A stretch of DNA of 64,000 bases from positions 244,680 to 308,679 of the forward strand of contig NZ_WVVV01000002.1 of assembly GCF_012911015.1 (NCBI RefSeq). Direction: 5' to 3'. Of the stretch, positions 1 to 64,000 are shown piece after piece. Origin of the DNA: Chelativorans sp. ZYF759 (lineage in GTDB: Bacteria; Pseudomonadota; Alphaproteobacteria; Rhizobiales; Rhizobiaceae). Position numbers and translations under genes: made by a program. The notes beneath the pieces were generated by a model. It searched no databases. It worked only from the letters and a program-made list of their open reading frames with translations, and was not told the DNA's origin. Position 1 is the first letter of the stretch, and every line of letters starts with the position of its first letter.

Positions 1-1046
1 GCGGCATATTTCTTGACCGGGTGGCGCGAGGAGAAATCCGGAAACAGCCCGAACGCGATCCTGAAGCCGAGTAGCACCGTGCCGGCCACCAGCGCCATGT
101 GCAGCCCTGATATCGCGAGAATATGCGCCATGCCGGTCCGCCTCAGCGCCTCGGCCGTCTCTTCTGGAATGCCGGCGCGCATGCCCGCGATCAGCGTCGC
201 CGCGATCTCGCCTTCAGGCCCGGCGATCTGCGCGCGCACCCGCTCGGCCAGCGCCAGTCGGATGCTCTCCACCCAGTCGGCCGCCCGCTGGCGGGCCGTG
301 GCCTCGCCCCCCGGCGGCGCCTCCGCCAGTTCCGGATCACGGTAGAAGAATCCGACCGCGCCCAGCCCGTCGAACCAGGCATGAAAGGAGAAGTCGTAGC
401 TGCCTGGCCTGACCGGTCCCGACAGCGGCATCAGCTGCGCGACCCCGCTCACCACGCTTCCCGGATGCGTGCCCGGCGGGACCGCGCGCGCCGAAAGGCG
501 CACCCGCTCGGGCGCGAAGCGCAGTTGAGGCCGTGCGGTGGCAATCAGGTCGAGCGTCAGGCGGATGCGCCCCGAGGCCTGGTGTTCGATGCGCACCACG
601 CGGCCCGTCACGCGCGTGGCGACTTCCGAGCCGTTCATCTGCGTGGCCGCGCGCAGGTTCTCGACCTTGCCCGCCCCGATCCCGGCCAGCAGGAAGAGCA
701 TTGCGGCCAGCCCCGCCCGCAGCACGATCGTCTGGCGCAGCGCCAGCAGAAGCACGCAGAGCCCCGACATGGCCAGGAGAAGCGGTAGCCAGGGAGGTTC
801 ATGGGCGAGATTGAAATAGACCAGCGCGCCGGCCGCCATCATCACGGGCAGGAAGACGAACCCCGTCCCCCGCTCCCATTCGTCCTCCAGCGCCCGCGTC
901 AGGCGGGCGCGAAATGCGGTCCGGAAGCGGCGGGTGCGCGGTCGCGTCGGGGACCCTGTGTCGGGCGCGAGCGGGTCCCCGGCTGCGTTTCGGCGGCCGT
1001 CGAACTGCCGGCGTTCGCCGACGATTTCCGCAGCATCCGCGCTCAT
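1..1046 (-). CDS. comEC: ComEC/Rec2-family competence protein, N-terminal part (runs off the window)
   Basis: Reading leftwards from an ATG at 1046 the frame stays open to the window edge, about 348 residues. The first ~50 residues are hydrophilic and arginine-rich. Hydrophobic segments follow ([15 protein letters not shown], then [17 protein letters not shown]), then a soluble DUF4131-like region, and the end reads [16 protein letters not shown], the typical start of the ComEC competence domain. ComEC proteins form the inner-membrane channel for DNA uptake and also occur in bacteria not known to be competent. The gene is divergent from gltX with about 130 bp between them, a common order in rhizobia. 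The C-terminal half, including the metallo-beta-lactamase-like part, lies outside the window. Confidence 0.85.
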
Positions 1047-1174
1047 GCCGACGTCCCCGGTTGGGGGCGAGCGCTTGCACCCCCGATCCCCTATGCTACA
1101 TGAACGCCCACGAAACGCCACGTCGCGCCACGGAGGCCCCGGTCCGTCCGCGCGCTCCCATTCCAGGATTTGTC

Positions 1175-2593
1175 ATGACCGCCAACGTCGTCACCCGCTT
1201 CGCGCCCTCGCCCACCGGCTATCTGCATATTGGCGGCGCGCGCACGGCCCTCTTCAACTGGCTTTTTGCCCGCCACACCGGCGGCAGGATGCTGCTGCGC
1301 ATCGAGGACACCGACCGCGAACGTTCCACCGACCAGGCCCGCGACGCCATCCTGGAGGGCCTGTCCTGGCTCGGTCTCGGATGGGACGAAGAGCCGGTCT
1401 CGCAATATGAGCGCGCCGACCGCCACCGCGCGGTGGCCCTCGAGCTGCTGGAAAAGGGCGAGGCCTATCATTGCTACGCCAGCCAGGAGGAACTGACCGA
1501 GATGCGCGAAAAGGCCCGCGCCGAAGGCCGCCCGCCGCGCTATGACGGCCGCTGGCGCGACCGCGATCCCGCCGAGGCGCCCGAAGGCGTCAAGCCCGTG
1601 GTGCGGATCAAGGCGCCGCGCGAAGGCGAGACGATCGTCCATGACAAGGTCCAGGGCGAGGTGCGCTTTCCCAACAAGGATCTCGACGATTTCATCATCC
1701 TGCGCTCCGATGGCGGGCCGACCTACATGCATGCCGTCGTCGTCGACGATCACGACATGGGCGTCACCCACATCATCCGTGGCGACGACCACCTGACCAA
1801 CGCCGCCCGCCAGACCGTCATCTACAAGGCGATGGGCTGGGACGTGCCGGTCATGGCGCATATCCCGCTGATCCACGGCCCGGACGGGGCGAAGCTGTCC
1901 AAGCGCCATGGCGCGCTCGGTGTCGAGGCCTATCGCGAGATGGGTTACCTGCCGCAGGCGCTGCGCAACTATCTCGTGCGCCTCGGCTGGAGCCATGGCG
2001 ACGACGAGGTGATCAGCCTCGACAAGATGATCGAATGGTTTGAGATCGAGGACGTCAACAAGGGCGCCGCCCGCTTCGACTTCGCCAAGCTGGAGGCCCT
2101 GAACGGCCTCTACATGCGCCAGTCCGGCGACCGCGAGCTCTATGACGTGTTCCTGGACACGCTACCCCACCTGCCCGATGGCCCCGCTTTGCTCGAGCGG
2201 ATGGGCGAGACGGGCCGTGCGCGCCTGCTCGCCGCCATGCCCGGCCTGAAGGAACGCGCGAAAACCCTGGTCGAACTGGCCGACAGCGCCGCCTTCCTCT
2301 TCGCCGAACGCCCGCTCGCCATGGACGAGAAGGCCGCCCAGATCCTGGCCGATGGCGGCCGCGAGGTCGTCGCCGCGCTGCTGCCGCGATTCGAGGCGCT
2401 GGGCGAGTGGACGGCCGCCGCCACCGAGGCCGAGGTGCGCGCCCATGCCGAGGAAGCGGGCCTCAAGCTCGGCAAGGTGGCCCAGCCCCTGCGTGCCGCC
2501 TTGACCGGCCGTGGCGTGTCTCCCGGCGTCTTCGACGTGCTTGAGGTGCTGGGACGCGAGGAAAGCCTGGGGCGGCTGCGCGACGCCGGCTAA
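1175..2593 (+). CDS. gltX: glutamyl-tRNA synthetase
   Basis: This 472-residue class I synthetase charges tRNA-Glu (and in many alphaproteobacteria also tRNA-Gln) with glutamate in the cytoplasm. The start [20 protein letters not shown] carries the HIGH-type motif at residues 18-21. The KMSKS-type motif is KLSKR at 240-244, and an anticodon-binding C-terminal domain follows. The frame is open further upstream, but homology begins at the ATG at 1175. gatB is also in this window (26142-27644), which fits the transamidation route for Gln-tRNA or Asn-tRNA. That route would need this enzyme to be non-discriminating, which is an inference. Confidence 0.97.
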
Positions 2594-2754
2594 GCCGACG
2601 CAGCGGCAGCACTTTTGCAATGCAACATTGGCCCTTCGCCTTACTTGGCAGGGTTCCTCAAATGCGCTAGCTAGTGCGCGCCGGTCGGCGCAGACGAGAT
2701 TTCCGACAAAGCGATATTGAGTTCCCGGAGGGATCGAGATTGAAAGGTGCTGAG

Positions 2755-4044
2755 ATGACGAATTCGACCGCAAAGCTGGAATTTGGCGGCAAGTCCCACG
2801 AATTCTCGGTTCACAAGGGCTCGGTGGGCCCGGAAGTCATCGACATCAGCTCTCTCTATAAGGAGACCGGAGCTTTCACCTACGATCCCGGCTTCACGTC
2901 CACGGCAAGCTGCGAATCGGAGATCACCTTCATCGATGGCGACGAAGGCATCCTGCTGCACCGCGGCTACCCCATCGACCAGCTCGCCGAGCATGGCGAC
3001 TTCCTCGAGACCTGCTACCTGCTGCTTTATGGCGACCTGCCGACCAAGGTGCAGAAGGAGGATTTCGACTTCCGCGTCACGCGCCACACGATGGTGCATG
3101 AGCAGATGAACCGCTTCTTCACCGGCTTCCGCCGCGACGCGCACCCCATGGCGGTGATGTGCGGCGTGGCCGGCGCCATGTCGGCCTTCTACCACGACTC
3201 GACCGACATCGCCGATCCGCACCAGCGCATGGTCGCCTCGATCCGCATGATCGCCAAGATGCCGACCATCGCGGCGATGGCCTACAAATACCACATCGGC
3301 CAGCCCTTCGTTTACCCGCGCAACGAGCTGAACTACGCCGCCAACTTCCTGCACATGTGCTTTGCCGTGCCGTGCGAGGAATACAAGGTCAATCCGGTCC
3401 TGGCGCGCGCCATGGAACGCATCTTCATCCTGCACGCCGATCACGAGCAGAACGCCTCGACCTCGACCGTGCGCCTCGCCGGCTCCTCCGGCGCCAATCC
3501 CTTCGCCTGCATCGCGGCCGGCATCGCCTGCCTGTGGGGCCCTGCCCATGGCGGCGCCAACGAGGCGGCCCTCAACATGCTGTCCGAGATCGGCACCGCC
3601 GACCGCATCCCGGAGTTCATCGCCCGCGCCAAGGACAAGGATGATCCCTTCCGCCTGATGGGTTTTGGTCACCGGGTCTACAAGAACTACGATCCGCGCG
3701 CCAAGATCATGCAGAAGACCTGCCATGAGGTGCTCGACGAGCTCGGCGTCAAGGACGACCCGCTGCTCGAGGTCGCGATGGAACTCGAGAAGATCGCACT
3801 GACCGACGAGTACTTCATCGAGAAGAAGCTTTATCCCAACATCGACTTCTATTCGGGCATCACGCTCAAGGCGCTCGGCTTCCCGACCACCATGTTCACC
3901 GTACTCTTCGCGGTGGCGCGCACCGTCGGCTGGATCGCCCAGTGGAAGGAAATGATCGAGGATCCCAAGCAGAAGATCGGTCGCCCGCGCCAGCTCTATA
4001 CCGGCGCGCCGCAGCGCGACTACGTGCCGATCGCCAAGCGCTAG
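2755..4044 (+). CDS. gltA: citrate synthase (hexameric type II)
   Basis: The 429-residue protein condenses acetyl-CoA and oxaloacetate to citrate in the TCA cycle. Length and sequence match the Gram-negative, NADH-sensitive GltA type. Catalytic signatures are visible: [12 protein letters not shown] and [15 protein letters not shown] carry the two histidines, and PNIDFYSG carries the aspartate. The ATG at 2755 is preferred over upstream in-frame codons because [10 protein letters not shown] begins the conserved N-terminal domain. It lies 161 bp after gltX on the same strand, so it may have its own promoter. A GC hairpin follows at 4075-4096. Confidence 0.97.
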
Positions 4045-4074
4045 GCCGAATCGCTTTCACGCGCATTCGTTGCG

Positions 4075-4096
4075 GGGCCGTCCTTCGGGGCGGCCC
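4075..4096 (+). terminator. GC hairpin after gltA
   Basis: Nine-base stem GGGCCGTCC / GGGCGGCCC with a TTCG loop and one G-T pair, 30 bp after the gltA stop. There is no long T-run (CTCCTTGATT follows), so it is a weak intrinsic terminator or a stabilising 3' hairpin. Confidence 0.5.
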
Positions 4097-4409
4097 TCCT
4101 TGATTCTGGCTTGGCATGGGGCGCTGCCGGCGCTTTGCCGGCAAGGTACGGGCCGCCTCGCCCGGTCACCGCAAAGCCTTCTGCCGCAAGGCCTCTGCCG
4201 ATCGCTGCGCCTGCGTCTAATCCCAAAGTCCAATTATGGCGGACCACCCCCGGTGGTATGCATTTCACACGCGCGGAAATCTGCATGCCTGGGGGCAGGC
4301 ACATCCGTTGGCGGACCCGGCGGCGGAATACTCGGCTGTCGGGGGTGGAGGATGCGGAAGGGGGCGCCGCGGCGCCCGGTTTCGCAACAATCGGAGGGAG
4401 GATTCCCAA
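4097..4409. other. gene-free leader region before the symporter genes
   Basis: No credible gene in this ~310 bp. It contains several GC-rich self-complementary stretches, for example GCCGGCGCTTTGCCGGC near 4127 and GGCGCCGCGGCGCC near 4364. A ribosome-binding site (CGGAGGGAGG) ends just before the GTG at 4410. It probably holds the promoter of the symporter genes, but I cannot assign the -35/-10 elements with confidence. Confidence 0.4.
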
Positions 4410-4688
4410 GTGGCTCAACTCAGTGCGGTAGACCGCGCCGAGCATTGGAGGCGAACGCGCAATCTGATGATCGGGCATCTCGTGGTCTGGTTCATATTCT
4501 CATTCGGCGTGCACATGTTCGCCGACCAACTCTATTACGTTAACTTCTTCGGCTGGCCGCTCAGCTACTATCTCGCGGCTCAGGGCTCGCTGATCGTCTT
4601 CGTCGTTCAACTGTTCCTGTTCAACAGGCAGCAGAACGCCATCGACGTTCAGTTCGGCGTCGATGAAGCCAGCCACGCAATCAAGTAG
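4410..4688 (+). CDS. DUF4212 small subunit of a sodium/solute symporter
   Basis: A 92-residue membrane protein with two hydrophobic segments (HLVVWFIFSFGVHMF and SYYLAAQGSLIVFVVQLFLF) and the family signature of an aromatic-rich loop (YYVNFFGWPLSYY). DUF4212 proteins are small partners encoded next to large SSS-family permeases, which is the case here: the permease starts 12 bp downstream. I chose the GTG at 4410 because a strong Shine-Dalgarno sequence (GGAGGGAGG) sits about 9 bases upstream and the conserved part begins there. In-frame codons back to 4236 would add an unconserved, low-complexity tail. The substrate is unknown; acetate or another small carboxylate is a guess from relatives. 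Confidence 0.85.
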   Translation: MAQLSAVDRAEHWRRTRNLMIGHLVVWFIFSFGVHMFADQLYYVNFFGWPLSYYLAAQGSLIVFVVQLFLFNRQQNAIDVQFGVDEASHAIK

Positions 4689-4700
4689 GAGGGTCGCCCC

Positions 4701-6542
4701 ATGAAAATGCAATGGGAAGGCGAGTCCTTCATGCAGAACCTGCCGAAGCTGTACGGTCTCTATACCGGCGGCTTCTTGGCATTCTTCGCGCTGATGGCGG
4801 TTCTGGAGCAGCTCGGGCTGCCCGCCAACGTCATCGGCATCCTGTTCGTGATGTTCACGATCGGTATCTACGCCTTCATCGGCATCCTCTCGCGCACGAT
4901 GGCGGTGGAAGCCTACTACGTGGCCGGCCGCTCCGTGCCGCCGGTCTTCAACGGCATGGCCACGGCGGCCGACTGGATGTCGGGCGCCTCCTTCGTCGCC
5001 ATGGCAGGCGGCGTGTTCATGGCCGGCTATTCCTACATGGCCTTCATCGTGGGCTGGACGGGCGGCTACATTCTCGTGGCCACCCTGATGGCGCCTTACC
5101 TGCGCAAGTTCGGCTGCTACACGGTGCCGGACTTCATCGGCACGCGCTACGGCGGAAAGATGACCCGCTTCGCGGCGGTCGTGGTTCTTGTCGTGGCGTC
5201 CTTCACCTATGTGACGGCGCAGATCACCGCGACGGGCACCATCGCGGCACGTGCACTGCTCATCCCCTTCGAGGTGGGCGTGTGGTTCGGCCTGGCCGGC
5301 ATTCTCGTCTGCTCGATGTTGGGTGGCATGCGTGCGGTGACCTGGACCCAGGTGGCCCAGTACATCGTCCTCATCGTCGCCTATCTGATCCCGCTGGTCT
5401 GGATGTCGGTGGTGCAGGGTTTCGGCCCGATCCCGCAGTTCACCTACGGGCCGGCAGTCGAGCGCATCATGGAGCTCGAGCCGATACTGGGTGTGGGAAC
5501 GCCGCCACTTGAGGCGGTACCTGGACTGTCCGCCCTGACGGCACTCCACGCCGACCCGGCGGCAGGCATCATGGCCGCCTGGCAGTTCGTCACGCTGGTG
5601 GCCTGCATGATGATCGGTACGGCATCCCTGCCGCACATCCTGATGCGCTACTTCACCACCCCCACGGTGCGTGACGCGCGCAACTCGGTGGCATGGTCGC
5701 TGTTCTTCATCTTCCTGCTGTACTTCTCGGCGCCTGCCCTGGCGACCTTCAGCAAGCTCTCGATGATCGACCCGACACTGCCGACGGCGATCATCGGACA
5801 GCCCATCGAGGCAGTCATGGCGCTGAGCTGGATCCAGAACTGGAGCGAGATCGGTCTGTTGCGGGTGATCGACCAGAACGGTGACGGCATACTCCAGATC
5901 AACGAGTTCTTCCTGAACCCGGACATCATCGTGTTGGCAACGCCGGAAATGGCCGGTCTGCCCTACGTGATCTCAGGTCTGGTCGCCGCTGGCGGTATGG
6001 CGGCAGCCATGTCGACCGCCGACGGTCTGCTGCTCGCCATGGCCAACGCCTTGTCGCATGATCTCTACTACAAGATCATCGACCCGAAGGCGGAGACCAG
6101 GAAGCGTCTGTTGACCTCGCGCATCCTGCTGCTGGGCATCGGTGCGGCTGGCGCTCTCGTGGCCAGCATGCAGCTCACCGGCATTCTGGGTGCGGTTGCC
6201 TGGGCCTTCTGCTTCGCCATGTCCGGCCTCTTCTTCCCGCTCGTCCTCGGCGTGTGGTGGAAGCGGGCGAACCGGCAGGGCGCATTGGCGGGCATGGTCG
6301 TCGGCCTCTTCGTCGGCTGGTGGTACCTGCTGGCCGTCCGCAACCCGGACGCCTGGTACGGCATCGCCGCGCCTTGGCTCGGTCTCAACGACCTGCGCTT
6401 CGGCATCGTCGGCATCACGGCCAGCCTGGTCGCCATGGTGGCGGTGACATACATGTTCCCGGCTCCCGACCAGGAGACCCAGGACATGATCGACGAGCTG
6501 CGCATTCCGAGCGGCAAGACGATCATCGGAGCGACAAGCTGA
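4701..6542 (+). CDS. sodium:solute symporter large subunit (SSS family, VC_2705/ActP-like)
   Basis: A 613-residue inner-membrane permease with about 13 hydrophobic segments. SSS-family signatures include YYVAGRSVPPVFNGMATAAD near residue 75 and GLVAAGGMAAAMSTADGLLL near 430. It is translated from an ATG with AGGAGGG upstream, 12 bp after the DUF4212 gene, so the pair forms one transcription unit. Residues 391-402 (DQNGDGILQINE) match the canonical EF-hand calcium loop, lying between two membrane segments (see findings). Relatives move acetate or other carboxylates with Na+; the actual substrate cannot be read from sequence. A strong hairpin follows at 6575-6604. Confidence 0.88.
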   Translation: MKMQWEGESFMQNLPKLYGLYTGGFLAFFALMAVLEQLGLPANVIGILFVMFTIGIYAFIGILSRTMAVEAYYVAGRSVPPVFNGMATAADWMSGASFVAMAGGVFMAGYSYMAFIVGWTGGYILVATLMAPYLRKFGCYTVPDFIGTRYGGKMTRFAAVVVLVVASFTYVTAQITATGTIAARALLIPFEVGVWFGLAGILVCSMLGGMRAVTWTQVAQYIVLIVAYLIPLVWMSVVQGFGPIPQFTYGPAVERIMELEPILGVGTPPLEAVPGLSALTALHADPAAGIMAAWQFVTLVACMMIGTASLPHILMRYFTTPTVRDARNSVAWSLFFIFLLYFSAPALATFSKLSMIDPTLPTAIIGQPIEAVMALSWIQNWSEIGLLRVIDQNGDGILQINEFFLNPDIIVLATPEMAGLPYVISGLVAAGGMAAAMSTADGLLLAMANALSHDLYYKIIDPKAETRKRLLTSRILLLGIGAAGALVASMQLTGILGAVAWAFCFAMSGLFFPLVLGVWWKRANRQGALAGMVVGLFVGWWYLLAVRNPDAWYGIAAPWLGLNDLRFGIVGITASLVAMVAVTYMFPAPDQETQDMIDELRIPSGKTIIGATS

Positions 6543-6574
6543 TCGTGCCCTTCTGCACGACAGGCCAGTAACGG

Positions 6575-6604
6575 ATGCCGGGGCGGGGAAACCTGCCCCG
6601 GCAT
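6575..6604 (+). terminator. hairpin after the symporter gene
   Basis: Perfect 10-bp stem ATGCCGGGGC / GCCCCGGCAT with a 10-base loop, followed by TTGACTT. It lies 32 bp after the symporter stop and separates it from the next small membrane gene. Confidence 0.6.
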
Positions 6605-6688
6605 TTGACTTGAGAACCAAGCCCTCCACGGGCTAAGGACAAGGACGGCGCGTTGCCCGGGGGCCGTGCCGCAGATGCGGAGTTGGGG

Positions 6689-7045
6689 ATGATCGAGGGT
6701 GTTCCGTTCTGGGCGGTGGTTGTCGATTACGCGCTGGGCGTGATCATGTGGACGCTGATCGGCCGCTTCGGCATGCGTATATTCCTGCCGGAAGACACCA
6801 AGTTCTTCTTCGCCCGCTTCTTCATCCGCGTGACCGACCCGATCCTGCGGCTCTTCGCGCCAATCACGCCGGGCTTTCTGATCCAGCCCATGGTGCCACT
6901 CTACGTGGCCTGGTTCTTCTTCATGTTCCGCTTCTACGTGATGCCCTGGCTGCTCGGCTATTCGGTCATGGGCATGCTGTCCTTCCCGCTGGAAGGCGAG
7001 ATCGCCCGCGCGATCTACTATCTGGGCTCCCTGCTGACGCGCTGA
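6689..7045 (+). CDS. small integral membrane protein, function unknown
   Basis: 118 residues with three or four hydrophobic stretches (WAVVVDYALGVIMWTLIG, LRLFAPITPGFLI, VPLYVAWFFFMFRFYVMPWLLG, MGMLSF). It resembles YggT-like membrane proteins only in general character, and I cannot name a family with confidence. The ATG at 6689 begins the part that looks conserved. A TTG at 6653 with AAGGAC upstream would add 12 residues and is possible. It lies downstream of the symporter on the same strand, but a hairpin intervenes, so co-transcription is uncertain. Confidence 0.7.
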   Translation: MIEGVPFWAVVVDYALGVIMWTLIGRFGMRIFLPEDTKFFFARFFIRVTDPILRLFAPITPGFLIQPMVPLYVAWFFFMFRFYVMPWLLGYSVMGMLSFPLEGEIARAIYYLGSLLTR

Positions 7046-7061
7046 CGCGCGCCACATGCAG

Positions 7062-7091
7062 AAAGGCCCGCGGAGATCTCCACGGGCCTTT
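7062..7091. terminator. bidirectional hairpin between convergent genes
   Basis: AAAGGCCCG (7062-7070) pairs with CGGGCCTTT (7083-7091), and the palindrome GGAGATCTCC lies between them. It lies between the small membrane gene (plus) and the bamE-like gene (minus) and would serve both. Confidence 0.75.
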
Positions 7092-7120
7092 GAATTCGAT
7101 TCTCGAAATGAGCGGGCCGC

Positions 7121-7636
7121 CTAGAGTCCCGGAAGGCTCGTCGGGCGACCGCCGCCGGCCACGCCCGCAATCATCTGCTGCAGGAAGTTCTGCTCGCGTC
7201 CCGCCGTCGGCGTGGTGCGCGAGATGAAGTCGAACACGCGCCCGTCCTGCATGCCGTAATCGGCGATCTGGGACACGCGCCCGTCCCCGCCGAAATAGAC
7301 CGCCATGACGCGCTGGTCGACAATGCGCGGATTCATGAAGGCGACCGGGCGGCTGCGCGTCTGCGAGACGTAGTAATACGCCTCGTTGTCGAAGGTTGCG
7401 GTGATCGAGGGCGTGCCCAGCGCCAGCAGAACCTGCTCGCGGCTCGAGCCTTCCGGCACCATCGCCAGCATCTCTTCGTCTGCGATATAGCCCTGCTGCA
7501 GCGTCTCGCCGGGCATCAGCGTGTCCGCGGCCGTGCAGCCGGAAAGGAAGATTGCGGCGCCGCAAGCCAGCATGATGGCACGCGCACGCGTACCGGTCTC
7601 GACTGCGGACTTGCCAGATTTCTCGTTACGTACCAT
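7121..7636 (-). CDS. bamE: BamE/OmlA-family outer-membrane lipoprotein
   Basis: 171 residues. The signal peptide ends in a lipobox LSGC at residues 31-34, so the protein is lipidated at Cys34 and likely sits in the outer membrane. The middle (TLQQGYIADEEMLAMVPEGS, then REQVLLALGTPS and NEAYYYVSQ) is the SmpA/OmlA domain, which in BamE supports insertion of beta-barrel proteins by the BAM complex. The C-terminal tail is glycine-rich and divergent. The ATG at 7636 is chosen because it gives a normal signal peptide; upstream extension adds 50 unrelated residues. It is divergent from the bc1 chaperone gene, with a 112-bp shared promoter region. Confidence 0.85.
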   Translation of the reverse strand: MVRNEKSGKSAVETGTRARAIMLACGAAIFLSGCTAADTLMPGETLQQGYIADEEMLAMVPEGSSREQVLLALGTPSITATFDNEAYYYVSQTRSRPVAFMNPRIVDQRVMAVYFGGDGRVSQIADYGMQDGRVFDFISRTTPTAGREQNFLQQMIAGVAGGGRPTSLPGL

Positions 7637-7748
7637 GTCATCCCCGTTATGGCCGTGCTTGCGCTGGCCGCCGAAAGCGGTAAACCAGCTTGGGCGCCGA
7701 TGCAACATCCAGGCCGGCTCGAAGCGAGCAGCGCAAGAGAAATAGCCC

Positions 7749-8303
7749 ATGTTCAAGCGACTTTTTGGTCTTTCGCGATCTCCCAACGAGAAGATCGTCG
7801 ATTCCCTCTACGAACAAATCGTGGCGGCCGCACGGCAGCCGCGCTTCTACGCCGACTGGCTGGTGCCCGACACGCCCACCGGCCGCTTCGAGATGCTGTC
7901 GCTGCACATGTTCCTGTTTCTCAGGCGCTCGCGCACCGGCAACGAGGCCTTGGGCGCGATCGCCCAGGAGACGGTCGACATGTTCTTCACCGAAATCGAC
8001 CACTCGCTGCGCGAGCTCGGCATCAGCGACACGGGCGTGCCCAGGCGCATGAAGAAGCTCGCCAGGATGTTCTACGGCCGGACCCAGACCTACACACAGG
8101 CGCTCGAGGCCGGCGACCGGACCGCCATAGCCGAGGCGCTGGCGCGCAACGTCGCGCCCTCCGATCCCGCCTGGCCGGGCGCCGACGACCTTGCCGCCTA
8201 TGCGCTGGCCGCCGACCGCGCGCTGGCGCTGCAGTCCGACGCGGCCATCGTGGCGGGAAACATCTCCTTTGCCGCGCACGCCCCTGCGGAGGTTGAGCCA
8301 TGA
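7749..8303 (+). CDS. ubiquinol-cytochrome c chaperone family protein (CBP3-like)
   Basis: 184 residues matching the family related to mitochondrial Cbp3, which helps assemble the cytochrome bc1 complex. Typical features are the early YADWLVPDTPTGRFEML stretch, LHMFLFLRR, and the GVPRRMKKLARMFYGR segment. It has no signal peptide, so it acts in the cytoplasm or at the inner face of the membrane. The stop overlaps the next start by 4 bp (ATGA), so it is co-translated with the DUF177 gene. This pair followed by plsX-fabH-ihfA is a standard rhizobial order. Confidence 0.9.
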   Translation: MFKRLFGLSRSPNEKIVDSLYEQIVAAARQPRFYADWLVPDTPTGRFEMLSLHMFLFLRRSRTGNEALGAIAQETVDMFFTEIDHSLRELGISDTGVPRRMKKLARMFYGRTQTYTQALEAGDRTAIAEALARNVAPSDPAWPGADDLAAYALAADRALALQSDAAIVAGNISFAAHAPAEVEP

Positions 8304-8866
8304 ACAGCGCCCCGGCCGCACCGAGCCCGCTTGCCTACCCGATCAACGTCGCCCGCCTGCCCACGCGCGGCATGCCGCTGCGCATCGTCGCCGACGAGGA
8401 CCAGCGCCGCGAACTGGCCGACGCGCACGGACTTCTGTCGGTGGAACGGCTGGAGGCCGAATTGCTGGTGACGGCCTGGAAGAGCCGCGGCGTGCGCGTC
8501 ACGGGCCGGCTGCGCGCCAAGATCAGCCAGAGCTGCGTGGTAACCCTCGAACCCGTCGTCTCGCGTATGGACGAGCCGATCACCGCGGTCTTCGCCCCCG
8601 AAGGCTCGCGCCTGTTGCGCCCCGACATGGACGAGGGCGGGGAAATCCTGCTCGACGCCGAGGGACCCGACGGGCCGGAGCCCTTCAGCGGCAACGAGAT
8701 CGATGCCGGTGCCCTTGTCGAGGAGTTTTTCGCGCTCGCCATCGATCCCTATCCGCGCAAGGCCGGCGTGGCGCTCGAAGCAGGTGAGGAAGCCGCCGAT
8801 CCCGACGCCGAAGAGGCGCGCGGTCCCCTCCATGATCAGCTCCGGCAACTAAAGAAGAACGGCTGA
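8300..8866 (+). CDS. DUF177/YceD family protein
   Basis: 188 residues. It contains the YceD/DUF177 core: GRLRAKISQSCVVTLEPV is the conserved strand-loop with the single cysteine, and the end is acidic (EEAADPDAEEARGP). In many bacteria YceD is encoded beside rpmF and is linked to 23S rRNA or 50S metabolism, and plant homologues act in 23S rRNA processing. Here rpmF is absent and plsX follows after 94 bp. It overlaps the upstream gene by 4 bp. Confidence 0.88.
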   Translation: MNSAPAAPSPLAYPINVARLPTRGMPLRIVADEDQRRELADAHGLLSVERLEAELLVTAWKSRGVRVTGRLRAKISQSCVVTLEPVVSRMDEPITAVFAPEGSRLLRPDMDEGGEILLDAEGPDGPEPFSGNEIDAGALVEEFFALAIDPYPRKAGVALEAGEEAADPDAEEARGPLHDQLRQLKKNG

Positions 8867-8960
8867 TCGGCCAAAACGCTGTTGTGCCCGCTCTCAAAAC
8901 CGCTATTTTCGCCCGTCTCCGGCCAGGCCCGGGCTCCTTTTCATGCGAGACTGACATTTC

Positions 8961-10022
8961 GTGATACGCATCTCAATTGACGCCATGGGTGGCGACCACG
9001 GTCCGGAGACCATCATTCCGGGTCTCGCCATGGTTGCCGAGCGACGCCCCGACATACGCTTCGTCATCTTCGGGCAGGAGGCGCGCGTGCGCCCGGTCCT
9101 CGACGCCCACCCGCTTGTGGCCGAACGTTCCGAGTTCCACCATTGCGATGTGTCGGTGGGCATGGACGACAAGCCCAGCCAGGCGCTGCGGCGCGGGCGC
9201 TGGAAATCCTCCATGTGGCGCGCCATCGAGGCGGTGAAGAACGGCGAGGCCGACGTGTGCGTGTCTGCCGGCAACACCGGTGCGCTCATGGCCATGTCGA
9301 AATTCTGCCTGCGCACCATGGCCGACATCGAACGTCCGGCCATCGCCGCCATCTGGCCGACCATGCGCGGCGAAAGCGTGGTGCTCGATGTCGGCGCCAC
9401 GATCGGCGCGGACGCGCAGCAGCTGATCGACTTCTCCATTCTCGGCGCCGCCATGGCCCGCGCCGTGCTCGGGCTGGAACGCCCCTCCATCGGCCTGCTC
9501 AATGTCGGTGTCGAGGAGATCAAGGGCCAGGAGGAGGTCAAGGAGGCCGGGCGCCTGCTGCGTGAATCCGGGCTCACGACGCTGAAATATCACGGCTTCG
9601 TGGAGGGCGACGATATCGGCAAGGGCACGGTGGACGTCGTGGTCTGCGAAGGTTTTGCCGGCAACATCGCGCTCAAGACGGCCGAGGGCACTGCCCGTCA
9701 GATCGGCACCTATCTGCGTTCGGCGATGAGCCGCACCTTGATGGCCCGCATCGGCTACCTCTTCGCCAAGGGAGCCTTCGACCGCCTCAGGGAAAAGATG
9801 GACGTCCGCAAGGCCAATGGCGGCGTCTTCCTCGGCCTCAACGGCATCGTGGTCAAGAGCCACGGCGGAACCGACGGCGAGGGCTTTGCCGCTGCCGTGG
9901 AACTCGGCTACGAGATGGTGCGGGCCGGGCTCCTGGCGGGGATCGGCGAGGAAATGGCCAGGTATCATGGCCGCGAAGCCGGACGCACGCGCGTCGAGGC
10001 GAAAACGGCGAACAAGGAATAG
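8961..10022 (+). CDS. plsX: phosphate acyltransferase PlsX
   Basis: The 353-residue peripheral membrane enzyme makes acyl-phosphate from acyl-ACP, the first step of the PlsX/PlsY route to phosphatidic acid. It begins [14 protein letters not shown], the PlsX signature, and contains [13 protein letters not shown] and [16 protein letters not shown]. Translation starts at a GTG (8961) without a clear Shine-Dalgarno sequence; the homology leaves no better start. fabH follows after 3 bp, so the two are co-transcribed. Confidence 0.96.
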
Positions 10023-10025
10023 ACG

Positions 10026-10997
10026 ATGATCAGGTCCATCGTACGCGGCACGGGCACCGCCCTTCCCCGCCGCGTCATGAAGAATACCGATTTCGCAGGC
10101 GTCGTGGAGACTTCGGACGAGTGGATCGTCCAGCGCACCGGTATCCGCCAGCGCCACATCGCCGAGCCCGACGAGACCACGGCCTCGCTCGGTGAAGAGG
10201 CTGCCCGCAAGGCGCTGGAAGCCGCCGGGCTCACGCCGGCCGACATCGACCTGATCGTGCTGGCCACCTCGACGCCCAACAACACGTTCCCGGCCACCGC
10301 CGTCGAAATCCAGCAGAGGCTTGGCATGACGCACGGCTTCGCCTTCGACATGCAGGCGGTCTGCTCGGGCTTCGTCTACGCCGTCAACACGGCCGATCTC
10401 CACATTCGCGGCGGCATGGCCAGGCGCGCGCTTGTCATCGGCTCTGAAACCTTCTCGCGCCTGCTGGACTGGAACGACCGCACCACCTGCGTGCTTTTCG
10501 GCGATGGCGCCGGCGCGATCGTCCTGGAAGCGGCCGAAGGCGAAGGCACGCTGGCCGATCGCGGCGTGCTGGCGGCCAGCCTGCGCTCGGACGGCTGCCA
10601 TCGCGACAAGCTCTATGTCGATGGCGGCCCGTCGACGACCGGCACGGTCGGTCATCTGCGCATGGAGGGCCGCGAGGTCTTCAAGCATGCCGTCTCCATG
10701 ATCTCCGACGTCATCGAGACCGTCTTCGACCAGGCCGGCATCACCGCCGACGACATTGACTGGTTCGTGCCCCACCAGGCCAACAAGCGTATCATCGACG
10801 CCTCGGCCAAGAAGCTCGGCATCGCGCCCGAGAAGGTCGTCATCACCGTCGACCACCACGGCAACACCTCCGCCGCCTCCGTCCCCCTCGCCCTGCACAC
10901 GGCGGTGGCCGACGGACGGATCAAAAAAGGTGATCTCGTCCTGCTTGAGGCGATGGGCGGCGGATTTACCTGGGGCGCCGTGCTCCTAAGATGGTAA
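10026..10997 (+). CDS. fabH: beta-ketoacyl-ACP synthase III
   Basis: The 323-residue condensing enzyme starts fatty-acid synthesis by joining acetyl-CoA and malonyl-ACP. The catalytic triad is intact: Cys113 in MQAVCSGF, His250 in VPHQANKRI and Asn280 in HHGNTSAAS. The C-terminus [13 protein letters not shown] is typical. It directly follows plsX. Confidence 0.97.
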
Positions 10998-11030
10998 ACG
11001 GCTCATATACCAAGGTTTGAGCTTCCGTCC

Positions 11031-11059
11031 TTGACCTCGTTTGCTCAATTTCCTAACGT
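11031..11059 (+). promoter_or_regulatory. sigma-70-type promoter candidate for ihfA
   Basis: TTGACC, a 17-base spacer, then TAACGT, about 50 bp before the ihfA ATG in an A+T-richer stretch. It fits a housekeeping promoter. Confidence 0.45.
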
Positions 11060-11109
11060 CTGGGCTAATTGCGGTTTTTCAAATATTTCAGCATGGTTAG
11101 GCGATCCTG

Positions 11110-11436
11110 ATGGGGGGTAAGACCGTAACGCGCGCCGATCTGGCCGAGGCAGTCTACCGTAAGGTCGGCTTGTCGCGAACGGAATCCGCCCAGCTCGTGG
11201 AAATGGTGCTGGAGGAAATCTGCGAAGCCATTGTCCGCGGGGAAACGGTCAAGCTGTCCTCCTTCGCGACCTTCCAGGTCCGCTCCAAGAACGAGCGTGT
11301 GGGGCGCAACCCCAAGACCGGCGAGGAAGTGCCGATCTCGCCGCGGCGCGTCATGACCTTCAAGGCCTCAAACGTGCTCAAGCAGCGTATTCTGCGCTCG
11401 CACCGCACCAATTCACGCGTCGAAGAAGAGGTCTGA
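11110..11436 (+). CDS. ihfA: integration host factor subunit alpha
   Basis: A 108-residue DNA-bending protein of the HU/IHF family, acting as a heterodimer with IhfB. The DNA-contact arm [21 protein letters not shown] includes the proline that intercalates into DNA. The alpha-type start [18 protein letters not shown] supports IhfA rather than HU. The C-terminal tail ([11 protein letters not shown]) is longer than in E. coli, as is usual in rhizobia. merR follows after 111 bp, the common alphaproteobacterial order. Confidence 0.95.
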
Positions 11437-11547
11437 GGCAAGCCCGCCGCCTTATTCGGTGGATTAAGCCTTTCGGTCCACTTGAAAGTCAGCCCCCAAA
11501 AGGCTGATCATAAAGCCGATTCGTGACATCAGCACTGGGTACCCGGC

Positions 11548-12081
11548 ATGGACAAGAGCCCCGACGCCTTCCGTACCATCAGCGAGGTCGCCGAAGATCT
11601 CGACCTGCCGCAGCACGTGCTTCGTTTCTGGGAAACGCGATTTACCCAGATCAAGCCGATGAAGCGTGGCGGCGGCCGTCGTTATTACCGGCCCCAGGAT
11701 GTCGATCTGATCAAGGGCATCCGCCACATGCTCTACGACCAGGGCTATACGATCAAGGGCGTGCAGCGCCTCCTGAAGGAAAACGGCAACCAGTTCCTCG
11801 TGGCCATCGGCGCGGGCGACGTGGCCGCCGCCGAAGCCATCACCCTGCGCAAGGCGGAGGCGGAGGCGACGGCCTCCGCGGACAAGCTGGCCATCGACGA
11901 CACGGTGCTCGGCAAGCCGCGCATGAAGGCCGGCCGCCGCTTCTTCGGCCTTGGCCGCACGGAAGAGGACGGCCCGGTGGAAGCCGACGAGGGGCGCCTG
12001 ACCCGAGACAACCGTGCCCTCCTCCAGGAAGCGCTGTTCGACCTCCTCGAATGCAAGCGCCTGCTCGACCAGGTACGCTGA
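11548..12081 (+). CDS. MerR-family transcriptional regulator
   Basis: 177 residues. The N-terminal winged helix is clear: [20 protein letters not shown] is the helix-turn-helix and [15 protein letters not shown] the wing. A dimerisation helix ([22 protein letters not shown]) follows. The C-terminal half is alanine-rich and has no metal-binding cysteines, so it is not a metal sensor. This regulator follows ihfA in many alphaproteobacteria; its targets are unknown to me. Confidence 0.9.
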
Positions 12082-12288
12082 CGGCAATTCCGTATACTGA
12101 GATTCCGGGCACTTGCACTGCTGCTTTGATTGACAACCAGGGCTCGTGGCGAAGTTGCCGAACGGCCACTACTTGCCTCATTTCGTTCGCCGCAAGTCCA
12201 GCTGCCCGCTCTTTCCGCTTGCCAACGGCCGTTTACTGGCGAAACCTCTGCGTGAAGGTTGCAGGCCTTCAAGGAGAGGAGACCACAA

Positions 12289-12972
12289 ATGCTCAAGTAC
12301 AGAATGGCAGTTCTGGCGACCGCACTTGCCGGGGTGGCATTGACCGCCACGCCTTCGTCAGCGGCAGATCCCAGCTATTGGGACCAGCCCAGCCCGACCT
12401 TCGACTGGAGCGGCTTCTACGTAGGTGCACATGTCGGTGCTGGCGGCAGCCGTGTTGGCTGGGAATTCATACCCGGGGGTACAACCGCCAACCACAATGG
12501 AAGTGGGGCCTTCGGCGGCATCCAGGCCGGCTACAACATGCAGTATGACAGCTTGGTCTTCGGTGCCGAGGCGGACATCTCATATGCCGGGATCAACGGC
12601 AGCACGCCGTGCCCAAATCCCGATTTTGCGTGCCAATCGCGCATCAACTGGCTGGGTTCGGCACGTCTGCGGGCCGGCTTCGCGTTCGATCAGGTTATGA
12701 TCTATGGTACCGGCGGTCTCGGCTTCGGCAATGTGCGTATGCAGACGGTGGACTTGGTCGGCGCGCTCGGCACAAGTGGAGAAACCAGAACCCGGGCCGG
12801 ATGGACGCTGGGTGCCGGTGCCGAGTTCGCATTCGCGGATGGCTGGTCCTTGAAGGGGGAGTATGTTTATTACGATCTCGGCAGGGCAAATTACACCGTG
12901 TTCCCTGCCCTGGAGGCCCGTGCCCGGACGCAGATCCACACCGGCAAGATCGGCGTGAACTTCCGCTGGTAG
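12289..12972 (+). CDS. outer-membrane beta-barrel protein (Omp25/Omp31 family)
   Basis: 227 residues. A Sec signal peptide ends near residue 25 (TATPSSAA), followed by FDWSGFYVGAHVGAGG, the hallmark of the small alphaproteobacterial porin-like proteins. Alternating strands follow and the C-terminal FRW is the aromatic end expected for BAM recognition. A strong ribosome-binding site (AAGGAGAGG) precedes the ATG at 12289. These abundant surface proteins stabilise the envelope. A perfect terminator follows at 12997-13020. Confidence 0.93.
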   Translation: MLKYRMAVLATALAGVALTATPSSAADPSYWDQPSPTFDWSGFYVGAHVGAGGSRVGWEFIPGGTTANHNGSGAFGGIQAGYNMQYDSLVFGAEADISYAGINGSTPCPNPDFACQSRINWLGSARLRAGFAFDQVMIYGTGGLGFGNVRMQTVDLVGALGTSGETRTRAGWTLGAGAEFAFADGWSLKGEYVYYDLGRANYTVFPALEARARTQIHTGKIGVNFRW

Positions 12973-12996
12973 TCCGTCCGAACCGCAGTCTCTTCG

Positions 12997-13020
12997 AAAG
13001 CCCGGCCTCGGCCGGGCTTT
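12997..13020 (+). terminator. intrinsic terminator after the Omp gene
   Basis: Perfect 10-bp stem AAAGCCCGGC / GCCGGGCTTT with a CTCG loop, followed by TCTTT. Confidence 0.88.
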
Positions 13021-13059
13021 TCTTTGGCCGGCATGGTCGAGGCGCCGGCCCGGCAAAAA

Positions 13060-13087
13060 CCCCGCCGCCTTGTCCAGGCGGGCGGGG
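13060..13087 (-). terminator. intrinsic terminator on the minus strand
   Basis: On the minus strand CCCCGCCCGCC and GGCGGCGGGG form a stem with one bulge and the loop TGGACAA, followed directly by TTTTTG. This is a good rho-independent terminator for a leftward transcript, although no standard gene lies to its right before uvrA. It supports the small gene at 13179-13298. Confidence 0.65.
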
Positions 13088-13178
13088 CTCTTCTGCGCGG
13101 CAACTTGGCCGCCCTGCCGGATCCTGTCCGGCTCGTGATTTCGGATGCGTCTCGGGACGGCGCCCGATGATCCGACTG

Positions 13179-13298
13179 TCAGTCTCTGCGATGTGGTTTG
13201 GAAACGACCTTCACGGTTTGCCGCTTGGTCCGGCGGCACCTATGAAAGGCGCGGCCCCGCGCTTCTGCGGAGCCCGTGGGACTGTCCGGTGGAGTCAT
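13179..13298 (-). CDS. possible small basic protein of 39 residues
   Basis: Leftward ORF beginning MTPPDSPTGS and ending VVSKPHRRD, rich in Arg/Lys. The only strong evidence is around it. GGGAGGTGA lies at ideal spacing (7 bases) before the ATG, and a leftward intrinsic terminator sits 92 bp after the stop. The ATG overlaps the stop of a 33-codon leftward frame in an ATGA-type arrangement, so translation could be coupled. No family is recognised. It may instead be a small regulatory RNA. Confidence 0.35.
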   Translation of the reverse strand: MTPPDSPTGSAEARGRAFHRCRRTKRQTVKVVSKPHRRD

Positions 13299-13301
13299 TC
13301 C

Positions 13302-13511
13302 TTCACCTCCCTGTTGGCTTCACCAAGCCTGCCGGGCGCTGATCCGGGTGCCGCGCATCGTCGCGCAGGCCGCCCACCGGCGCCGGAGAGCGTCATCGCG
13401 CTCGTCCCGGAAAGGCACGAAACAGTCTGCGCCCGACCTGCCCCAAGGTCAAGCGAAGTCGGACGGCGCACGCCAAATGTGATCGGCCGCTTCGCCGGAT
13501 GTCAGCATGTT
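13302..13511. other. gene-free region upstream of the SOS box
   Basis: I see no conventional gene here. In many alphaproteobacteria ssb is divergent from uvrA at this position, but no single-strand-binding protein is encoded here. Confidence 0.4.
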
Positions 13512-13526
13512 GTTCGATATTTGTTC
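13512..13526 (+). promoter_or_regulatory. LexA (SOS) box of uvrA
   Basis: GTTC-GATATTT-GTTC is a perfect match to the alphaproteobacterial LexA site GTTC-N7-GTTC, about 150 bp before the uvrA start. It implies damage-inducible uvrA. It also argues against starting uvrA at the ATG at 13507, which would place the operator inside the coding region. Confidence 0.85.
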
Positions 13527-13674
13527 TTTCCGCTTGCTCCCTCCGGGAAAAAACGGGAAAACATCGCCTCCTCTTCCGCGCGCGCCTCGACGCCGGCGCG
13601 GATCGACCTACATGAGGGGCTGGCCGGGACGCCCGGGCCAGGCGCAAGAACAGCAACGAGCGGCAATCCCGGCC

Positions 13675-16596
<2,922 letters not shown>

Positions 16597-16642
16597 AGCC
16601 GTCCTCTCCGCGTCGCCCTCTTCGGACGCCGCCCCGCCGCTT

Positions 16643-16772
16643 CGTCATCCTCGGGCTTGACCCGAGGATCCATGCCTGAACGCCGGACAATCGGCGAAAC
16701 CGGATGCGATGGCCGATCCCCCTCGGGAGACGTCCTGAAGGAAAGAGAGGCGCGCCAGAGGGCGCTGTTCTT
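16643..16772. repeat. rhizobial intergenic mosaic repeat, copy 1 (degenerate)
   Basis: It starts with the palindrome ATCCTCGGG-CTTGA-CCCGAGGAT (16647-16669), a motif seen many times in rhizobial genomes. It continues with CATGCCTGAACGC, CGGCGAAACCGGA and a decayed GGGAGACGTCC...AGAGGCGCGCCAGAGGGCG part. The same blocks in the same order and orientation occur at 17418-17551. It resembles RIME-type mosaic elements; the exact family name is from memory. Confidence 0.75.
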
Positions 16773-16834
16773 GATAAGCTCACGCCCATGACCGGAAACC
16801 GAAGCGGTACAGGGCGCTAGGCAGTGGAGCGGTA

Positions 16835-17146
16835 ATGGACGATCTTGTCGACCAGATACGCTCGCGTATCGAGAACGGCGCGTTCAGGGTATCCGGACAC
16901 GCCCAAGGTCGATTTGACGAACGGGGTCTGCGGCTTACCGATATACTTGCAAGCGTGAAAACCTGGACGATCGTCGGGACCTATGTGCAAAGCCGCATGG
17001 GCCCATCCTTCCTGGCAAAGCACGACCTGCCGGGTGGTCCGATCCATGCGGTATCTGCCGACGCGGCCCATGCCGTTCTCGTAACCGTCTACCATCCTGA
17101 CAAGGACAAGTGGGATGAACACTCCACGACCCGCCGCCAAGAGTGA
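16835..17146 (+). CDS. DUF4258 family protein (toxin-like)
   Basis: 103 residues with the DUF4258 layout: an early SGHAQGRFDERGL motif (His and Arg in the positions of RelE/BrnT-like folds), a YVQSRMGPSFLAKHD stretch, and AVLVTVYHPDKDKWDEH at the end. DUF4258 genes are often paired with small antitoxin-like genes and are thought to be RNase-type toxins, so a toxin role is inferred and not shown. The ATG at 16835 has GGAG upstream. Its 3' end overlaps the next gene by 32 bp. The pair sits between two copies of an intergenic repeat. Confidence 0.75.
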   Translation: MDDLVDQIRSRIENGAFRVSGHAQGRFDERGLRLTDILASVKTWTIVGTYVQSRMGPSFLAKHDLPGGPIHAVSADAAHAVLVTVYHPDKDKWDEHSTTRRQE

Positions 17147-17357
17147 ACAGGTGACACGACTCGTCGACGAGGGCGCCTACATTGCGAAGGTGCCTGTCAC
17201 GCTGATTTACGAGCCCGATGACCCCACCGATTGGGGGCCCTATCTGTCAGCCGATGACGCGCTCAAGCTCGACGAGGTACGACAGGCCCTGAGGCGCGGC
17301 GACATCACCGCCGCCGCCCGCCATGGGGAGGTCTTCGAACTCACGAAGGTGGCGTGA
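17115..17357 (+). CDS. small partner protein of the DUF4258 gene, antitoxin-like
   Basis: 80 residues, mostly polar. The central segment LIYEPDDPTDWGPYLSADDALKLDEVRQALRRGD is shortened here to its landmarks: an acidic loop with DWGPYLS, then a helical region ending AARHGEVFEL. I do not recognise a DNA-binding domain. Overlap with the upstream gene suggests coupled translation, as in type II toxin-antitoxin pairs, though toxin-first order is less common. Function is inferred from position only. Confidence 0.65.
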   Translation: MNTPRPAAKSEQVTRLVDEGAYIAKVPVTLIYEPDDPTDWGPYLSADDALKLDEVRQALRRGDITAAARHGEVFELTKVA

Positions 17358-17417
17358 AAAGCGGGCGAACGGCTCCATAGGCCGCAGCTTGCGACAAGCG
17401 CCGCCATTACCCCGCCT

Positions 17418-17551
17418 CGTCATCCTCGGGCTTGACCCGAGGATCCACGCCTGAACGCTCGGCGATGGGCGAAACCGGACACGACGGCTAATCTCCCCCG
17501 CTCGTGGGGGAGATGTCCGGCGGGACAGAGGGGCGCCGTAGGGCGTGTGCG
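17418..17551. repeat. rhizobial intergenic mosaic repeat, copy 2 (better preserved)
   Basis: ATCCTCGGG-CTTGA-CCCGAGGAT (17422-17444) is followed by a second palindrome ATCTCCCCC-GCTCGT-GGGGGAGAT (17491-17514) and GTCCGGCGGGACAGAGGGG. It is in direct orientation to copy 1 and ends 3 bp before the ATG of the next gene. The two-palindrome structure matches rhizobial RIME-like elements. Confidence 0.8.
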
Positions 17552-17554
17552 CTG

Positions 17555-19045
17555 ATGAGCCGAAACTTGGAACGTCCACCCAAAGCCTCGGTGCATGAAC
17601 TTCACGACATCGTCGCTGAAATCATTTCAGAACTCGCACGCATTCAGAATCTGCCGCGACCGTATAGGGACGAGGAGGATGACTTTCCTTTTCCTCGCGA
17701 GATCGCCGTAGGAAATGGATTAGTCGTCACAATTAGCAGGAAGATCGATCAACTCATCGGAGATGTTGCTCGATCGATGCGCAGCAGCGCGCTACTGGAA
17801 GGCCAATTCACCGCCGATGATTACCGAAAACTCGTTCGACGCGCCTTTGGACCAGCTCTTGCCAGAATTGAGCTCAGCCTCCCACTCACCCAAAACGCAA
17901 GGTCGGTTTTGGCTGACGTTGACGCAAAAGTCACCGAGGAGATCGACTGGCTTTTGAACAACGGCCGGCGGGAGTATGCGCTTGGATGCACACTCTTCAC
18001 CTTCACGGACTTTCCGCCCTTTGTTATCGGCCCCGTCCGCTTTGAGCCGCGAGAGATATGGCTGGACCGAAAGGCTTCGGATGGACGCTCAGCGCGCATT
18101 AGCCGGGGCGGTCGGATAGAGCGGTTTGGGCATCAAATCGCCGATGGCCCGATTTCAAACGTTGCGAAGCGACGAATCTTGCGCGCATGGCAAGGGCAGA
18201 AGCCGAAGGGTCGCAAGCCTTCCGTCGACAGCCATAGTGAACGAGACATCATCGAAGCAATCCGCGACTGCCCGTACGTATGCAGTGTTAAGATGCCGGG
18301 GTTTGGAGACAAGGCCGGACAGGACAAGGCACTGCTGGCGGCCCGCCTCGCACTGACGACCATATCCCTAATCTGGGAAAGACCATCGAAGGCTTTGGAC
18401 GGTCTCAACCTGCTTTTCGACAGGGAGATGCGGGGTCGATCACTGCTATCCTTTACGTCAGACGGCTTGATCCTCGGTGGCAGGATGACATCCAACATGC
18501 CACATGCGCCTTGGGCCAGGCGCGACGAGTTGCAAAAGCACTTTGAAGAGTTTGCAGGTGAGTTCGCGGTTGCTGGTGAGGCCTTGGAATGGCTGCTCAA
18601 CCCAACGGGCAACGACCAAAGGCCACAGCTCATGAGCACAATCACACAAGCGATGATTTGGCTTCACGATGGGTGCCGCGAAATCACCGATCTCAAAGCA
18701 ATCGTCAGCTTCGCGTCGTCCATGGAAATTCTCGCCGGTGGAGACGGAAAGAAATCAATTGTCAGACTTGTTCATGCTCGCCTAGGAGCTGACGAAAATA
18801 CAAGAATCCATCGCGATGGTTTCAGCGTGAGAGAAGTCATCGACCAGATATACGACCAAGGCCGCACACGCTTCATCCATGGCCCAAGAAAGAAGGGCAA
18901 TGATGTTTGGGGAGACAAGCTCGGCCACGACTGGTCGGAAACACGAGGAAATGCAGAACGTCTCGCGCGGATGTGTTTAGTAAGCTCCATGGAATGGTCT
19001 GCGGAAAATCCCCAAGGCGATGATCCTCGTCTCTTATTGAAATAG
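17555..19045 (+). CDS. orphan protein of unknown function with HEPN-like C-terminus
   Basis: 496 residues, not recognised as a named family. The N-terminal third is helical (HELHDIVAEIISELARI) and the middle has strand-rich stretches (YALGCTLFTFTDFPPFVIG). The last third resembles Apea/HEPN-like modules: an R-x4-H motif at 437-442 (RTRFIH, then GPRKK), followed by an amphipathic helix (GNAERLARMCLVSSMEW). HEPN proteins are often RNases in toxin or phage-defence systems, so such a role is possible but only inferred. Base composition differs from neighbours: more A/T at third positions and frequent AGA, TTA and ATA-type codons, a sign of acquisition. I start at 17555; upstream codons would lie in the repeat. 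Confidence 0.7.
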   Translation: MSRNLERPPKASVHELHDIVAEIISELARIQNLPRPYRDEEDDFPFPREIAVGNGLVVTISRKIDQLIGDVARSMRSSALLEGQFTADDYRKLVRRAFGPALARIELSLPLTQNARSVLADVDAKVTEEIDWLLNNGRREYALGCTLFTFTDFPPFVIGPVRFEPREIWLDRKASDGRSARISRGGRIERFGHQIADGPISNVAKRRILRAWQGQKPKGRKPSVDSHSERDIIEAIRDCPYVCSVKMPGFGDKAGQDKALLAARLALTTISLIWERPSKALDGLNLLFDREMRGRSLLSFTSDGLILGGRMTSNMPHAPWARRDELQKHFEEFAGEFAVAGEALEWLLNPTGNDQRPQLMSTITQAMIWLHDGCREITDLKAIVSFASSMEILAGGDGKKSIVRLVHARLGADENTRIHRDGFSVREVIDQIYDQGRTRFIHGPRKKGNDVWGDKLGHDWSETRGNAERLARMCLVSSMEWSAENPQGDDPRLLLK

Positions 19046-19051
19046 AACAAA

Positions 19052-19441
19052 TCACCCCCAAACCACCTCCGCCCCCAACTTCCCCAACCCCCGGTCGCTC
19101 GACACGAGCCGCAGCCCTTCCACCATCGCCTGCGCCACCAGCATCCGGTCGAAGGGGTCACGGTGGTCGCCGGGAAGCAGGCCGGCGCGCAGCGCGTGGC
19201 GCGGCGTGACGTTGAGGATCGACAGATTGGCGGCCGCCGCCAGTTCTTCAAAGCCTTCCATGAAGGGCGCGACCTCAGGCCATTTGCCGAGCCGGAATTT
19301 CTGCGACATCTCGTAGGCCGAAATGGCGCTGACATAGGTCTCGCCCCGGTTCTGCTCGATCGTGTCGCGAAGGCGCGGGCCGATGCGCCGCTCGCCCCGC
19401 AGCCACCACACGAAGACACTGGTGTCGAAGAGCAGGCTCAA
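19052..19441 (-). CDS. vapC: PIN-domain toxin (VapC family)
   Basis: A 129-residue predicted Mg-dependent RNase. The PIN acidic residues are present: Asp6 in LLFDTSVF, Glu44 in SAYEMSQKF, Asp95/Asp98 in HRDPFDRML and Asp116 in SSDRGL. It starts at a TTG that overlaps the antitoxin stop (TTGA, 4 bp), so translation is coupled. It is convergent with the HEPN-like gene, with 6 bp between stops. Confidence 0.88.
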   Translation of the reverse strand: MSLLFDTSVFVWWLRGERRIGPRLRDTIEQNRGETYVSAISAYEMSQKFRLGKWPEVAPFMEGFEELAAAANLSILNVTPRHALRAGLLPGDHRDPFDRMLVAQAMVEGLRLVSSDRGLGKLGAEVVWG

Positions 19442-19857
19442 GTTTTGTCCCTGCCGGGATCGACCGCCTCATCGCCTTCCCAGGCGCGCAGTTCCTCTTC
19501 CGACAGGGGATCGAAGAACGCGTCGGGCACCGGCGGCAGATGCGCCAGCATGCCGAAACCGCGGATGCGCTTCTCCTCCGTCGGCACCAGTTTTGCCACC
19601 GGCTTGCCGTCCTGCATGATCAGAAACTCCCTGCCCGCTTTCACCGCCGCGCGCATCGCGCCGACATCGTACTCCGCCTGGCTGTCCTCCGCGAAGCCGC
19701 CGGGCGGCGAGCCACCCATGATCACTCCGCTATCGACCGGCACCAGCCGCACCGCCGGCTTGTTGCGGCGCGCGATCACGATCTCCTCGCCGGCCTCGGC
19801 ACGTGCCACGAGGTCGGAAAGCCGCGTCTTGGCGTCATGCATGTTGATGATGGCCAT
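19438..19857 (-). CDS. Phd/YefM-type antitoxin with an internal duplication
   Basis: 139 residues. The start MAIINMHDAKTRLSDLVARA is a typical Phd/YefM DNA-binding fold. The strand pair AGEEIVIARRNKPAVRLVPV (22-41) recurs as AGREFLIMQDGKPVAKLVPT (74-93), so the protein is longer than the usual ~85 residues. The end (PDAFFDPLSEEELRAWEG) is the toxin-binding tail that normally follows one such domain. The ATG at 19857 is preferred over 19863 because AGGA is correctly spaced for it. An inverted repeat lies just upstream. Confidence 0.82.
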   Translation of the reverse strand: MAIINMHDAKTRLSDLVARAEAGEEIVIARRNKPAVRLVPVDSGVIMGGSPPGGFAEDSQAEYDVGAMRAAVKAGREFLIMQDGKPVAKLVPTEEKRIRGFGMLAHLPPVPDAFFDPLSEEELRAWEGDEAVDPGRDKT

Positions 19858-19865
19858 GCACATAT

Positions 19866-19887
19866 CCTAGCTAAGTATCTGGCTAGG
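19866..19887 (-). promoter_or_regulatory. inverted repeat, candidate operator of the antitoxin-toxin pair
   Basis: CCTAGC-N10-GCTAGG, 9 bases upstream of the antitoxin start. Phd-type antitoxins bind such palindromes to repress their own operon. Confidence 0.5.
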
Positions 19888-20014
19888 TACAACCGAAGGA
19901 AGGCCGTTCATCCCGTGGTCCCGCCTTTGGCCGTCTACCTCCCCTGCCAGGGAAAAAAGTCTGTCCACCTCTCCTTCGAACGCCTGACAATGGCCCGAGA
20001 AAGGAGACCGCGCG

Positions 20015-20410
20015 GTGAAGGCAGCGCATCACAAGGACCCGAATGTCGAAGCGCTGAAGCGCATCGTCGCACTGCTTTTGTCGCTGGCCGGCCTCGCCCG
20101 CCGCGCTTCCGCCCACTCCGCGCCCATGCGCTTCCTCGTCCAATTCGTCATCGGCCGCGCCGAGACCGCGGTCCTCGCCTTCATCGGGGTGCCGGCGGAA
20201 GAGGCACGCCCCCGCGCGCACGGGCTGCCGGGTCCGTCCGATCTGCTCTTGCTCTCCGCCCGCCTGCACACCCTCGCCTTGCTGCTTGCCCAGGCCTGCC
20301 GCATGGACCCGCGGACAGGCGAGACGCGACCCGTTCCGAGCGCCCTCCCGGCCCTCCTCGCGATCCTGCCTCTCCCCCTCCCCCTCGCCCCGTTCCACGA
20401 CACGTCCTGA
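20015..20410 (+). CDS. hypothetical protein, rhizobial type
   Basis: 131 residues from a GTG with AAGGAG 8 bases upstream. It has a hydrophobic N-terminal helix (RIVALLLSLAGLA), a second one (PMRFLVQFVIG) and a long alanine/leucine-rich helix (LLLLSARLHTLALLLAQACRM). The start DPNVEALKRIVALLLSLAGLA resembles small uncharacterised proteins I remember from Mesorhizobium. No function is known. Confidence 0.6.
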   Translation: MKAAHHKDPNVEALKRIVALLLSLAGLARRASAHSAPMRFLVQFVIGRAETAVLAFIGVPAEEARPRAHGLPGPSDLLLLSARLHTLALLLAQACRMDPRTGETRPVPSALPALLAILPLPLPLAPFHDTS

Positions 20411-20499
20411 CCTGGCCGCACCTGTCAGCAGCCTCGTCCTTCCGGGTGGACATTTCGGTCCGGCCCGCGCACGGTCGCGCCCAAAAAGAGGAAGAGAGA

Positions 20500-21303
20500 A
20501 TGACCACATCAGGCACCATCCGCGCCGGCATCGGCGGCTGGAATTTCGAGCCTTGGGAGGGCACGTTCTATCCCGCCGACCTGCCGAAGAAGCGGCAGCT
20601 CGAATTCGCCTCGCGGCAGCTCTCGACCATCGAGATCAACGCCACCTATTATCGCGGCCAGACGCCGGCCACCTTCGCCAAATGGGCGTCGGAAGTGTCC
20701 GATGGCTTCGTCTTCGCGCTCAAGGGCAATCGCTTCGTCACCAACCGCAAGGTGCTGGCGGAGGCCGGGCCCTCGCTCGAAAAATTCTTCGCCCAGGGGC
20801 TGGAGGAACTGGGCCCTGCCCTCGGGCCGCTGGTCTGGCAGTTCGCGCCGACCAAGAAATTCGAGCCCGACGATTTCGAGTCCTTCGTGAAGCTTCTGCC
20901 GACCGAGCACGCCGGGCAAAAACTGCGCCACGTGCTGGAGGTCCGCCACGCTTCCTTCGCCGTGCCGCAATTCGTTGACATCGCCCGCCGCCATGGCGCG
21001 GCGATCTGCTATGCCCACCACCACGACTACCCCGAGATCGCCGACGTCACTTCCGATTTCGTCTATGCCCGCCTGCAGAAGGGCGAGGACGACGTCCCCA
21101 CCGCCTACAAGCCAGGCGAACTCGATGCCTGGGCGGCGCGGGCGAAAGATTGGGCCGAAGGCGGCCAGCCCGGCGACCTGCCGCTGGCCGATCCCGGCCA
21201 CCAGCCGGAAAACCGCCCGCGCGACGTCTTTGTCTATTTCATTCACGAGGGAAAGATCCGCGCACCCCAGGCTGCGCAGGCTTTGATGGAGCGGCTCGGC
21301 TAG
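20500..21303 (+). CDS. DUF72 domain-containing protein
   Basis: 267 residues. It matches DUF72 (YecE-like TIM-barrel proteins): GIGGWNFEPWEGTFYP at the start, TIEINATYYRGQTPATFAKWA, FALKGNRFVTN, and DVFVYFIHEGKI near the end. Biochemical function is unknown. GAAGAGAG precedes the ATG; the frame is open far upstream but homology starts here. Confidence 0.92.
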   Translation: MTTSGTIRAGIGGWNFEPWEGTFYPADLPKKRQLEFASRQLSTIEINATYYRGQTPATFAKWASEVSDGFVFALKGNRFVTNRKVLAEAGPSLEKFFAQGLEELGPALGPLVWQFAPTKKFEPDDFESFVKLLPTEHAGQKLRHVLEVRHASFAVPQFVDIARRHGAAICYAHHHDYPEIADVTSDFVYARLQKGEDDVPTAYKPGELDAWAARAKDWAEGGQPGDLPLADPGHQPENRPRDVFVYFIHEGKIRAPQAAQALMERLG

Positions 21304-21313
21304 GAGCCGTGCA

Positions 21314-21470
21314 CCCTCCCCTTGATGGGGGTGAGGAGCGGTCGGCACTTGCCGAAGCCAACGATTTGGCTTCCGGAGCGACGAACGCCCGGAGCCATAG
21401 CGGAGGGCACGCGGGGAGGATGGCGGAACCGACTGGGGGAGTCGAGGTAAGTCACCCCGGCCTGCACCCC
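21314..21470. repeat. degenerate intergenic repeat-like stretch
   Basis: Non-coding sequence with CCCTCCCCTTGATGGGGGTG, GCCAACGATTTGGC and further GC-rich near-palindromes, in the style of rhizobial scattered repeats. No second copy is in the window, so this is by resemblance only. Confidence 0.35.
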
Positions 21471-21483
21471 AAGTGGCGGCTGG

Positions 21484-23016
21484 TCACTCGCCCATCAATT
21501 CCCGCAGCACCCCCGGCACCAGCCCCGGCAGGTCCTCCGCGATCAGCCCGGGCCCGAACCGGCGGCCCGCATCGGCATGGATCCACACCGCGGCACAGGC
21601 AGCCTCGAAGGTGGGCATCCCCTGCGCGATCAGCCCGGCGATCAGCCCGGCCAGAACGTCGCCGGAACCCGCCGTCGCCAGAAGCGGCGTGCCATTGGCG
21701 TTGATGACGGCCCGCCCGTCGGGCGCGGCCACCACCGTGTCCGCCCCCTTCAGCACCACGACGCCAGACGCGCGCGCGGCCGCCCGGCGCGCCCGTTCCA
21801 GCTTCGAAGGCACGCTGTCGGCGTTGATGTCGGGAAACAGCCGGCCGAACTCGCCCTCATGCGGCGTCAGCACCAGCCCCGCCGAAGTCTCGGCCGCCGC
21901 AAACAGCGTGTCGGGCGCCGCTGCGCAGGCGGTGATCCCGTCGGCGTCGAGCACCAGTGCCGGCCCGCCCTTCATCGCCAGCAGTTCCAGCGCGTGGGTG
22001 CGGGTGTGGTGGTTCACCCCCGCCCCTGGCCCCAGCACGAAAGCGGCGGGCTTTCGCTCCTTCACGAATTCGGAAAGATCGTCGACGCTGTCGGTCCGCC
22101 TCAGCATGATGGCCGTCAGATGCGCGGCATTGACCAGCACCGCGCTCGACGGCGAGAGCAGCGTGACGGCGCCTGCCCCGGCACGCGCCGCGCCCATTGC
22201 CGCCAGTCGCGCCGCCCCGGTCGCCGACGGTCCGCCGGACATCACCCCCACATGGCCGCGCCTGTATTTATGCGTATCGGCTTCCGGCCTCGGCAGGCGA
22301 GCGGCCCACAGCGCGGGCCCGTTTCGAAACGCTCTTGGCCCGATCTCGTCCAGCACGGAATCGGGGATGCCGATATCGGCCACCACTGTCGTCCCGCAAT
22401 GTCTGCGGCCGGGCATCAGCAGATGACCGGGCTTCAGGCGAAAGAAGGTCACCGTCAGATCGGCGTCGAAGGCCGCCCCCATCGCCTGGCCGGTCTCGCC
22501 GGAGATGCCGGAGGGCAGATCCACCGCCACGACGGGCGAGCCGGCCGCCTCCACAGCGCCGATCACCGTCGACACGTCGCCGGCCAGCGGCTTCGACAGC
22601 CCGGCGCCGAACAGCGCGTCGACCACCAGCCGGTCCTCCGCAGGCGCGAAAGAAGCAAGCGGCGCCGCCTCGACGGGACAGGCCTGCCTGGCGCGCGCCG
22701 CGTCGGAACCCTGCCCCGGCACGCCCAGCGCCCATACCCGCACATGCAGCCCGCCCTCGGCCAGCAGCCGTGCCACGACATAGCCGTCACCACCATTGTT
22801 GCCCGGTCCGCAAAGCACGTCTAAGCCGGCCGCTTCGGCATGACGAGAGAGGATTTCCGCCGCGATGGCCCGCCCCGCGTTCAGCATCAGCCCGTAGCCG
22901 TCGAGCCCTCCGCCGGCGATGGCCAGCTGGTCGGCCCGGGCCATTTCGTCGGGCGTCAGCAGGGCGTGCGCTTCGGACGAATGCCCATTCTTTTCGCCAT
23001 TTGCATAATTTTTCAT
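21484..23016 (-). CDS. nnr: bifunctional NAD(P)H-hydrate epimerase / ADP-dependent dehydratase
   Basis: A 510-residue repair enzyme for hydrated NAD(P)H. The N-terminal half is the YjeF_N epimerase (LLTPDEMARADQLAI, CGPGNNGGDGYVVARLL near residue 70, LPSGISG). The C-terminal half is the ribokinase-like dehydratase with NANGTPLLATAGSGDVLAG and GLIAQGMPTFEAACAAVWIH. The ATG at 23016 has GAGG upstream. It is divergent from glnB. Confidence 0.94.
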   Translation of the reverse strand: MKNYANGEKNGHSSEAHALLTPDEMARADQLAIAGGGLDGYGLMLNAGRAIAAEILSRHAEAAGLDVLCGPGNNGGDGYVVARLLAEGGLHVRVWALGVPGQGSDAARARQACPVEAAPLASFAPAEDRLVVDALFGAGLSKPLAGDVSTVIGAVEAAGSPVVAVDLPSGISGETGQAMGAAFDADLTVTFFRLKPGHLLMPGRRHCGTTVVADIGIPDSVLDEIGPRAFRNGPALWAARLPRPEADTHKYRRGHVGVMSGGPSATGAARLAAMGAARAGAGAVTLLSPSSAVLVNAAHLTAIMLRRTDSVDDLSEFVKERKPAAFVLGPGAGVNHHTRTHALELLAMKGGPALVLDADGITACAAAPDTLFAAAETSAGLVLTPHEGEFGRLFPDINADSVPSKLERARRAAARASGVVVLKGADTVVAAPDGRAVINANGTPLLATAGSGDVLAGLIAGLIAQGMPTFEAACAAVWIHADAGRRFGPGLIAEDLPGLVPGVLRELMGE

Positions 23017-23085
23017 CAGGCCTCACAATCAATGGCCCCGGTCGGCTGAACGCGCTTCGTGCGATGCATCGAATGACGAGCTTGA

Positions 23086-23562
<477 letters not shown>

Positions 23563-23608
23563 GCATCGGGCCAATCAAGTTTGCACTTTGTCATCACAGG
23601 AAAAACAC

Positions 23609-25018
23609 ATGACCACAGCCAATGACATTCTGAAGCAGATCAAGGACAACGACGTGAAGTTCGTCGACCTGCGCTTCACCGACCCGAAGGGCAAGATGCA
23701 GCACGTCACGATGGACGTCGTCGCGGTCGACGAGGACATGTTCGCCGACGGCGTGATGTTCGACGGCTCCTCGATCGCCGGCTGGAAGGCCATCAATGAA
23801 TCCGACATGGTGCTGATGCCCGACACCGAGACGGCCCATATGGACCCGTTCTTCGCGCAGTCGACCATGGTGATCGTGTGCGACATTCTCGATCCGGTCT
23901 CGGGCGAGTCCTACAATCGCGATCCGCGCGGCACGGCCAAGAAGGCCGAGGCCTATATGAAGGCCGAAGGCGTGGGCGACACGATCTATGTCGGCCCCGA
24001 GGCCGAGTTCTTCGTGTTCGACGACGTCAAGTACAAGGCCGATCCCTACAACACCGGTTTCAAGCTCGATTCGACCGAGCTGCCCTCCAATGACGATGCC
24101 GAATACGAGACCGGCAACATGGGCCACCGCCCGCGCGTCAAGGGCGGCTACTTCCCCGTCCCGCCGATCGATTCGGGCCAGGACATGCGCTCCGAGATGC
24201 TCTCGGTCATGTCCGAAATGGGTGTCGTCGTCGAGAAGCACCACCACGAAGTGGCGGCCGCCCAGCACGAGCTCGGCATCAAGTTCGACGCGCTGACGCG
24301 CAACGCCGACAAGATGCAGATCTACAAATACGTCATCCACCAGGTCGCCAATGCCTATGGCAAGACGGCCACCTTCATGCCGAAGCCGATCTATGGCGAC
24401 AACGGCTCGGGCATGCACGTGCACCAGTCGATCTGGAAGGACGGCAAGCCGACTTTCGCGGGCAATGAATATGCCGGCCTGTCGGAGACCTGCCTCTATT
24501 ACATCGGCGGCATCATCAAGCACGCCAAGGCGCTCAACGCCTTCACCAACCCGTCGACCAACTCCTACAAGCGTCTGGTCCCCGGCTTCGAGGCTCCGGT
24601 CCTGCTGGCCTATTCGGCACGCAACCGCTCGGCATCCTGCCGCATCCCGTTCGGCACGTCGCCGAAGGCCAAGCGCGTCGAAGTCCGCTTCCCCGATCCG
24701 ACCGCCAATCCGTATCTCGCATTCGCGGCGATGCTGATGGCCGGTCTCGACGGCATCAAGAACAAGATCCACCCGGGCGCCGCCATGGACAAGGATCTCT
24801 ACGACCTGCCGCCGAAGGAGCTCAAGAAGATCCCGACTGTCTGCGCCAGCCTGCGCGAGGCCCTGCAGAGCCTCGACAAGGACCGCGGCTTCCTGAAGGC
24901 CGGCGGCGTGTTCGACGACGACCAGATCGATGCCTATATCGAGCTGAAGATGGCCGAGGTCCTCCGCTTCGAGATGACCCCGCATCCGATCGAGTTCGAG
25001 ATGTACTACTCCGTCTGA
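23609..25018 (+). CDS. glnA: glutamine synthetase type I
   Basis: The 469-residue dodecameric enzyme makes glutamine from glutamate and ammonia. Conserved features are [36 protein letters not shown] and the adenylylation loop [10 protein letters not shown] with Tyr398. It is co-transcribed with glnB and followed by a strong terminator. Confidence 0.98.
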
Positions 25019-25031
25019 TCCTCCCGGACGA

Positions 25032-25068
25032 AAAAGGGGCCGCGCTGGCGACAGCGCGGCCCTTTTTT
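25032..25068. terminator. intrinsic terminator after glnA (bidirectional)
   Basis: GGGCCGCGCT (25037-25046) pairs with AGCGCGGCCC (25053-25062); A-run before, six T after. It can also end the leftward PPOX gene. Confidence 0.9.
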
Positions 25069-25097
25069 GTTGGGTGGAAGAAAATCCGGGCGTCAGG

Positions 25098-25577
25098 TCA
25101 CATGCGGACCTTGGCCTGATCGCCCATGTCGGGCGCCCCGGAGGTCATCGCGGCCACGGCCATCTTGGCATAGGCGACGATCGTGCCGGGTCCGTCCCAG
25201 TACTGCGCATCGCGCGGCGTCACCTTCAGCACGCGGATCGACGGGTCGTCCGGATCGTCCCACCAGGCCTTTGCCGGGGTCGACCAGAGTTCCTTGATCT
25301 TGGCGCGGTCGTTGGAAACCACGGCATCGCCCGAAAGCGACACATAATTCTGCCCGCTCGTATCGGCGAAGAAGAGCGCCACGGTGGGGTCGCGCGAGAT
25401 CTCCTCGTCCTTGTGGCTCTCGGCGTCGGTGAGGAAATAGATGCAGTGCTCGTCACGCTCGACATGCGCGGCCATGGGGCGGCCGCGGATCAGCTTTCCG
25501 TCGTGGCTCGCCAGCATGCAGATGCCGATCTTCTGCATCAGTTTCCACACGCGCTCGATGTCGCCTTGTTCGGCCAT
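25098..25577 (-). CDS. pyridoxamine 5'-phosphate oxidase-like general stress protein
   Basis: 159 residues of the split-barrel flavin-binding fold (YdaG/general stress protein 26 type). Typical parts are IGICMLASHDGKLIRGRPMAAHV, IYFLTDAESHKDEEISRDP, VALFFADTSGQNYVSLSGDA and KAWWDDPDDPSI. The substrate is unknown. AAGGAGC precedes the ATG, and a perfect EcfG-type promoter lies upstream, consistent with a general stress role. Confidence 0.9.
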   Translation of the reverse strand: MAEQGDIERVWKLMQKIGICMLASHDGKLIRGRPMAAHVERDEHCIYFLTDAESHKDEEISRDPTVALFFADTSGQNYVSLSGDAVVSNDRAKIKELWSTPAKAWWDDPDDPSIRVLKVTPRDAQYWDGPGTIVAYAKMAVAAMTSGAPDMGDQAKVRM

Positions 25578-25614
25578 TTGGTCTTGCTCCTTGGATGTGA
25601 ACCTCTGGCAGGCG

Positions 25615-25639
25615 AACGCGCCGCCAGGCGCGTTGTTCC
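25615..25639 (-). promoter_or_regulatory. EcfG (general stress) promoter of the PPOX gene
   Basis: On the minus strand GGAAC, exactly 16 bases, then CGTT, matching the alphaproteobacterial EcfG consensus GGAAC-N16/17-CGTT. The -10 is 37 bases before the ATG. Confidence 0.75.
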
Positions 25640-25688
25640 CGCCGACCCCGACGGCGTGGGGAGCCGGCGGGACCAGTTTTTTGACCGA

Positions 25689-26075
25689 TCAGACGTAGGG
25701 GACGCCGTAATGATCGTGCACGGTACGGCCATAGGCCGGGTCCCGCCACGGGTCTTCCTCGCGGCCGTAACGGGGTGCGCCCTCGAGCTGTTCGCGGGTC
25801 ACATCAACGACATAGCCACCCATGTCCTTGCTGTAGTCGAGCGATTTCCACGGCAGCGGGTGGTAGCTCTCGCCAATGCCCAGGAAGCCGCCGAAGCTCA
25901 TCACCGCGTAGGCAACCTGGCCTGAATGTTTGTCGACCATGAAGTTGTAGACGTCGCCGAGGCGCTCGCCCTGGCGATCGTAGACGGCGGTGCCTTCGAC
26001 GCGGTTGGAAGCGATGAGGCGGGCGGTTTCGTCCGTCTCGACGTCGGTGCCGGTATTGCGGTCAGTATAGGCCAT
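25689..26075 (-). CDS. PRC-barrel domain protein
   Basis: 128 residues. The PRC-barrel core runs VEGTAVYDRQGERLGDVYNF, MVDKHSGQVAYAVMSFGGFLG and YHPLPWKSLDY. Such small soluble proteins are common in rhizobial stress regulons and their role is uncertain. It lies 66 bp after gatB on the same strand. Its ribosome-binding site (AAGGAGA) falls in a hairpin (see next entry). Confidence 0.9.
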   Translation of the reverse strand: MAYTDRNTGTDVETDETARLIASNRVEGTAVYDRQGERLGDVYNFMVDKHSGQVAYAVMSFGGFLGIGESYHPLPWKSLDYSKDMGGYVVDVTREQLEGAPRYGREEDPWRDPAYGRTVHDHYGVPYV

Positions 26076-26076
26076 G

Positions 26077-26102
26077 GAAGGTCTCCTTGGTTGGGGACCT
26101 TC
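26077..26102 (-). promoter_or_regulatory. hairpin sequestering the ribosome-binding site of the PRC-barrel gene
   Basis: In the transcript GAAGGTCCCC pairs with GGAGACCTTC around an AACCAA loop, ten positions with one C-A mismatch, ending one base before the ATG. Most of the Shine-Dalgarno sequence is in the 3' arm. It could act as a temperature- or ligand-opened switch or simply lower translation; the pairing is seen, the function is inferred. Confidence 0.5.
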
Positions 26103-26141
26103 TAAGCGTCTGACGTTCTGGATGTTCCGGCCCGTCGCGGC

Positions 26142-27644
26142 CTACTCTTCGATGCCGAGCTTTGCCTTGACCAGTTCGTTGACGGCCTGCGGATTGGCTT
26201 TGCCGCCGGTGGCCTTCATCACCTGCCCGACGAACCAGCCGGCCATGGTCGGCTTGGCCTTCGCCTGCTCGACCTTGTCGGGATTGGCGGCAATCACGTC
26301 GTCGACGGCCTTCTCGATCGCCCCGGTGTCGGTGACCTGCTTGAGGCCGCGTTCTTCCACCAGCACTTTCGGGTCACCGCCCTCGTTCCAGACGATCTCG
26401 AACAGATCCTTGGCGATCTTGCCCGAAATGACGCCGTCCTTGATCAGCTCGATGATACCGCCGAGCTGATCGGGCGAGAGTGGCGACTCGTCGATGTCCC
26501 GGCCGGCCTTGTTGAGCGCGCCCAGCAGATCGTTGATGACCCAGTTGGCCGCCATCTTGCCGTCGCGACCCTCCGCCACCTTCTCGAAATAATCGGCGAT
26601 CGCCTTGTCGGAGACGAGCACAGAGGCATCGTAGGCCGACAGTCCAAGCGAGGCGATGAGACGCGCCTTCTTGTCGTCCGGCAGCTCGGGAAGCCCCTCG
26701 GCCAGAGCGTCGACATAGGCCTGGTCGAATTCCAGCGGCAAGAGGTCCGGATCGGGGAAGTAGCGATAGTCGTGCGCCTCTTCCTTCGAGCGCATCGAGC
26801 GTGTTTCGCCCTTGTGCGGGTCGAAGAGCCGTGTCTCCTGATCGATCTTGCCGCCATCCTCCAGAATGCCGATCTGGCGGCGCGCTTCATATTCGATCGC
26901 CTGGCCGATGAAGCGGATCGAGTTGACGTTCTTGATCTCGCAGCGCGTGCCGAATTCACCGCCGGGCTTGCGCACCGACACGTTGACGTCGGCGCGCAGC
27001 GAGCCCTCCTCCATGTTGCCGTCGCAGGTGCCCAGATAGCGCAGGATGGTCCTGAGCTTGGTCACGAATGCCTTGGCCTCGTCCGAGGAGCGCAGATCGG
27101 GTTTCGACACGATCTCCATCAGCGCCACGCCGGAACGGTTCAGGTCGACATAGGACATGGCAGGGTGCTGGTCGTGCAGCGACTTGCCGGCATCCTGTTC
27201 CAGATGCAGGCGCTCGATGCCGACCTCGATATCCTCGAAATTGCCCTGTCGGTCCGGCCCGACGGAGACGGTCACCACCCCCTCGCCCACGATCGGCTGC
27301 TTGTACTGCGATATCTGGTAGCCCTGCGGCAGGTCGGGATAGAAGTAGTTCTTGCGGTCGAAAACCGAGCGGTGATTGATCTCGGCCTTCAGCCCGATGC
27401 CGGTGCGGATGGCCTGCTTGACGCATTCCTCGTTGATCACCGGCAGCATGCCGGGCATCGCCGCATCGACAAGGCTCACATTGGAATTCGGCTCCGATCC
27501 GAAACTCGTGGACGCGCCCGAGAACAGTTTCGAGTTCGACGTGACCTGCGCGTGGATCTCCATGCCGATAGTGATTTCCCAATCTCCGGTGGCCCCGGAG
27601 ATCAGGCGCTTCGGATCGGGCAGGCGTGTGTCGACGAGGGTCAT
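26142..27644 (-). CDS. gatB: Asp-tRNA(Asn)/Glu-tRNA(Gln) amidotransferase subunit B
   Basis: 500 residues. GatB activates and amidates mischarged Glu-tRNA(Gln) or Asp-tRNA(Asn) with GatA and GatC. It shows the family start [39 protein letters not shown], the [12 protein letters not shown] segment and the YqeY-like tail ending [18 protein letters not shown]. gatCA are not nearby, as is common in rhizobia. Confidence 0.97.
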
Positions 27645-27836
27645 GTAGGGGCTGTCTCGAGGCTGTTCGGTGTCGCCATTTCGCTAGACCAATAGCCGCC
27701 CCGAGGCAAGACATGGCTCATCCGCACCCCCGCAGAAGGATTTGCCCGAACGCCGCTTCCGGCAAATCCAGATGGCCCGTCCGGGCGTATGACCTTCCGT
27801 TACAACGAGACTGCCGAAAGCAGACCCGCCCGCCTC

Positions 27837-29297
27837 ATGACCACTTCCCCCCAAAGCGACGCAAACCAGACCGCGATCGTGCTTTTCCGGCACGATCTGC
27901 GCATAGAAGACAACCGCGCCCTGTCTGCAGCCGCTGAAAACTTCGAGACGGTCATCCCCGTTTTCGTCTTCGACGAGGATTCGGAGGGAACACGTCCGAT
28001 CGGCGGCGCGCGCCGCTGGTGGCTGCACCATTCGCTCGAAGCACTCGCGGCGTCGCTGGACAGGCTTGGTGCGCCGCTCATCCTGCGAAGGGGCAGGATG
28101 GACGAGATCGTCCCCGCTCTGGCGGATGAGACCGGCGCCGCTGCCGTGTTCTGGAACCGGCGTTACGATCCGCCCGGCATGGCGGCCGACCGCCGCATGA
28201 AGGCGGCGCTCAGGCAGGCGGGTGTTGAGGCGGAGAGTTTCGAGGGGCACCTGTTGCACGAGCCGTGGCAGGTCAAGACCGGCTCGGGCGGCTATTACCG
28301 TGTCTACAGCCCGTTCTGGCGCGCACTCTGCGCGCAGGGCGATCCCCGCCCGCCCGTCGATGCTCCCGGGAAACTGAAGGCACCTTCAAGGACACCCGGC
28401 TCGGAAGAGCTTTCGGACTGGACGCTGCTGCCGACCACGCCCGACTGGGCCGGCGGTCTGCGCGAGAGCTGGGCCCCGGGCGAGGCTGCCGCCCAGGAGC
28501 GCCTTGCCGAATTCCTGGACGGCGAGATCGAAGGGTATGCCGATGACCGGGACAGGCCCGACAAGCCCGCGACCTCGCGCCTCTCCCCTTACCTGACCCA
28601 TGGCGAGATCACCCCCTATCAGATCTGGCACGCCGTCACGCAGAAGACTGGCATCCAGGCACGTGATGCCGAGAAATTTCTCAAGGAGGTCGCCTGGCGT
28701 GAATTCTCCTGGCACCTCCTTCATCACAACGCCGATCTGGCCACCCGGAACTTTAATGCCGATTTCGACGCCTTTTCGTGGCAGGGTAAGGCCGACGACC
28801 TCCAGGACTGGCGAAGAGGCCGCACCGGTTATCCCATCGTCGATGCCGGGATGCGGCAGCTGTGGCGCACGGGCTGGATGCACAACCGGGTGCGCATGGT
28901 CGCGGCTTCCTTTCTGATCAAGCACCTGATGATCGACTGGCGCGAGGGCGAGGCCTGGTTCTGGGACACGCTGGTTGATGCCGACCCGGCCAACAACGCC
29001 GCCAGCTGGCAATGGGTGGCAGGCTCGGGCGCCGATGCCGCGCCCTATTTCCGCATCTTCAACCCCATCCTCCAGGGCGAAAAATTCGATCCTCGGGGCG
29101 ATTATGTCCGGGCCTTCGTCGAAGAGGTGAAGGACCTGCCCGATCGCAGCCTTCACAAGCCTTGGGCAGCCGGCAAGGACGCGCTCGACAGAGCGGGGAT
29201 TGAACTCGGCAGGAATTATCCTTGCCCCATCGTGGACCATGGCGAGGCGCGCGGTCGCGCCCTTGCGGCATATGACAAAGTGAAAGAGGCATCATGA
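27837..29297 (+). CDS. phrB: deoxyribodipyrimidine photolyase
   Basis: 486 residues. It repairs UV-induced pyrimidine dimers using blue light and FAD. The N-terminal domain (IVLFRHDLRIEDNRAL) binds the antenna cofactor. The FAD-binding part has TSRLSPYLTHGEITPYQIW, WREFSWHLL, and MRQLWRTGWMHNRVRM, followed by NNAASWQWVAGSGADA. An ATG at 27789 would add 16 residues; neither start has a good ribosome-binding site. It overlaps the next gene by 4 bp and heads a four-gene unit. Confidence 0.95.
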   Translation: MTTSPQSDANQTAIVLFRHDLRIEDNRALSAAAENFETVIPVFVFDEDSEGTRPIGGARRWWLHHSLEALAASLDRLGAPLILRRGRMDEIVPALADETGAAAVFWNRRYDPPGMAADRRMKAALRQAGVEAESFEGHLLHEPWQVKTGSGGYYRVYSPFWRALCAQGDPRPPVDAPGKLKAPSRTPGSEELSDWTLLPTTPDWAGGLRESWAPGEAAAQERLAEFLDGEIEGYADDRDRPDKPATSRLSPYLTHGEITPYQIWHAVTQKTGIQARDAEKFLKEVAWREFSWHLLHHNADLATRNFNADFDAFSWQGKADDLQDWRRGRTGYPIVDAGMRQLWRTGWMHNRVRMVAASFLIKHLMIDWREGEAWFWDTLVDADPANNAASWQWVAGSGADAAPYFRIFNPILQGEKFDPRGDYVRAFVEEVKDLPDRSLHKPWAAGKDALDRAGIELGRNYPCPIVDHGEARGRALAAYDKVKEAS

Positions 29298-30634
29298 ATA
29301 TCGTCCCCTTGTCCCGTGCCGAGGACGGCAGGCAGAAGATCGCGGTCGTCGGATCGGGCATAGCGGGCGCCTCGGCCGCCTGGGCACTGTCTGCCACAGC
29401 CAACGTGACGCTCTACGAGGCCGAGCGTCGCGCCGGCGGCCATACCGCGACCGTCGACGTGGACTATGACGGCATCTCCGTGCCGGTGGACACCGGCTTC
29501 ATCGTCTACAACGAGCTCAACTATCCCGATCTCACTTCCATGTTCGCCCATCTCGGCGTGGCCACGCATGAAAGCCGCATGGGTTTCGGTCTGTCGCTCG
29601 ACGAGGGCCGGCTGGAATGGAGCGGCCAATCCTACCGTTCCATTTTTGCCCAGCCGCTTAATGCCCTGTCGCCGTCCTTTCTGCGCATGCTGTCGGAGAT
29701 CATGCGCTTCAACCGGACCTGCGTGGTCGACCGGGATGCGGGCCGGCTCGCCGGCCATTCCATCGGCTCCTATTTGGCCGAATGCCGCTTTTCCAGCGCA
29801 TTCCGCGACAACTACCTCATTCCCATGGCCGCCGCGATCTGGTCGACCCCGCGCGTCAAGATGCTGGAATTCCCGGCCTCCACCTTCGTCACCTTCTTCG
29901 AGAACCACCGCCTGATTCACGAGGAGCGCCCGGTCTGGCGCACCGTCTCTGGCGGCTCGCGCAATTACCTGGAAAAGCTGCTGGCCCCGCTTGCAGGCAA
30001 GGTCCGGCTGGCCACGCCGGTCGAGACCGTCATCCGCGACGCGCTTGGCGTCACACTCTGGGCGAAGGACCGGGAGCCGGAACGTTTCGACGCCGTCGTG
30101 CTCGCCGGGCACTCCGACCAGACACTGGCCATGCTGGGCGATGCATCGCCGGTCGAGACCACCATCCTCTCATCCGTCCAGTATCGCCCGAACCGCGTCG
30201 TTCTCCACCGCGATCCCCGTCTGATGCCGAAACGCCGGGGCGTCTGGTCTGCCTGGAACTATCTGCGCTCCTCGCGCGGGGAGGAAGAGCCCGAAGTCTG
30301 CGTCACCTACTGGATGAACGAGCTGCAGGGCATAGACCATTCCACGCCGCTATTCGTCTCGCTCAACCCGGTGATCGAGCCGCGCGCCGAACTGACCTTC
30401 GGTGAGTGGTCCTTCGCCCACCCGCAATTCGATGCCGCCGCGATCTCGGCCCAGGCCCGGCTTGGCGAGATCCAGGGTCATCGTCGCACCTGGTTCGCCG
30501 GCGCCTGGACCGGATTCGGCTTCCACGAGGACGGGCTGCGCTCGGGTCTCGACGCGGCCCGCGGGCTGGGCGCCACGATCCCCTGGCGCGCGGCTCCGAT
30601 TGCCGATGTGGAACTCGCCGAAGCGGCGGAGTAG
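29294..30634 (+). CDS. FAD-dependent amine oxidase-like oxidoreductase
   Basis: 446 residues. A Rossmann dinucleotide motif (VVGSGIAGASAAWAL near residue 20) is followed by LYEAERRAGGHTATV and VDTGFIVYNELNYPDL. The family is encoded next to DUF1365 and CFA-synthase-like genes in many bacteria and is thought to act on membrane fatty acyl chains. The start overlaps the phrB stop (ATGA). Confidence 0.9.
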   Translation: MNIVPLSRAEDGRQKIAVVGSGIAGASAAWALSATANVTLYEAERRAGGHTATVDVDYDGISVPVDTGFIVYNELNYPDLTSMFAHLGVATHESRMGFGLSLDEGRLEWSGQSYRSIFAQPLNALSPSFLRMLSEIMRFNRTCVVDRDAGRLAGHSIGSYLAECRFSSAFRDNYLIPMAAAIWSTPRVKMLEFPASTFVTFFENHRLIHEERPVWRTVSGGSRNYLEKLLAPLAGKVRLATPVETVIRDALGVTLWAKDREPERFDAVVLAGHSDQTLAMLGDASPVETTILSSVQYRPNRVVLHRDPRLMPKRRGVWSAWNYLRSSRGEEEPEVCVTYWMNELQGIDHSTPLFVSLNPVIEPRAELTFGEWSFAHPQFDAAAISAQARLGEIQGHRRTWFAGAWTGFGFHEDGLRSGLDAARGLGATIPWRAAPIADVELAEAAE

Positions 30635-30645
30635 GATCGGCGATT

Positions 30646-31494
30646 ATGGCGCTTGCACGACGCATCACCACTATGACGGACAACGGGGCTCCCCCCGGGG
30701 CCGCTGTCGCGCTCTATCCCGGCGAAGTGATGCACGCCCGCATGAAGCCCTTCAGCCATCGCTTCACCTACAAGGTGTTCTCCCTGCTGATCGACCTCGA
30801 TCGCCTGGAAGAAGCCGGCAGGGCCTCGCCGCTTTTCCGGGTGAACCGGGCAGGCCTCCTCTCCTTCCACGAGGCCGACCATGCCGAGATCGAGGGCGAA
30901 GGCCTGCGCGCGATGGCGGACCGTCTTCTGGCAAAGTCGGGACTGGCCGAGCCGGCGGCACGCATCCTGCTCCTGGCCTATCCCCGCATGCTGGGCTACG
31001 TCTTCAATCCCATCTCTGTCTTCTTCGCCTATGGGCGCGACGGCGGGCTTCTCGCCGTCATCTACCGTGTGCGCAACACCTTTGGCGAACGTCATTCCTA
31101 CGTCGCGAAGGTTGAGGAGGGCGAGTTGAGCGAGGCGGGTCTGCGCCAGCAGCGCACCAAGATCTTCCATGTCTCCCCCTTCATCCCGCTCGGCGCGCGG
31201 TACAATTTCCGTATCCTGCCACCGGGCAAGGCCGTCCGCGTGCGAATCCACGAAACCGAAGCCGGCGAACCGCTGCTCGCGGCCACCTTCGTCGGAGAGG
31301 AAAAAGCCTTCACCACTGCCTCCCTCCTGCGCGCCCTGGCCCGCACGCCCTTGATGACGTGGAAGGTTGTTTACGCAATCCACTGGCAAGCCTTGAAAAT
31401 CTGGCTGAAAGGAGCGACTTTCCATACCTCTCCGCCGCCGCCGGAGCCGGTTAGTTTCCACGATCAGGAAGGGGCTTTCCGTCCTGGTGAATAG
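30646..31494 (+). CDS. DUF1365 domain-containing protein
   Basis: 282 residues. Conserved DUF1365 parts are GEVMHARMKPFSHRFTYKVF, LLAYPRMLGYVFNPISVFFAY, VRNTFGERHSYV and FHVSPFIPLGARYNFRI. The biochemical role is unknown; it is linked by context to modified membrane fatty acids. The ATG at 30646 has AGGA upstream; an ATG at 30673 is an alternative. The 3' end overlaps the CFA gene. Confidence 0.9.
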   Translation: MALARRITTMTDNGAPPGAAVALYPGEVMHARMKPFSHRFTYKVFSLLIDLDRLEEAGRASPLFRVNRAGLLSFHEADHAEIEGEGLRAMADRLLAKSGLAEPAARILLLAYPRMLGYVFNPISVFFAYGRDGGLLAVIYRVRNTFGERHSYVAKVEEGELSEAGLRQQRTKIFHVSPFIPLGARYNFRILPPGKAVRVRIHETEAGEPLLAATFVGEEKAFTTASLLRALARTPLMTWKVVYAIHWQALKIWLKGATFHTSPPPPEPVSFHDQEGAFRPGE

Positions 31495-32800
31495 AAGGAT
31501 CATCGCGTCGGCGGGACGGCGCAGCATGAGCAGGTTTTATGAAATGACCGACACCACCGCCTCTCCCTCTCCCCAGGCCGCACCTGTCCGGCTCGATGAC
31601 CGCAATTTCGCAGAGGTAACCCGTGGCCTGCCCGCCAAGGCCAGGCTGGCGCTGTCCGTCGGCATGAAACTGCCCAAGGGCACGCTGGTGGTCCACACGC
31701 CCGAGGGCAAGGTGATGGAAGTCGGCGGCAACGCACCCGGCCCCCATGCCGAGATAATCCTGAAGAACTGGAACCTGCCACGCCGCGCATTTTCCGGCGC
31801 AACCATCGGCGTGGCCGAATCCTACATGGATGGCGACTGGGAGAGCCCCGACGTCACCGCCTTTCTCGAGCTGTTCGTCGTCAACGAAGAGGCCGGCGAG
31901 AAGATCGCCGGCGGCGCCAACTGGCTCCTGACTGCGGTCGAGCGCGTGCGCCACTGGTTGAACGACAACACGCGTTCGGGGTCCAGGCGCAACATCTCGG
32001 CCCATTACGATCTGGGCAACACCTTCTATCGCGAATGGCTCGATCCCTCGATGACCTATTCCTCGGCGCTGTATGCGAATGGCGCCAACGATCTGGAAAG
32101 CGCGCAGGCCGCGAAATACCGCGCGCTCGCCCAGGATACGGGCATCGGGCCGAACGACCATGTTCTCGAGATCGGCTGCGGCTGGGGCGGTTTTGCCGAA
32201 TTCGCCGCGCGCGAGATCGGCTGCAAGGTCACCGGCCTCACCATCAGCCGCGAGCAGCATGATTTCGCCAGCGCGCGTATCCAGAAGGCCGGTCTGGCCG
32301 ATAAGGTCGACATCAAGTTTCAGGATTATCGCGACGAGACCGGCCGATACGATCGCATCGCCTCCATCGAGATGTTCGAGGCGGTCGGCGAGAAGCACTG
32401 GCCCGTCTTTTTTTCCAAGATGAAGGAATGCCTCAAGGCGGACGGGGCGGCCGGGCTTCAGATCATCACCATCAAGGACGAAGCCTTCGACGCCTACCGC
32501 GCCCGTCCGGATTTCATCCAGCGCTATGTCTTTCCCGGCGGCATGCTGCCCTCGCCCGAGCGCCTTCGCACGCTTGGCGACCAGTTCGGCCTCACCTACG
32601 CCCGCGACCGCATTTTCCCGCATGACTATGCGCGCACGCTCGCGGAATGGCGCGAGCGTTTCTGGGCATCGTGGGACCGGATCCGGCCGCTCGGCTTCGA
32701 CGACCGTTTCAAGCGCATGTGGGAGTTCTACCTGCATTATTGCGAAGCAGGTTTCCGCGCCAGATATATCGACGTGCGGCAGGTGGTGTACCGGGCCTGA
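31487..32800 (+). CDS. cfa: cyclopropane-fatty-acyl-phospholipid synthase family methyltransferase
   Basis: 437 residues from GTG 31487; ATGs at 31526 and 31544 are equally possible and would remove 13 or 19 residues. The SAM-binding motif VLEIGCGWGGFAEFAA and the CFA-type SISAHYDLGN-like stretch (ISAHYDLGNTFYREWLDPSM) are clear. RYVFPGGMLPSPERL lies in the C-terminal part. The enzyme modifies unsaturated phospholipid acyl chains. In this four-gene context it may be a UfaM-like methyltransferase rather than a true cyclopropane synthase; sequence alone does not decide. Confidence 0.9.
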   Translation: MNRRIIASAGRRSMSRFYEMTDTTASPSPQAAPVRLDDRNFAEVTRGLPAKARLALSVGMKLPKGTLVVHTPEGKVMEVGGNAPGPHAEIILKNWNLPRRAFSGATIGVAESYMDGDWESPDVTAFLELFVVNEEAGEKIAGGANWLLTAVERVRHWLNDNTRSGSRRNISAHYDLGNTFYREWLDPSMTYSSALYANGANDLESAQAAKYRALAQDTGIGPNDHVLEIGCGWGGFAEFAAREIGCKVTGLTISREQHDFASARIQKAGLADKVDIKFQDYRDETGRYDRIASIEMFEAVGEKHWPVFFSKMKECLKADGAAGLQIITIKDEAFDAYRARPDFIQRYVFPGGMLPSPERLRTLGDQFGLTYARDRIFPHDYARTLAEWRERFWASWDRIRPLGFDDRFKRMWEFYLHYCEAGFRARYIDVRQVVYRA

Positions 32801-32810
32801 GCCCCTGCCT

Positions 32811-33287
32811 TTAGCGGGCGTCCGCCGCTTTCATGTCATCGTCACTTTGAAACGCGGCAAGCCGGCCGGCCGAGTCGCGGTCGAGGTAGACCCACAGCCG
32901 TGTCGTGCCCCTGCTCCAGCAGAGGCTCGCATCCCTGTGGACCATGCATTGTTCACCAGCACCCTCGAAACCGAGTTCGGCCGCAACGGCCCTGGCGAAT
33001 TCCTCGGGCCACAACCTGTCGTTGGTTTCCCGGTAGACCGAATAGGTGATGCGATCCTTCGGCGAAAGGTTCGCGGTGATGAGCCCGCCTTCCGGCAAAT
33101 CGCAGGAGATGAACTGCTCGCCCTCCCTTTCACCGATGATCAGCCTGGTGCACTCGCTCCTGAGGTAGTCCTGGATCTGCGACATCGACATGCCGATCCT
33201 CACTTTCACCCTCTCCTGCGCCTGAGCGGGTACTGCGGCCAGCACCAGGAAAGCAGCTAGGAACACCTTTCCGACAGCAACACTCAT
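32811..33287 (-). CDS. hypothetical periplasmic protein
   Basis: 158 residues with a signal peptide ending near AVPAQA (residues 18-23). The mature part has KVRIGMSMSQIQDYLRSEC, faintly like the helical start of BamE-type folds, and three further cysteines (FISCDLP, EQCMVHR, SLCWSR). No family recognised. It is convergent with cfa (10 bp between stops) and lies downstream of cpdB on the same strand, behind a hairpin. Confidence 0.75.
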   Translation of the reverse strand: MSVAVGKVFLAAFLVLAAVPAQAQERVKVRIGMSMSQIQDYLRSECTRLIIGEREGEQFISCDLPEGGLITANLSPKDRITYSVYRETNDRLWPEEFARAVAAELGFEGAGEQCMVHRDASLCWSRGTTRLWVYLDRDSAGRLAAFQSDDDMKAADAR

Positions 33288-33310
33288 GGACTGGTCCTCC
33301 CACCAATCGC

Positions 33311-33347
33311 GGGACGGGAGGACCGCGCAGGGCGATCCTCCCGTCCC
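33311..33347 (-). terminator. hairpin after cpdB
   Basis: Perfect 12-bp stem GGGACGGGAGGA / TCCTCCCGTCCC with a 13-base loop. There is no T-run, so termination strength is uncertain. Confidence 0.5.
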
Positions 33348-33353
33348 ATCAAC

Positions 33354-35327
33354 CTATAGCGTGATGCGGAAGCGGGCGAAGCCGTCCTCGCCTTCCCCCG
33401 CCTCCTCGATGGCGACGCCCTCGACCTCGCCGATGAAGGCGGAGGCACGCGGGCCCGTCTCGAACAGCACCGTCGTGCCCTCCATCGGCGCAAAGCCCCA
33501 ATTGCCGTCGGCCGAAGGGTTGATCGTGCCCTGCTCGACGATGTAGCGCACGATGACGTCGCGATTGGTATCGGGCGCCTCGAAGATCACCTTGTCGGGG
33601 CCGATCTCGGGGAAACTGCCGCCACCGCCGGCGCGGTAATTGTTGGAGGCGACGACGAATTGCTGCTCCGGGTCGATCGGCTGGCCCTCGAATTCCAGAT
33701 CGACGATGCGGCTGGAATCCGCATTGATGAGCTCGCCGCGCGGCGAGTATTTCGGCGGCTGGCTAAGGTCGATCCCGTAGGTCACCCCGTCGATGACGTC
33801 GAAATTGTAGGACGGGAAGTCCTCATTGATGAGCGGCTGGTCGCTCGCTCCAGGCTCGATCTGGTTGAAGATGCCGGCCGACATCTCCAGCCACTCCTTC
33901 ACCTGCGCACCGTTGATCAGGACCGCCTGGACGGTGTTGGGATAGAGATAGAGATCGGCCACGTTGCGAATGGCGACCGCGCCCGGCGGCACCTCGGTGA
34001 AATATTCGGGCCCGCCGCGACCGCCCGCCTTGAACGGTGCCGCCGCCGATAGCACCGGGATGCCGGCATGTTCGGTGCCGCTCAACATGTCCTCGATGTA
34101 CCAGGTCTGGGCGTTGGAAACGATCTGCACGGAAGGATCGTCGGCCACCAGCGCAAAGAAGGAATGCAGCGCGGCCGACGTCTCGCCGACCGGCTGGCCG
34201 ACATAGGCGATGGTTGCCTCGTGGTCCTCGCGCACCGCCTCCTCGACCTCCGCCTTGCTTTCGACCAGTGGCCGCGTCTGGCCGTCGACGCGTTCGGAGA
34301 TCGGCCGCACCTCGCTGGTGGAACCCACGACGCGCCATTCATTGCCGTCGCGCTCCAGCATCAGGTCGACAAGGCCCAGATGCGAGCCCCAGAATCCGCC
34401 CATGACGCCCGGCTTGCCGCCGATCGTGCCCGACGCGATGTCGACGCCGTCGACACCCTCGAATTGCGGGCCGGGGAAGGCCAGATGGCTGTGCCCGGTC
34501 AGGATCACGTCGACGCCGTCGATCATCGCGATCTGCAGCGAGGCGTTCTCGAGGTTTTCCTGGTACGCGGCCGGGCCTACGCCCGAATGCGAAAGCGCGA
34601 CCACGATGTCGGCGCCTTCCTCGCGCATCTGCGGCACCCATGCCTCGGCGGCCTTGACCATGTCGCGCGCCGACACGTTGCCTTCCAGGTGACGCGAGTC
34701 CCAGGTCATGATCTGCGGCGGGACGAAGCCGATCAGGCCGATGCGGATCGGGTGTTCCTCGCCGGCGCCGTCGGTCACCGTGCGGTCGAGAATGACATAG
34801 GGCGGCAGGATCAGGTCGTCGTCGCGCGGGTTCTCGGCCAGGCTGCCGCGCGCGACATTGGCGCAGACGATCGGGAAATCGGCGCCGTCCAGCACCTTGA
34901 ACATGAAGTCGAGCCCGTAATTGAACTCATGGTTGCCGAGCGTGGAGGCATCGAACTCCAAGACGTTCATCGCCTTCATGATCGGATGGACGTCGCCATC
35001 CTGCATGCCGCGCTCATAGGCGTAGTAGTCGCCCATCGGGTTGCCCTGCAGGAAGTCGCCATTGTCGAGCAGCAGCGAATTGGTCGCCTCGGCCCGGATC
35101 TCGTCCATGATGGTGGCCGTGCGCGCCACGCCCATCGTGTGGTTCTCGCGGTCGGCGTAGTAGTCGTAGGGAAAGACGTGAACATGAAGATCCGTCGTCT
35201 CCATGATCCTCAGATGTGCCTGGTTGGCGGCAGCGCGCAGCGAAAAGGGGTGCAGCATGATCAGCGCGCCGGCGGCACTGGCACCGGCAAGGAATGTTCT
35301 GCGCGAAAGTGAATGGGTTCGTGCCAT
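33354..35327 (-). CDS. cpdB: bifunctional 2',3'-cyclic-nucleotide 2'-phosphodiesterase/3'-nucleotidase
   Basis: A 657-residue periplasmic nucleotidase that scavenges nucleotides. The N-terminus has a twin-arginine signal (SRRTFLAGAS, then a hydrophobic stretch ending near LRAAA). The metallophosphoesterase motifs are ETTDLHVHVFPYDYY, LLDNGDFLQGNPMG, TLGNHEFNYGLDF and TGHSHLAFPG. The 5'-nucleotidase C-terminal domain contains VASNNYRAGGGGSFP. Length is normal for the family. Confidence 0.94.
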   Translation of the reverse strand: MARTHSLSRRTFLAGASAAGALIMLHPFSLRAAANQAHLRIMETTDLHVHVFPYDYYADRENHTMGVARTATIMDEIRAEATNSLLLDNGDFLQGNPMGDYYAYERGMQDGDVHPIMKAMNVLEFDASTLGNHEFNYGLDFMFKVLDGADFPIVCANVARGSLAENPRDDDLILPPYVILDRTVTDGAGEEHPIRIGLIGFVPPQIMTWDSRHLEGNVSARDMVKAAEAWVPQMREEGADIVVALSHSGVGPAAYQENLENASLQIAMIDGVDVILTGHSHLAFPGPQFEGVDGVDIASGTIGGKPGVMGGFWGSHLGLVDLMLERDGNEWRVVGSTSEVRPISERVDGQTRPLVESKAEVEEAVREDHEATIAYVGQPVGETSAALHSFFALVADDPSVQIVSNAQTWYIEDMLSGTEHAGIPVLSAAAPFKAGGRGGPEYFTEVPPGAVAIRNVADLYLYPNTVQAVLINGAQVKEWLEMSAGIFNQIEPGASDQPLINEDFPSYNFDVIDGVTYGIDLSQPPKYSPRGELINADSSRIVDLEFEGQPIDPEQQFVVASNNYRAGGGGSFPEIGPDKVIFEAPDTNRDVIVRYIVEQGTINPSADGNWGFAPMEGTTVLFETGPRASAFIGEVEGVAIEEAGEGEDGFARFRITL

Positions 35328-35438
35328 GATGCCTCTCCTGAAGAGTTTTCTGGTCGCCTGTCCCCGCGGCCGCAGTGTCGCGCCTGGGCTTGCATGTGTC
35401 CAGCCGGATATCGACCGCCCGGCCCCCTCGCCCCGACG

Positions 35439-35915
35439 CTAGCCCAGTTCCGGCTTCATGCCGACATTCGTGCGGTCGACGATCTCGCGCAACGCGAACG
35501 AGGAATTGATCCGCGTCACATGCGGCATCGCGGTGAGCCATTCCTTGTGGATGCGCTCGTAATCCTGCAGGTCCTTGGCCGCGATGCGCAGGATGTAATC
35601 ATACTCCCCCGACATCAGGTGGCACGAGAGGACATTCGGGCAGCGCTTCACCGCCGCCTCGAAATCCGCCAGCGTCTTCTCGAACTGTCCCGACAGCGAG
35701 ATGTGCACGATGGCCGTCATCCTGTAGCCGAGCGCGGCATTCGAGAGCCGCGCGTGATATCCCTTGATGAAGCCTTCCTTCTCCAGCCGATCCAGTCGGC
35801 GCGAACAGGCCGACTGCGACAGCCCCACCTTTTCGGCAAGGGCCGCGTTCGGCAGACGCCCATCGGCCTGCAGCGCCTCCAGAATCGCGACATCGATGCG
35901 GTCGTGCTGGCCCAT
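35439..35915 (-). CDS. Lrp/AsnC-family regulator
   Basis: 158 residues. The N-terminal helix-turn-helix (LPNAALAEKVGLSQSACSRR) and C-terminal RAM domain are present. It is divergent from ald across 136 bp, so it most likely controls alanine dehydrogenase, as AldR/BkdR-type regulators do in rhizobia. The ATG at 35915 fits the family length; the frame is open to 36194 but that part overlaps ald. Confidence 0.92.
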   Translation of the reverse strand: MGQHDRIDVAILEALQADGRLPNAALAEKVGLSQSACSRRLDRLEKEGFIKGYHARLSNAALGYRMTAIVHISLSGQFEKTLADFEAAVKRCPNVLSCHLMSGEYDYILRIAAKDLQDYERIHKEWLTAMPHVTRINSSFALREIVDRTNVGMKPELG

Positions 35916-36051
35916 GCGCCGAATAATCCTCGTTTCACCCTTTTCCGCGCAAGAATGCACGGAAATCCGGCCCTCGACCAGCCTGCTTTGCAAGCTCCTT
36001 CGGCTGCCGTTGCGGTATTCTTGGCCGATAATCCGGAGGAGTTGGCAGAAC

Positions 36052-37167
36052 ATGCGCATCGGGTGCCCGAAAGAGATCAAGAACCACGAATACCGCGTCG
36101 GACTGACCCCCGGCGCCGTGCGCGAATATGTGGCCCATGGCCATGAGGTGTTGGTGGAAACCGGCGCCGGCGCAGGCATCGGGGCCGACGACAACGCCTA
36201 CCGCGCCGCCGGCGCACGCATCGCGGCTGCGGCCGAAGACGTGTTCGCCAAGTCGGACATGATCGTGAAGGTCAAGGAGCCGCAGCCCTCGGAATGGGTG
36301 CAGCTGCGCGAAGGGCAGATTCTCTACACCTACCTGCATCTGGCGCCTGATCCGGAGCAGACCAAGGGTCTGTTGGCCTCGGGCGTGACCGCCATCGCCT
36401 ACGAAACCGTCACCGACGAGCGCGGCGGCCTGCCGCTGCTTGCCCCGATGTCGGAAGTCGCCGGACGCCTCGCCATCCAGGCCGGCGCCACCGCGCTGCA
36501 GAAGGCCCATGGCGGGCGCGGTATCCTGCTTGGCGGCGTGCCCGGCGTCCTGCCCGCCAAGGTGACGGTGATCGGCGGCGGTGTAGTCGGTCTCAATGCC
36601 GCCAAGATGGCCGTCGGGCTCGGCGCCGACGTCACCATCATCGACCGTTCGATCCCGCGCCTGCGCCAGCTCGACGACATCTTCAACGGTCGCATCCATA
36701 CGCGCTATTCCACCGTCGAGGCCATCGAGGAAGAGTGCTTCTCGGCCGACATGGTGGTGGGCGCGGTGCTGATTCCGGGTGCTGCGGCGCCGAAACTCGT
36801 CAGCCGCGAGATGCTGTCGGGCATGAAGACCGGCGCGGTGATGGTCGACGTCGCCATCGACCAGGGGGGCTGCTTCGAGACCAGCCACGCCACCACCCAT
36901 GCCGAGCCGACCTACGAGGTCGACGGCATCGTGCATTATTGCGTGGCCAACATGCCGGGCGCGGTGCCGGTCACGTCCGCCGCCGCCCTCAACAACGCCA
37001 CCCTGCATTACGGCCTGCAGCTGGCCGATCGCGGCATGAAGGCGCTGATGGACGACACGCATCTGAGAAACGGGCTCAACGTGCACAAGGGCCGCGTCAC
37101 CAATGCCGCCGTGGCCGAGGCGCTGGGCTACGAATTGGCGGAGCCGCGCACCGCGATCGCGGCCTGA
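36052..37167 (+). CDS. ald: alanine dehydrogenase
   Basis: 371 residues. It converts L-alanine to pyruvate and ammonia with NAD+, reversibly. MRIGCPKEIKNHEYRVGLTP is the standard start, YTYLHLAPD and AIAYETV line the substrate site, and VIGGGVVGLNAAKMAVGLGA is the NAD motif. GGAGGAG lies upstream. It is divergent from the Lrp-type gene and followed by a clear terminator. Confidence 0.96.
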   Translation: MRIGCPKEIKNHEYRVGLTPGAVREYVAHGHEVLVETGAGAGIGADDNAYRAAGARIAAAAEDVFAKSDMIVKVKEPQPSEWVQLREGQILYTYLHLAPDPEQTKGLLASGVTAIAYETVTDERGGLPLLAPMSEVAGRLAIQAGATALQKAHGGRGILLGGVPGVLPAKVTVIGGGVVGLNAAKMAVGLGADVTIIDRSIPRLRQLDDIFNGRIHTRYSTVEAIEEECFSADMVVGAVLIPGAAAPKLVSREMLSGMKTGAVMVDVAIDQGGCFETSHATTHAEPTYEVDGIVHYCVANMPGAVPVTSAAALNNATLHYGLQLADRGMKALMDDTHLRNGLNVHKGRVTNAAVAEALGYELAEPRTAIAA

Positions 37168-37205
37168 TTCCTCCCTCCGCGTCTCTTCCTCCTGCGCGGA
37201 GAAAC

Positions 37206-37240
37206 GGCCCGCCGGTCTGCACCACCGGCGGGCCATTTTT
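37206..37240 (+). terminator. intrinsic terminator after ald
   Basis: Perfect 11-bp stem GGCCCGCCGGT / ACCGGCGGGCC with a 7-base loop, followed by ATTTTT. Confidence 0.9.
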
Positions 37241-37242
37241 GT

Positions 37243-37815
37243 TCAGGGCCGGAACAGGATGTCCGCACGTTCCCGGTCGCCAAGCGGCACGACCCGCTCC
37301 TGCGACTGGGCGACCGGCACGAAGCCCATCTTCTGGTACAGCGCCAGCGCGCTCGGGTGATCGAGCGTGCAGGTCTGCACGATCACCTTCTCGGGATGGT
37401 GCGCCCATGCCGCCTCGATCGCCGCGCCCAGGAACCAGCGCCCGAAGCCGCGCCCGATCGCATGCGGCATCATGCCGAAGAACACCAGTTCCACCGCGCC
37501 CTTCCGTTCCGTGCCGAGATCGAAAAAGCCGGCCGGTGCGCCGTCGAGATAGAAGACCCTAATGTCGCGGCTCTCCGAATGGATGGCCGCCGAAAGCTCT
37601 TCGTCGTCGAGCCGCAGCGAATTGACCCAGTGCCATTTGCGGCCCACCCGGTCCATCAGGTAGCGGTAATAGTGAAGCGGGATGTCCTTCACCCGCAGGA
37701 CCGCGATCTGGGCACCGAGGGGCAGGGGCGGATAGCGCGTCGGCGGCTTCGTCATCTCCAGATAGGTGACCGTGACCTCGATCGGCTCGATGATCCCCGC
37801 CTCCGCCATCCTCAT
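37243..37815 (-). CDS. GNAT-family N-acetyltransferase
   Basis: 190 residues. The acetyl-CoA site is in the stretch ELVFFGMMPHAIGRGFGRWF, and HPSALALYQKMGFVPVAQ is the typical GNAT end. The substrate is unknown. The ATG at 37815 overlaps the sseA stop (ATGA), so it is the last gene of the cysK-alaX-sseA unit. Confidence 0.9.
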   Translation of the reverse strand: MRMAEAGIIEPIEVTVTYLEMTKPPTRYPPLPLGAQIAVLRVKDIPLHYYRYLMDRVGRKWHWVNSLRLDDEELSAAIHSESRDIRVFYLDGAPAGFFDLGTERKGAVELVFFGMMPHAIGRGFGRWFLGAAIEAAWAHHPEKVIVQTCTLDHPSALALYQKMGFVPVAQSQERVVPLGDRERADILFRP

Positions 37816-38663
37816 GCCTCGCCGGTCGCGACTGGCGTATCCTGCAGGCCGCCCCATTCCGACCAGGAGCCGTCATAGAGCCGGTTGTCGGTGTGGCCGA
37901 CTGTTTCCAGGGCCAGCGTGATCACCGCCGCGGTCACACCGGAGCCGCAGGACGTCACGACGGGCCTTTGTAGATCGATGCCGGCTTCCGCGAAGACCCG
38001 CTTCAGCTCCTCGGGTGGCCGCAGATGGCCGTTCTCGACCAGGTTGAGGAAGGGCAAGTTCTTCGCTCCCGGCATGTGACCCGAGCGCATGCCGGGACGC
38101 GGCTCCGGCTCCACGCCGGTAAAGCGGCCAGGCGACCGGGCATCGGCGATCTGTGCCTCGCCCGTTTCCACGATATGCCGCATGTCTTCCAGCCCGGCCA
38201 CGCGCTTGTTGTCGAAATCGACTTCGAAGAGACAGCCCGCCGTCTTGGTCTGCTCGGCCGTCACGGGCCGACCCGCCTCCTTCCAGCCATCCAGCCCACC
38301 GTCGAGGAGATAGACGTTCTCGACCCCCATCACGCGGAACATCCACCACACGCGCGGCGCCGAGAAGAATCCCGGCCCGTCATAGACGATCACCGTGTCG
38401 CGGCTGGAGATGCCCATCGAACCCGCATATTGCGCGAAGTGGCGGGGGCTCGGCAGCGTATGCGGAAGGTCCGCGCCCGGTTCGACCACCTCGTCATGAT
38501 CGAAGAAGATCGCCCCCGGAATGTGCCCTTCATCGAACTCGGCGCGCGCATCGCGGCCCTGCGCCGGCAGGTACCATGAAGCGTCGATGACGATGGTGCC
38601 GGGCGCGCCCAGCCTCTCCTGAAGCCAGTCGGCAGAAACGACGAAGGGGCTGGTGGGCTGCAT
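37812..38663 (-). CDS. sseA: 3-mercaptopyruvate sulfurtransferase
   Basis: 283 residues, two rhodanese domains. The catalytic loop is SCGSGVTAA near residue 245, the CGSGVT motif of mercaptopyruvate sulfurtransferases (thiosulfate-type rhodaneses usually have CRxGxR). It moves sulfur from 3-mercaptopyruvate to thiols or cyanide. Downstream of alaX by 11 bp and overlapping GNAT by 4 bp. Confidence 0.93.
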   Translation of the reverse strand: MQPTSPFVVSADWLQERLGAPGTIVIDASWYLPAQGRDARAEFDEGHIPGAIFFDHDEVVEPGADLPHTLPSPRHFAQYAGSMGISSRDTVIVYDGPGFFSAPRVWWMFRVMGVENVYLLDGGLDGWKEAGRPVTAEQTKTAGCLFEVDFDNKRVAGLEDMRHIVETGEAQIADARSPGRFTGVEPEPRPGMRSGHMPGAKNLPFLNLVENGHLRPPEELKRVFAEAGIDLQRPVVTSCGSGVTAAVITLALETVGHTDNRLYDGSWSEWGGLQDTPVATGEA

Positions 38664-38674
38664 GGGCTGTCTCC

Positions 38675-39415
38675 TCAGGCGGCGGGGGGTGGGCCGAAGC
38701 GAAGCCGGAAACGCCGGTTCTCCCTGCCCTTCTTTTCGATCTTGCCGATATGGACCTCGCCCACCTCGCCGGTGCTTGCGACATGGGTCCCGCCGCAGGG
38801 CTGGCTGTCGATCTCGCCCGAGGCGCCGATCGCCACCAGCCTGATGCGGCCGGAGCCAGCCGGCGGGCGTACATTCTTGGACTTCACAAGAGTTGGATTG
38901 GCCACCAGGTCCCCGTCCGTGATCCATTTGACGGAGATCGGATGGTCGGCGGCCACGAGCGCCATCAGCTTGGCCGTGACGTCCTCCTTGGTCAGCCCGG
39001 CATCGGGGAGGTCGAAGTCGACCCGGCTGTCCTCCTCGCCGACCGCTGCGCCGGTGATGGGATAAGGGCAGACCACGGTCAGAAGGTGACAGGCCGTGTG
39101 CATGCGCATCAGCCTGTGCCGCCGCTCCCAGTCGATATTGAGCGTCAGCACCTCTCCGACTTCCGGCAGCGGCTCACCTGCCGCCGGCACATGGATGATC
39201 TCTTCCTTGGACTGGCCGGTGATGGTCGCCGCGATATCGATCCGCGATCCGTCCTGGCGCTCGAAATGCCCTGTGTCGCCGGGTTGTCCGCCGGAGGTGG
39301 CGTAGAAGATGGTGCGGTCGAGCAGGATGCCGCCACGCTCGTTGACGCCCACGACCGCCGCCGTCGCCTGCTTCAGATAGGCATCGTCCTGGAACAGGGC
39401 GGCGCCCGCGCTCAT
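38675..39415 (-). CDS. alaX: alanyl-tRNA editing protein AlaX
   Basis: 246 residues. This freestanding editing domain hydrolyses misacylated Ser- or Gly-tRNA(Ala). The zinc-binding motifs are HTACHLL near residue 103 and SQPCGGTHV near 213, and FYATSGGQPGDTG is the N-terminal signature. The start overlaps the cysK stop by 4 bp. Confidence 0.93.
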   Translation of the reverse strand: MSAGAALFQDDAYLKQATAAVVGVNERGGILLDRTIFYATSGGQPGDTGHFERQDGSRIDIAATITGQSKEEIIHVPAAGEPLPEVGEVLTLNIDWERRHRLMRMHTACHLLTVVCPYPITGAAVGEEDSRVDFDLPDAGLTKEDVTAKLMALVAADHPISVKWITDGDLVANPTLVKSKNVRPPAGSGRIRLVAIGASGEIDSQPCGGTHVASTGEVGEVHIGKIEKKGRENRRFRLRFGPPPAA

Positions 39416-40449
39416 GGCGCGACATCCTCGAAGGGGATGGCGATGTCGGGCGTGCGTTCCATCCATTCGGGCACCGGCAGGTCCTTGCCGCGCAGGAAGT
39501 CGGGGTTGAACATCTTGGACTGGTAACGGGTGCCGTAGTCGCACAGGATGGTCACGATGGTGTGGCCCGGCCCCAGCTCACGCGCCAGCCGCACCGCGCC
39601 GGCAATGTTGATGCCGCTCGACCCGCCGAGGCACAATCCCTCTTCCTGGATCAGGTCGAAGACGATCGGCAGCGCCTCGTCGTCGGGGATCTGGTAGGAG
39701 AAGTCGGGTGTGAAGCCTTCGAGATTGGCCGTGATGCGCCCCTGCCCGATACCTTCGGTGATCGACGAGCCCTCCGACTTCAGTTCGCCCGTCGTGTAGT
39801 AGCTGTGAAGCGCCGCCCCCAGCGGGTCGGCGATGGCGATCTTCACGGCGTTGCTCTTGGCCTTCAGCCCGGCCGAAACACCGGCCAGCGTGCCGCCCGT
39901 GCCCACGGCGCAGACGAACCCGTCGACCTTGCCGTCGCTCTGGCGCCAGATCTCCTCGGCCGTCGTCTCGACATGACCGTCACGGTTGGCGACATTGTCG
40001 AACTGGTTCGCCCAGATGGCCCCGTTGGGTTCGCTTTGCGCAAGCTTTTCCGCCAGCCGGCCGGAAACCTTCACGTAATTGTTCGGGTTGCGGTACGGCA
40101 CCGCTGGCACCTCCAGCAGTTCGGCGCCGAGGAGCCGCAGCGCGTCCTTCTTCTCCTGGCTCTGCGTATCGGGGATCACGATCACCGTGCGGTAGCCGAG
40201 CGCCTTGCCGACGACCGTCAGCCCGATGCCGGTATTGCCGGCCGTGCCCTCGACGATCACCCCGCCGGGCTTCAAGAGACCCTTCTTCTCGGCATCGCGA
40301 ACGATGAACAGTGCAGCGCGGTCCTTGACCGACTGTCCGGGATTCATGAACTCGGCCTTGCCGAGGATCTCGCAGCCCGTCAGTTCCGAGACGCGCCTGA
40401 GCCTGATGAGCGGCGTATTGCCGATCACATCGATCACCGATTTGTTCAT
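39412..40449 (-). CDS. cysK: cysteine synthase (O-acetylserine sulfhydrylase family)
   Basis: 345 residues, PLP enzyme. The start SVIDVIGNTPLIRLRRVSE, the lysine region NPGQSVKDRAALFI, the substrate loop VEGTAGNTGIG and phosphate loop AVGTGGTLAGV are all present. The substrate loop reads GTAGNTG rather than the common TSGNTG, and there is a long C-terminal tail after CDYGTRYQSKMFN, so it may be a specialised paralogue. GAGGGA precedes the ATG at 40449. First gene of a four-gene operon. Confidence 0.9.
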   Translation of the reverse strand: MNKSVIDVIGNTPLIRLRRVSELTGCEILGKAEFMNPGQSVKDRAALFIVRDAEKKGLLKPGGVIVEGTAGNTGIGLTVVGKALGYRTVIVIPDTQSQEKKDALRLLGAELLEVPAVPYRNPNNYVKVSGRLAEKLAQSEPNGAIWANQFDNVANRDGHVETTAEEIWRQSDGKVDGFVCAVGTGGTLAGVSAGLKAKSNAVKIAIADPLGAALHSYYTTGELKSEGSSITEGIGQGRITANLEGFTPDFSYQIPDDEALPIVFDLIQEEGLCLGGSSGINIAGAVRLARELGPGHTIVTILCDYGTRYQSKMFNPDFLRGKDLPVPEWMERTPDIAIPFEDVAP

Positions 40450-40574
40450 GCCATATCCCTCGAACCTGCTGGGCTGGAAATTATGAACCCAGCCTCCTAC
40501 ATGCAAGAAAGCATTTCCCCGCTATCGCGCTATCATGGCAAAAACTGCCTCACCCGACTAAGCCGGGAGGGCAC

Positions 40575-40604
40575 TGATCCGCTTTGAATTCCATGGCGTA
40601 TATG
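40575..40604 (+). promoter_or_regulatory. possible RpoE (ECF) promoter before the chrR-like gene
   Basis: TGATCC, 18 bases, TATATG. The -35 and spacing fit the Rhodobacter RpoE promoter (TGATCC-N18-TAAGA) as I recall it, but the -10 fits poorly. Confidence 0.3.
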
Positions 40605-40677
40605 GCACAAGGACGCGGCAAGACAAGGAAACACGGTCGCGCTTCGAGATGATGACATTATTGGAAGCTGGGGCAGC

Positions 40678-41319
40678 ATGACCGCCGACACAATCGATAC
40701 CATGGACGCGCTGATGGCGCGCTTTGTTGCGGGCTCCCTGCCGTATCCCGCGCATGTGCTTGTCGAATCCCACCTCGAGCTAAAGCCCGACAACCGTCGG
40801 TTCGTGCGGGGTATGGAAGAGCTGGCGGGCCGCACGCTGGATGATACCGGCGCCGTCGAACTGTCGGACCGCGAGCGTCGGCTTGCCGCAATCCTCGACA
40901 GCGAAGCAGCCGCCGAGGCGGTCCCGCTGGCCGACGATGGTGTGTTCCCGCGCGCCCTGCGCGACTTCATCGGCTTCAACGTGGATGATGTTCCCTGGCG
41001 CACCAAGCTCCCCGGGTTCAAGGAATATGATCTGGGCGATGTCGACGGCTGCCACGTGAATCTTTTCTGGATCCGCCCCGGCCGGCCGATTCCCACCCAC
41101 ACCCATGAGGGTTCCGAGCTGACGCTGGTGCTGGACGGGGCCTTTACGGATGTCGTCGGCCGCTACGGCCGCGGCGACATCTCGGTGGCCGACGAATCGA
41201 TCGAGCATCGCCCCGTCGCCGATCTTGAGCGGCCGTGCATCTGTTTTGCCGTCACCGACGCACCATTGCGTTTCACCGGCACCTTGCGCCAGCGCCTGAG
41301 CGACCTTATCGGGGCGTGA
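40678..41319 (+). CDS. ChrR-like cupin anti-sigma factor, no adjacent sigma gene
   Basis: 213 residues of the ChrR family. The C-terminal cupin keeps all four zinc ligands at the same numbers as Rhodobacter ChrR: His141, His143, Glu147 (THTHEGSELTLV) and His177 (ESIEHRPVA). In the N-terminal anti-sigma domain the usual H-x3-C-x2-C is replaced by His32-LEL-Lys36-PD-Asn39, so the zinc cysteines are gone. ChrR normally holds the ECF sigma factor RpoE and releases it on singlet oxygen. There is no sigma gene next to it (cysK is divergent), so it may bind a distant sigma or have a new role. An SDR gene follows by 42 bp. Confidence 0.85.
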   Translation: MTADTIDTMDALMARFVAGSLPYPAHVLVESHLELKPDNRRFVRGMEELAGRTLDDTGAVELSDRERRLAAILDSEAAAEAVPLADDGVFPRALRDFIGFNVDDVPWRTKLPGFKEYDLGDVDGCHVNLFWIRPGRPIPTHTHEGSELTLVLDGAFTDVVGRYGRGDISVADESIEHRPVADLERPCICFAVTDAPLRFTGTLRQRLSDLIGA

Positions 41320-41361
41320 TCTGACGGCTTCTGGCCAACCGCCTGTTTGGAACATGACGAC

Positions 41362-42177
41362 ATGACGCTCTATCGCGCGAAACCGGCCGACGGCGTGGCC
41401 TGGGTTACCGGAGCCAGCACCGGCATCGGTCGCCAGCTTGCGCTCGATCTTGCCGGCCAGGGCTACACGGTTGCCGCAACGGCGCGCGACGCCGAAAATC
41501 TGGAAGCCCTGGCCCAGGAGGCCGCGACCCGCAACTTGCGCATCCTCGCCATGCCCTGCGACGTCACCGACGAAAAGGAAATGGACCGCACAGTCGCCCG
41601 CATCGAGAAGCAGGCGGGACCCATCGCGCTCGCCATCTTCAATGCCGGCACCTATTCGCCGACCCATGGCGAACGGCTGGAAACCGACAATTTCATCAAC
41701 ACCTTCCGCGTCAACGTGTTCGGCGTCGTCTTCGGCCTCGTGCCGGTCGTCGACCGCATGCGCGAGCGCGGTTTCGGGCAGGTCGTGCTGGTGGGTTCCG
41801 TCACCTCCTATTTCGGCTTGCCGTCGGCTGCCGCCTATGGTGCCACCAAGGCCGCGCTGAACAACATGGCCCAGTCGCTCAAATACGATTTCGACAAGCT
41901 CAACATCCGCATTCAGGTGGTCAATCCGGGCTTCGTCGACACGCCGCTGACGGCAAAGAACAAGTTCGACATGCCGGGGCTGATGGCGGTCGACAAGGCC
42001 TCCGCCAGATTCGTTGACGGCATCGCACGCGGCGGTTTCGAGATCGTCTTCCCGCGCCGCCTGGCCTGGATGCTGAAAGCCGGCACCTTCCTGCCGCAGA
42101 TGCTCTACCACCGCATCATCCGCAAGGCGACGGGGTGGGACCAGCGCCGTTTCGGCATCAAGAAGAAGCCGAAATAG
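41362..42177 (+). CDS. short-chain dehydrogenase/reductase
   Basis: 271 residues, NAD(P)-dependent SDR. It has the cofactor motif VTGASTGIGRQLA near residue 14, NAG at IFNAGTYSP, the catalytic Ser in VGSVTSYF and YGATK (Tyr-x3-Lys). The last ~80 residues are longer than minimal SDRs. The ATG at 41362 is used; a TTG at 41347 would add five residues. It lies 42 bp after the chrR-like gene. Confidence 0.92.
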   Translation: MTLYRAKPADGVAWVTGASTGIGRQLALDLAGQGYTVAATARDAENLEALAQEAATRNLRILAMPCDVTDEKEMDRTVARIEKQAGPIALAIFNAGTYSPTHGERLETDNFINTFRVNVFGVVFGLVPVVDRMRERGFGQVVLVGSVTSYFGLPSAAAYGATKAALNNMAQSLKYDFDKLNIRIQVVNPGFVDTPLTAKNKFDMPGLMAVDKASARFVDGIARGGFEIVFPRRLAWMLKAGTFLPQMLYHRIIRKATGWDQRRFGIKKKPK

Positions 42178-43489
42178 CCGGCTCGTTCCCCTCGATGCGT
42201 GTGCGCAGGGCCTTCTGCCTGACCTCGTCCAGCGGGAACCCCCACATTAGCCAGATTGCCACGCCCTTGAACGCGATCGGCACCCAGCCATAGACGATCG
42301 CCAGCGCCATCAGAGATCCGGGCGCATTCTGGCCGCCGGGTTCGAATCCGAACAGCGACAAAAGGGGAAAGGCGATGCCCACCCCCAGCGCCAGCGCCAG
42401 CTTGGTCGTCAGGCTCCACGCGGCGAAATATTGTGCCGATCGCTGTTCCGATGATGCCGCCGTGTCCTCGTCGATGATGTCGGCCTGGATCGACGCCGGC
42501 AGCGACAGGTCGAAACCGAGCGCGAGACCGGTCGCCACGCAGACCAGCGCGAAGGCGATCACGTTCCCCTCGCCGATGAGCGGAGCCGTGGCGAAGACTG
42601 CGCAGGTGGCGATCATCGCCACGCTCCAGGCACGGTGTTTTCCGAAACGTCCCGCCAGAGCCAGCGCCAGCGGCACGCCGGCCAGCCCGCAGGCGAAATA
42701 CAGAAACAGCAGCGGCCCGCGCATTTCCGGCACGCCAAGCCGGTCGGATACGAAATATAGAAACAGCGTCGCCGGCACCGCATTGGCCAATCCGTTGAAG
42801 AGATAGGCCACGATGAACCGGCGGAACGGCGCGTTCGCCGCCATGACCGCCAGGCCTTCGCGCAGGCTGATCTGCGTCTTCGAGTGGTCGCGTGGTTCGG
42901 CGACCCGGCTCACCGTCACGGCGCCGGTGAGAACCAGAAGCCCCGCCACCGACAGTCCAAGTATCGCAAGCCCGTGCAGGCTGTCGGGATCGTCGAAACC
43001 GATCGCGAAAGGCAGCGCGATCGCCACCAGCGTACCGACCAGCGTAAAACCTTCCCGGAAGCCGGCGACACGGCTGCGTTCGCGGTACTGCCCCGCCATC
43101 TCCGCTCCCCACGCCTGGTAGGGCAGGATCGCCGCGGTGTAACCGATCGACAGCACCAGCCCCCAGAGGAGCACATAGCCGATACCCGCGGTCACGGGCG
43201 GCCAGAACAGCATGATCGCTGCCAGAGCACAGATGGGAATCGACACCATGAACAGCGCCTTGCGCCGCCCGATTCTGGGTCGCCATCGGTCGCCCACCCA
43301 TCCGATCATCGGGTCGCTGACCGCATCCGCGAGCCGCACCGCCAGCAGCGCGGCGCCGACGCTTGCCAGCGGCAGCCCCAGCGATTCGGAATAGAAGGTC
43401 GGCACGATGATGTAGAGCGGCAGCGTCAGCGCCGCGAGCGGCACCGCCGGCAGGGCGTACTGGATCAGGGTCTTGGCGGGGATGGACAT
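42158..43489 (-). CDS. GPH-family (MelB-like) sugar:cation symporter, MFS
   Basis: 443 residues with about 12 membrane segments. ADAVSDPMIGWVGDRWRPRIGRRK is the GPH/MelB signature in short form (DPMIGWVGDR, RIGRRK). LPYQAWGAEM is also typical. Substrate unknown. Its 3' end overlaps the SDR 3' end by 20 bp in convergent orientation. A GPH-type transporter occurs in the Rhodobacter singlet-oxygen regulon near SDR and amine oxidase genes. Confidence 0.88.
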   Translation of the reverse strand: MSIPAKTLIQYALPAVPLAALTLPLYIIVPTFYSESLGLPLASVGAALLAVRLADAVSDPMIGWVGDRWRPRIGRRKALFMVSIPICALAAIMLFWPPVTAGIGYVLLWGLVLSIGYTAAILPYQAWGAEMAGQYRERSRVAGFREGFTLVGTLVAIALPFAIGFDDPDSLHGLAILGLSVAGLLVLTGAVTVSRVAEPRDHSKTQISLREGLAVMAANAPFRRFIVAYLFNGLANAVPATLFLYFVSDRLGVPEMRGPLLFLYFACGLAGVPLALALAGRFGKHRAWSVAMIATCAVFATAPLIGEGNVIAFALVCVATGLALGFDLSLPASIQADIIDEDTAASSEQRSAQYFAAWSLTTKLALALGVGIAFPLLSLFGFEPGGQNAPGSLMALAIVYGWVPIAFKGVAIWLMWGFPLDEVRQKALRTRIEGNEPAISASS

Positions 43490-43587
43490 GCAGGGCCTTG
43501 GGGCTAAAGTCTGTCCTGTTACGAAGCGCGGGGGCTCGTGGTTCTCCGGCGAACTGTCTTCAGGAAAAAACCTCTTCGGAGGCCAGG

Positions 43588-44568
43588 ATGGGGCACATGT
43601 TCTACGCGACGGCCTTTGCACTGGCGGTGGTCGCCGTGGCCTACCTCCTGGGACCCCGGGCGGTCGCGGACCAGAACGTCCGCTTCGACCCGGCCGCGAT
43701 TGGCCCAGATCCGCAAACCTACCTCGCCGCGCGCGAAGGCGAACATGCCGACATCCGCGATGGGCTCGCCAGGGAGATCATCTGGGCCGATCCGGCGACG
43801 CGCGCGCGCACGCCCGTATCCATCGTCTACATCCACGGCTTTTCCGCCTCGAAGGGCGAAGTGCGCCCCCTGCCCGACCTGATTGCCGCCGATCTCGGTG
43901 CCAACCTGTTCTACACCCGCCTGGCTGGCCATGGCCAGGATGGACCCACCATGGGCGCGGTCAGGGCCGAAGACTGGATAGATGATACCGCGGAAGCCCT
44001 CGCCATCGGCCGCGCAATCGGCGAACGCGTGGTGGTGATCGCCGCCTCGACCGGCGCCACGCTCGCCAGCTGGGCCGCCACCCGGCCGGACCTCGCCGAA
44101 CATGTCGCCGCGATGATCCTGATCTCGCCCAACTACCGAATCAACGGTGCCGGTGCCGGTCTGCTGTCCGCCCCCTGGGGCGGGCAGATCGCCCGCCTGC
44201 TGCTGGGTCCGCAGCGCGGCTTCACCGCAACGAACGAGCTCCAGGCGCATCTGTGGACAACCTCCTACCCGACGAACGCCCTGCTTCCGCTCGCCGCAAC
44301 GGTCGCCATGACGGCTGCAAGCCGTGTGGAGGACATCTCCATCCCCGCCCTCTTCGTCTTCTCCGACAAAGACAAGGTCGTCGATCCACGGGCCACCCAC
44401 GCCGTCATCGGTCGTTGGGGCGGCCCGACGCGCACCTTGCTTGTCAGCGATTCCGAGGACCCCAACCATCATGTGATTGCCGGCGACGCCTGTTCGCCTT
44501 CCACGACGACCCGCCTGGCCGGGGCGAGCCTGGAGTTCCTGCGCGAAATACTGGGCGAGGCCGACTGA
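43588..44568 (+). CDS. alpha/beta hydrolase with N-terminal membrane anchor
   Basis: 326 residues. A hydrophobic start (MGHMFYATAFALAVVAVAYLLG) anchors or exports it. The hydrolase fold shows VYIHGFSASKGEV (oxyanion loop) and the nucleophile elbow IAASTGAT near residue 153, A-x-S-x-G instead of G-x-S-x-G. Acid and His are probably in FSDKDKVVD and SEDPNHHVI. CGGAGG precedes the ATG. Substrate unknown. Divergent from the GPH gene. Confidence 0.85.
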   Translation: MGHMFYATAFALAVVAVAYLLGPRAVADQNVRFDPAAIGPDPQTYLAAREGEHADIRDGLAREIIWADPATRARTPVSIVYIHGFSASKGEVRPLPDLIAADLGANLFYTRLAGHGQDGPTMGAVRAEDWIDDTAEALAIGRAIGERVVVIAASTGATLASWAATRPDLAEHVAAMILISPNYRINGAGAGLLSAPWGGQIARLLLGPQRGFTATNELQAHLWTTSYPTNALLPLAATVAMTAASRVEDISIPALFVFSDKDKVVDPRATHAVIGRWGGPTRTLLVSDSEDPNHHVIAGDACSPSTTTRLAGASLEFLREILGEAD

Positions 44569-44571
44569 GCT

Positions 44572-45777
44572 TCAGATCTTCGTCGTCTGTTCGGGCCGCG
44601 CATCCTTCGCGAACAGGAAGATGAATAGAGCCACCGCCATCAGCAACGCGTAGAAGCCGAACAGGGCGACATAGGCCCGCACGGGATCGTCGGGCACGGC
44701 GGCGGCCGCCACGACGCCTCCGGTGGCGAACTGGATCACGCCCACGCCGCCGATCGAGAAGAAGTTCAGGAGCGTGACCCCCCGCCCGGTCAGTTCGGGC
44801 GGCAGGAAGGCGCGCCCATGCGCCATGAGAAGCCCGTAGGAGGCACCCGACACGCCAATGATCGCGAACAGGACCGTCACCGTCCACACGCTCGCCAGCG
44901 GCATCATGGCCAGCGTGACAAGCGCCATGAGCCCGATGAGATTGCCCACGACAGCGACCCATTTGCGCGTCCGGAAGAAGGTGTCGAGCGGCCCGTAAAT
45001 GAAGTTGCCGGCCACCATGGCGAGCGCCATGATCAGCGTGACATGGCCGATGAAGAGCAACTCCGCGCCGTGGACCTCGAGCAGATAGGGGCCCGCCCAC
45101 AGGCCGCGAATGCCCATGGCGGGGGCGTAGTTGATCGCGATCAGCGGCAACAGCAGCCAGAGCGTGCGGATCTTGAAGAGGTCGATATAACCGCCGAATC
45201 CGGCGCGGCCCACACCGTCCTCGGGCAGTTTCGCGGGATCGCGCACGATGAAGAAGATCGCCACCGCGTTCAGCAGCGTGATCGCTGCCAGGCCGATCAT
45301 CACCTCGCGCCAGCCAAAGGCTTCGGCCGCGGCCGCCAGCGGCGAGGCGCCGATCACGTTGCCGGCCGAACCGAAACCGATCAGCCAGGACGTCAGGATG
45401 GCAAGCCGGGCGGCACTGAAGCTGCGCGCGAAGATGAACACCGACGCCATCAGGACCGGCGAACAGCCGATGCCGATCAGCGTCATGGCCGCGATCACCA
45501 TCCATGGCTGGCTGGCCGCCGCGAAGAGCAGCGCGCCACCGCCCCCGCCCACGGCCAGCAGCACCGACGCCGTCAACCGGGGGCCGTAGCGGTCGAGCGA
45601 CACGCCGACGGCGAACTGCATGAGCGCGAAGGACGCGAACCATGCGCCCGAAGCGACCGACAACTGGGTATTGGTCATGCCCAGCTGGACCGTCAGTTCC
45701 GGCGTCAGCACGGCAAGGAAAGTGCGGTAGAATTGCGACAGCACATAGGCTGTCGCCAGCGCGGCGAGTCCGGCCAT
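44572..45777 (-). CDS. MFS transporter
   Basis: 401 residues with 12 predicted membrane segments and the MFS motif VSLDRYGPRLTASVLLAVGG between segments 2 and 3. It resembles drug or nitrate/carboxylate MFS carriers only generally, so the substrate is unknown. The ATG at 45777 is chosen; the frame begins at a TTG at 45840 with a hydrophilic unconserved extension. Convergent with the hydrolase gene. Confidence 0.87.
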   Translation of the reverse strand: MAGLAALATAYVLSQFYRTFLAVLTPELTVQLGMTNTQLSVASGAWFASFALMQFAVGVSLDRYGPRLTASVLLAVGGGGGALLFAAASQPWMVIAAMTLIGIGCSPVLMASVFIFARSFSAARLAILTSWLIGFGSAGNVIGASPLAAAAEAFGWREVMIGLAAITLLNAVAIFFIVRDPAKLPEDGVGRAGFGGYIDLFKIRTLWLLLPLIAINYAPAMGIRGLWAGPYLLEVHGAELLFIGHVTLIMALAMVAGNFIYGPLDTFFRTRKWVAVVGNLIGLMALVTLAMMPLASVWTVTVLFAIIGVSGASYGLLMAHGRAFLPPELTGRGVTLLNFFSIGGVGVIQFATGGVVAAAAVPDDPVRAYVALFGFYALLMAVALFIFLFAKDARPEQTTKI

Positions 45778-45886
45778 CAGGCGTTGTCCGTCCCGTTTGT
45801 GTTCTTCTTGTTCCGCCGGCCGACCGGCCAACGCGGGCAAGGCTTAGATCAAGCGCGGACTGGAGGCAACGGGCCTGATTGGCCTG

Positions 45887-46639
45887 TCAGGCTGCGCCAG
45901 GCAGGGCACAGACCACCCTGTCGCGCCCCGCGCGTTTGGCGCCGTAGAGGTGAGTATCGGCCTCGTTCATCAGCGTTTCGAGCCCCTGGCCCGGCTTGCG
46001 CACCGCGATGCCGATGCTGACGGTGAACTGCACGACCTCCGGCAGATCCGAAAGCGCCATCTCCCGCACCCGCCGCCGGATCTTTTCGGCCAGCGACTGC
46101 GCTGCCCAGATGTCGGCCCCCGGCATGAACACGGTGAACTCCTCGCCGCCGATCCGCGCGGCGACCGCGTCCTTGCCGACATTGGCGGAGATCAGCGCCC
46201 CCAGGCTGCGCAGCACCCTGTCGCCCACGGCGTGGCCGTGTGCATCGTTCAGCTGCTTGAAGTTGTCGACGTCGATGTAGAGAAGCGCGCCGCCGCCGGA
46301 ACTCTCGCGCAGGAGGCTTTCGGTCTTGTGCATGAAGCAGCGGCGGTTGGCGAGGTTGGTCAGTTCGTCCATCCGCGACACCCGGTCCAGTTCCGCCGCC
46401 ACGGTCCTCAGACGCACGTTCTGGCCGATAAAGAGATAGCCCAGCGGATATCCGAGCACGATCACGATGACCGTCGTGAAGAACAGGTCGAGGAGAAGCC
46501 TGTCCTCGAAGAAGATGGAATAGAAGAGCAGCGTCAGCGCGTTTGCGCCCATCAGCGCCGCGCCCACCATCAGCGTGGTTTGCCTCAGCACGGACATCGT
46601 CTCGAGCCTGCGCATCAGCACATCCCCAACTCCCCACAT
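45887..46639 (-). CDS. membrane-bound diguanylate cyclase (GGDEF)
   Basis: 250 residues. Two membrane segments (TTLMVGAALMGANALTLLFYS and FFTTVIVIVLGYPLGYLFIG) precede a GGDEF domain (DELTNLANRRCF, YIDVDNFKQLND, ARIGGEEFTVF). The active site GGEEF is intact, so it should make cyclic-di-GMP. The inhibitory RxxD site just before is absent (NVGKD), so product inhibition is not expected. No sensory domain beyond the membrane part. Confidence 0.93.
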   Translation of the reverse strand: MWGVGDVLMRRLETMSVLRQTTLMVGAALMGANALTLLFYSIFFEDRLLLDLFFTTVIVIVLGYPLGYLFIGQNVRLRTVAAELDRVSRMDELTNLANRRCFMHKTESLLRESSGGGALLYIDVDNFKQLNDAHGHAVGDRVLRSLGALISANVGKDAVAARIGGEEFTVFMPGADIWAAQSLAEKIRRRVREMALSDLPEVVQFTVSIGIAVRKPGQGLETLMNEADTHLYGAKRAGRDRVVCALPGAA

Positions 46640-46868
46640 GAAGCAACCCCTGTCTGATTTGGGCGTGCATTAGCACCGGAATATGAAGATTGCCTTTGCG
46701 TCATGTGCGCGATCGCGCCGGCGGCGCGGGGTCGCCACGTTAAAGCTGTTGGCGTGCGGGCTCGCCTGTTGCAAATTGCCCGCCCTCTCGCCAATGTCGC
46801 GCGACGAACAGCAACCGGCCAACGCTGCCGGCGCCGTGCGGAGGCGCCAGGATACGAGGTATTCTTCC

Positions 46869-48326
46869 GTGCCATATTCCGCCATCCGCGCTGCCGTGCA
46901 CATCGCGGCGATTTTCGCGATCTACCTCTCCGTCGTGATGCTGGTGCCGGCGGCCGTCGATCTCTATTACGGCAATGACGACTGGCAGGTCTTCGCCTTC
47001 TCGGCCTTCTTCACCGGAGGTCTGGCCCTGGCGGTGGTGCTCGCCACCCAGGGCGCCGCGCCGCCGATCACGTCGCGCTTCGGCTTTTTCGTGGTCAATC
47101 TACTCTGGGTGCAGACCACCCTGATCGGCGCCATCCCGCTTCTTGCTTCCTCGCTTGAGATCAGCGTCACCGACGCCATCTTCGAGGCCGCTGCCGGCGT
47201 GACGACCACCGGCTCCACCGTCATCGTCGGGCTCGACAATCTGCCCCCCGGCCTCCTCCTGTGGCGCTCGCTGCTGCAATGGATGGGCGGACTCGGCGTC
47301 ATCGCGCTCGGGCTGTTCGTCCTGCCGCTGCTCAACGTCGGTGGTGTGTCCTATTTCAAGATCGAATCCTCCTCGATCGAGGACCGACCCTTCGAGCGTT
47401 TCTCGACCTACACCGTCGCCCTCATCGGCATCTATATCGTTTTGACCGTCATCTGCACCATCGCCTACGCGGCAGCCGGCATGGGCGGGTTCGAAGCGCT
47501 CAACCACGCGCTCACCACCATCTCCACCGCCGGCTTTTCCACCCATGATGCGTCGATGGGCTACTATGCCGACCAGCCGGCCATCCTGTGGGTGGGCACG
47601 ATCTTCATGTTCATCGGCGCCCTGCCCTTCTCCATCCTTATCCTCTTCGGCCTGCGCGGCCGTCTCGACGCGTTGCGCGATCCCCAGATCCGGGTCTTCG
47701 CGATCTATGTGCTGCTGCTCATTCTCGCGGTTTCCATCTATATGCGCGTGTCCGGCGAGATGAGCTTTTTCGATGCCCTCACCCAGACCGCCTTCAACTT
47801 CATGTCGATCATCACCACGACGGGCTATGCGAGTTCGGACTACGGTCAATGGGGCGCCTTTGCCTTCGCCTGCGCCTTCGTCGCCATGTTCCTCGGCGGC
47901 TGCTCCGGTTCGACCACCGGCGGCATCAAGGCCTATCGCTTCCTGATCCTGTTCGAGCTCTTGGCAAACGGCCTGCGCCGCCTCGTCTATCCCAACACGG
48001 TGCTGTCGGTGCGCTATGGCGACCGCCCGGTGGACGAGACCATGCAGCGCGCCGTCGTGCTCTTCATCTCGGCCTTCCTCGTCATCTGGCTCATCACCAT
48101 CGTGCTTCTGGCCGCGACCGGTCTGGATTTCATCACCGCCATGTCGGGCGCCCTGACGGCGCTCACCAATGTCGGCCCCGGCCTTGGCGACACGATCGGT
48201 CCGGCAGGCAATTTCTCGTCCCTTCCGGACGTCTCCAAATGGATCCTCACGGTGGCGATGTTGATGGGGCGGCTCGAGCTTCTGGCCGTGCTCGTGATCT
48301 TCACCCCGGTCTTCTGGCGCCGTTGA
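46869..48326 (+). CDS. trkH: Trk-type potassium uptake protein TrkH
   Basis: 485 residues, the normal TrkH length. The four pore-loop filters are visible: AGVTTTGSTV, TTISTAGFSTHD, ITTTGYASSDYG and TALTNVGPGLG. It takes up K+ with the peripheral subunit TrkA, not in this window. The GTG at 46869 gives the family-length protein; the frame is open to 46683 but the extra residues are unlike TrkH. Confidence 0.93.
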   Translation: MPYSAIRAAVHIAAIFAIYLSVVMLVPAAVDLYYGNDDWQVFAFSAFFTGGLALAVVLATQGAAPPITSRFGFFVVNLLWVQTTLIGAIPLLASSLEISVTDAIFEAAAGVTTTGSTVIVGLDNLPPGLLLWRSLLQWMGGLGVIALGLFVLPLLNVGGVSYFKIESSSIEDRPFERFSTYTVALIGIYIVLTVICTIAYAAAGMGGFEALNHALTTISTAGFSTHDASMGYYADQPAILWVGTIFMFIGALPFSILILFGLRGRLDALRDPQIRVFAIYVLLLILAVSIYMRVSGEMSFFDALTQTAFNFMSIITTTGYASSDYGQWGAFAFACAFVAMFLGGCSGSTTGGIKAYRFLILFELLANGLRRLVYPNTVLSVRYGDRPVDETMQRAVVLFISAFLVIWLITIVLLAATGLDFITAMSGALTALTNVGPGLGDTIGPAGNFSSLPDVSKWILTVAMLMGRLELLAVLVIFTPVFWRR

Positions 48327-48399
48327 GTTCAACCGCGGTGCAACGCCGTCATTTTGCACTTGCGCCGCACACAACCAGCCTATAAGCCTCCCCTCGGTT

Positions 48400-48476
<77 letters not shown>

Positions 48477-48574
48477 ATATCTTCAAGATATGGAACTGCA
48501 CCGGGGAATGAGTTGCCGCTTTCCAGCACGGGAAGCGACAGCGAATATGCCGCCTGACGCGGCCCCGGTCGCTC

Positions 48575-48847
48575 TCAGTCGTCCTTCCCGCCCCTGGGAC
48601 GATAGGTAACCTCGCCGGTGGGCACTTCCGCACCGAAATGAAGCGAGAACAGAAGACGGTTGCGCTCGTCCGTGACATGCATGGTCCAGGGTGACCCCTG
48701 GTGCCAGAAGGCCCCGTCAAGTTCCCTCAATACCGCCCCCGCAAGCGAAATCGCTTCGGCGCGCGCCTCATCCACCCCCGACATCTCCGTCCCTTCCGGA
48801 TCGGGCGCCTGGGAGCCGTTGTCGATGTGGAAAAAGTATCTGGGCAT
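48575..48847 (-). CDS. DUF6894-type small protein
   Basis: 90 residues. MPRYFFHIDNGSQAPDPEG is the start typical of the rhizobial DUF6894 family, followed by an EARAEAISLAGAVLREL helix and strands. Function unknown. The ATG at 48847 has TGGAG with good spacing; an ATG two codons earlier would have none. A weak EcfG-like motif (CGAAC-N16-TGTT) lies upstream. Confidence 0.8.
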   Translation of the reverse strand: MPRYFFHIDNGSQAPDPEGTEMSGVDEARAEAISLAGAVLRELDGAFWHQGSPWTMHVTDERNRLLFSLHFGAEVPTGEVTYRPRGGKDD

Positions 48848-48977
48848 CGGCATCTCCAAAGACTTGCTCTGAAGAACAATCGAGCGTGGCGTTTGTTCGC
48901 GCCGATTGCGAAAACGCCGTCGAAACACGCTCGAAGCTGCCTCCCCCGCCGATAACGGCGCGGGATGGGTCGCAAAA

Positions 48978-49005
48978 AAGGCCGGGACGCTGCCGTCCCG
49001 GCCTT
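48978..49005 (-). terminator. intrinsic terminator after the autotransporter gene
   Basis: Perfect 12-bp stem AAGGCCGGGACG / CGTCCCGGCCTT with a 4-base loop; on the minus strand it is followed by TTTT. Confidence 0.88.
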
Positions 49006-49065
49006 CGTGTCTGATCGATGGTCTTTTCCGCCCGCAAGCCGCCCGCTTGGCGGCCCCTGTTCGTC

Positions 49066-51180
49066 CTAGAAGCTCAGACGCAGGCCGGCACCGACAGTAT
49101 GTGCATTGGCGTTGCGCTGGAACGCCGCGCTATAGCCGGCGAAACCGCTGAGACGTCCGCCGTCGGAGGCGAAGTTGACATTTGCGCCAACCCGCAGGAC
49201 GTCCCGGCCAAGGGCCGCGCTTCGCGCCGCGATCGTTCGGCCCAGAAGCTCGACATTGGTCAGATAGGCATTGTCGCCCATCAGGCGGCCATAGGAAGCA
49301 TCGGCCTTCACCCGCAGGACGCCGGTATTCATCGGCATCGGCGCCGAGGAGAACCGCAGCCCGGGGCCGACCTCGAACTGCCGCAGGCTGGAAGCCTGCG
49401 CGTCGAGGCCGAAGATGCCCGCACCCGTCTCGCTCGCGGCATTTGTGTTCTGCCAGCGCGCCATGGCGCCGATGAAGGGCGACAGCGACATGCCATTCGC
49501 CATTTCGAACTCGTGTCCGGCGCGCAGATCCGCTTCCACGCCACTGCCCGACAGCCGCGTCCGGCCGATCGGCGTTGCCGAGGTGCCGACGGCACCGGCA
49601 ATCGAATGACGCGTCAGGGTCTGGCCGAAGAACGCCGCCTGCGCCGTCCCTTCCACGAACCAGCCATTCTCCTTCCACTCGCCATAGGCGCCGAGATGGA
49701 AATTGTCGGCCGTGGCCTGGTCGTCGGATCCTGCGGTCGTGAGGCGGGTATTGGTGTAGCCGCCCGCAACGCCGAACTGGAACGTGTCGCCGTTGATGAG
49801 GTCGGCACCGACAATCACGCCCGCCGTGTTGCTGCGCGCGCTGTTGGAGGAGGGGCCGGCCGCGATGGAGGCGGTGCCGAAGATCGGCATGGCCCACACG
49901 CCCGGCACCACCGGATTGGTGACCCTGGCGCCGCCGCTGCCCATCGAGCCGCCGCCTGCCGCATAACCCATCAGCATCATGTCGGCGCTGCCGGAGGCCT
50001 GATTGCCGCCCGAAACGCTCAGCCGCTGGCGCATGGCCTGGCTGACATGCCCCAGCGCGGCAGAGCGCGACCAGGCCGCGTTGGCGAAGCTGCCCGCCGT
50101 GCCCGGATCGATGGTGGAAACCATGTTGCCGACATTGAGCAGGCCCCAGCCATAGACAGCATCGATGCCCGGCGCGCCGATATCGGTGGCCGTCTGCAGA
50201 ACCAGCTGCGCCAGTTCCGGCGCCGTCGCATTCGGGAACATCTCGGCGGCGATCGCCATTGCCCCGGTCACGTGCGGCGCGGCCATGGAAGTGCCGTTGA
50301 TGCTGTAGTAGCCACTGCCGGGCACCGACGACCAGATCGCGTCATCGCTACCTTCCGGACCGTCGCCACCGGGCGCCGCCAGGCACCAGTCCGCTGCAAT
50401 TCCGCAGCGCTCGGAATAGCTGGCAATTGTACCGGTCGGACCCACGGCGGCCACGGCCAGCCAGTTCGCCTGCAACTCCGGGAAATAATAGGGCAAGCCT
50501 GCGAACACGCCCGGTTGCGATTGCGCGGCATTGCCGGTCGAGAATACCTGCACGGCGCCGGCCGCCGCTGTATCGCGGAATGCCTGCAGCTGTGCCGGCG
50601 CAAATGACTCGATATCCTGCCTCGTGACCTCGAGAATGGTAATCGTCCGATAGGAGGGCGGCGGCTCCTGCAGCCCCCAGGAATTGTTGAAGATCCGAAT
50701 GCCCTGGTCCAGCCCCCAATAATAGCCGGCCGCGAAGCCGCCATCGCTCGGCGCTGCATTCCAGTTGATGCCGTATAGAAGCGCGCCGGGGGCAACGCCC
50801 ACATTCTGCCCGAGAACCGTACCGGCCACGTGCGTACCATGCAGTTGGGCGGGGCCGTACGGGCTGCCATCGACATTGAAGCCGCCCTGCCAGCGATCCG
50901 CATATTCAGGGTGATCGAATTGGATGCCGTTATCCATGACGCCGATCTTGACACCTGCGCCGGTAAAGCCGGCATCACGCGCCTGATCGACCCCGATCAT
51001 GCGCAGCCCCCACAGCCGCTCGTCGATCGCCTGCGCATTCGCCAGCGAAACCGTGGCCACGCTGGCCGATAAACAGATCATACCGAACTTGATGATAGAC
51101 TTTGTCAAAACGACCCCCAGTGAATTCCCACGCGCCCTGCCGCGCGCCTTGCTCCTGCCCGTCACATCCGACCCGATCAT
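49066..51180 (-). CDS. S8 (subtilisin-like) serine protease autotransporter
   Basis: 704 residues. A long, basic, extended signal region leads to a hydrophobic stretch ending LANAQA (residue ~51). The subtilase passenger has Asp83 (GVMDNGIQFD), His114 (HGTHVAG) and Ser298 (NGTSMAAPHV), so it should be active. The last ~250 residues are an autotransporter barrel ending in LRLSF. It would be exposed on or released from the cell surface. The passenger is little more than the protease itself. The start (51180) lacks a clear ribosome-binding site and is uncertain. Confidence 0.88.
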   Translation of the reverse strand: MIGSDVTGRSKARGRARGNSLGVVLTKSIIKFGMICLSASVATVSLANAQAIDERLWGLRMIGVDQARDAGFTGAGVKIGVMDNGIQFDHPEYADRWQGGFNVDGSPYGPAQLHGTHVAGTVLGQNVGVAPGALLYGINWNAAPSDGGFAAGYYWGLDQGIRIFNNSWGLQEPPPSYRTITILEVTRQDIESFAPAQLQAFRDTAAAGAVQVFSTGNAAQSQPGVFAGLPYYFPELQANWLAVAAVGPTGTIASYSERCGIAADWCLAAPGGDGPEGSDDAIWSSVPGSGYYSINGTSMAAPHVTGAMAIAAEMFPNATAPELAQLVLQTATDIGAPGIDAVYGWGLLNVGNMVSTIDPGTAGSFANAAWSRSAALGHVSQAMRQRLSVSGGNQASGSADMMLMGYAAGGGSMGSGGARVTNPVVPGVWAMPIFGTASIAAGPSSNSARSNTAGVIVGADLINGDTFQFGVAGGYTNTRLTTAGSDDQATADNFHLGAYGEWKENGWFVEGTAQAAFFGQTLTRHSIAGAVGTSATPIGRTRLSGSGVEADLRAGHEFEMANGMSLSPFIGAMARWQNTNAASETGAGIFGLDAQASSLRQFEVGPGLRFSSAPMPMNTGVLRVKADASYGRLMGDNAYLTNVELLGRTIAARSAALGRDVLRVGANVNFASDGGRLSGFAGYSAAFQRNANAHTVGAGLRLSF

Positions 51181-51635
51181 GGTGCGGACATGATTGCCCC
51201 ATCTGCCAATGACGGAGCAGCTACCCTGCCTGTTCCTGGAAGAGACACCATCATATGGTGAACAAGCCGTTAAATACATGATCTGCGTACATGTAATCGC
51301 GCCTTCTACATGCTGATATATATCTGCGTAGACGACTGACTTGCCGTAGACTTGTGATCCTGAACAGGCTTCCTTGAGCTATCCACTTGCCCCGGATCGG
51401 TCAAGTTCCCAACACGCTGCCGCCTGACTAATTTTGGGTGCATTTCTCCCGCCTGCCCGCAAGGCTGCGTTTCAGCCGACGGCAGCGCTCGGGCGCCGTC
51501 ATATGTGTTGGTCTGCAAGTCTGGAGAGAGTGCGTACGAACCCACGGACCAGCCCGTCCATCGCCTGGAAAGCCGGCCCCGTTTTGTCGATGGGTCGATG
51601 TGCTGAGAGGTATCGAGAGCTGCGGAAGTGCCCGC
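51181..51635. other. gene-free region upstream of the autotransporter
   Basis: 455 bp, A+T-richer than its surroundings between about 51250 and 51330. It contains the dyad TACATG-N9-CATGTA (51275-51295) and, on the minus strand, GGAAC-N17-CGTC, one base from an EcfG promoter. No gene supported. Confidence 0.5.
51275..51295. promoter_or_regulatory. 21-bp dyad upstream of the autotransporter gene
   Basis: TACATG-N9-CATGTA in an A+T-rich stretch about 95 bp before the autotransporter start. Its size suits a dimeric regulator; which one is unknown. Confidence 0.35.
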
Positions 51636-52433
51636 CTAGCGCCCGCCCTGCGCGATGATGTCCTCGGCGAGCGCTATCGCAGTGCGCCGGTCGACCTCGT
51701 CGGCGAGCGCGAAGGCCTCTTCCTGCATCTGGCGGATCCAGCCCTGTTCCGAGGCGGGCGCACGGTGAAGCGCGGCCGTCATCATGGCCAGCCCGCGTAC
51801 CGCGCGGCCCGACTGGAACAGGAGATCGCCCAGCGTTGCCTGTGCGCCTGCATGGCCCTTTTCCGCAGAAAGCTGCAGCCAGCGCGCGGCCTGCTGCACA
51901 TTGGCCTTGAAGCCGTGATTGCCCAGGAACATGCGTCCGACTTCGAACTGCGCCGCAGGATGCCCGTAATTGGCGGCCGCACGCATGAAATAGTCCTGCG
52001 CGAGCGCCGGGTTGGGGCGCACCGGGCTGTCGGGGATGCCGTAGAGCAGGTAGCCGCCAAGCGCCACCAGCGCATCCGACAGATAGGGCTCGTCCGGGCT
52101 GCCCGGCTCGACATCCTGCTGCACGATGTCCTGGAAGAACTTGAAGGCCTCGTACTCGTCGCGTGTCACGCCGTCGCCGTCGGCATACATGCGCGCCAGC
52201 TTCCAGCGCGCCCCGAGCTGGCCGTTCTCGGCCGCGTAACGATAGGCCTCGAGCGCCTGGTCCTTGTCGCCGCTCTGATAGGCGGTGAAGCCGAAGCGGA
52301 ACACCGCCCAGGGGGAGTCGCGACCTTCCGCATAGGCGCGGTCTTCGGCCAGCGCCTGCGTGCCCGCGCCGAAGCCGGCCACAGCGAAGGCGGCTGCCAC
52401 CATCCCTGCCCTGAGCGCGTCAGATATCGGCAT
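51636..52433 (-). CDS. exoR: ExoR-like periplasmic Sel1-repeat regulator
   Basis: 265 residues. A signal peptide ends near QALAEDRA (residue ~29), then come Sel1/TPR-like repeats ([26 protein letters not shown] in part, [29 protein letters not shown] in part). The order and spacing match S. meliloti ExoR, which holds the sensor kinase ExoS in check and so controls exopolysaccharide and motility. The ATG at 52433 gives a proper signal peptide and overlaps the ilvD stop by 14 bp. Identity rests on remembered sequence likeness. Confidence 0.75.
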
Positions 52434-54150
52434 AACAGTGCGTTTCCTTTGCCGCGCCAGGATGCGTCACCGCACCCTTGCGGGCCGACCCTACGGTCTG
52501 GGCATATTTCCAGATCGCGCCCGACTGGTAGTCGGTCTCGCGCGAGTTCCAATCCTTGCGGCGGCTTTGCAGTTCATCGTCGCTGAGGTCGACGGAGATC
52601 GTCCCCTCCACCGCGTCGATGGTGATGATGTCGCCGTCCCTCAACAGACCGATAGGACCGCCGGCGGCGGCCTCCGGACCCACATGGCCGATGCAGAAGC
52701 CGCGCGTGGCGCCCGAGAAGCGGCCATCGGTGATCAGTGCCACCTTGTCGCCCATGCCCTGCCCGTAAATGGCAGCCGTGGTGGCCAGCATCTCGCGCAT
52801 GCCTGGACCGCCGATCGGGCCTTCATAGCGGATGACCAGAACCTGGCCTTCCTTGTAGTCGCGTGCCTTGACGGCTGCGAAAGCCTCTTCCTCGGAATCG
52901 AAACAGCGCGCCGGGCCGGTGAATTTCAGGTTCGCCATGCCGGCGACCTTCACGATCGCCCCGTCCGGCGCCAGATTGCCTTTCAGCCCCACCACGCCAC
53001 CGGTCTTGGTGATCGGCTTGTCGGCGGGACGCACGACGTCCTGTGCGTCGTTCCAGGCAACCTTCTCCATGTTCTCGGCGATCGTGCGACCGGTCACCGT
53101 CATGCAGTCGCCGTGGAGATAACCGTGGTCGAGCAGCGTCTTCATCAGAAGCGGAATGCCGCCGGCCTCGAACATGTCCTTGGCGACATATTTGCCGCCC
53201 GGCTTCAGGTCGGCGATGTAGGGCGTCTTGTGGAATATCTCGGCCACGTCGAAGAGATCGAACTCGATGCCGCATTCATGCGCGATGGCCGGCAGATGCA
53301 GCGCCGCGTTGGTCGAACCGCCGGAAGCCGCCACCACCGCAGCCGCATTTTCCAAAGCCTTGCGCGTGACGATGTCGCGCGGCCGGATGTTCTTGGCGAT
53401 CAGTTCCATGACCTTTTCGCCCGCCGCGAAGTTGAAGCGGTCGCGCATCTCGTAGGGTGCCGGCGCGCCGCAGGAATAAGGCAGCGCGAGCCCGATCGCC
53501 TCGGCGACGGTGGCCATCGTGTTGGCGGTGAACTGGGCGCCGCAGGAGCCCGCCGACGGACACGCGGCCTGCTCGATCTCCATGAGATCGTCATCGGAGA
53601 TCGAGCCGACCGAGTGCTGTCCCACCGCCTCGAAAACGTCCTGGACCGTGATCTGCCGGCCCTTGTAGGAGCCAGGCAGGATCGAGCCGCCATAAATGAA
53701 GACCGAAGGCACGTTGAGGCGGACCATCGCCATCATCATGCCGGGAAGGGATTTGTCGCAGCCCGCCAGCCCGACCAGCGCGTCGTAGCAATGGCCGCGC
53801 ATGGTGAGTTCCACGGAATCGGCGATCACCTCGCGGCTGACCAGCGAGGCCTTCATCCCCTGATGGCCCATGGCGATGCCATCGGTCACGGTGATGGTGC
53901 AGAATTCGCGCGGCGTGCCCTGGGCAGCAGCCACGCCCTTCTTGACCACCTGCGCCTGGCGCATCAGCGAAATGTTGCAGGGCGCGGCCTCGTTCCAGCA
54001 GGAGGCGACGCCGACCAGAGGCTGGGCGATTTCCGCCGACGACAGCCCCATCGCATAGAGATAGGAGCGGTGCGGTGCGCGCGCGGGACCTTCGGTCACA
54101 TGGCGGCTCGGCAGTTTCGTCTTCGAGATCACTTTGGCGTCCATACTCAT
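52420..54150 (-). CDS. ilvD: dihydroxy-acid dehydratase
   Basis: 576 residues, the shorter ilvD/araD-type form. It makes 2-keto acids for isoleucine and valine. Cluster ligands are in [21 protein letters not shown] and [16 protein letters not shown]. An ATG at 54144 is an equally possible start. Overlap with exoR implies co-transcription. Confidence 0.95.
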
Positions 54151-54300
54151 CCTTGCCGCCGAAACGGCGGCCTCCCCTGCGATCTGGGCGCTTACTGAAC
54201 CCGCGCCAGTCGAAGGAGCCTTTGACGTGCGCTGGGTTTATGGCGGGAAATGGGCGCCCCGTTCCCATGAAGGGGTATAGCGCATCGGCACCAAGGGGGC

Positions 54301-54318
54301 TGTGGCAGGAATGCCACA
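54301..54318. terminator. short perfect hairpin between valS and ilvD
   Basis: TGTGGCA-GGAA-TGCCACA, 7-bp stem; no T-run. It may support the larger hairpin next to it in ending valS. Confidence 0.3.
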
Positions 54319-54325
54319 GAATCAT

Positions 54326-54355
54326 CATGCCGGCCCGGATCGCCGGACCGGCATG
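54326..54355. terminator. hairpin after valS
   Basis: CATGCCGG / CCGGCATG with a GC-rich inner part, 22 bp beyond the valS stop. There is no clear T-run in either direction. Confidence 0.45.
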
Positions 54356-54377
54356 GAACCAATTGGAAACTATGTCT

Positions 54378-57149
54378 TCAGGCGACCCGCGACAGTGCGA
54401 CCGTCAGACGGTCGCGCGTTTCGGCATATTCCGCGCGCTTTTCGCGCTCCGCTTCCACGATCTCGTCCGGCGCGTTGGCGACGAATTTCTCGTTGGCGAG
54501 CTTCTTGTCGATCCGCGCCATCTCGCCCTCTGCCTTGGCGATTTCCTTCTTCAGCCTTGCGGCCTCCGCCTGGAGATCGATCAGGTCGCCGAGCGGCAGG
54601 CAGGCCGTCGCCTCGCCAACCACGATCTGGGCGGCCGCCTTCGGCGCCTCGGAACCGAAGGCGATCTCGCCGATACGCGCGAGCCGCTTGATCGCCGGCT
54701 CGTGGCGGGCGACACGCTCGCGGCTGACGCTGTCTGCGCCGACCACCACGAGCGGCGCGATTGCGCCGGCCGGCACGTTCATCTCCGAGCGCACCGAACG
54801 GATGCCGGAGACGAGATCGATCAGCCAGTTGATCTCGGCCGCCGCGTCGGCGTCTTCGGGCCCGCCTTGCGGCCAGGCCGCATGGCACAGCAGCCCGTCG
54901 CGCGCATGAGCGCCCGCCGTGTGCTCCCACAGCTCTTCCGTCATGAAGGGCATGAAGGGATGCAGGAGCTTCAGGATCTCGTCGAGCACATACGCCGCCA
55001 CCGCCTGGCTTTCGGCCTTGGCCGCCTCGTCGGCACCGGCGAAGACCGGCTTAAGCAGTTCCAGATACCAGTCGCAGAACAGGTTCCACACGAAACGGTA
55101 GGCCGCCGCCGACGCCTCGTTGAAACGGTAGCGTTCGACGCCCTCGGTGACGGCCGCGGTCGCACGCGACAGTTCGGTGAGGATCCAGCGGTTGATGGTC
55201 AGCTTCGCCGACGCGGGATTGAAGCCCGGGTCGCGCTTCACCCCGTTCATCTCGGCAAAACGCGTCGCGTTCCAGAGTTTGGTGCCGAAATTGCGGTAAC
55301 CGGCGACCCTCTGCGGGTCGAGCTTCACGTCGCGCCCCTGCGCCGCCATGATGGCCAGCGTGAAGCGCAGCGCGTCGGCGCCATATTCGTCGATCAGTTC
55401 CAGCGGGTCGATGACGTTGCCCTTCGACTTCGACATCTTGGCACCGTTCTTGTCGCGCACCAGCGCGTGCACATAGACGGTGTGGAACGGCTCTTCCTCC
55501 ATGAAGTGCAGGCCCATCATCATCATGCGGGCGACCCAGAAGAAGATGATGTCGAAACCCGTCACCAGCACGTCGGTCTGGTAGTAGGTCTTCAGCTCCT
55601 TGGTCTGGTCGGGCCAGCCGAGCGTCGAGAAGGGCCAGAGTGCCGAGGAGAACCAGGTGTCGAGCACGTCCTCGTCGCGGGTCAGGATCTTGCCCGGCTC
55701 GTAATTGTCGAGCTGCTCCTTCACCCAGTCGCGCCACGGCGTGTCGACGGCCAGGTAGTATTCGACCGCATCGTCCAGCGCGCGCTTTTCGTCCCGCGCG
55801 ACGAAGACATGGCCGTCCGGGCCGTACCAGGCGGGAATGCGGTGCCCCCACCACAGCTGGCGCGAGATGCACCAGGGCTGGATGTTCTCCATCCACTCGA
55901 AATAGGTCTTTTCCCAGTTCTTCGGCACGAACTTCGTGCGCCCCTCGCGCACGCTGGCGATCGCTGGCTTGGCCAGCGTCTTGGCGTCCACATACCACTG
56001 GTCGGTCAGGTAAGGCTCGATCGGCACGCCGCCGCGGTCGCCATGCGGGACCATGTGGCGGTGCGGCTCGACCTTGGCCAGGAACCCGCCCTCCTCCATC
56101 ATCTCCACGATGCGCTTGCGCGCCGCGAAGCGGTCGAGGCCTTCCAGTTCGCTGATCGTGCGCGTGACTTCCGGATGGCTCTCCAGCCCCTCCATGAAGT
56201 CGTCATTGTCCTTGAGCGTGATCGCCGCTTCGGTTGTCAGCACGTTGATGGCGCGCAGGTGATGGCGGCGCCCGACCTCGAAATCGTTGAAATCATGCGC
56301 CGGCGTCATCTTCACCGCGCCGGTGCCCTTTTCCGGATCGGAATATTCGTCGGCCACGATCGGCAGGCGTCGTCCCACCAGCGGCAGGATGACGTTCTTG
56401 CCGACCAGGTGGGTGTAGCGCTCGTCCTCCGGGTGCACGGCCACGCCGCTGTCGCCCAGCATCGTCTCCGGCCGCGTCGTCGCAACGGTGACGAAGGTCG
56501 AGCCATCCTCGGGATCGAAGGTCTTGCCCTCGATCGGATAGCGGAAATGCCAGAGATTGCCTTCGATCTCGATCTGCTCGACCTCGAGATCCGAAATGGC
56601 GGTCAGAAGCTTCGGGTCCCAATTGACCAGCCGCTTGTCTTTGTAGATGAGGCCTTCCTCGTAAAGCTTTACGAAGACTTCGATAACCGCCTTCGATAGC
56701 CCCTCGTCCATGGTAAAGCGCTCGCGCGACCAGTCACACGAGGCACCCAGCCGCTTGAGCTGGTTGACGATGATGCCGCCGGATTGGGACTTCCACTCCC
56801 AGACCTTGTCGACGAACTCCTCGCGCGTCAGGTTGCGGCGGTGGATCTGCCTTTCGGCCAGTTGCCGTTCCACCACCATCTGCGTGGCGATGCCGGCATG
56901 GTCCATGCCCGGCTGCCACAGCACGTTCTTGCCGCGCATGCGCTCGAAGCGCACCAGGATGTCCTGCAGCGTGTTGTTGAGCGCATGGCCCATGTGCAGC
57001 GAACCGGTAACGTTCGGCGGCGGGATGACGATCGTATAGGGCTCTGCGTCGGCTGCGGCGCCCGCGCCGGCGCGGAAGGCATCCGCATCGGCCCAGCGTC
57101 CGGCAATTTTCGGCTCGACGGAGCCGGCGTCATAGGTCTTTTCGAGCAT
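54378..57149 (-). CDS. valS: valyl-tRNA synthetase
   Basis: A 923-residue class I synthetase. HMGHALNNT (HIGH) lies near residue 52 and the KMSKS motif is KMSKSKGNV. A C-terminal coiled coil (LQAEAARLKKEIAKAEGEM) is typical of ValRS. The ATG at 57149 is used; upstream codons to 57383 are not conserved. Confidence 0.97.
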   Translation of the reverse strand: MLEKTYDAGSVEPKIAGRWADADAFRAGAGAAADAEPYTIVIPPPNVTGSLHMGHALNNTLQDILVRFERMRGKNVLWQPGMDHAGIATQMVVERQLAERQIHRRNLTREEFVDKVWEWKSQSGGIIVNQLKRLGASCDWSRERFTMDEGLSKAVIEVFVKLYEEGLIYKDKRLVNWDPKLLTAISDLEVEQIEIEGNLWHFRYPIEGKTFDPEDGSTFVTVATTRPETMLGDSGVAVHPEDERYTHLVGKNVILPLVGRRLPIVADEYSDPEKGTGAVKMTPAHDFNDFEVGRRHHLRAINVLTTEAAITLKDNDDFMEGLESHPEVTRTISELEGLDRFAARKRIVEMMEEGGFLAKVEPHRHMVPHGDRGGVPIEPYLTDQWYVDAKTLAKPAIASVREGRTKFVPKNWEKTYFEWMENIQPWCISRQLWWGHRIPAWYGPDGHVFVARDEKRALDDAVEYYLAVDTPWRDWVKEQLDNYEPGKILTRDEDVLDTWFSSALWPFSTLGWPDQTKELKTYYQTDVLVTGFDIIFFWVARMMMMGLHFMEEEPFHTVYVHALVRDKNGAKMSKSKGNVIDPLELIDEYGADALRFTLAIMAAQGRDVKLDPQRVAGYRNFGTKLWNATRFAEMNGVKRDPGFNPASAKLTINRWILTELSRATAAVTEGVERYRFNEASAAAYRFVWNLFCDWYLELLKPVFAGADEAAKAESQAVAAYVLDEILKLLHPFMPFMTEELWEHTAGAHARDGLLCHAAWPQGGPEDADAAAEINWLIDLVSGIRSVRSEMNVPAGAIAPLVVVGADSVSRERVARHEPAIKRLARIGEIAFGSEAPKAAAQIVVGEATACLPLGDLIDLQAEAARLKKEIAKAEGEMARIDKKLANEKFVANAPDEIVEAEREKRAEYAETRDRLTVALSRVA

Positions 57150-57304
57150 GGGGGTCCCGCATTTCCAGCGTTCCGTTGGCCTCGCTGTAAACCGGATGGG
57201 TCTGGCCGAGTCAACCGCGCCGCATCGACGCCCCTCAAATGGACAAGGCCACCGTCGCCGGCAGCCCTGTCCACGGGTCCCACCCCCGAAGTTCGTGTCG
57301 GGCC

Positions 57305-58021
57305 TCAGGCGCCGCGCGCCACCCGCTCGATTTCCTCGCGCACCAGGCGCTCGACCAGCACCGGCAGGTTGTTGTCCATCCACTCGCGCAGCATCGGGCG
57401 GATCATTTCCTCCGCCATCTCATCGAAGGAGCGCCGGCGGCTCGCCGCGAAGACCTCCGAAAGTTCCCCGAACGCGGCGGCCACCTGGCGGCCGGCCTGC
57501 TCCGAGATGATCGAGGGGCGCAGCTCGCTCGGTGCGTCGGCGGCGGGCTCCTCGACCGTCTTCTTGTCGGCGCTGGTCGCCTCGGACGCCGGCGCGGCAT
57601 GCGCGCCGTTGACGCCCGCATACGAGGGCGAAGGCGCCTGGCGCGTCGGCTCTGCTGGCACATCTCGCCGCACGGACTCCGGCGTCTTGGCGGGCTCATG
57701 CGCCTGCACCGCGTCGATCGCGTTCAGCGAGGCCTTGATGTCGGACATGGAGGGGCGCACCTCCGGCTTCACCTCGGGCGCCGTCCTGGCCGGCTGTGCC
57801 TTGTCGGCCTCTTCCCGCCCCAGCCCGTCGCGAAACGCCTGCACCTCGATCACCGAGCCCTCGCCGCCGGCCGGACCTTCGTCCTCGTTGTCCCAGTCCT
57901 GCGCCGCCATCTCTTGCTGCGGCTTGGTGGACCCCGGCTCGCTGTCCTCGATGATGCGCCGGATGGAGGCAAGGATTTCCTCCATTGTCGGTTCGCGCTG
58001 AATGCTGCTTGGTTGTGCCAT
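57305..58021 (-). CDS. popZ: PopZ/DUF2497-type polar organising protein
   Basis: 238 residues. The N-terminal helix EPTMEEILASIRRIIEDSE and the C-terminal block LREWMDNNLPVLVERLVREEIERVA are the conserved ends of PopZ, joined by a low-complexity Ala/Pro/Glu-rich linker. In Caulobacter PopZ forms a polar matrix that anchors centromere complexes. The order tolC-popZ-valS is conserved in rhizobia. Confidence 0.92.
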   Translation of the reverse strand: MAQPSSIQREPTMEEILASIRRIIEDSEPGSTKPQQEMAAQDWDNEDEGPAGGEGSVIEVQAFRDGLGREEADKAQPARTAPEVKPEVRPSMSDIKASLNAIDAVQAHEPAKTPESVRRDVPAEPTRQAPSPSYAGVNGAHAAPASEATSADKKTVEEPAADAPSELRPSIISEQAGRQVAAAFGELSEVFAASRRRSFDEMAEEMIRPMLREWMDNNLPVLVERLVREEIERVARGA

Positions 58022-58180
58022 TGTCACCGTCTGCCGCCCCCGTGACCTCGATATTCGAACATGCCGCCTGGCCATGGGGCGGATGCGCTGCGAATCAGCC
58101 AAGCCTAACGCAGACGCCGGGGCAAATGAATCCCCCGGCGCCGTACGAACCGCTTTCACACAGGAATTGAAGTTTCGGCC

Positions 58181-59566
58181 TCAGCGCCCGTCGGGCGTGC
58201 TCGTGCCGATCCACAGATCCTTGACCGCATCGTAATGTTCCTGCGGCCGATGCTCGTTGACCGGCAGGCCAAGACGGCGAACCGACAGCGCGCCGATGGC
58301 CGACAGGATGGCGTAGCTCGCCACGACCTGGTCGCGCTCGGAACTGGCCAGGTTGATCTGGGCGTTGATGACGTCGGCCTGGGCGTTGAGCACGTCGAGC
58401 GTGGTGCGCTGTCCGACATTGCGTTCTTCGGTGACGCCCGAAAGCGCGAGTTCGGCGGCCGAGACAAGCTGCCGGTTGGCCGCGGCGACCTCGCGCGCGG
58501 CGACGAACTGGGTCCAGGCCGAAGCCACCGCCTGGCGCACCTGGTCGCGGCTCACATCGACCTCGATGCGCGCCTCGCCGAGCGACTCCTTCGACTGGCG
58601 CACCCGCGCCGACGTCTGCCCGCCCGAATAGATGGGTACCGTGAGGTTGAGGCCGATCGTGGCCGAATTGGTGGTCGTCGTCTCGTACCCGCCGACACTG
58701 ACACCGGGCAGGCCGGCGGCCGGTGCGCGGCGGATCTGCGACTGCACGCTGGCCTGTGCCGAAACCTGCGGCAGCAGCGCGCCTTCCGCGGCCTTCACCG
58801 CGAAGGAGGCGACGTCGACGAGATGCTGGGTCGCCACGATTGCCGGATGCTCGCGCAGCGCGATGACGAAGGCGTCCTCCATGCTGCGCGGCAGGAGGCT
58901 TGTCGCGGGGCTCGCCGCCTGCAGCTGGCCGGGGTTCTCGCCCACCAGCTGGCGATAGGTGGCCTCGGACACCTGCACCTGCGCGCGCGCCGCGCTCAGC
59001 TGGGCCTCGGCAGCCGAACGGCTGGCCTGCGCCTGGGCGGTGTCTGTCCGCGTGCCCTCGCCGACCTCGAAACGCGATTCGGCCGCGCGCACCTGCTCGG
59101 CCAGGAATTCGAGGTTGCGCTGGCGGAACGCCGCGATGCGGCGGTCGCGGATGACGTCCATGAAGGCCGCCGCCGCGTTGAACAGCACGTTCTGTTCGGT
59201 ATTGCGCAGGCTCTCGTTGGAGGCGCGCACCCGGGCTTCGGCCGCCCGCACGTTGTTCTGTGTCTGGAAGCCGTCGAAGATCGACTGCTGGATCTGCACG
59301 CCGAACTGGCCCGTGGAAATCTGCGTGCCGGCCTGTTCGGTGACACTGGCGCTGCCCGAGCCCACGATCTGCGGGCGATAGCCGGATTTCGCCAGCGGTA
59401 CGCCTTCATTGGTGACGCGCACGCCGGCGCGTGCGGCGTTCAGTTGCGAATTGTTCTGATAAGCCTTCGCCAGCGCCCCCGTGAGGGTCTCCGCCATCGC
59501 TGGACCTGAAAACAGCAGCGACGTAGCCAGCAACGCGGCCGGAAAGACCCTATTCAACACGGACAT
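58181..59566 (-). CDS. tolC: TolC-family outer-membrane channel
   Basis: 461 residues with signal peptide (ending GPAMA, residue ~25). It contains two repeated OEP domains, with ALAKAYQNNSQLNAARAGV and DAFVIALREHPAIVATQ at matching positions. It forms the trimeric exit duct for efflux pumps and type I secretion. Usual TolC length. Confidence 0.94.
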   Translation of the reverse strand: MSVLNRVFPAALLATSLLFSGPAMAETLTGALAKAYQNNSQLNAARAGVRVTNEGVPLAKSGYRPQIVGSGSASVTEQAGTQISTGQFGVQIQQSIFDGFQTQNNVRAAEARVRASNESLRNTEQNVLFNAAAAFMDVIRDRRIAAFRQRNLEFLAEQVRAAESRFEVGEGTRTDTAQAQASRSAAEAQLSAARAQVQVSEATYRQLVGENPGQLQAASPATSLLPRSMEDAFVIALREHPAIVATQHLVDVASFAVKAAEGALLPQVSAQASVQSQIRRAPAAGLPGVSVGGYETTTTNSATIGLNLTVPIYSGGQTSARVRQSKESLGEARIEVDVSRDQVRQAVASAWTQFVAAREVAAANRQLVSAAELALSGVTEERNVGQRTTLDVLNAQADVINAQINLASSERDQVVASYAILSAIGALSVRRLGLPVNEHRPQEHYDAVKDLWIGTSTPDGR

Positions 59567-59750
59567 ACCCTACCTCGTGCGATGTCGGGCGATTGCGGCA
59601 ATGCCTACCCCTGGCATGCCCCCGCCCTCAAACTTCTGGTCCGGCTCCGCCAGCGCAATCGCACCCGCCGTCCCTGCATGCCAAAACATTACAGCAATTT
59701 CCACGAGTGCAAGTGACAGTTCGGTAACACAGGTGACAAAACGTCCCCGG

Positions 59751-60425
59751 TCAGAAGACGAAGCCGGGCTCTCGCTGGAACTCGGGCAGCGGGCGCACCG
59801 CGGCGTTGAACGAGGCGCGGCTGGAAACGACGCCGCCTTCCTTGATGAAAAGCGTCGCGCGACCCGCATTCCCGTGGCCGACGACCGCCACCAGCCGTCC
59901 GCCATTCTTGAGCTGGTCCAACAGCGCATCGGGCACGAAATCCACCGCCCCTTCCAGGATGATGAGGTCGAACGGGCCCTGGTCCGCGCAGCCCTCGGCG
60001 AGCTTGCCGCCCACCACCGCCACGTTGTCGCAGCCGAGTCGCGAAAGGATGTCGGTTGCCTGTGCCTCGAGGTCGGGATCGCTCTCGAGCGCGATCACCG
60101 AGCCCGCGAGCTTCGACAGCACGGCCGAGGAATAGCCCGTGGTACACCCCACATCGAGCACGAAATCATCGGGACGAACCCGTGCCATCTGCACCAGCTT
60201 GGCGAAGGGGGACGGCTCCATGATGTAGCGTGCCGGCTGCCCGTCGCGCGCATCCGCCACGATGATGTCCTCGTCGATATAGGCCAGCGCCCGGCGCCGC
60301 GAGGGCACGAATTCCTCGCGCGGCAGCGTTCCCATGGCGGTGAGCAGGTGCGACTCCGTCACGTCGGTCGTCCGCAGCTGCCCGTCGACCATCTTGATGC
60401 GCTGGAGGGTGAAGTCGGCTGTCAT
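59751..60425 (-). CDS. protein-L-isoaspartate O-methyltransferase family protein
   Basis: 224 residues. The SAM motif is VLDVGCTTGYSSAVL, and the N-terminal MVDGQLRTTDVTE is the family start. The usual GTGSGYQ is GCTTGYS, and the family beside tolC in rhizobia is not proven to act on isoaspartate. The ATG at 60425 is used because the upstream in-frame region is the tRNA-Cys gene. Confidence 0.88.
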   Translation of the reverse strand: MTADFTLQRIKMVDGQLRTTDVTESHLLTAMGTLPREEFVPSRRRALAYIDEDIIVADARDGQPARYIMEPSPFAKLVQMARVRPDDFVLDVGCTTGYSSAVLSKLAGSVIALESDPDLEAQATDILSRLGCDNVAVVGGKLAEGCADQGPFDLIILEGAVDFVPDALLDQLKNGGRLVAVVGHGNAGRATLFIKEGGVVSSRASFNAAVRPLPEFQREPGFVF

Positions 60426-60461
60426 CGAGCTATTCCGGATATGAGATGCACCGGAAGCATG

Positions 60462-60535
60462 TGGAGGCCTCGGCCGGAATCGAACCGGCGTGCAAGGATT
60501 TGCAGTCCTCTGCGTAACCACTCCGCCACGAGGCC
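60462..60535 (-). tRNA. tRNA-Cys (GCA)
   Basis: 74 nt with encoded CCA. Acceptor stem GGCCTCG / CGAGGCC, anticodon stem AGGAC-side with loop reading CTGCAAA, anticodon GCA, and T-loop GGTTCGATTCC. Confidence 0.95.
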
Positions 60536-60624
60536 CCGCCGCTTGCGGCGTCTGGGAAGCGACCTGTTAACAGAGGCGTGAAGGCTCGGCAAGTCGCGCG
60601 GCGCGTTTCGCGCGCCCATTTCGG

Positions 60625-60909
60625 CTAGGGATTGCGGCGTCCGTTGCGCCGCCCCCACTGGACCACGAATCGGCGGCGCCACCGACGGATCGCGGCGAAT
60701 TCATAGGACAGGACGAGCAGTCCCAGCGGAATCATCCAGAAACCGAGAATCGGCAGGAAGCCCAGGAAGCCGAGGAAGACCAGCACGAAACCGATGATCA
60801 CCCGCACCAGCCGCGATTGCGGCAACACGAACTCGCGCCCGAATATCCGGATGCGGCGCAGCTTCTCGCCCGCCGCCCTTTCGAGTTCCTGCTCGACCTC
60901 CGTGCCCAT
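60625..60909 (-). CDS. small membrane protein, unknown function
   Basis: 94 residues. A charged N-terminus (EQELERAAGEKLRRIRIFG) precedes a long hydrophobic hairpin (VRVIIGFVLVFLGFLGFLP and GFWMIPLGLLVLSYEF). The tail is arginine-rich and basic, expected on the cytoplasmic side. No named family assigned. It lies between two tRNA genes. Confidence 0.75.
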   Translation of the reverse strand: MGTEVEQELERAAGEKLRRIRIFGREFVLPQSRLVRVIIGFVLVFLGFLGFLPILGFWMIPLGLLVLSYEFAAIRRWRRRFVVQWGRRNGRRNP

Positions 60910-61095
60910 CGCCGCTCCCTGGCCGAGCCTTGCGCCATCCGCCGTCCTGGCGATCGTGGCCTCGCATGCCTATATGAGGTGTGGCGAAACCGCCCACCAG
61001 AGCGCCAAGGGGTTCTATCGGCAAATTTTTGCGCAATGCTCTTTGCAATGCCAAAAACTGTTTGCTATAGGCACCGCACTCACGCGAGCAGGTAT

Positions 61096-61170
61096 TCCCC
61101 GGTAGCTCAGTGGTAGAGCAACCGGCTGTTAACCGGTTGGTCGCTGGTTCGAATCCGGCCCGGGGAGCCA
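61096..61170 (+). tRNA. tRNA-Asn (GTT)
   Basis: 75 nt with encoded CCA. Acceptor stem TCCCCGG / CCGGGGA, anticodon stem ACCGG / CCGGT with loop CTGTTAA, anticodon GTT, and T-loop GGTTCGAATCC. Confidence 0.96.
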
Positions 61171-61288
61171 CTCTTCATCAGAATGTGGCCATAGCCTGAG
61201 TTTCGCTCTCATGGGATTTCCTGTATCCGCCGGCTGCAGGCACCGCATCGTCGTGCCGGCCTGATTTCACACCTCGCAAGGACAACGA

Positions 61289-61684
61289 ATGCAATCTCGC
61301 AAGACCCCCGACTTCCTCGACCGCCAATCCGATGCTGCCGCCGCCAAGCGCGCCATGCTTCAGCGTGCCCGCTCCGTGGCCGAAGATCCCAAGATTGAGG
61401 CGCGCCGCGCCGCGCGCGGCGAGATCGTCAAGGCACGCGAAGCGCGCGCCGCCGAGCGTGCCGCGGCCCGGAAGATCGAGGAAGCCCGGGCGGCCGAGGC
61501 AAAGGCCCGCGCCGATGAGGCCGCCCGAATCGCGGCGGCCGAGGAAGCCGAGCTTGCCGTGGCCATCGAGAAGGAAGAGGCCGATAGGCAGCTCGCCCTT
61601 CTGGCCGAGCAGAAGGCCGCGCGCGACGCTCGCTATGCGGCCCGCAAGGCGGCCAAGAAGGAACGCCGCAAGGGCGGCATGTGA
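61289..61684 (+). CDS. DUF6481-type alanine/glutamate/arginine-rich coiled-coil protein
   Basis: 131 residues, almost wholly a charged helix (for example AREARAAERAAARKIEEARA), with the start TPDFLDRQSDAAAAKRAML and the end AARDARYAARKAAKKERR typical of a small alphaproteobacterial family. Function unknown. Followed by a strong terminator. Confidence 0.82.
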   Translation: MQSRKTPDFLDRQSDAAAAKRAMLQRARSVAEDPKIEARRAARGEIVKAREARAAERAAARKIEEARAAEAKARADEAARIAAAEEAELAVAIEKEEADRQLALLAEQKAARDARYAARKAAKKERRKGGM

Positions 61685-61732
61685 GTTTCGGCGCCAGGGC
61701 CCGCGCGCGGGCATCTGGCGGCCGTCGAAGAT

Positions 61733-61765
61733 AAGGGGCTGGCGACAGGATCGCCGGCCCCTTTT
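61733..61765 (+). terminator. intrinsic terminator
   Basis: Stem AAGGGGCTGGCGA / TCGCCGGCCCCTT (one G-T pair), 5-base loop, followed by TTGT; 48 bp after the preceding gene. Confidence 0.88.
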
Positions 61766-61831
61766 GTCTGTCGGGTCCTTTGCCGGGGGCGGGCCGGCGC
61801 GCGGTCGACATAGGCTCTCGCCTTGCCCTCG

Positions 61832-61856
61832 GGAACACCGCCTCTTTCCGTACGTT
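61832..61856 (+). promoter_or_regulatory. EcfG (general stress) promoter
   Basis: GGAAC, exactly 16 bases, CGTT, with the -10 ending 25 bases before the ATG of the DUF3606-like gene. Confidence 0.78.
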
Positions 61857-61881
61857 GCTCCTTTCGAACGGAGAACCTGCA

Positions 61882-62073
61882 ATGAGCGACGACCCGAACA
61901 CAGCCGGTCAGGACCGGCCCGACGGCGACAAGGCCATGGACGACGAACTGGCGATGCGCCTCGCCGAGGAGACGGATCTGTCCCCCAATCAGGCCAAAAG
62001 GCTGATCGAAAAGCACGGCCGCGACTACGAGAAGCTCCGCGAGCTCGCCGCGACTTTCAAGGCGGAAGGCTAG
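61882..62073 (+). CDS. DUF3606-like small protein
   Basis: 63 residues. The second half (LAEETDLSPNQAKRLIEKHG, then RDYEKLRELAATF) matches DUF3606, small proteins often under general stress control. The ribosome-binding site CGGAG lies 8 bases before the ATG, and a perfect EcfG promoter lies upstream. Confidence 0.82.
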   Translation: MSDDPNTAGQDRPDGDKAMDDELAMRLAEETDLSPNQAKRLIEKHGRDYEKLRELAATFKAEG

Positions 62074-62074
62074 A

Positions 62075-62341
62075 CTAGCCCTGCGCCTTCACCTTCACCG
62101 GTCGCCACACCACCATCTCGCGCTTGCGCGAACTTTCCTGGCGAAAGGGCAGCGCACGGCCGTCCGGGCCATGGCACTGGCTGCATTTGAAGCGCAGCGA
62201 CGCGATCGAGCGCCCCTCGCCGTAGATCGAGGCGAGATCGCCGGCCAGGAAACAGGCCTCGTGCCGGCAGGAGGGGCACGTCACCTGGATCAGGAAGTCG
62301 TGGCGGGCGGCAAGGCCGAGGGTTCGTATCGTGCGTGTCAT
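62075..62341 (-). CDS. small zinc-ribbon-like protein
   Basis: 88 residues with two cysteine pairs (TCPSCRHEACF and FKCSQCHGPDG), a likely zinc-binding knuckle. The basic tail (RQESSRKREMVVWRPVKVKAQG) suggests nucleic acid contact, an inference only. Convergent with the DUF3606 gene (1 bp between stops). Confidence 0.75.
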   Translation of the reverse strand: MTRTIRTLGLAARHDFLIQVTCPSCRHEACFLAGDLASIYGEGRSIASLRFKCSQCHGPDGRALPFRQESSRKREMVVWRPVKVKAQG

Positions 62342-62436
62342 GAGAACGAAATAGGAACATATCCCTCCTTCGGTCAATCGGCTGGCGCAATCACTTTTTT
62401 GGCGGCATGGTCGGCGCTCGCGTATTCCGGTGGGCC

Positions 62437-62766
62437 ATGAACACAGTCAACCTTGCCCTTCTGGGGGTTTCCACGGCGGCTTTCCTCGCAGCGGCCAGTG
62501 CCGCCAAGAGCTGGGCGCTCAGGCCGGGATGGTTCTGGCTGCTCCTGACGCTGGCGCTCTACACGATCGGCAACCTGATCATGCTGCGGCTTATCCGCGA
62601 TTTCGGCATGGGCGCCGCGCTCAGCCTGTCGGCCGTTATCCAGCTCGTCGCGGTCAACCTCATCGCGCTGACAGTCTTCGGCGAACGCCTTTCCGGTCTG
62701 CAGACACTGGGCATCGCGCTCGCCATCGCCGCCATCGCGCTCATCACGCTGGCCCCCGAGGCCTGA
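62437..62766 (+). CDS. small EamA/SMR-like membrane protein
   Basis: 109 residues with four hydrophobic segments, the size and layout of small multidrug resistance or half-size EamA proteins. The conserved Glu of SMR proteins in the first segment is not visible. The last segments (LSAVIQLVAVNLIALTVFGE, LGIALAIAAIALITL) resemble an EamA half. Function not assignable. Confidence 0.75.
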   Translation: MNTVNLALLGVSTAAFLAAASAAKSWALRPGWFWLLLTLALYTIGNLIMLRLIRDFGMGAALSLSAVIQLVAVNLIALTVFGERLSGLQTLGIALAIAAIALITLAPEA

Positions 62767-62877
62767 CGGATAGATCGCCCGCCGCGGCCACTTGCCTCAA
62801 ATGCCATCCTTTTCGGCAACCAACGCGACACGCTTGGCGGCTAACCTGTCTGACGGGGGCGTGGGCTGGAGAACAAG

Positions 62878-63033
62878 ATGGCCAGGCGAACCGACAATCT
62901 CTACGGCAACTACAATGCGGCAAGCTCCGCAAAACCGCGCGCTTCCGGCCTCATGCGGGCATCGGTGGAGTGGATTGCCGTGGCCCTCGTCATGGCGGCG
63001 GGCGCGGCGATCGTCCTGTTCTGGTTCGCCTGA
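62878..63033 (+). CDS. short single-pass membrane protein (51 residues)
   Basis: Begins MARRTDNLYGNYNAASSAKP, with one hydrophobic helix near the end (WIAVALVMAAGAAIVLFWFA). No family recognised. GAGAACAAG upstream is a modest ribosome-binding site. The positive N-terminus predicts N-inside. Confidence 0.55.
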   Translation: MARRTDNLYGNYNAASSAKPRASGLMRASVEWIAVALVMAAGAAIVLFWFA

Positions 63034-63039
63034 CGAGCC

Positions 63040-64000
63040 TCAGCCGGCCACCGGCATCAGCGGCTGCAACGCGAGTGCCGCGGCCGAGACCAGCAGCACC
63101 GAGACCAAATTCATCACGATGCCGGCCCGCACCATGTCGGCCACCCGCACATGTCCGGAGGCAAAGACCAGCGCATTGGGCGGCGTGGCGACCGGGAGCA
63201 TGAAGGCGCAGCTGGCCGCCATCGCGACGGCGGCCGAGATCGTCACCACGTCCATGCCGGTTGCCGCTGCAACCGTCGCCACGATCGGCAGCAGCGCGGC
63301 CACGGCGGCCGTGTTGCTGGCCAGTTCCGTCAGCATCACCACCGTTGCCGTCAGGAGCAGCAGGAAGACCAGCGGCGGCAGGCCGCCCACCGCCGACAGC
63401 GCCTCGCCGATCCAGATGGCCAGTCCGCTGCGGTCCATGGCGGCCGCCAGCGACAGCCCGCCGCCGAACAGCAGCAGCACCTCCCAGGGAATACCCTTGG
63501 CCTCGTCCCAGCTCATCAGGAAGCGGCGGTCCTGCGCCATGCCGCTCGGGATCAGGAACAGCGCGAAGGCGCAGGCAAGCGCGATGCCCGGATCGCTCAT
63601 CCCGCCGAGCCCCGGCAGGTTGTTGAGCAGCGGCCGGGTGATCCACAGCGCGGCCGCCACGAAGAAGACCAGCGCCACGCGCTTTTCGGCCTTTGTGATG
63701 GCCCCGCTCTCGGCCATCTCGGCCAGCGCGTCATGTCGCCCGCCCGAATCCGAAAGTTCCGCACCGATCGGAAAGACCAGCCGGGTCAGGATCAGCCAGC
63801 CGAGTGGGAGGAAGACCACGACCAGCGGCACGCCGACCGTCGACCAGGCCGCGAAGGAAAGGTCGATCCCGTGGCTTTCGAGCAGGTAGCCCGCCAGAAG
63901 CGCATTGGGCGGCGTCCCGATCAGCGTGCCGACCCCGCCGATGCTGGCCGCATAGGCAAGCCCCAGAAGCAGCGCCAGCGCGAAACGCCGCGCGGCCGCC
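63040..64000 (-). CDS. SLC13/DASS-family sodium:dicarboxylate symporter (runs off the window)
   Basis: The frame is open from the stop at 63040 to the window edge (320 residues, C-terminal part). GVGTLIGTPPNALL near the window end and ATPPNALVFASGHV near the stop are the two inverted-repeat substrate-binding loops of this family. SNTAAVAALLPIV supplies the SNT motif. Such carriers move di- and tricarboxylates or sulfate with Na+. The N-terminus is outside the window. Confidence 0.9.
   Translation of the reverse strand, partial: AAARRFALALLLGLAYAASIGGVGTLIGTPPNALLAGYLLESHGIDLSFAAWSTVGVPLVVVFLPLGWLILTRLVFPIGAELSDSGGRHDALAEMAESGAITKAEKRVALVFFVAAALWITRPLLNNLPGLGGMSDPGIALACAFALFLIPSGMAQDRRFLMSWDEAKGIPWEVLLLFGGGLSLAAAMDRSGLAIWIGEALSAVGGLPPLVFLLLLTATVVMLTELASNTAAVAALLPIVATVAAATGMDVVTISAAVAMAASCAFMLPVATPPNALVFASGHVRVADMVRAGIVMNLVSVLLVSAAALALQPLMPVAG

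Follow-up and report, generated by a model that had tools for sequence, protein, structure and literature searches.

A ChrR homologue lacking the anti-sigma zinc site in Chelativorans sp. ZYF759 and its probable unlinked RpoE-like sigma partner

The window, a 64,000-nucleotide stretch of Chelativorans sp. ZYF759 DNA, encodes a ChrR homologue that has kept its cupin zinc ligands and lost most of its anti-sigma zinc site. The protein is likely the zinc-free anti-sigma factor of a split ECF11 system, in which the partner sigma factor is encoded on another contig (G000:C1:676296-676889) and drives the gene of its inhibitor, not its own. The points counted for the split pair were the co-occurrence of the two genes, the kinship of the sigma factor to RpoE, the shift of the promoter, the predicted fold, purifying selection, and loci L027 and L050. 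The points counted against it were the reported need for zinc, the null mirror-tree result for the anti-sigma domain, the weak difference in rpoH2 promoters, genome G053, and the biased sampling.

Results

Structure and metal ligands of the window ChrR

The features of the window that enter the argument are as follows.

27789..29297 (+), DNA photolyase, gene 1 of a four-gene run (PF03441/PF00875)
29294..30634 (+), flavin amine oxidase, gene 2 of the run (PF01593)
30730..31494 (+), DUF1365-like protein, gene 3 (open reading frame named by eye, start codon uncertain)
31487..32800 (+), cyclopropane-fatty-acid-synthase-like methyltransferase, gene 4 (PF02353, 277.5 bits)
39412..40506 (-), PLP-dependent enzyme, cysteine-synthase-like, divergent and beyond the promoter (PF00291, 233.8 bits)
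40575..40600 (+), ECF11/RpoE-type promoter-like element TGATCC-N16-CGTA, 77 bp upstream of the chrR ATG
40678..41319 (+), zinc-less ChrR homologue (TIGR02451, 143.9 bits; Cupin_7, 45 bits; structure model)
41347..42177 (+), short-chain dehydrogenase, next gene after chrR on the same strand (adh_short, 157.8 bits)
42158..43621 (-), MFS_2 sugar-transporter-like protein (PF13347, 253.5 bits)

The chrR open reading frame, read directly in the window, started with ATG and encoded 213 aa. The product was a full-length ChrR homologue; its TIGR02451 score exceeded the curated cut-off of 124.5 bits over residues 10-205, and phmmer matched it to R. sphaeroides ChrR (2z2s_B) with an E-value of 4.1e-36. 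The anti-sigma domain covered residues ~3-75 and the cupin residues ~92-200. All four cupin zinc ligands were read directly as H141, H143, E147, and H177, as the first-pass annotation had claimed. The loss of the anti-sigma zinc site, which had also been claimed, was borne out and proved more extensive; H32-x3-K36-x2-N39 stood at the site of the H-x3-C-x2-C motif, and D7 aligned with ChrR H6, so that three of the four ligands were gone. The full ligand set of ZAS proteins (a histidine plus H-x3-C-x2-C) was lacking, with D7, H32, K36, and N39 at these positions. A misalignment of the motif was ruled out because the phmmer alignment ran through it without gaps, with HLSLCDEC of ChrR opposite HLELKPDN. 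The profile search of the window's genome found no second TIGR02451 protein. The genome's other strong Cupin_7 match (C70:220069), a 196-aa open reading frame outside the TIGR02451 matches, resembles a stand-alone, dioxygenase-like cupin on inspection by eye.

The predicted structure of the window ChrR had a mean pLDDT of 84.9, with anti-sigma helices at residues 3-18, 23-35, 37-56, and 65-74. The best PDB match of the model was the ChrR of 2q1z (TM 0.85 by target, 0.73 by query). In R. sphaeroides ChrR, the anti-sigma zinc is held by H6, H31, C35, and C38 and is reported to be required for sigma inhibition, and E147 and H177 of the cupin are needed for the response (PMC6852236). The domains of ChrR and RseA are described as one fold held by zinc or by protein contacts, respectively (PMC6852236), and a survey of class I anti-sigma domains found approximately 44% to lack the zinc motif (PMC7406223). 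From these precedents, we infer that the window ChrR probably inhibits the unlinked sigma factor without zinc, which supports the earlier suggestion of zinc-free sigma binding.

Distribution of the zinc-less group

The distribution of ChrR was explored in 121 genomes of the same family as the window's genome and in a scan of named genomes with the window protein. The sampling was biased, because the former covered one family and the latter reached close relatives only. A TIGR02451 match of any kind occurred in 64 of the 121 family genomes. Canonical high-scoring ChrR was present in 30 genomes, and a lower-scoring type without both cysteines was present in 26, including the window's genome. A third, divergent type occurred in one genome (G008, locus L050). 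One genome (G102) carried both the canonical and the zinc-less protein. The two types rarely shared a genome (1/26 zinc-less genomes; p 0.004, nominal since the genomes are related). Two members of the zinc-less group scored below the TIGR02451 cut-off (117.9 and 120.5 bits). The named scan gave 57 loci, 50 without both cysteines and 7 with cysteines, and the titles were all alphaproteobacterial (Hoeflea, Aliihoeflea, Roseibium, Chthonobacter, Alsobacter, Beijerinckiaceae, and Hyphomicrobiales MAGs among them).

A tree of 114 ChrR proteins included 78 without cysteines, and 76 of these grouped together behind a branch with a support of 100/99. The other two, L027 (G084) and L050, fell outside this group, L050 on a very long branch. 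Both proteins lacked the two cysteines and their sigma gene was still adjacent; site loss and sigma pairing are thus compatible. Whether the replacement of cysteine by K or N was fixed in a clade, a check raised with the first-pass annotation, was answered positively as a loss of both cysteines in 76/76 group members. Position 36 was occupied by K (35), R (12), S (10), N (10), and others (9), and position 39 by N (48), S (21), and others (7). H141, H143, E147, H177, and C187 were invariant in all 76 proteins, and H32 was kept in 74. No consistent charge pair replacing zinc was found at positions 7, 36, and 39 among the 76 members, the commonest set being D-H-K-N (10/76).

A ChrR-like match was also held by 87 plasmid records (Rhizobium, Aminobacter, Ensifer, and others). 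The 15 listed among these 87 matches were 35-37% identical to the window protein, and 14 of the 15 carried a ChrR family annotation. This pattern suggests that, in rhizobia, canonical ChrR is spread by plasmids.

Unlinked RpoE-like sigma factor

No ECF sigma gene adjoined chrR, in agreement with the first-pass annotation; no sigma-like open reading frame was found in the 19.6 kb around it, and ~96 kb separated it from the nearest Sigma70 region-2 match of the same contig. The further claim that the sigma gene had been lost did not stand. A search of the whole genome gave 13 Sigma70 region-2 matches, one of which was RpoE/ECF11-like.

G000:C1:676296-676889 (other contig), RpoE/ECF11-like sigma factor, 197 aa, regions 2 and 4

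Of the sigma factors in the genome, this one was most similar to those that share an operon with canonical ChrR. Moreover, its best solved relative was the RpoE of the ChrR complex 2q1z/2z2s (153.6 bits), followed by a match of 73.8 bits.

The sigma gene was directly upstream of chrR in 30/30 canonical family loci and also at L050. No sigma gene was found beside zinc-less chrR in the 8-20 kb stretches of the 26 family loci. Among the named loci, the sigma gene was adjacent in 7/7 with cysteines and in 0/50 without, some of these stretches reaching down to only ~0.3 kb upstream. Orthologues of the unlinked sigma factor (197.5-417.9 bits) were present in 27/121 family genomes, including 26/26 with zinc-less ChrR; the line at 197.5 bits was drawn after the list was viewed, above a gap to 177.8 bits, where the operon sigmas begin. 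The co-occurrence of the unlinked sigma factor with zinc-less ChrR had a Fisher p of ~1e-25, which is nominal since the genomes are related. Genome G053, which is 88% complete, carried the unlinked sigma factor and had no ChrR match. The named sigma search covered 35 genomes, 33 drawn from the set of 50 zinc-less loci and 2 from the 7 loci with cysteines. All 33 zinc-less genomes carried the unlinked sigma factor (E 1.1e-56 or better), and the two genomes with Cys-type ChrR gave best sigma matches of only 3.1e-43 and 4.6e-34. The two genes can be far apart even on the same contig, as in G099 (~1.8 Mb). The 57 unlinked sigmas clustered together in a quick tree with an SH-aLRT support of 85. Judged by these matches, the RpoE-lineage sigma factor is unlinked, not lost, in the zinc-less genomes searched.

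An element like GGCAACAGTTTGACCTTTG was seen upstream of the unlinked sigma gene in 27/57 loci (e.g., L079, L082, and L192-L197), counted with a loose pattern built after some of the loci had been viewed. This element may combine a housekeeping promoter and an operator.

ECF11 promoter-like element

The element at 40575..40600 was the sole exact match in the window at spacings of 15-17. The ECF11 consensus is given as TGATCC-N16-CGTA in P. syringae (PMC5507510), as TGATCC-N15-GCGTA in R. sphaeroides (PMC5036791), and as TGATCC with CGTAAT or CGTATT in Shewanella (PMC4336711). The spacing pattern was chosen after viewing the 26 family upstream regions and then agreed with the published consensus; the 50 named loci, the operon sigma genes, and the unlinked sigma genes were tested after this choice. 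A different pattern, TGATCC-N18-TANNNT, missed the chrR promoter because its -10 was wrong, and it was rejected.

TGATCC-N15/16-CGTA preceded 71/76 zinc-less chrR genes, namely 24/26 in the family (the window's included) and 47/50 at the named loci. The family count was anchored on a conserved codon; the starts of the long open reading frames misplace the promoter at L038, L043, and L047. The element preceded 0/57 unlinked sigma genes versus 27/38 operon sigma genes. The strict element was absent from 11 operon sigma genes, of which 6 were gammaproteobacterial and 2 had a one-letter variant. Hence, the element that serves sigma and anti-sigma together in the operon here fronts the anti-sigma gene alone.

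The 26 family loci contained 28 strict matches, versus 2.85 expected in simple base shuffles. These matches were located before chrR (24), photolyase (2), MFS (1), and SDR (1) genes, which were named partly by eye. The window's genome had five strict matches, which lay upstream of chrR, 36 bp before the likely start of an RpoH2-like sigma gene, before a gene for a small exported-looking protein, and, for the remaining two, inside mechanically called open reading frames. An exact rpoH2 promoter was found in 5/24 other genomes with the unlinked sigma factor versus 0/6 without it, a weak difference; in 2 of the 24 genomes, only a more distant RpoH was found. Whole-genome motif counts were uninformative either way, with matches in 117/121 genomes, mostly few in each, and by eye, without computation, the ECF11 genomes did not stand out. 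The reversed-pattern control for these counts contains CTAG and may be an unfair yardstick; CTAG is a rare word in many bacteria.

Neighboring genes

The neighborhood was compared across a clustered set of 27 loci, L050 included. Homologues of the PLP-dependent enzyme, the short-chain dehydrogenase, and the MFS_2 protein occurred in 26/27, 25/27 (mostly just downstream), and 16/27 loci, respectively. The methyltransferase and DUF1365-like families were found near chrR in 19/27 loci each. In the window, these two families belong to the four-gene run at 27789-32800, 8-13 kb upstream of chrR, which is of a kind found in ECF11 regulons. In Shewanella, photolyase and cfa operon genes are reported under RpoE2-dependent promoters (PMC4336711). 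The window search found no exact ECF11 promoter before the photolyase run. In addition, the reverse strand at 45887-46639 encodes a GGDEF-type diguanylate cyclase, identified by eye.

Discussion

Proposed mechanism

Judged from the sequences and the structure model, the window ChrR would bind and inhibit the unlinked sigma factor. The missing ligands point to a first (anti-sigma) site that carries no zinc, and the domain would keep the helical fold of ChrR, held together without the metal. By analogy with R. sphaeroides, the signal would enter through the cupin, which would keep its metal site and sense singlet oxygen or organic peroxides. This signal would free the sigma factor, and chrR would then be transcribed from the TGATCC-N16-CGTA promoter. 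The freed sigma factor would probably also transcribe rpoH2 and some lipid and DNA-repair genes. Because the sigma gene has no TGATCC promoter, the sigma factor would drive its inhibitor but not its own gene. The loop would be one of negative feedback with no self-activation, in contrast to the rpoE-chrR operon with its autoregulation.

Alternative explanations

The protein could instead be a free-standing cupin sensor or enzyme of the sigma factor's regulon that binds no sigma factor, the latter being controlled otherwise. A free-standing sensor had been one of the suggestions of the first-pass annotation; it became less likely because an RpoE-like sigma factor is encoded elsewhere and co-occurs with the protein, and we regard it as unlikely. 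The loss of three of the four anti-sigma ligands speaks for it, as does the stronger conservation of the cupin. In 18 close zinc-less pairs, dN/dS ranged over 0.05-0.27 in the anti-sigma domain, against 0.03-0.10 in the cupin (17/18 scored). Moreover, in a mirror-tree analysis of 21 genomes, cupin-domain distances tracked the sigma factor beyond RpoH2 (partial r 0.51, p 0.0008), and anti-sigma-domain distances did not (partial r 0.10, p 0.23). However, the N-terminal domain is full length with the predicted ChrR anti-sigma fold, and its dN/dS is no higher than that of canonical ChrR, for which nine pairs gave 0.09-0.42 in the anti-sigma domain (8 scored) and 0.01-0.11 in the cupin (7 scored). 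The pairs of both kinds were hand-picked as close relatives and some share members. Furthermore, no anti-sigma gene was seen within 1.5-2.6 kb on each side of the unlinked sigma gene, where a divergent IalB-like gene was the only near-universal neighbor (56/57 loci, e.g., L062:11353-11895).

It is considerably less probable that the window ChrR binds another ECF sigma factor instead of, or besides, the RpoE-like one. The 13 Sigma70 region-2 matches of the genome offer candidates, but the co-occurrence is strict and involves one sigma lineage, which is also the closest to the sigma factors encoded beside canonical chrR.

A paralogue in decay after its replacement by a canonical pair, which the lost ligands and the lost adjacent sigma gene might suggest and which the first-pass annotation had named as the case against its reading, is hardly credible, given that the window's genome yielded no second TIGR02451 protein and hence no canonical ChrR, that only 1/26 zinc-less genomes has one, and that the group is conserved throughout with a low dN/dS. 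The chosen pairs gave no sign of relaxed selection; by this measure, zinc-less ChrR is a group under purifying selection, not a decayed copy.

Comparison with known systems

The split pair proposed here shares with R. sphaeroides RpoE-ChrR (ECF11; 2q1z, 2z2s) the protein family, the two-domain build, the cupin zinc ligands, the promoter consensus, the lineage of the partner sigma factor, and photolyase and fatty-acid genes nearby. It differs in that the anti-sigma zinc site is missing, the sigma gene is unlinked, and chrR, not the sigma gene, carries the ECF11 promoter. RseA and RskA are membrane-bound and have no ChrR cupin sensor. They belong to other families, whereas the window protein belongs to a zinc-binding family and has lost its site. 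RseA of E. coli and RskA of M. tuberculosis are nevertheless zinc-free class I anti-sigma helical bundles, as proposed here (PMC7406223, PMC6852236). One sentence in PMC3818230 states that Rhizobium etli CIAT 652 has chrR with rpoE missing. Both cases concern a rhizobial chrR homologue with no rpoE reported nearby; that sentence, unlike the present analysis, gives no partner, zinc-site analysis, or explanation. Among the papers listed by the literature searches, no title or abstract opening described the zinc-less group or its partner; an earlier mention may stand in the ECF11 phylogeny of 2008, the ChrR structure paper of 2007, or the ECF reclassification of 2021.

Conclusion

According to PMC6852236, it is unknown what exactly the anti-sigma zinc of ChrR does in the singlet-oxygen response, and a model-peptide paper argues for a reaction of this zinc site with singlet oxygen and for its involvement in sensing (PMC6432622). 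The present group dropped the anti-sigma zinc site and retained the sigma factor together with the cupin site and the promoter, by which the two roles are separated and become directly testable. In this group of rhizobia-like bacteria, a stress switch that normally consists of two adjacent genes appears to have been split between distant loci, and its inhibitor has lost a site thought essential, providing a natural test of what the anti-sigma zinc does. The promoter shift likewise offers a natural comparison between operon autoregulation and negative feedback alone, and a candidate regulator is proposed for sigma genes without an adjoining anti-sigma gene. A wider reading, on which we are evenly divided, is that in several Hyphomicrobiales families a naturally zinc-free ChrR carries the singlet-oxygen/peroxide response. 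The anti-sigma zinc would then be neither needed for inhibition nor the sensor, the sigma factor would be supplied from another promoter, and the system would act as a graded homeostat, not a self-amplifying switch.
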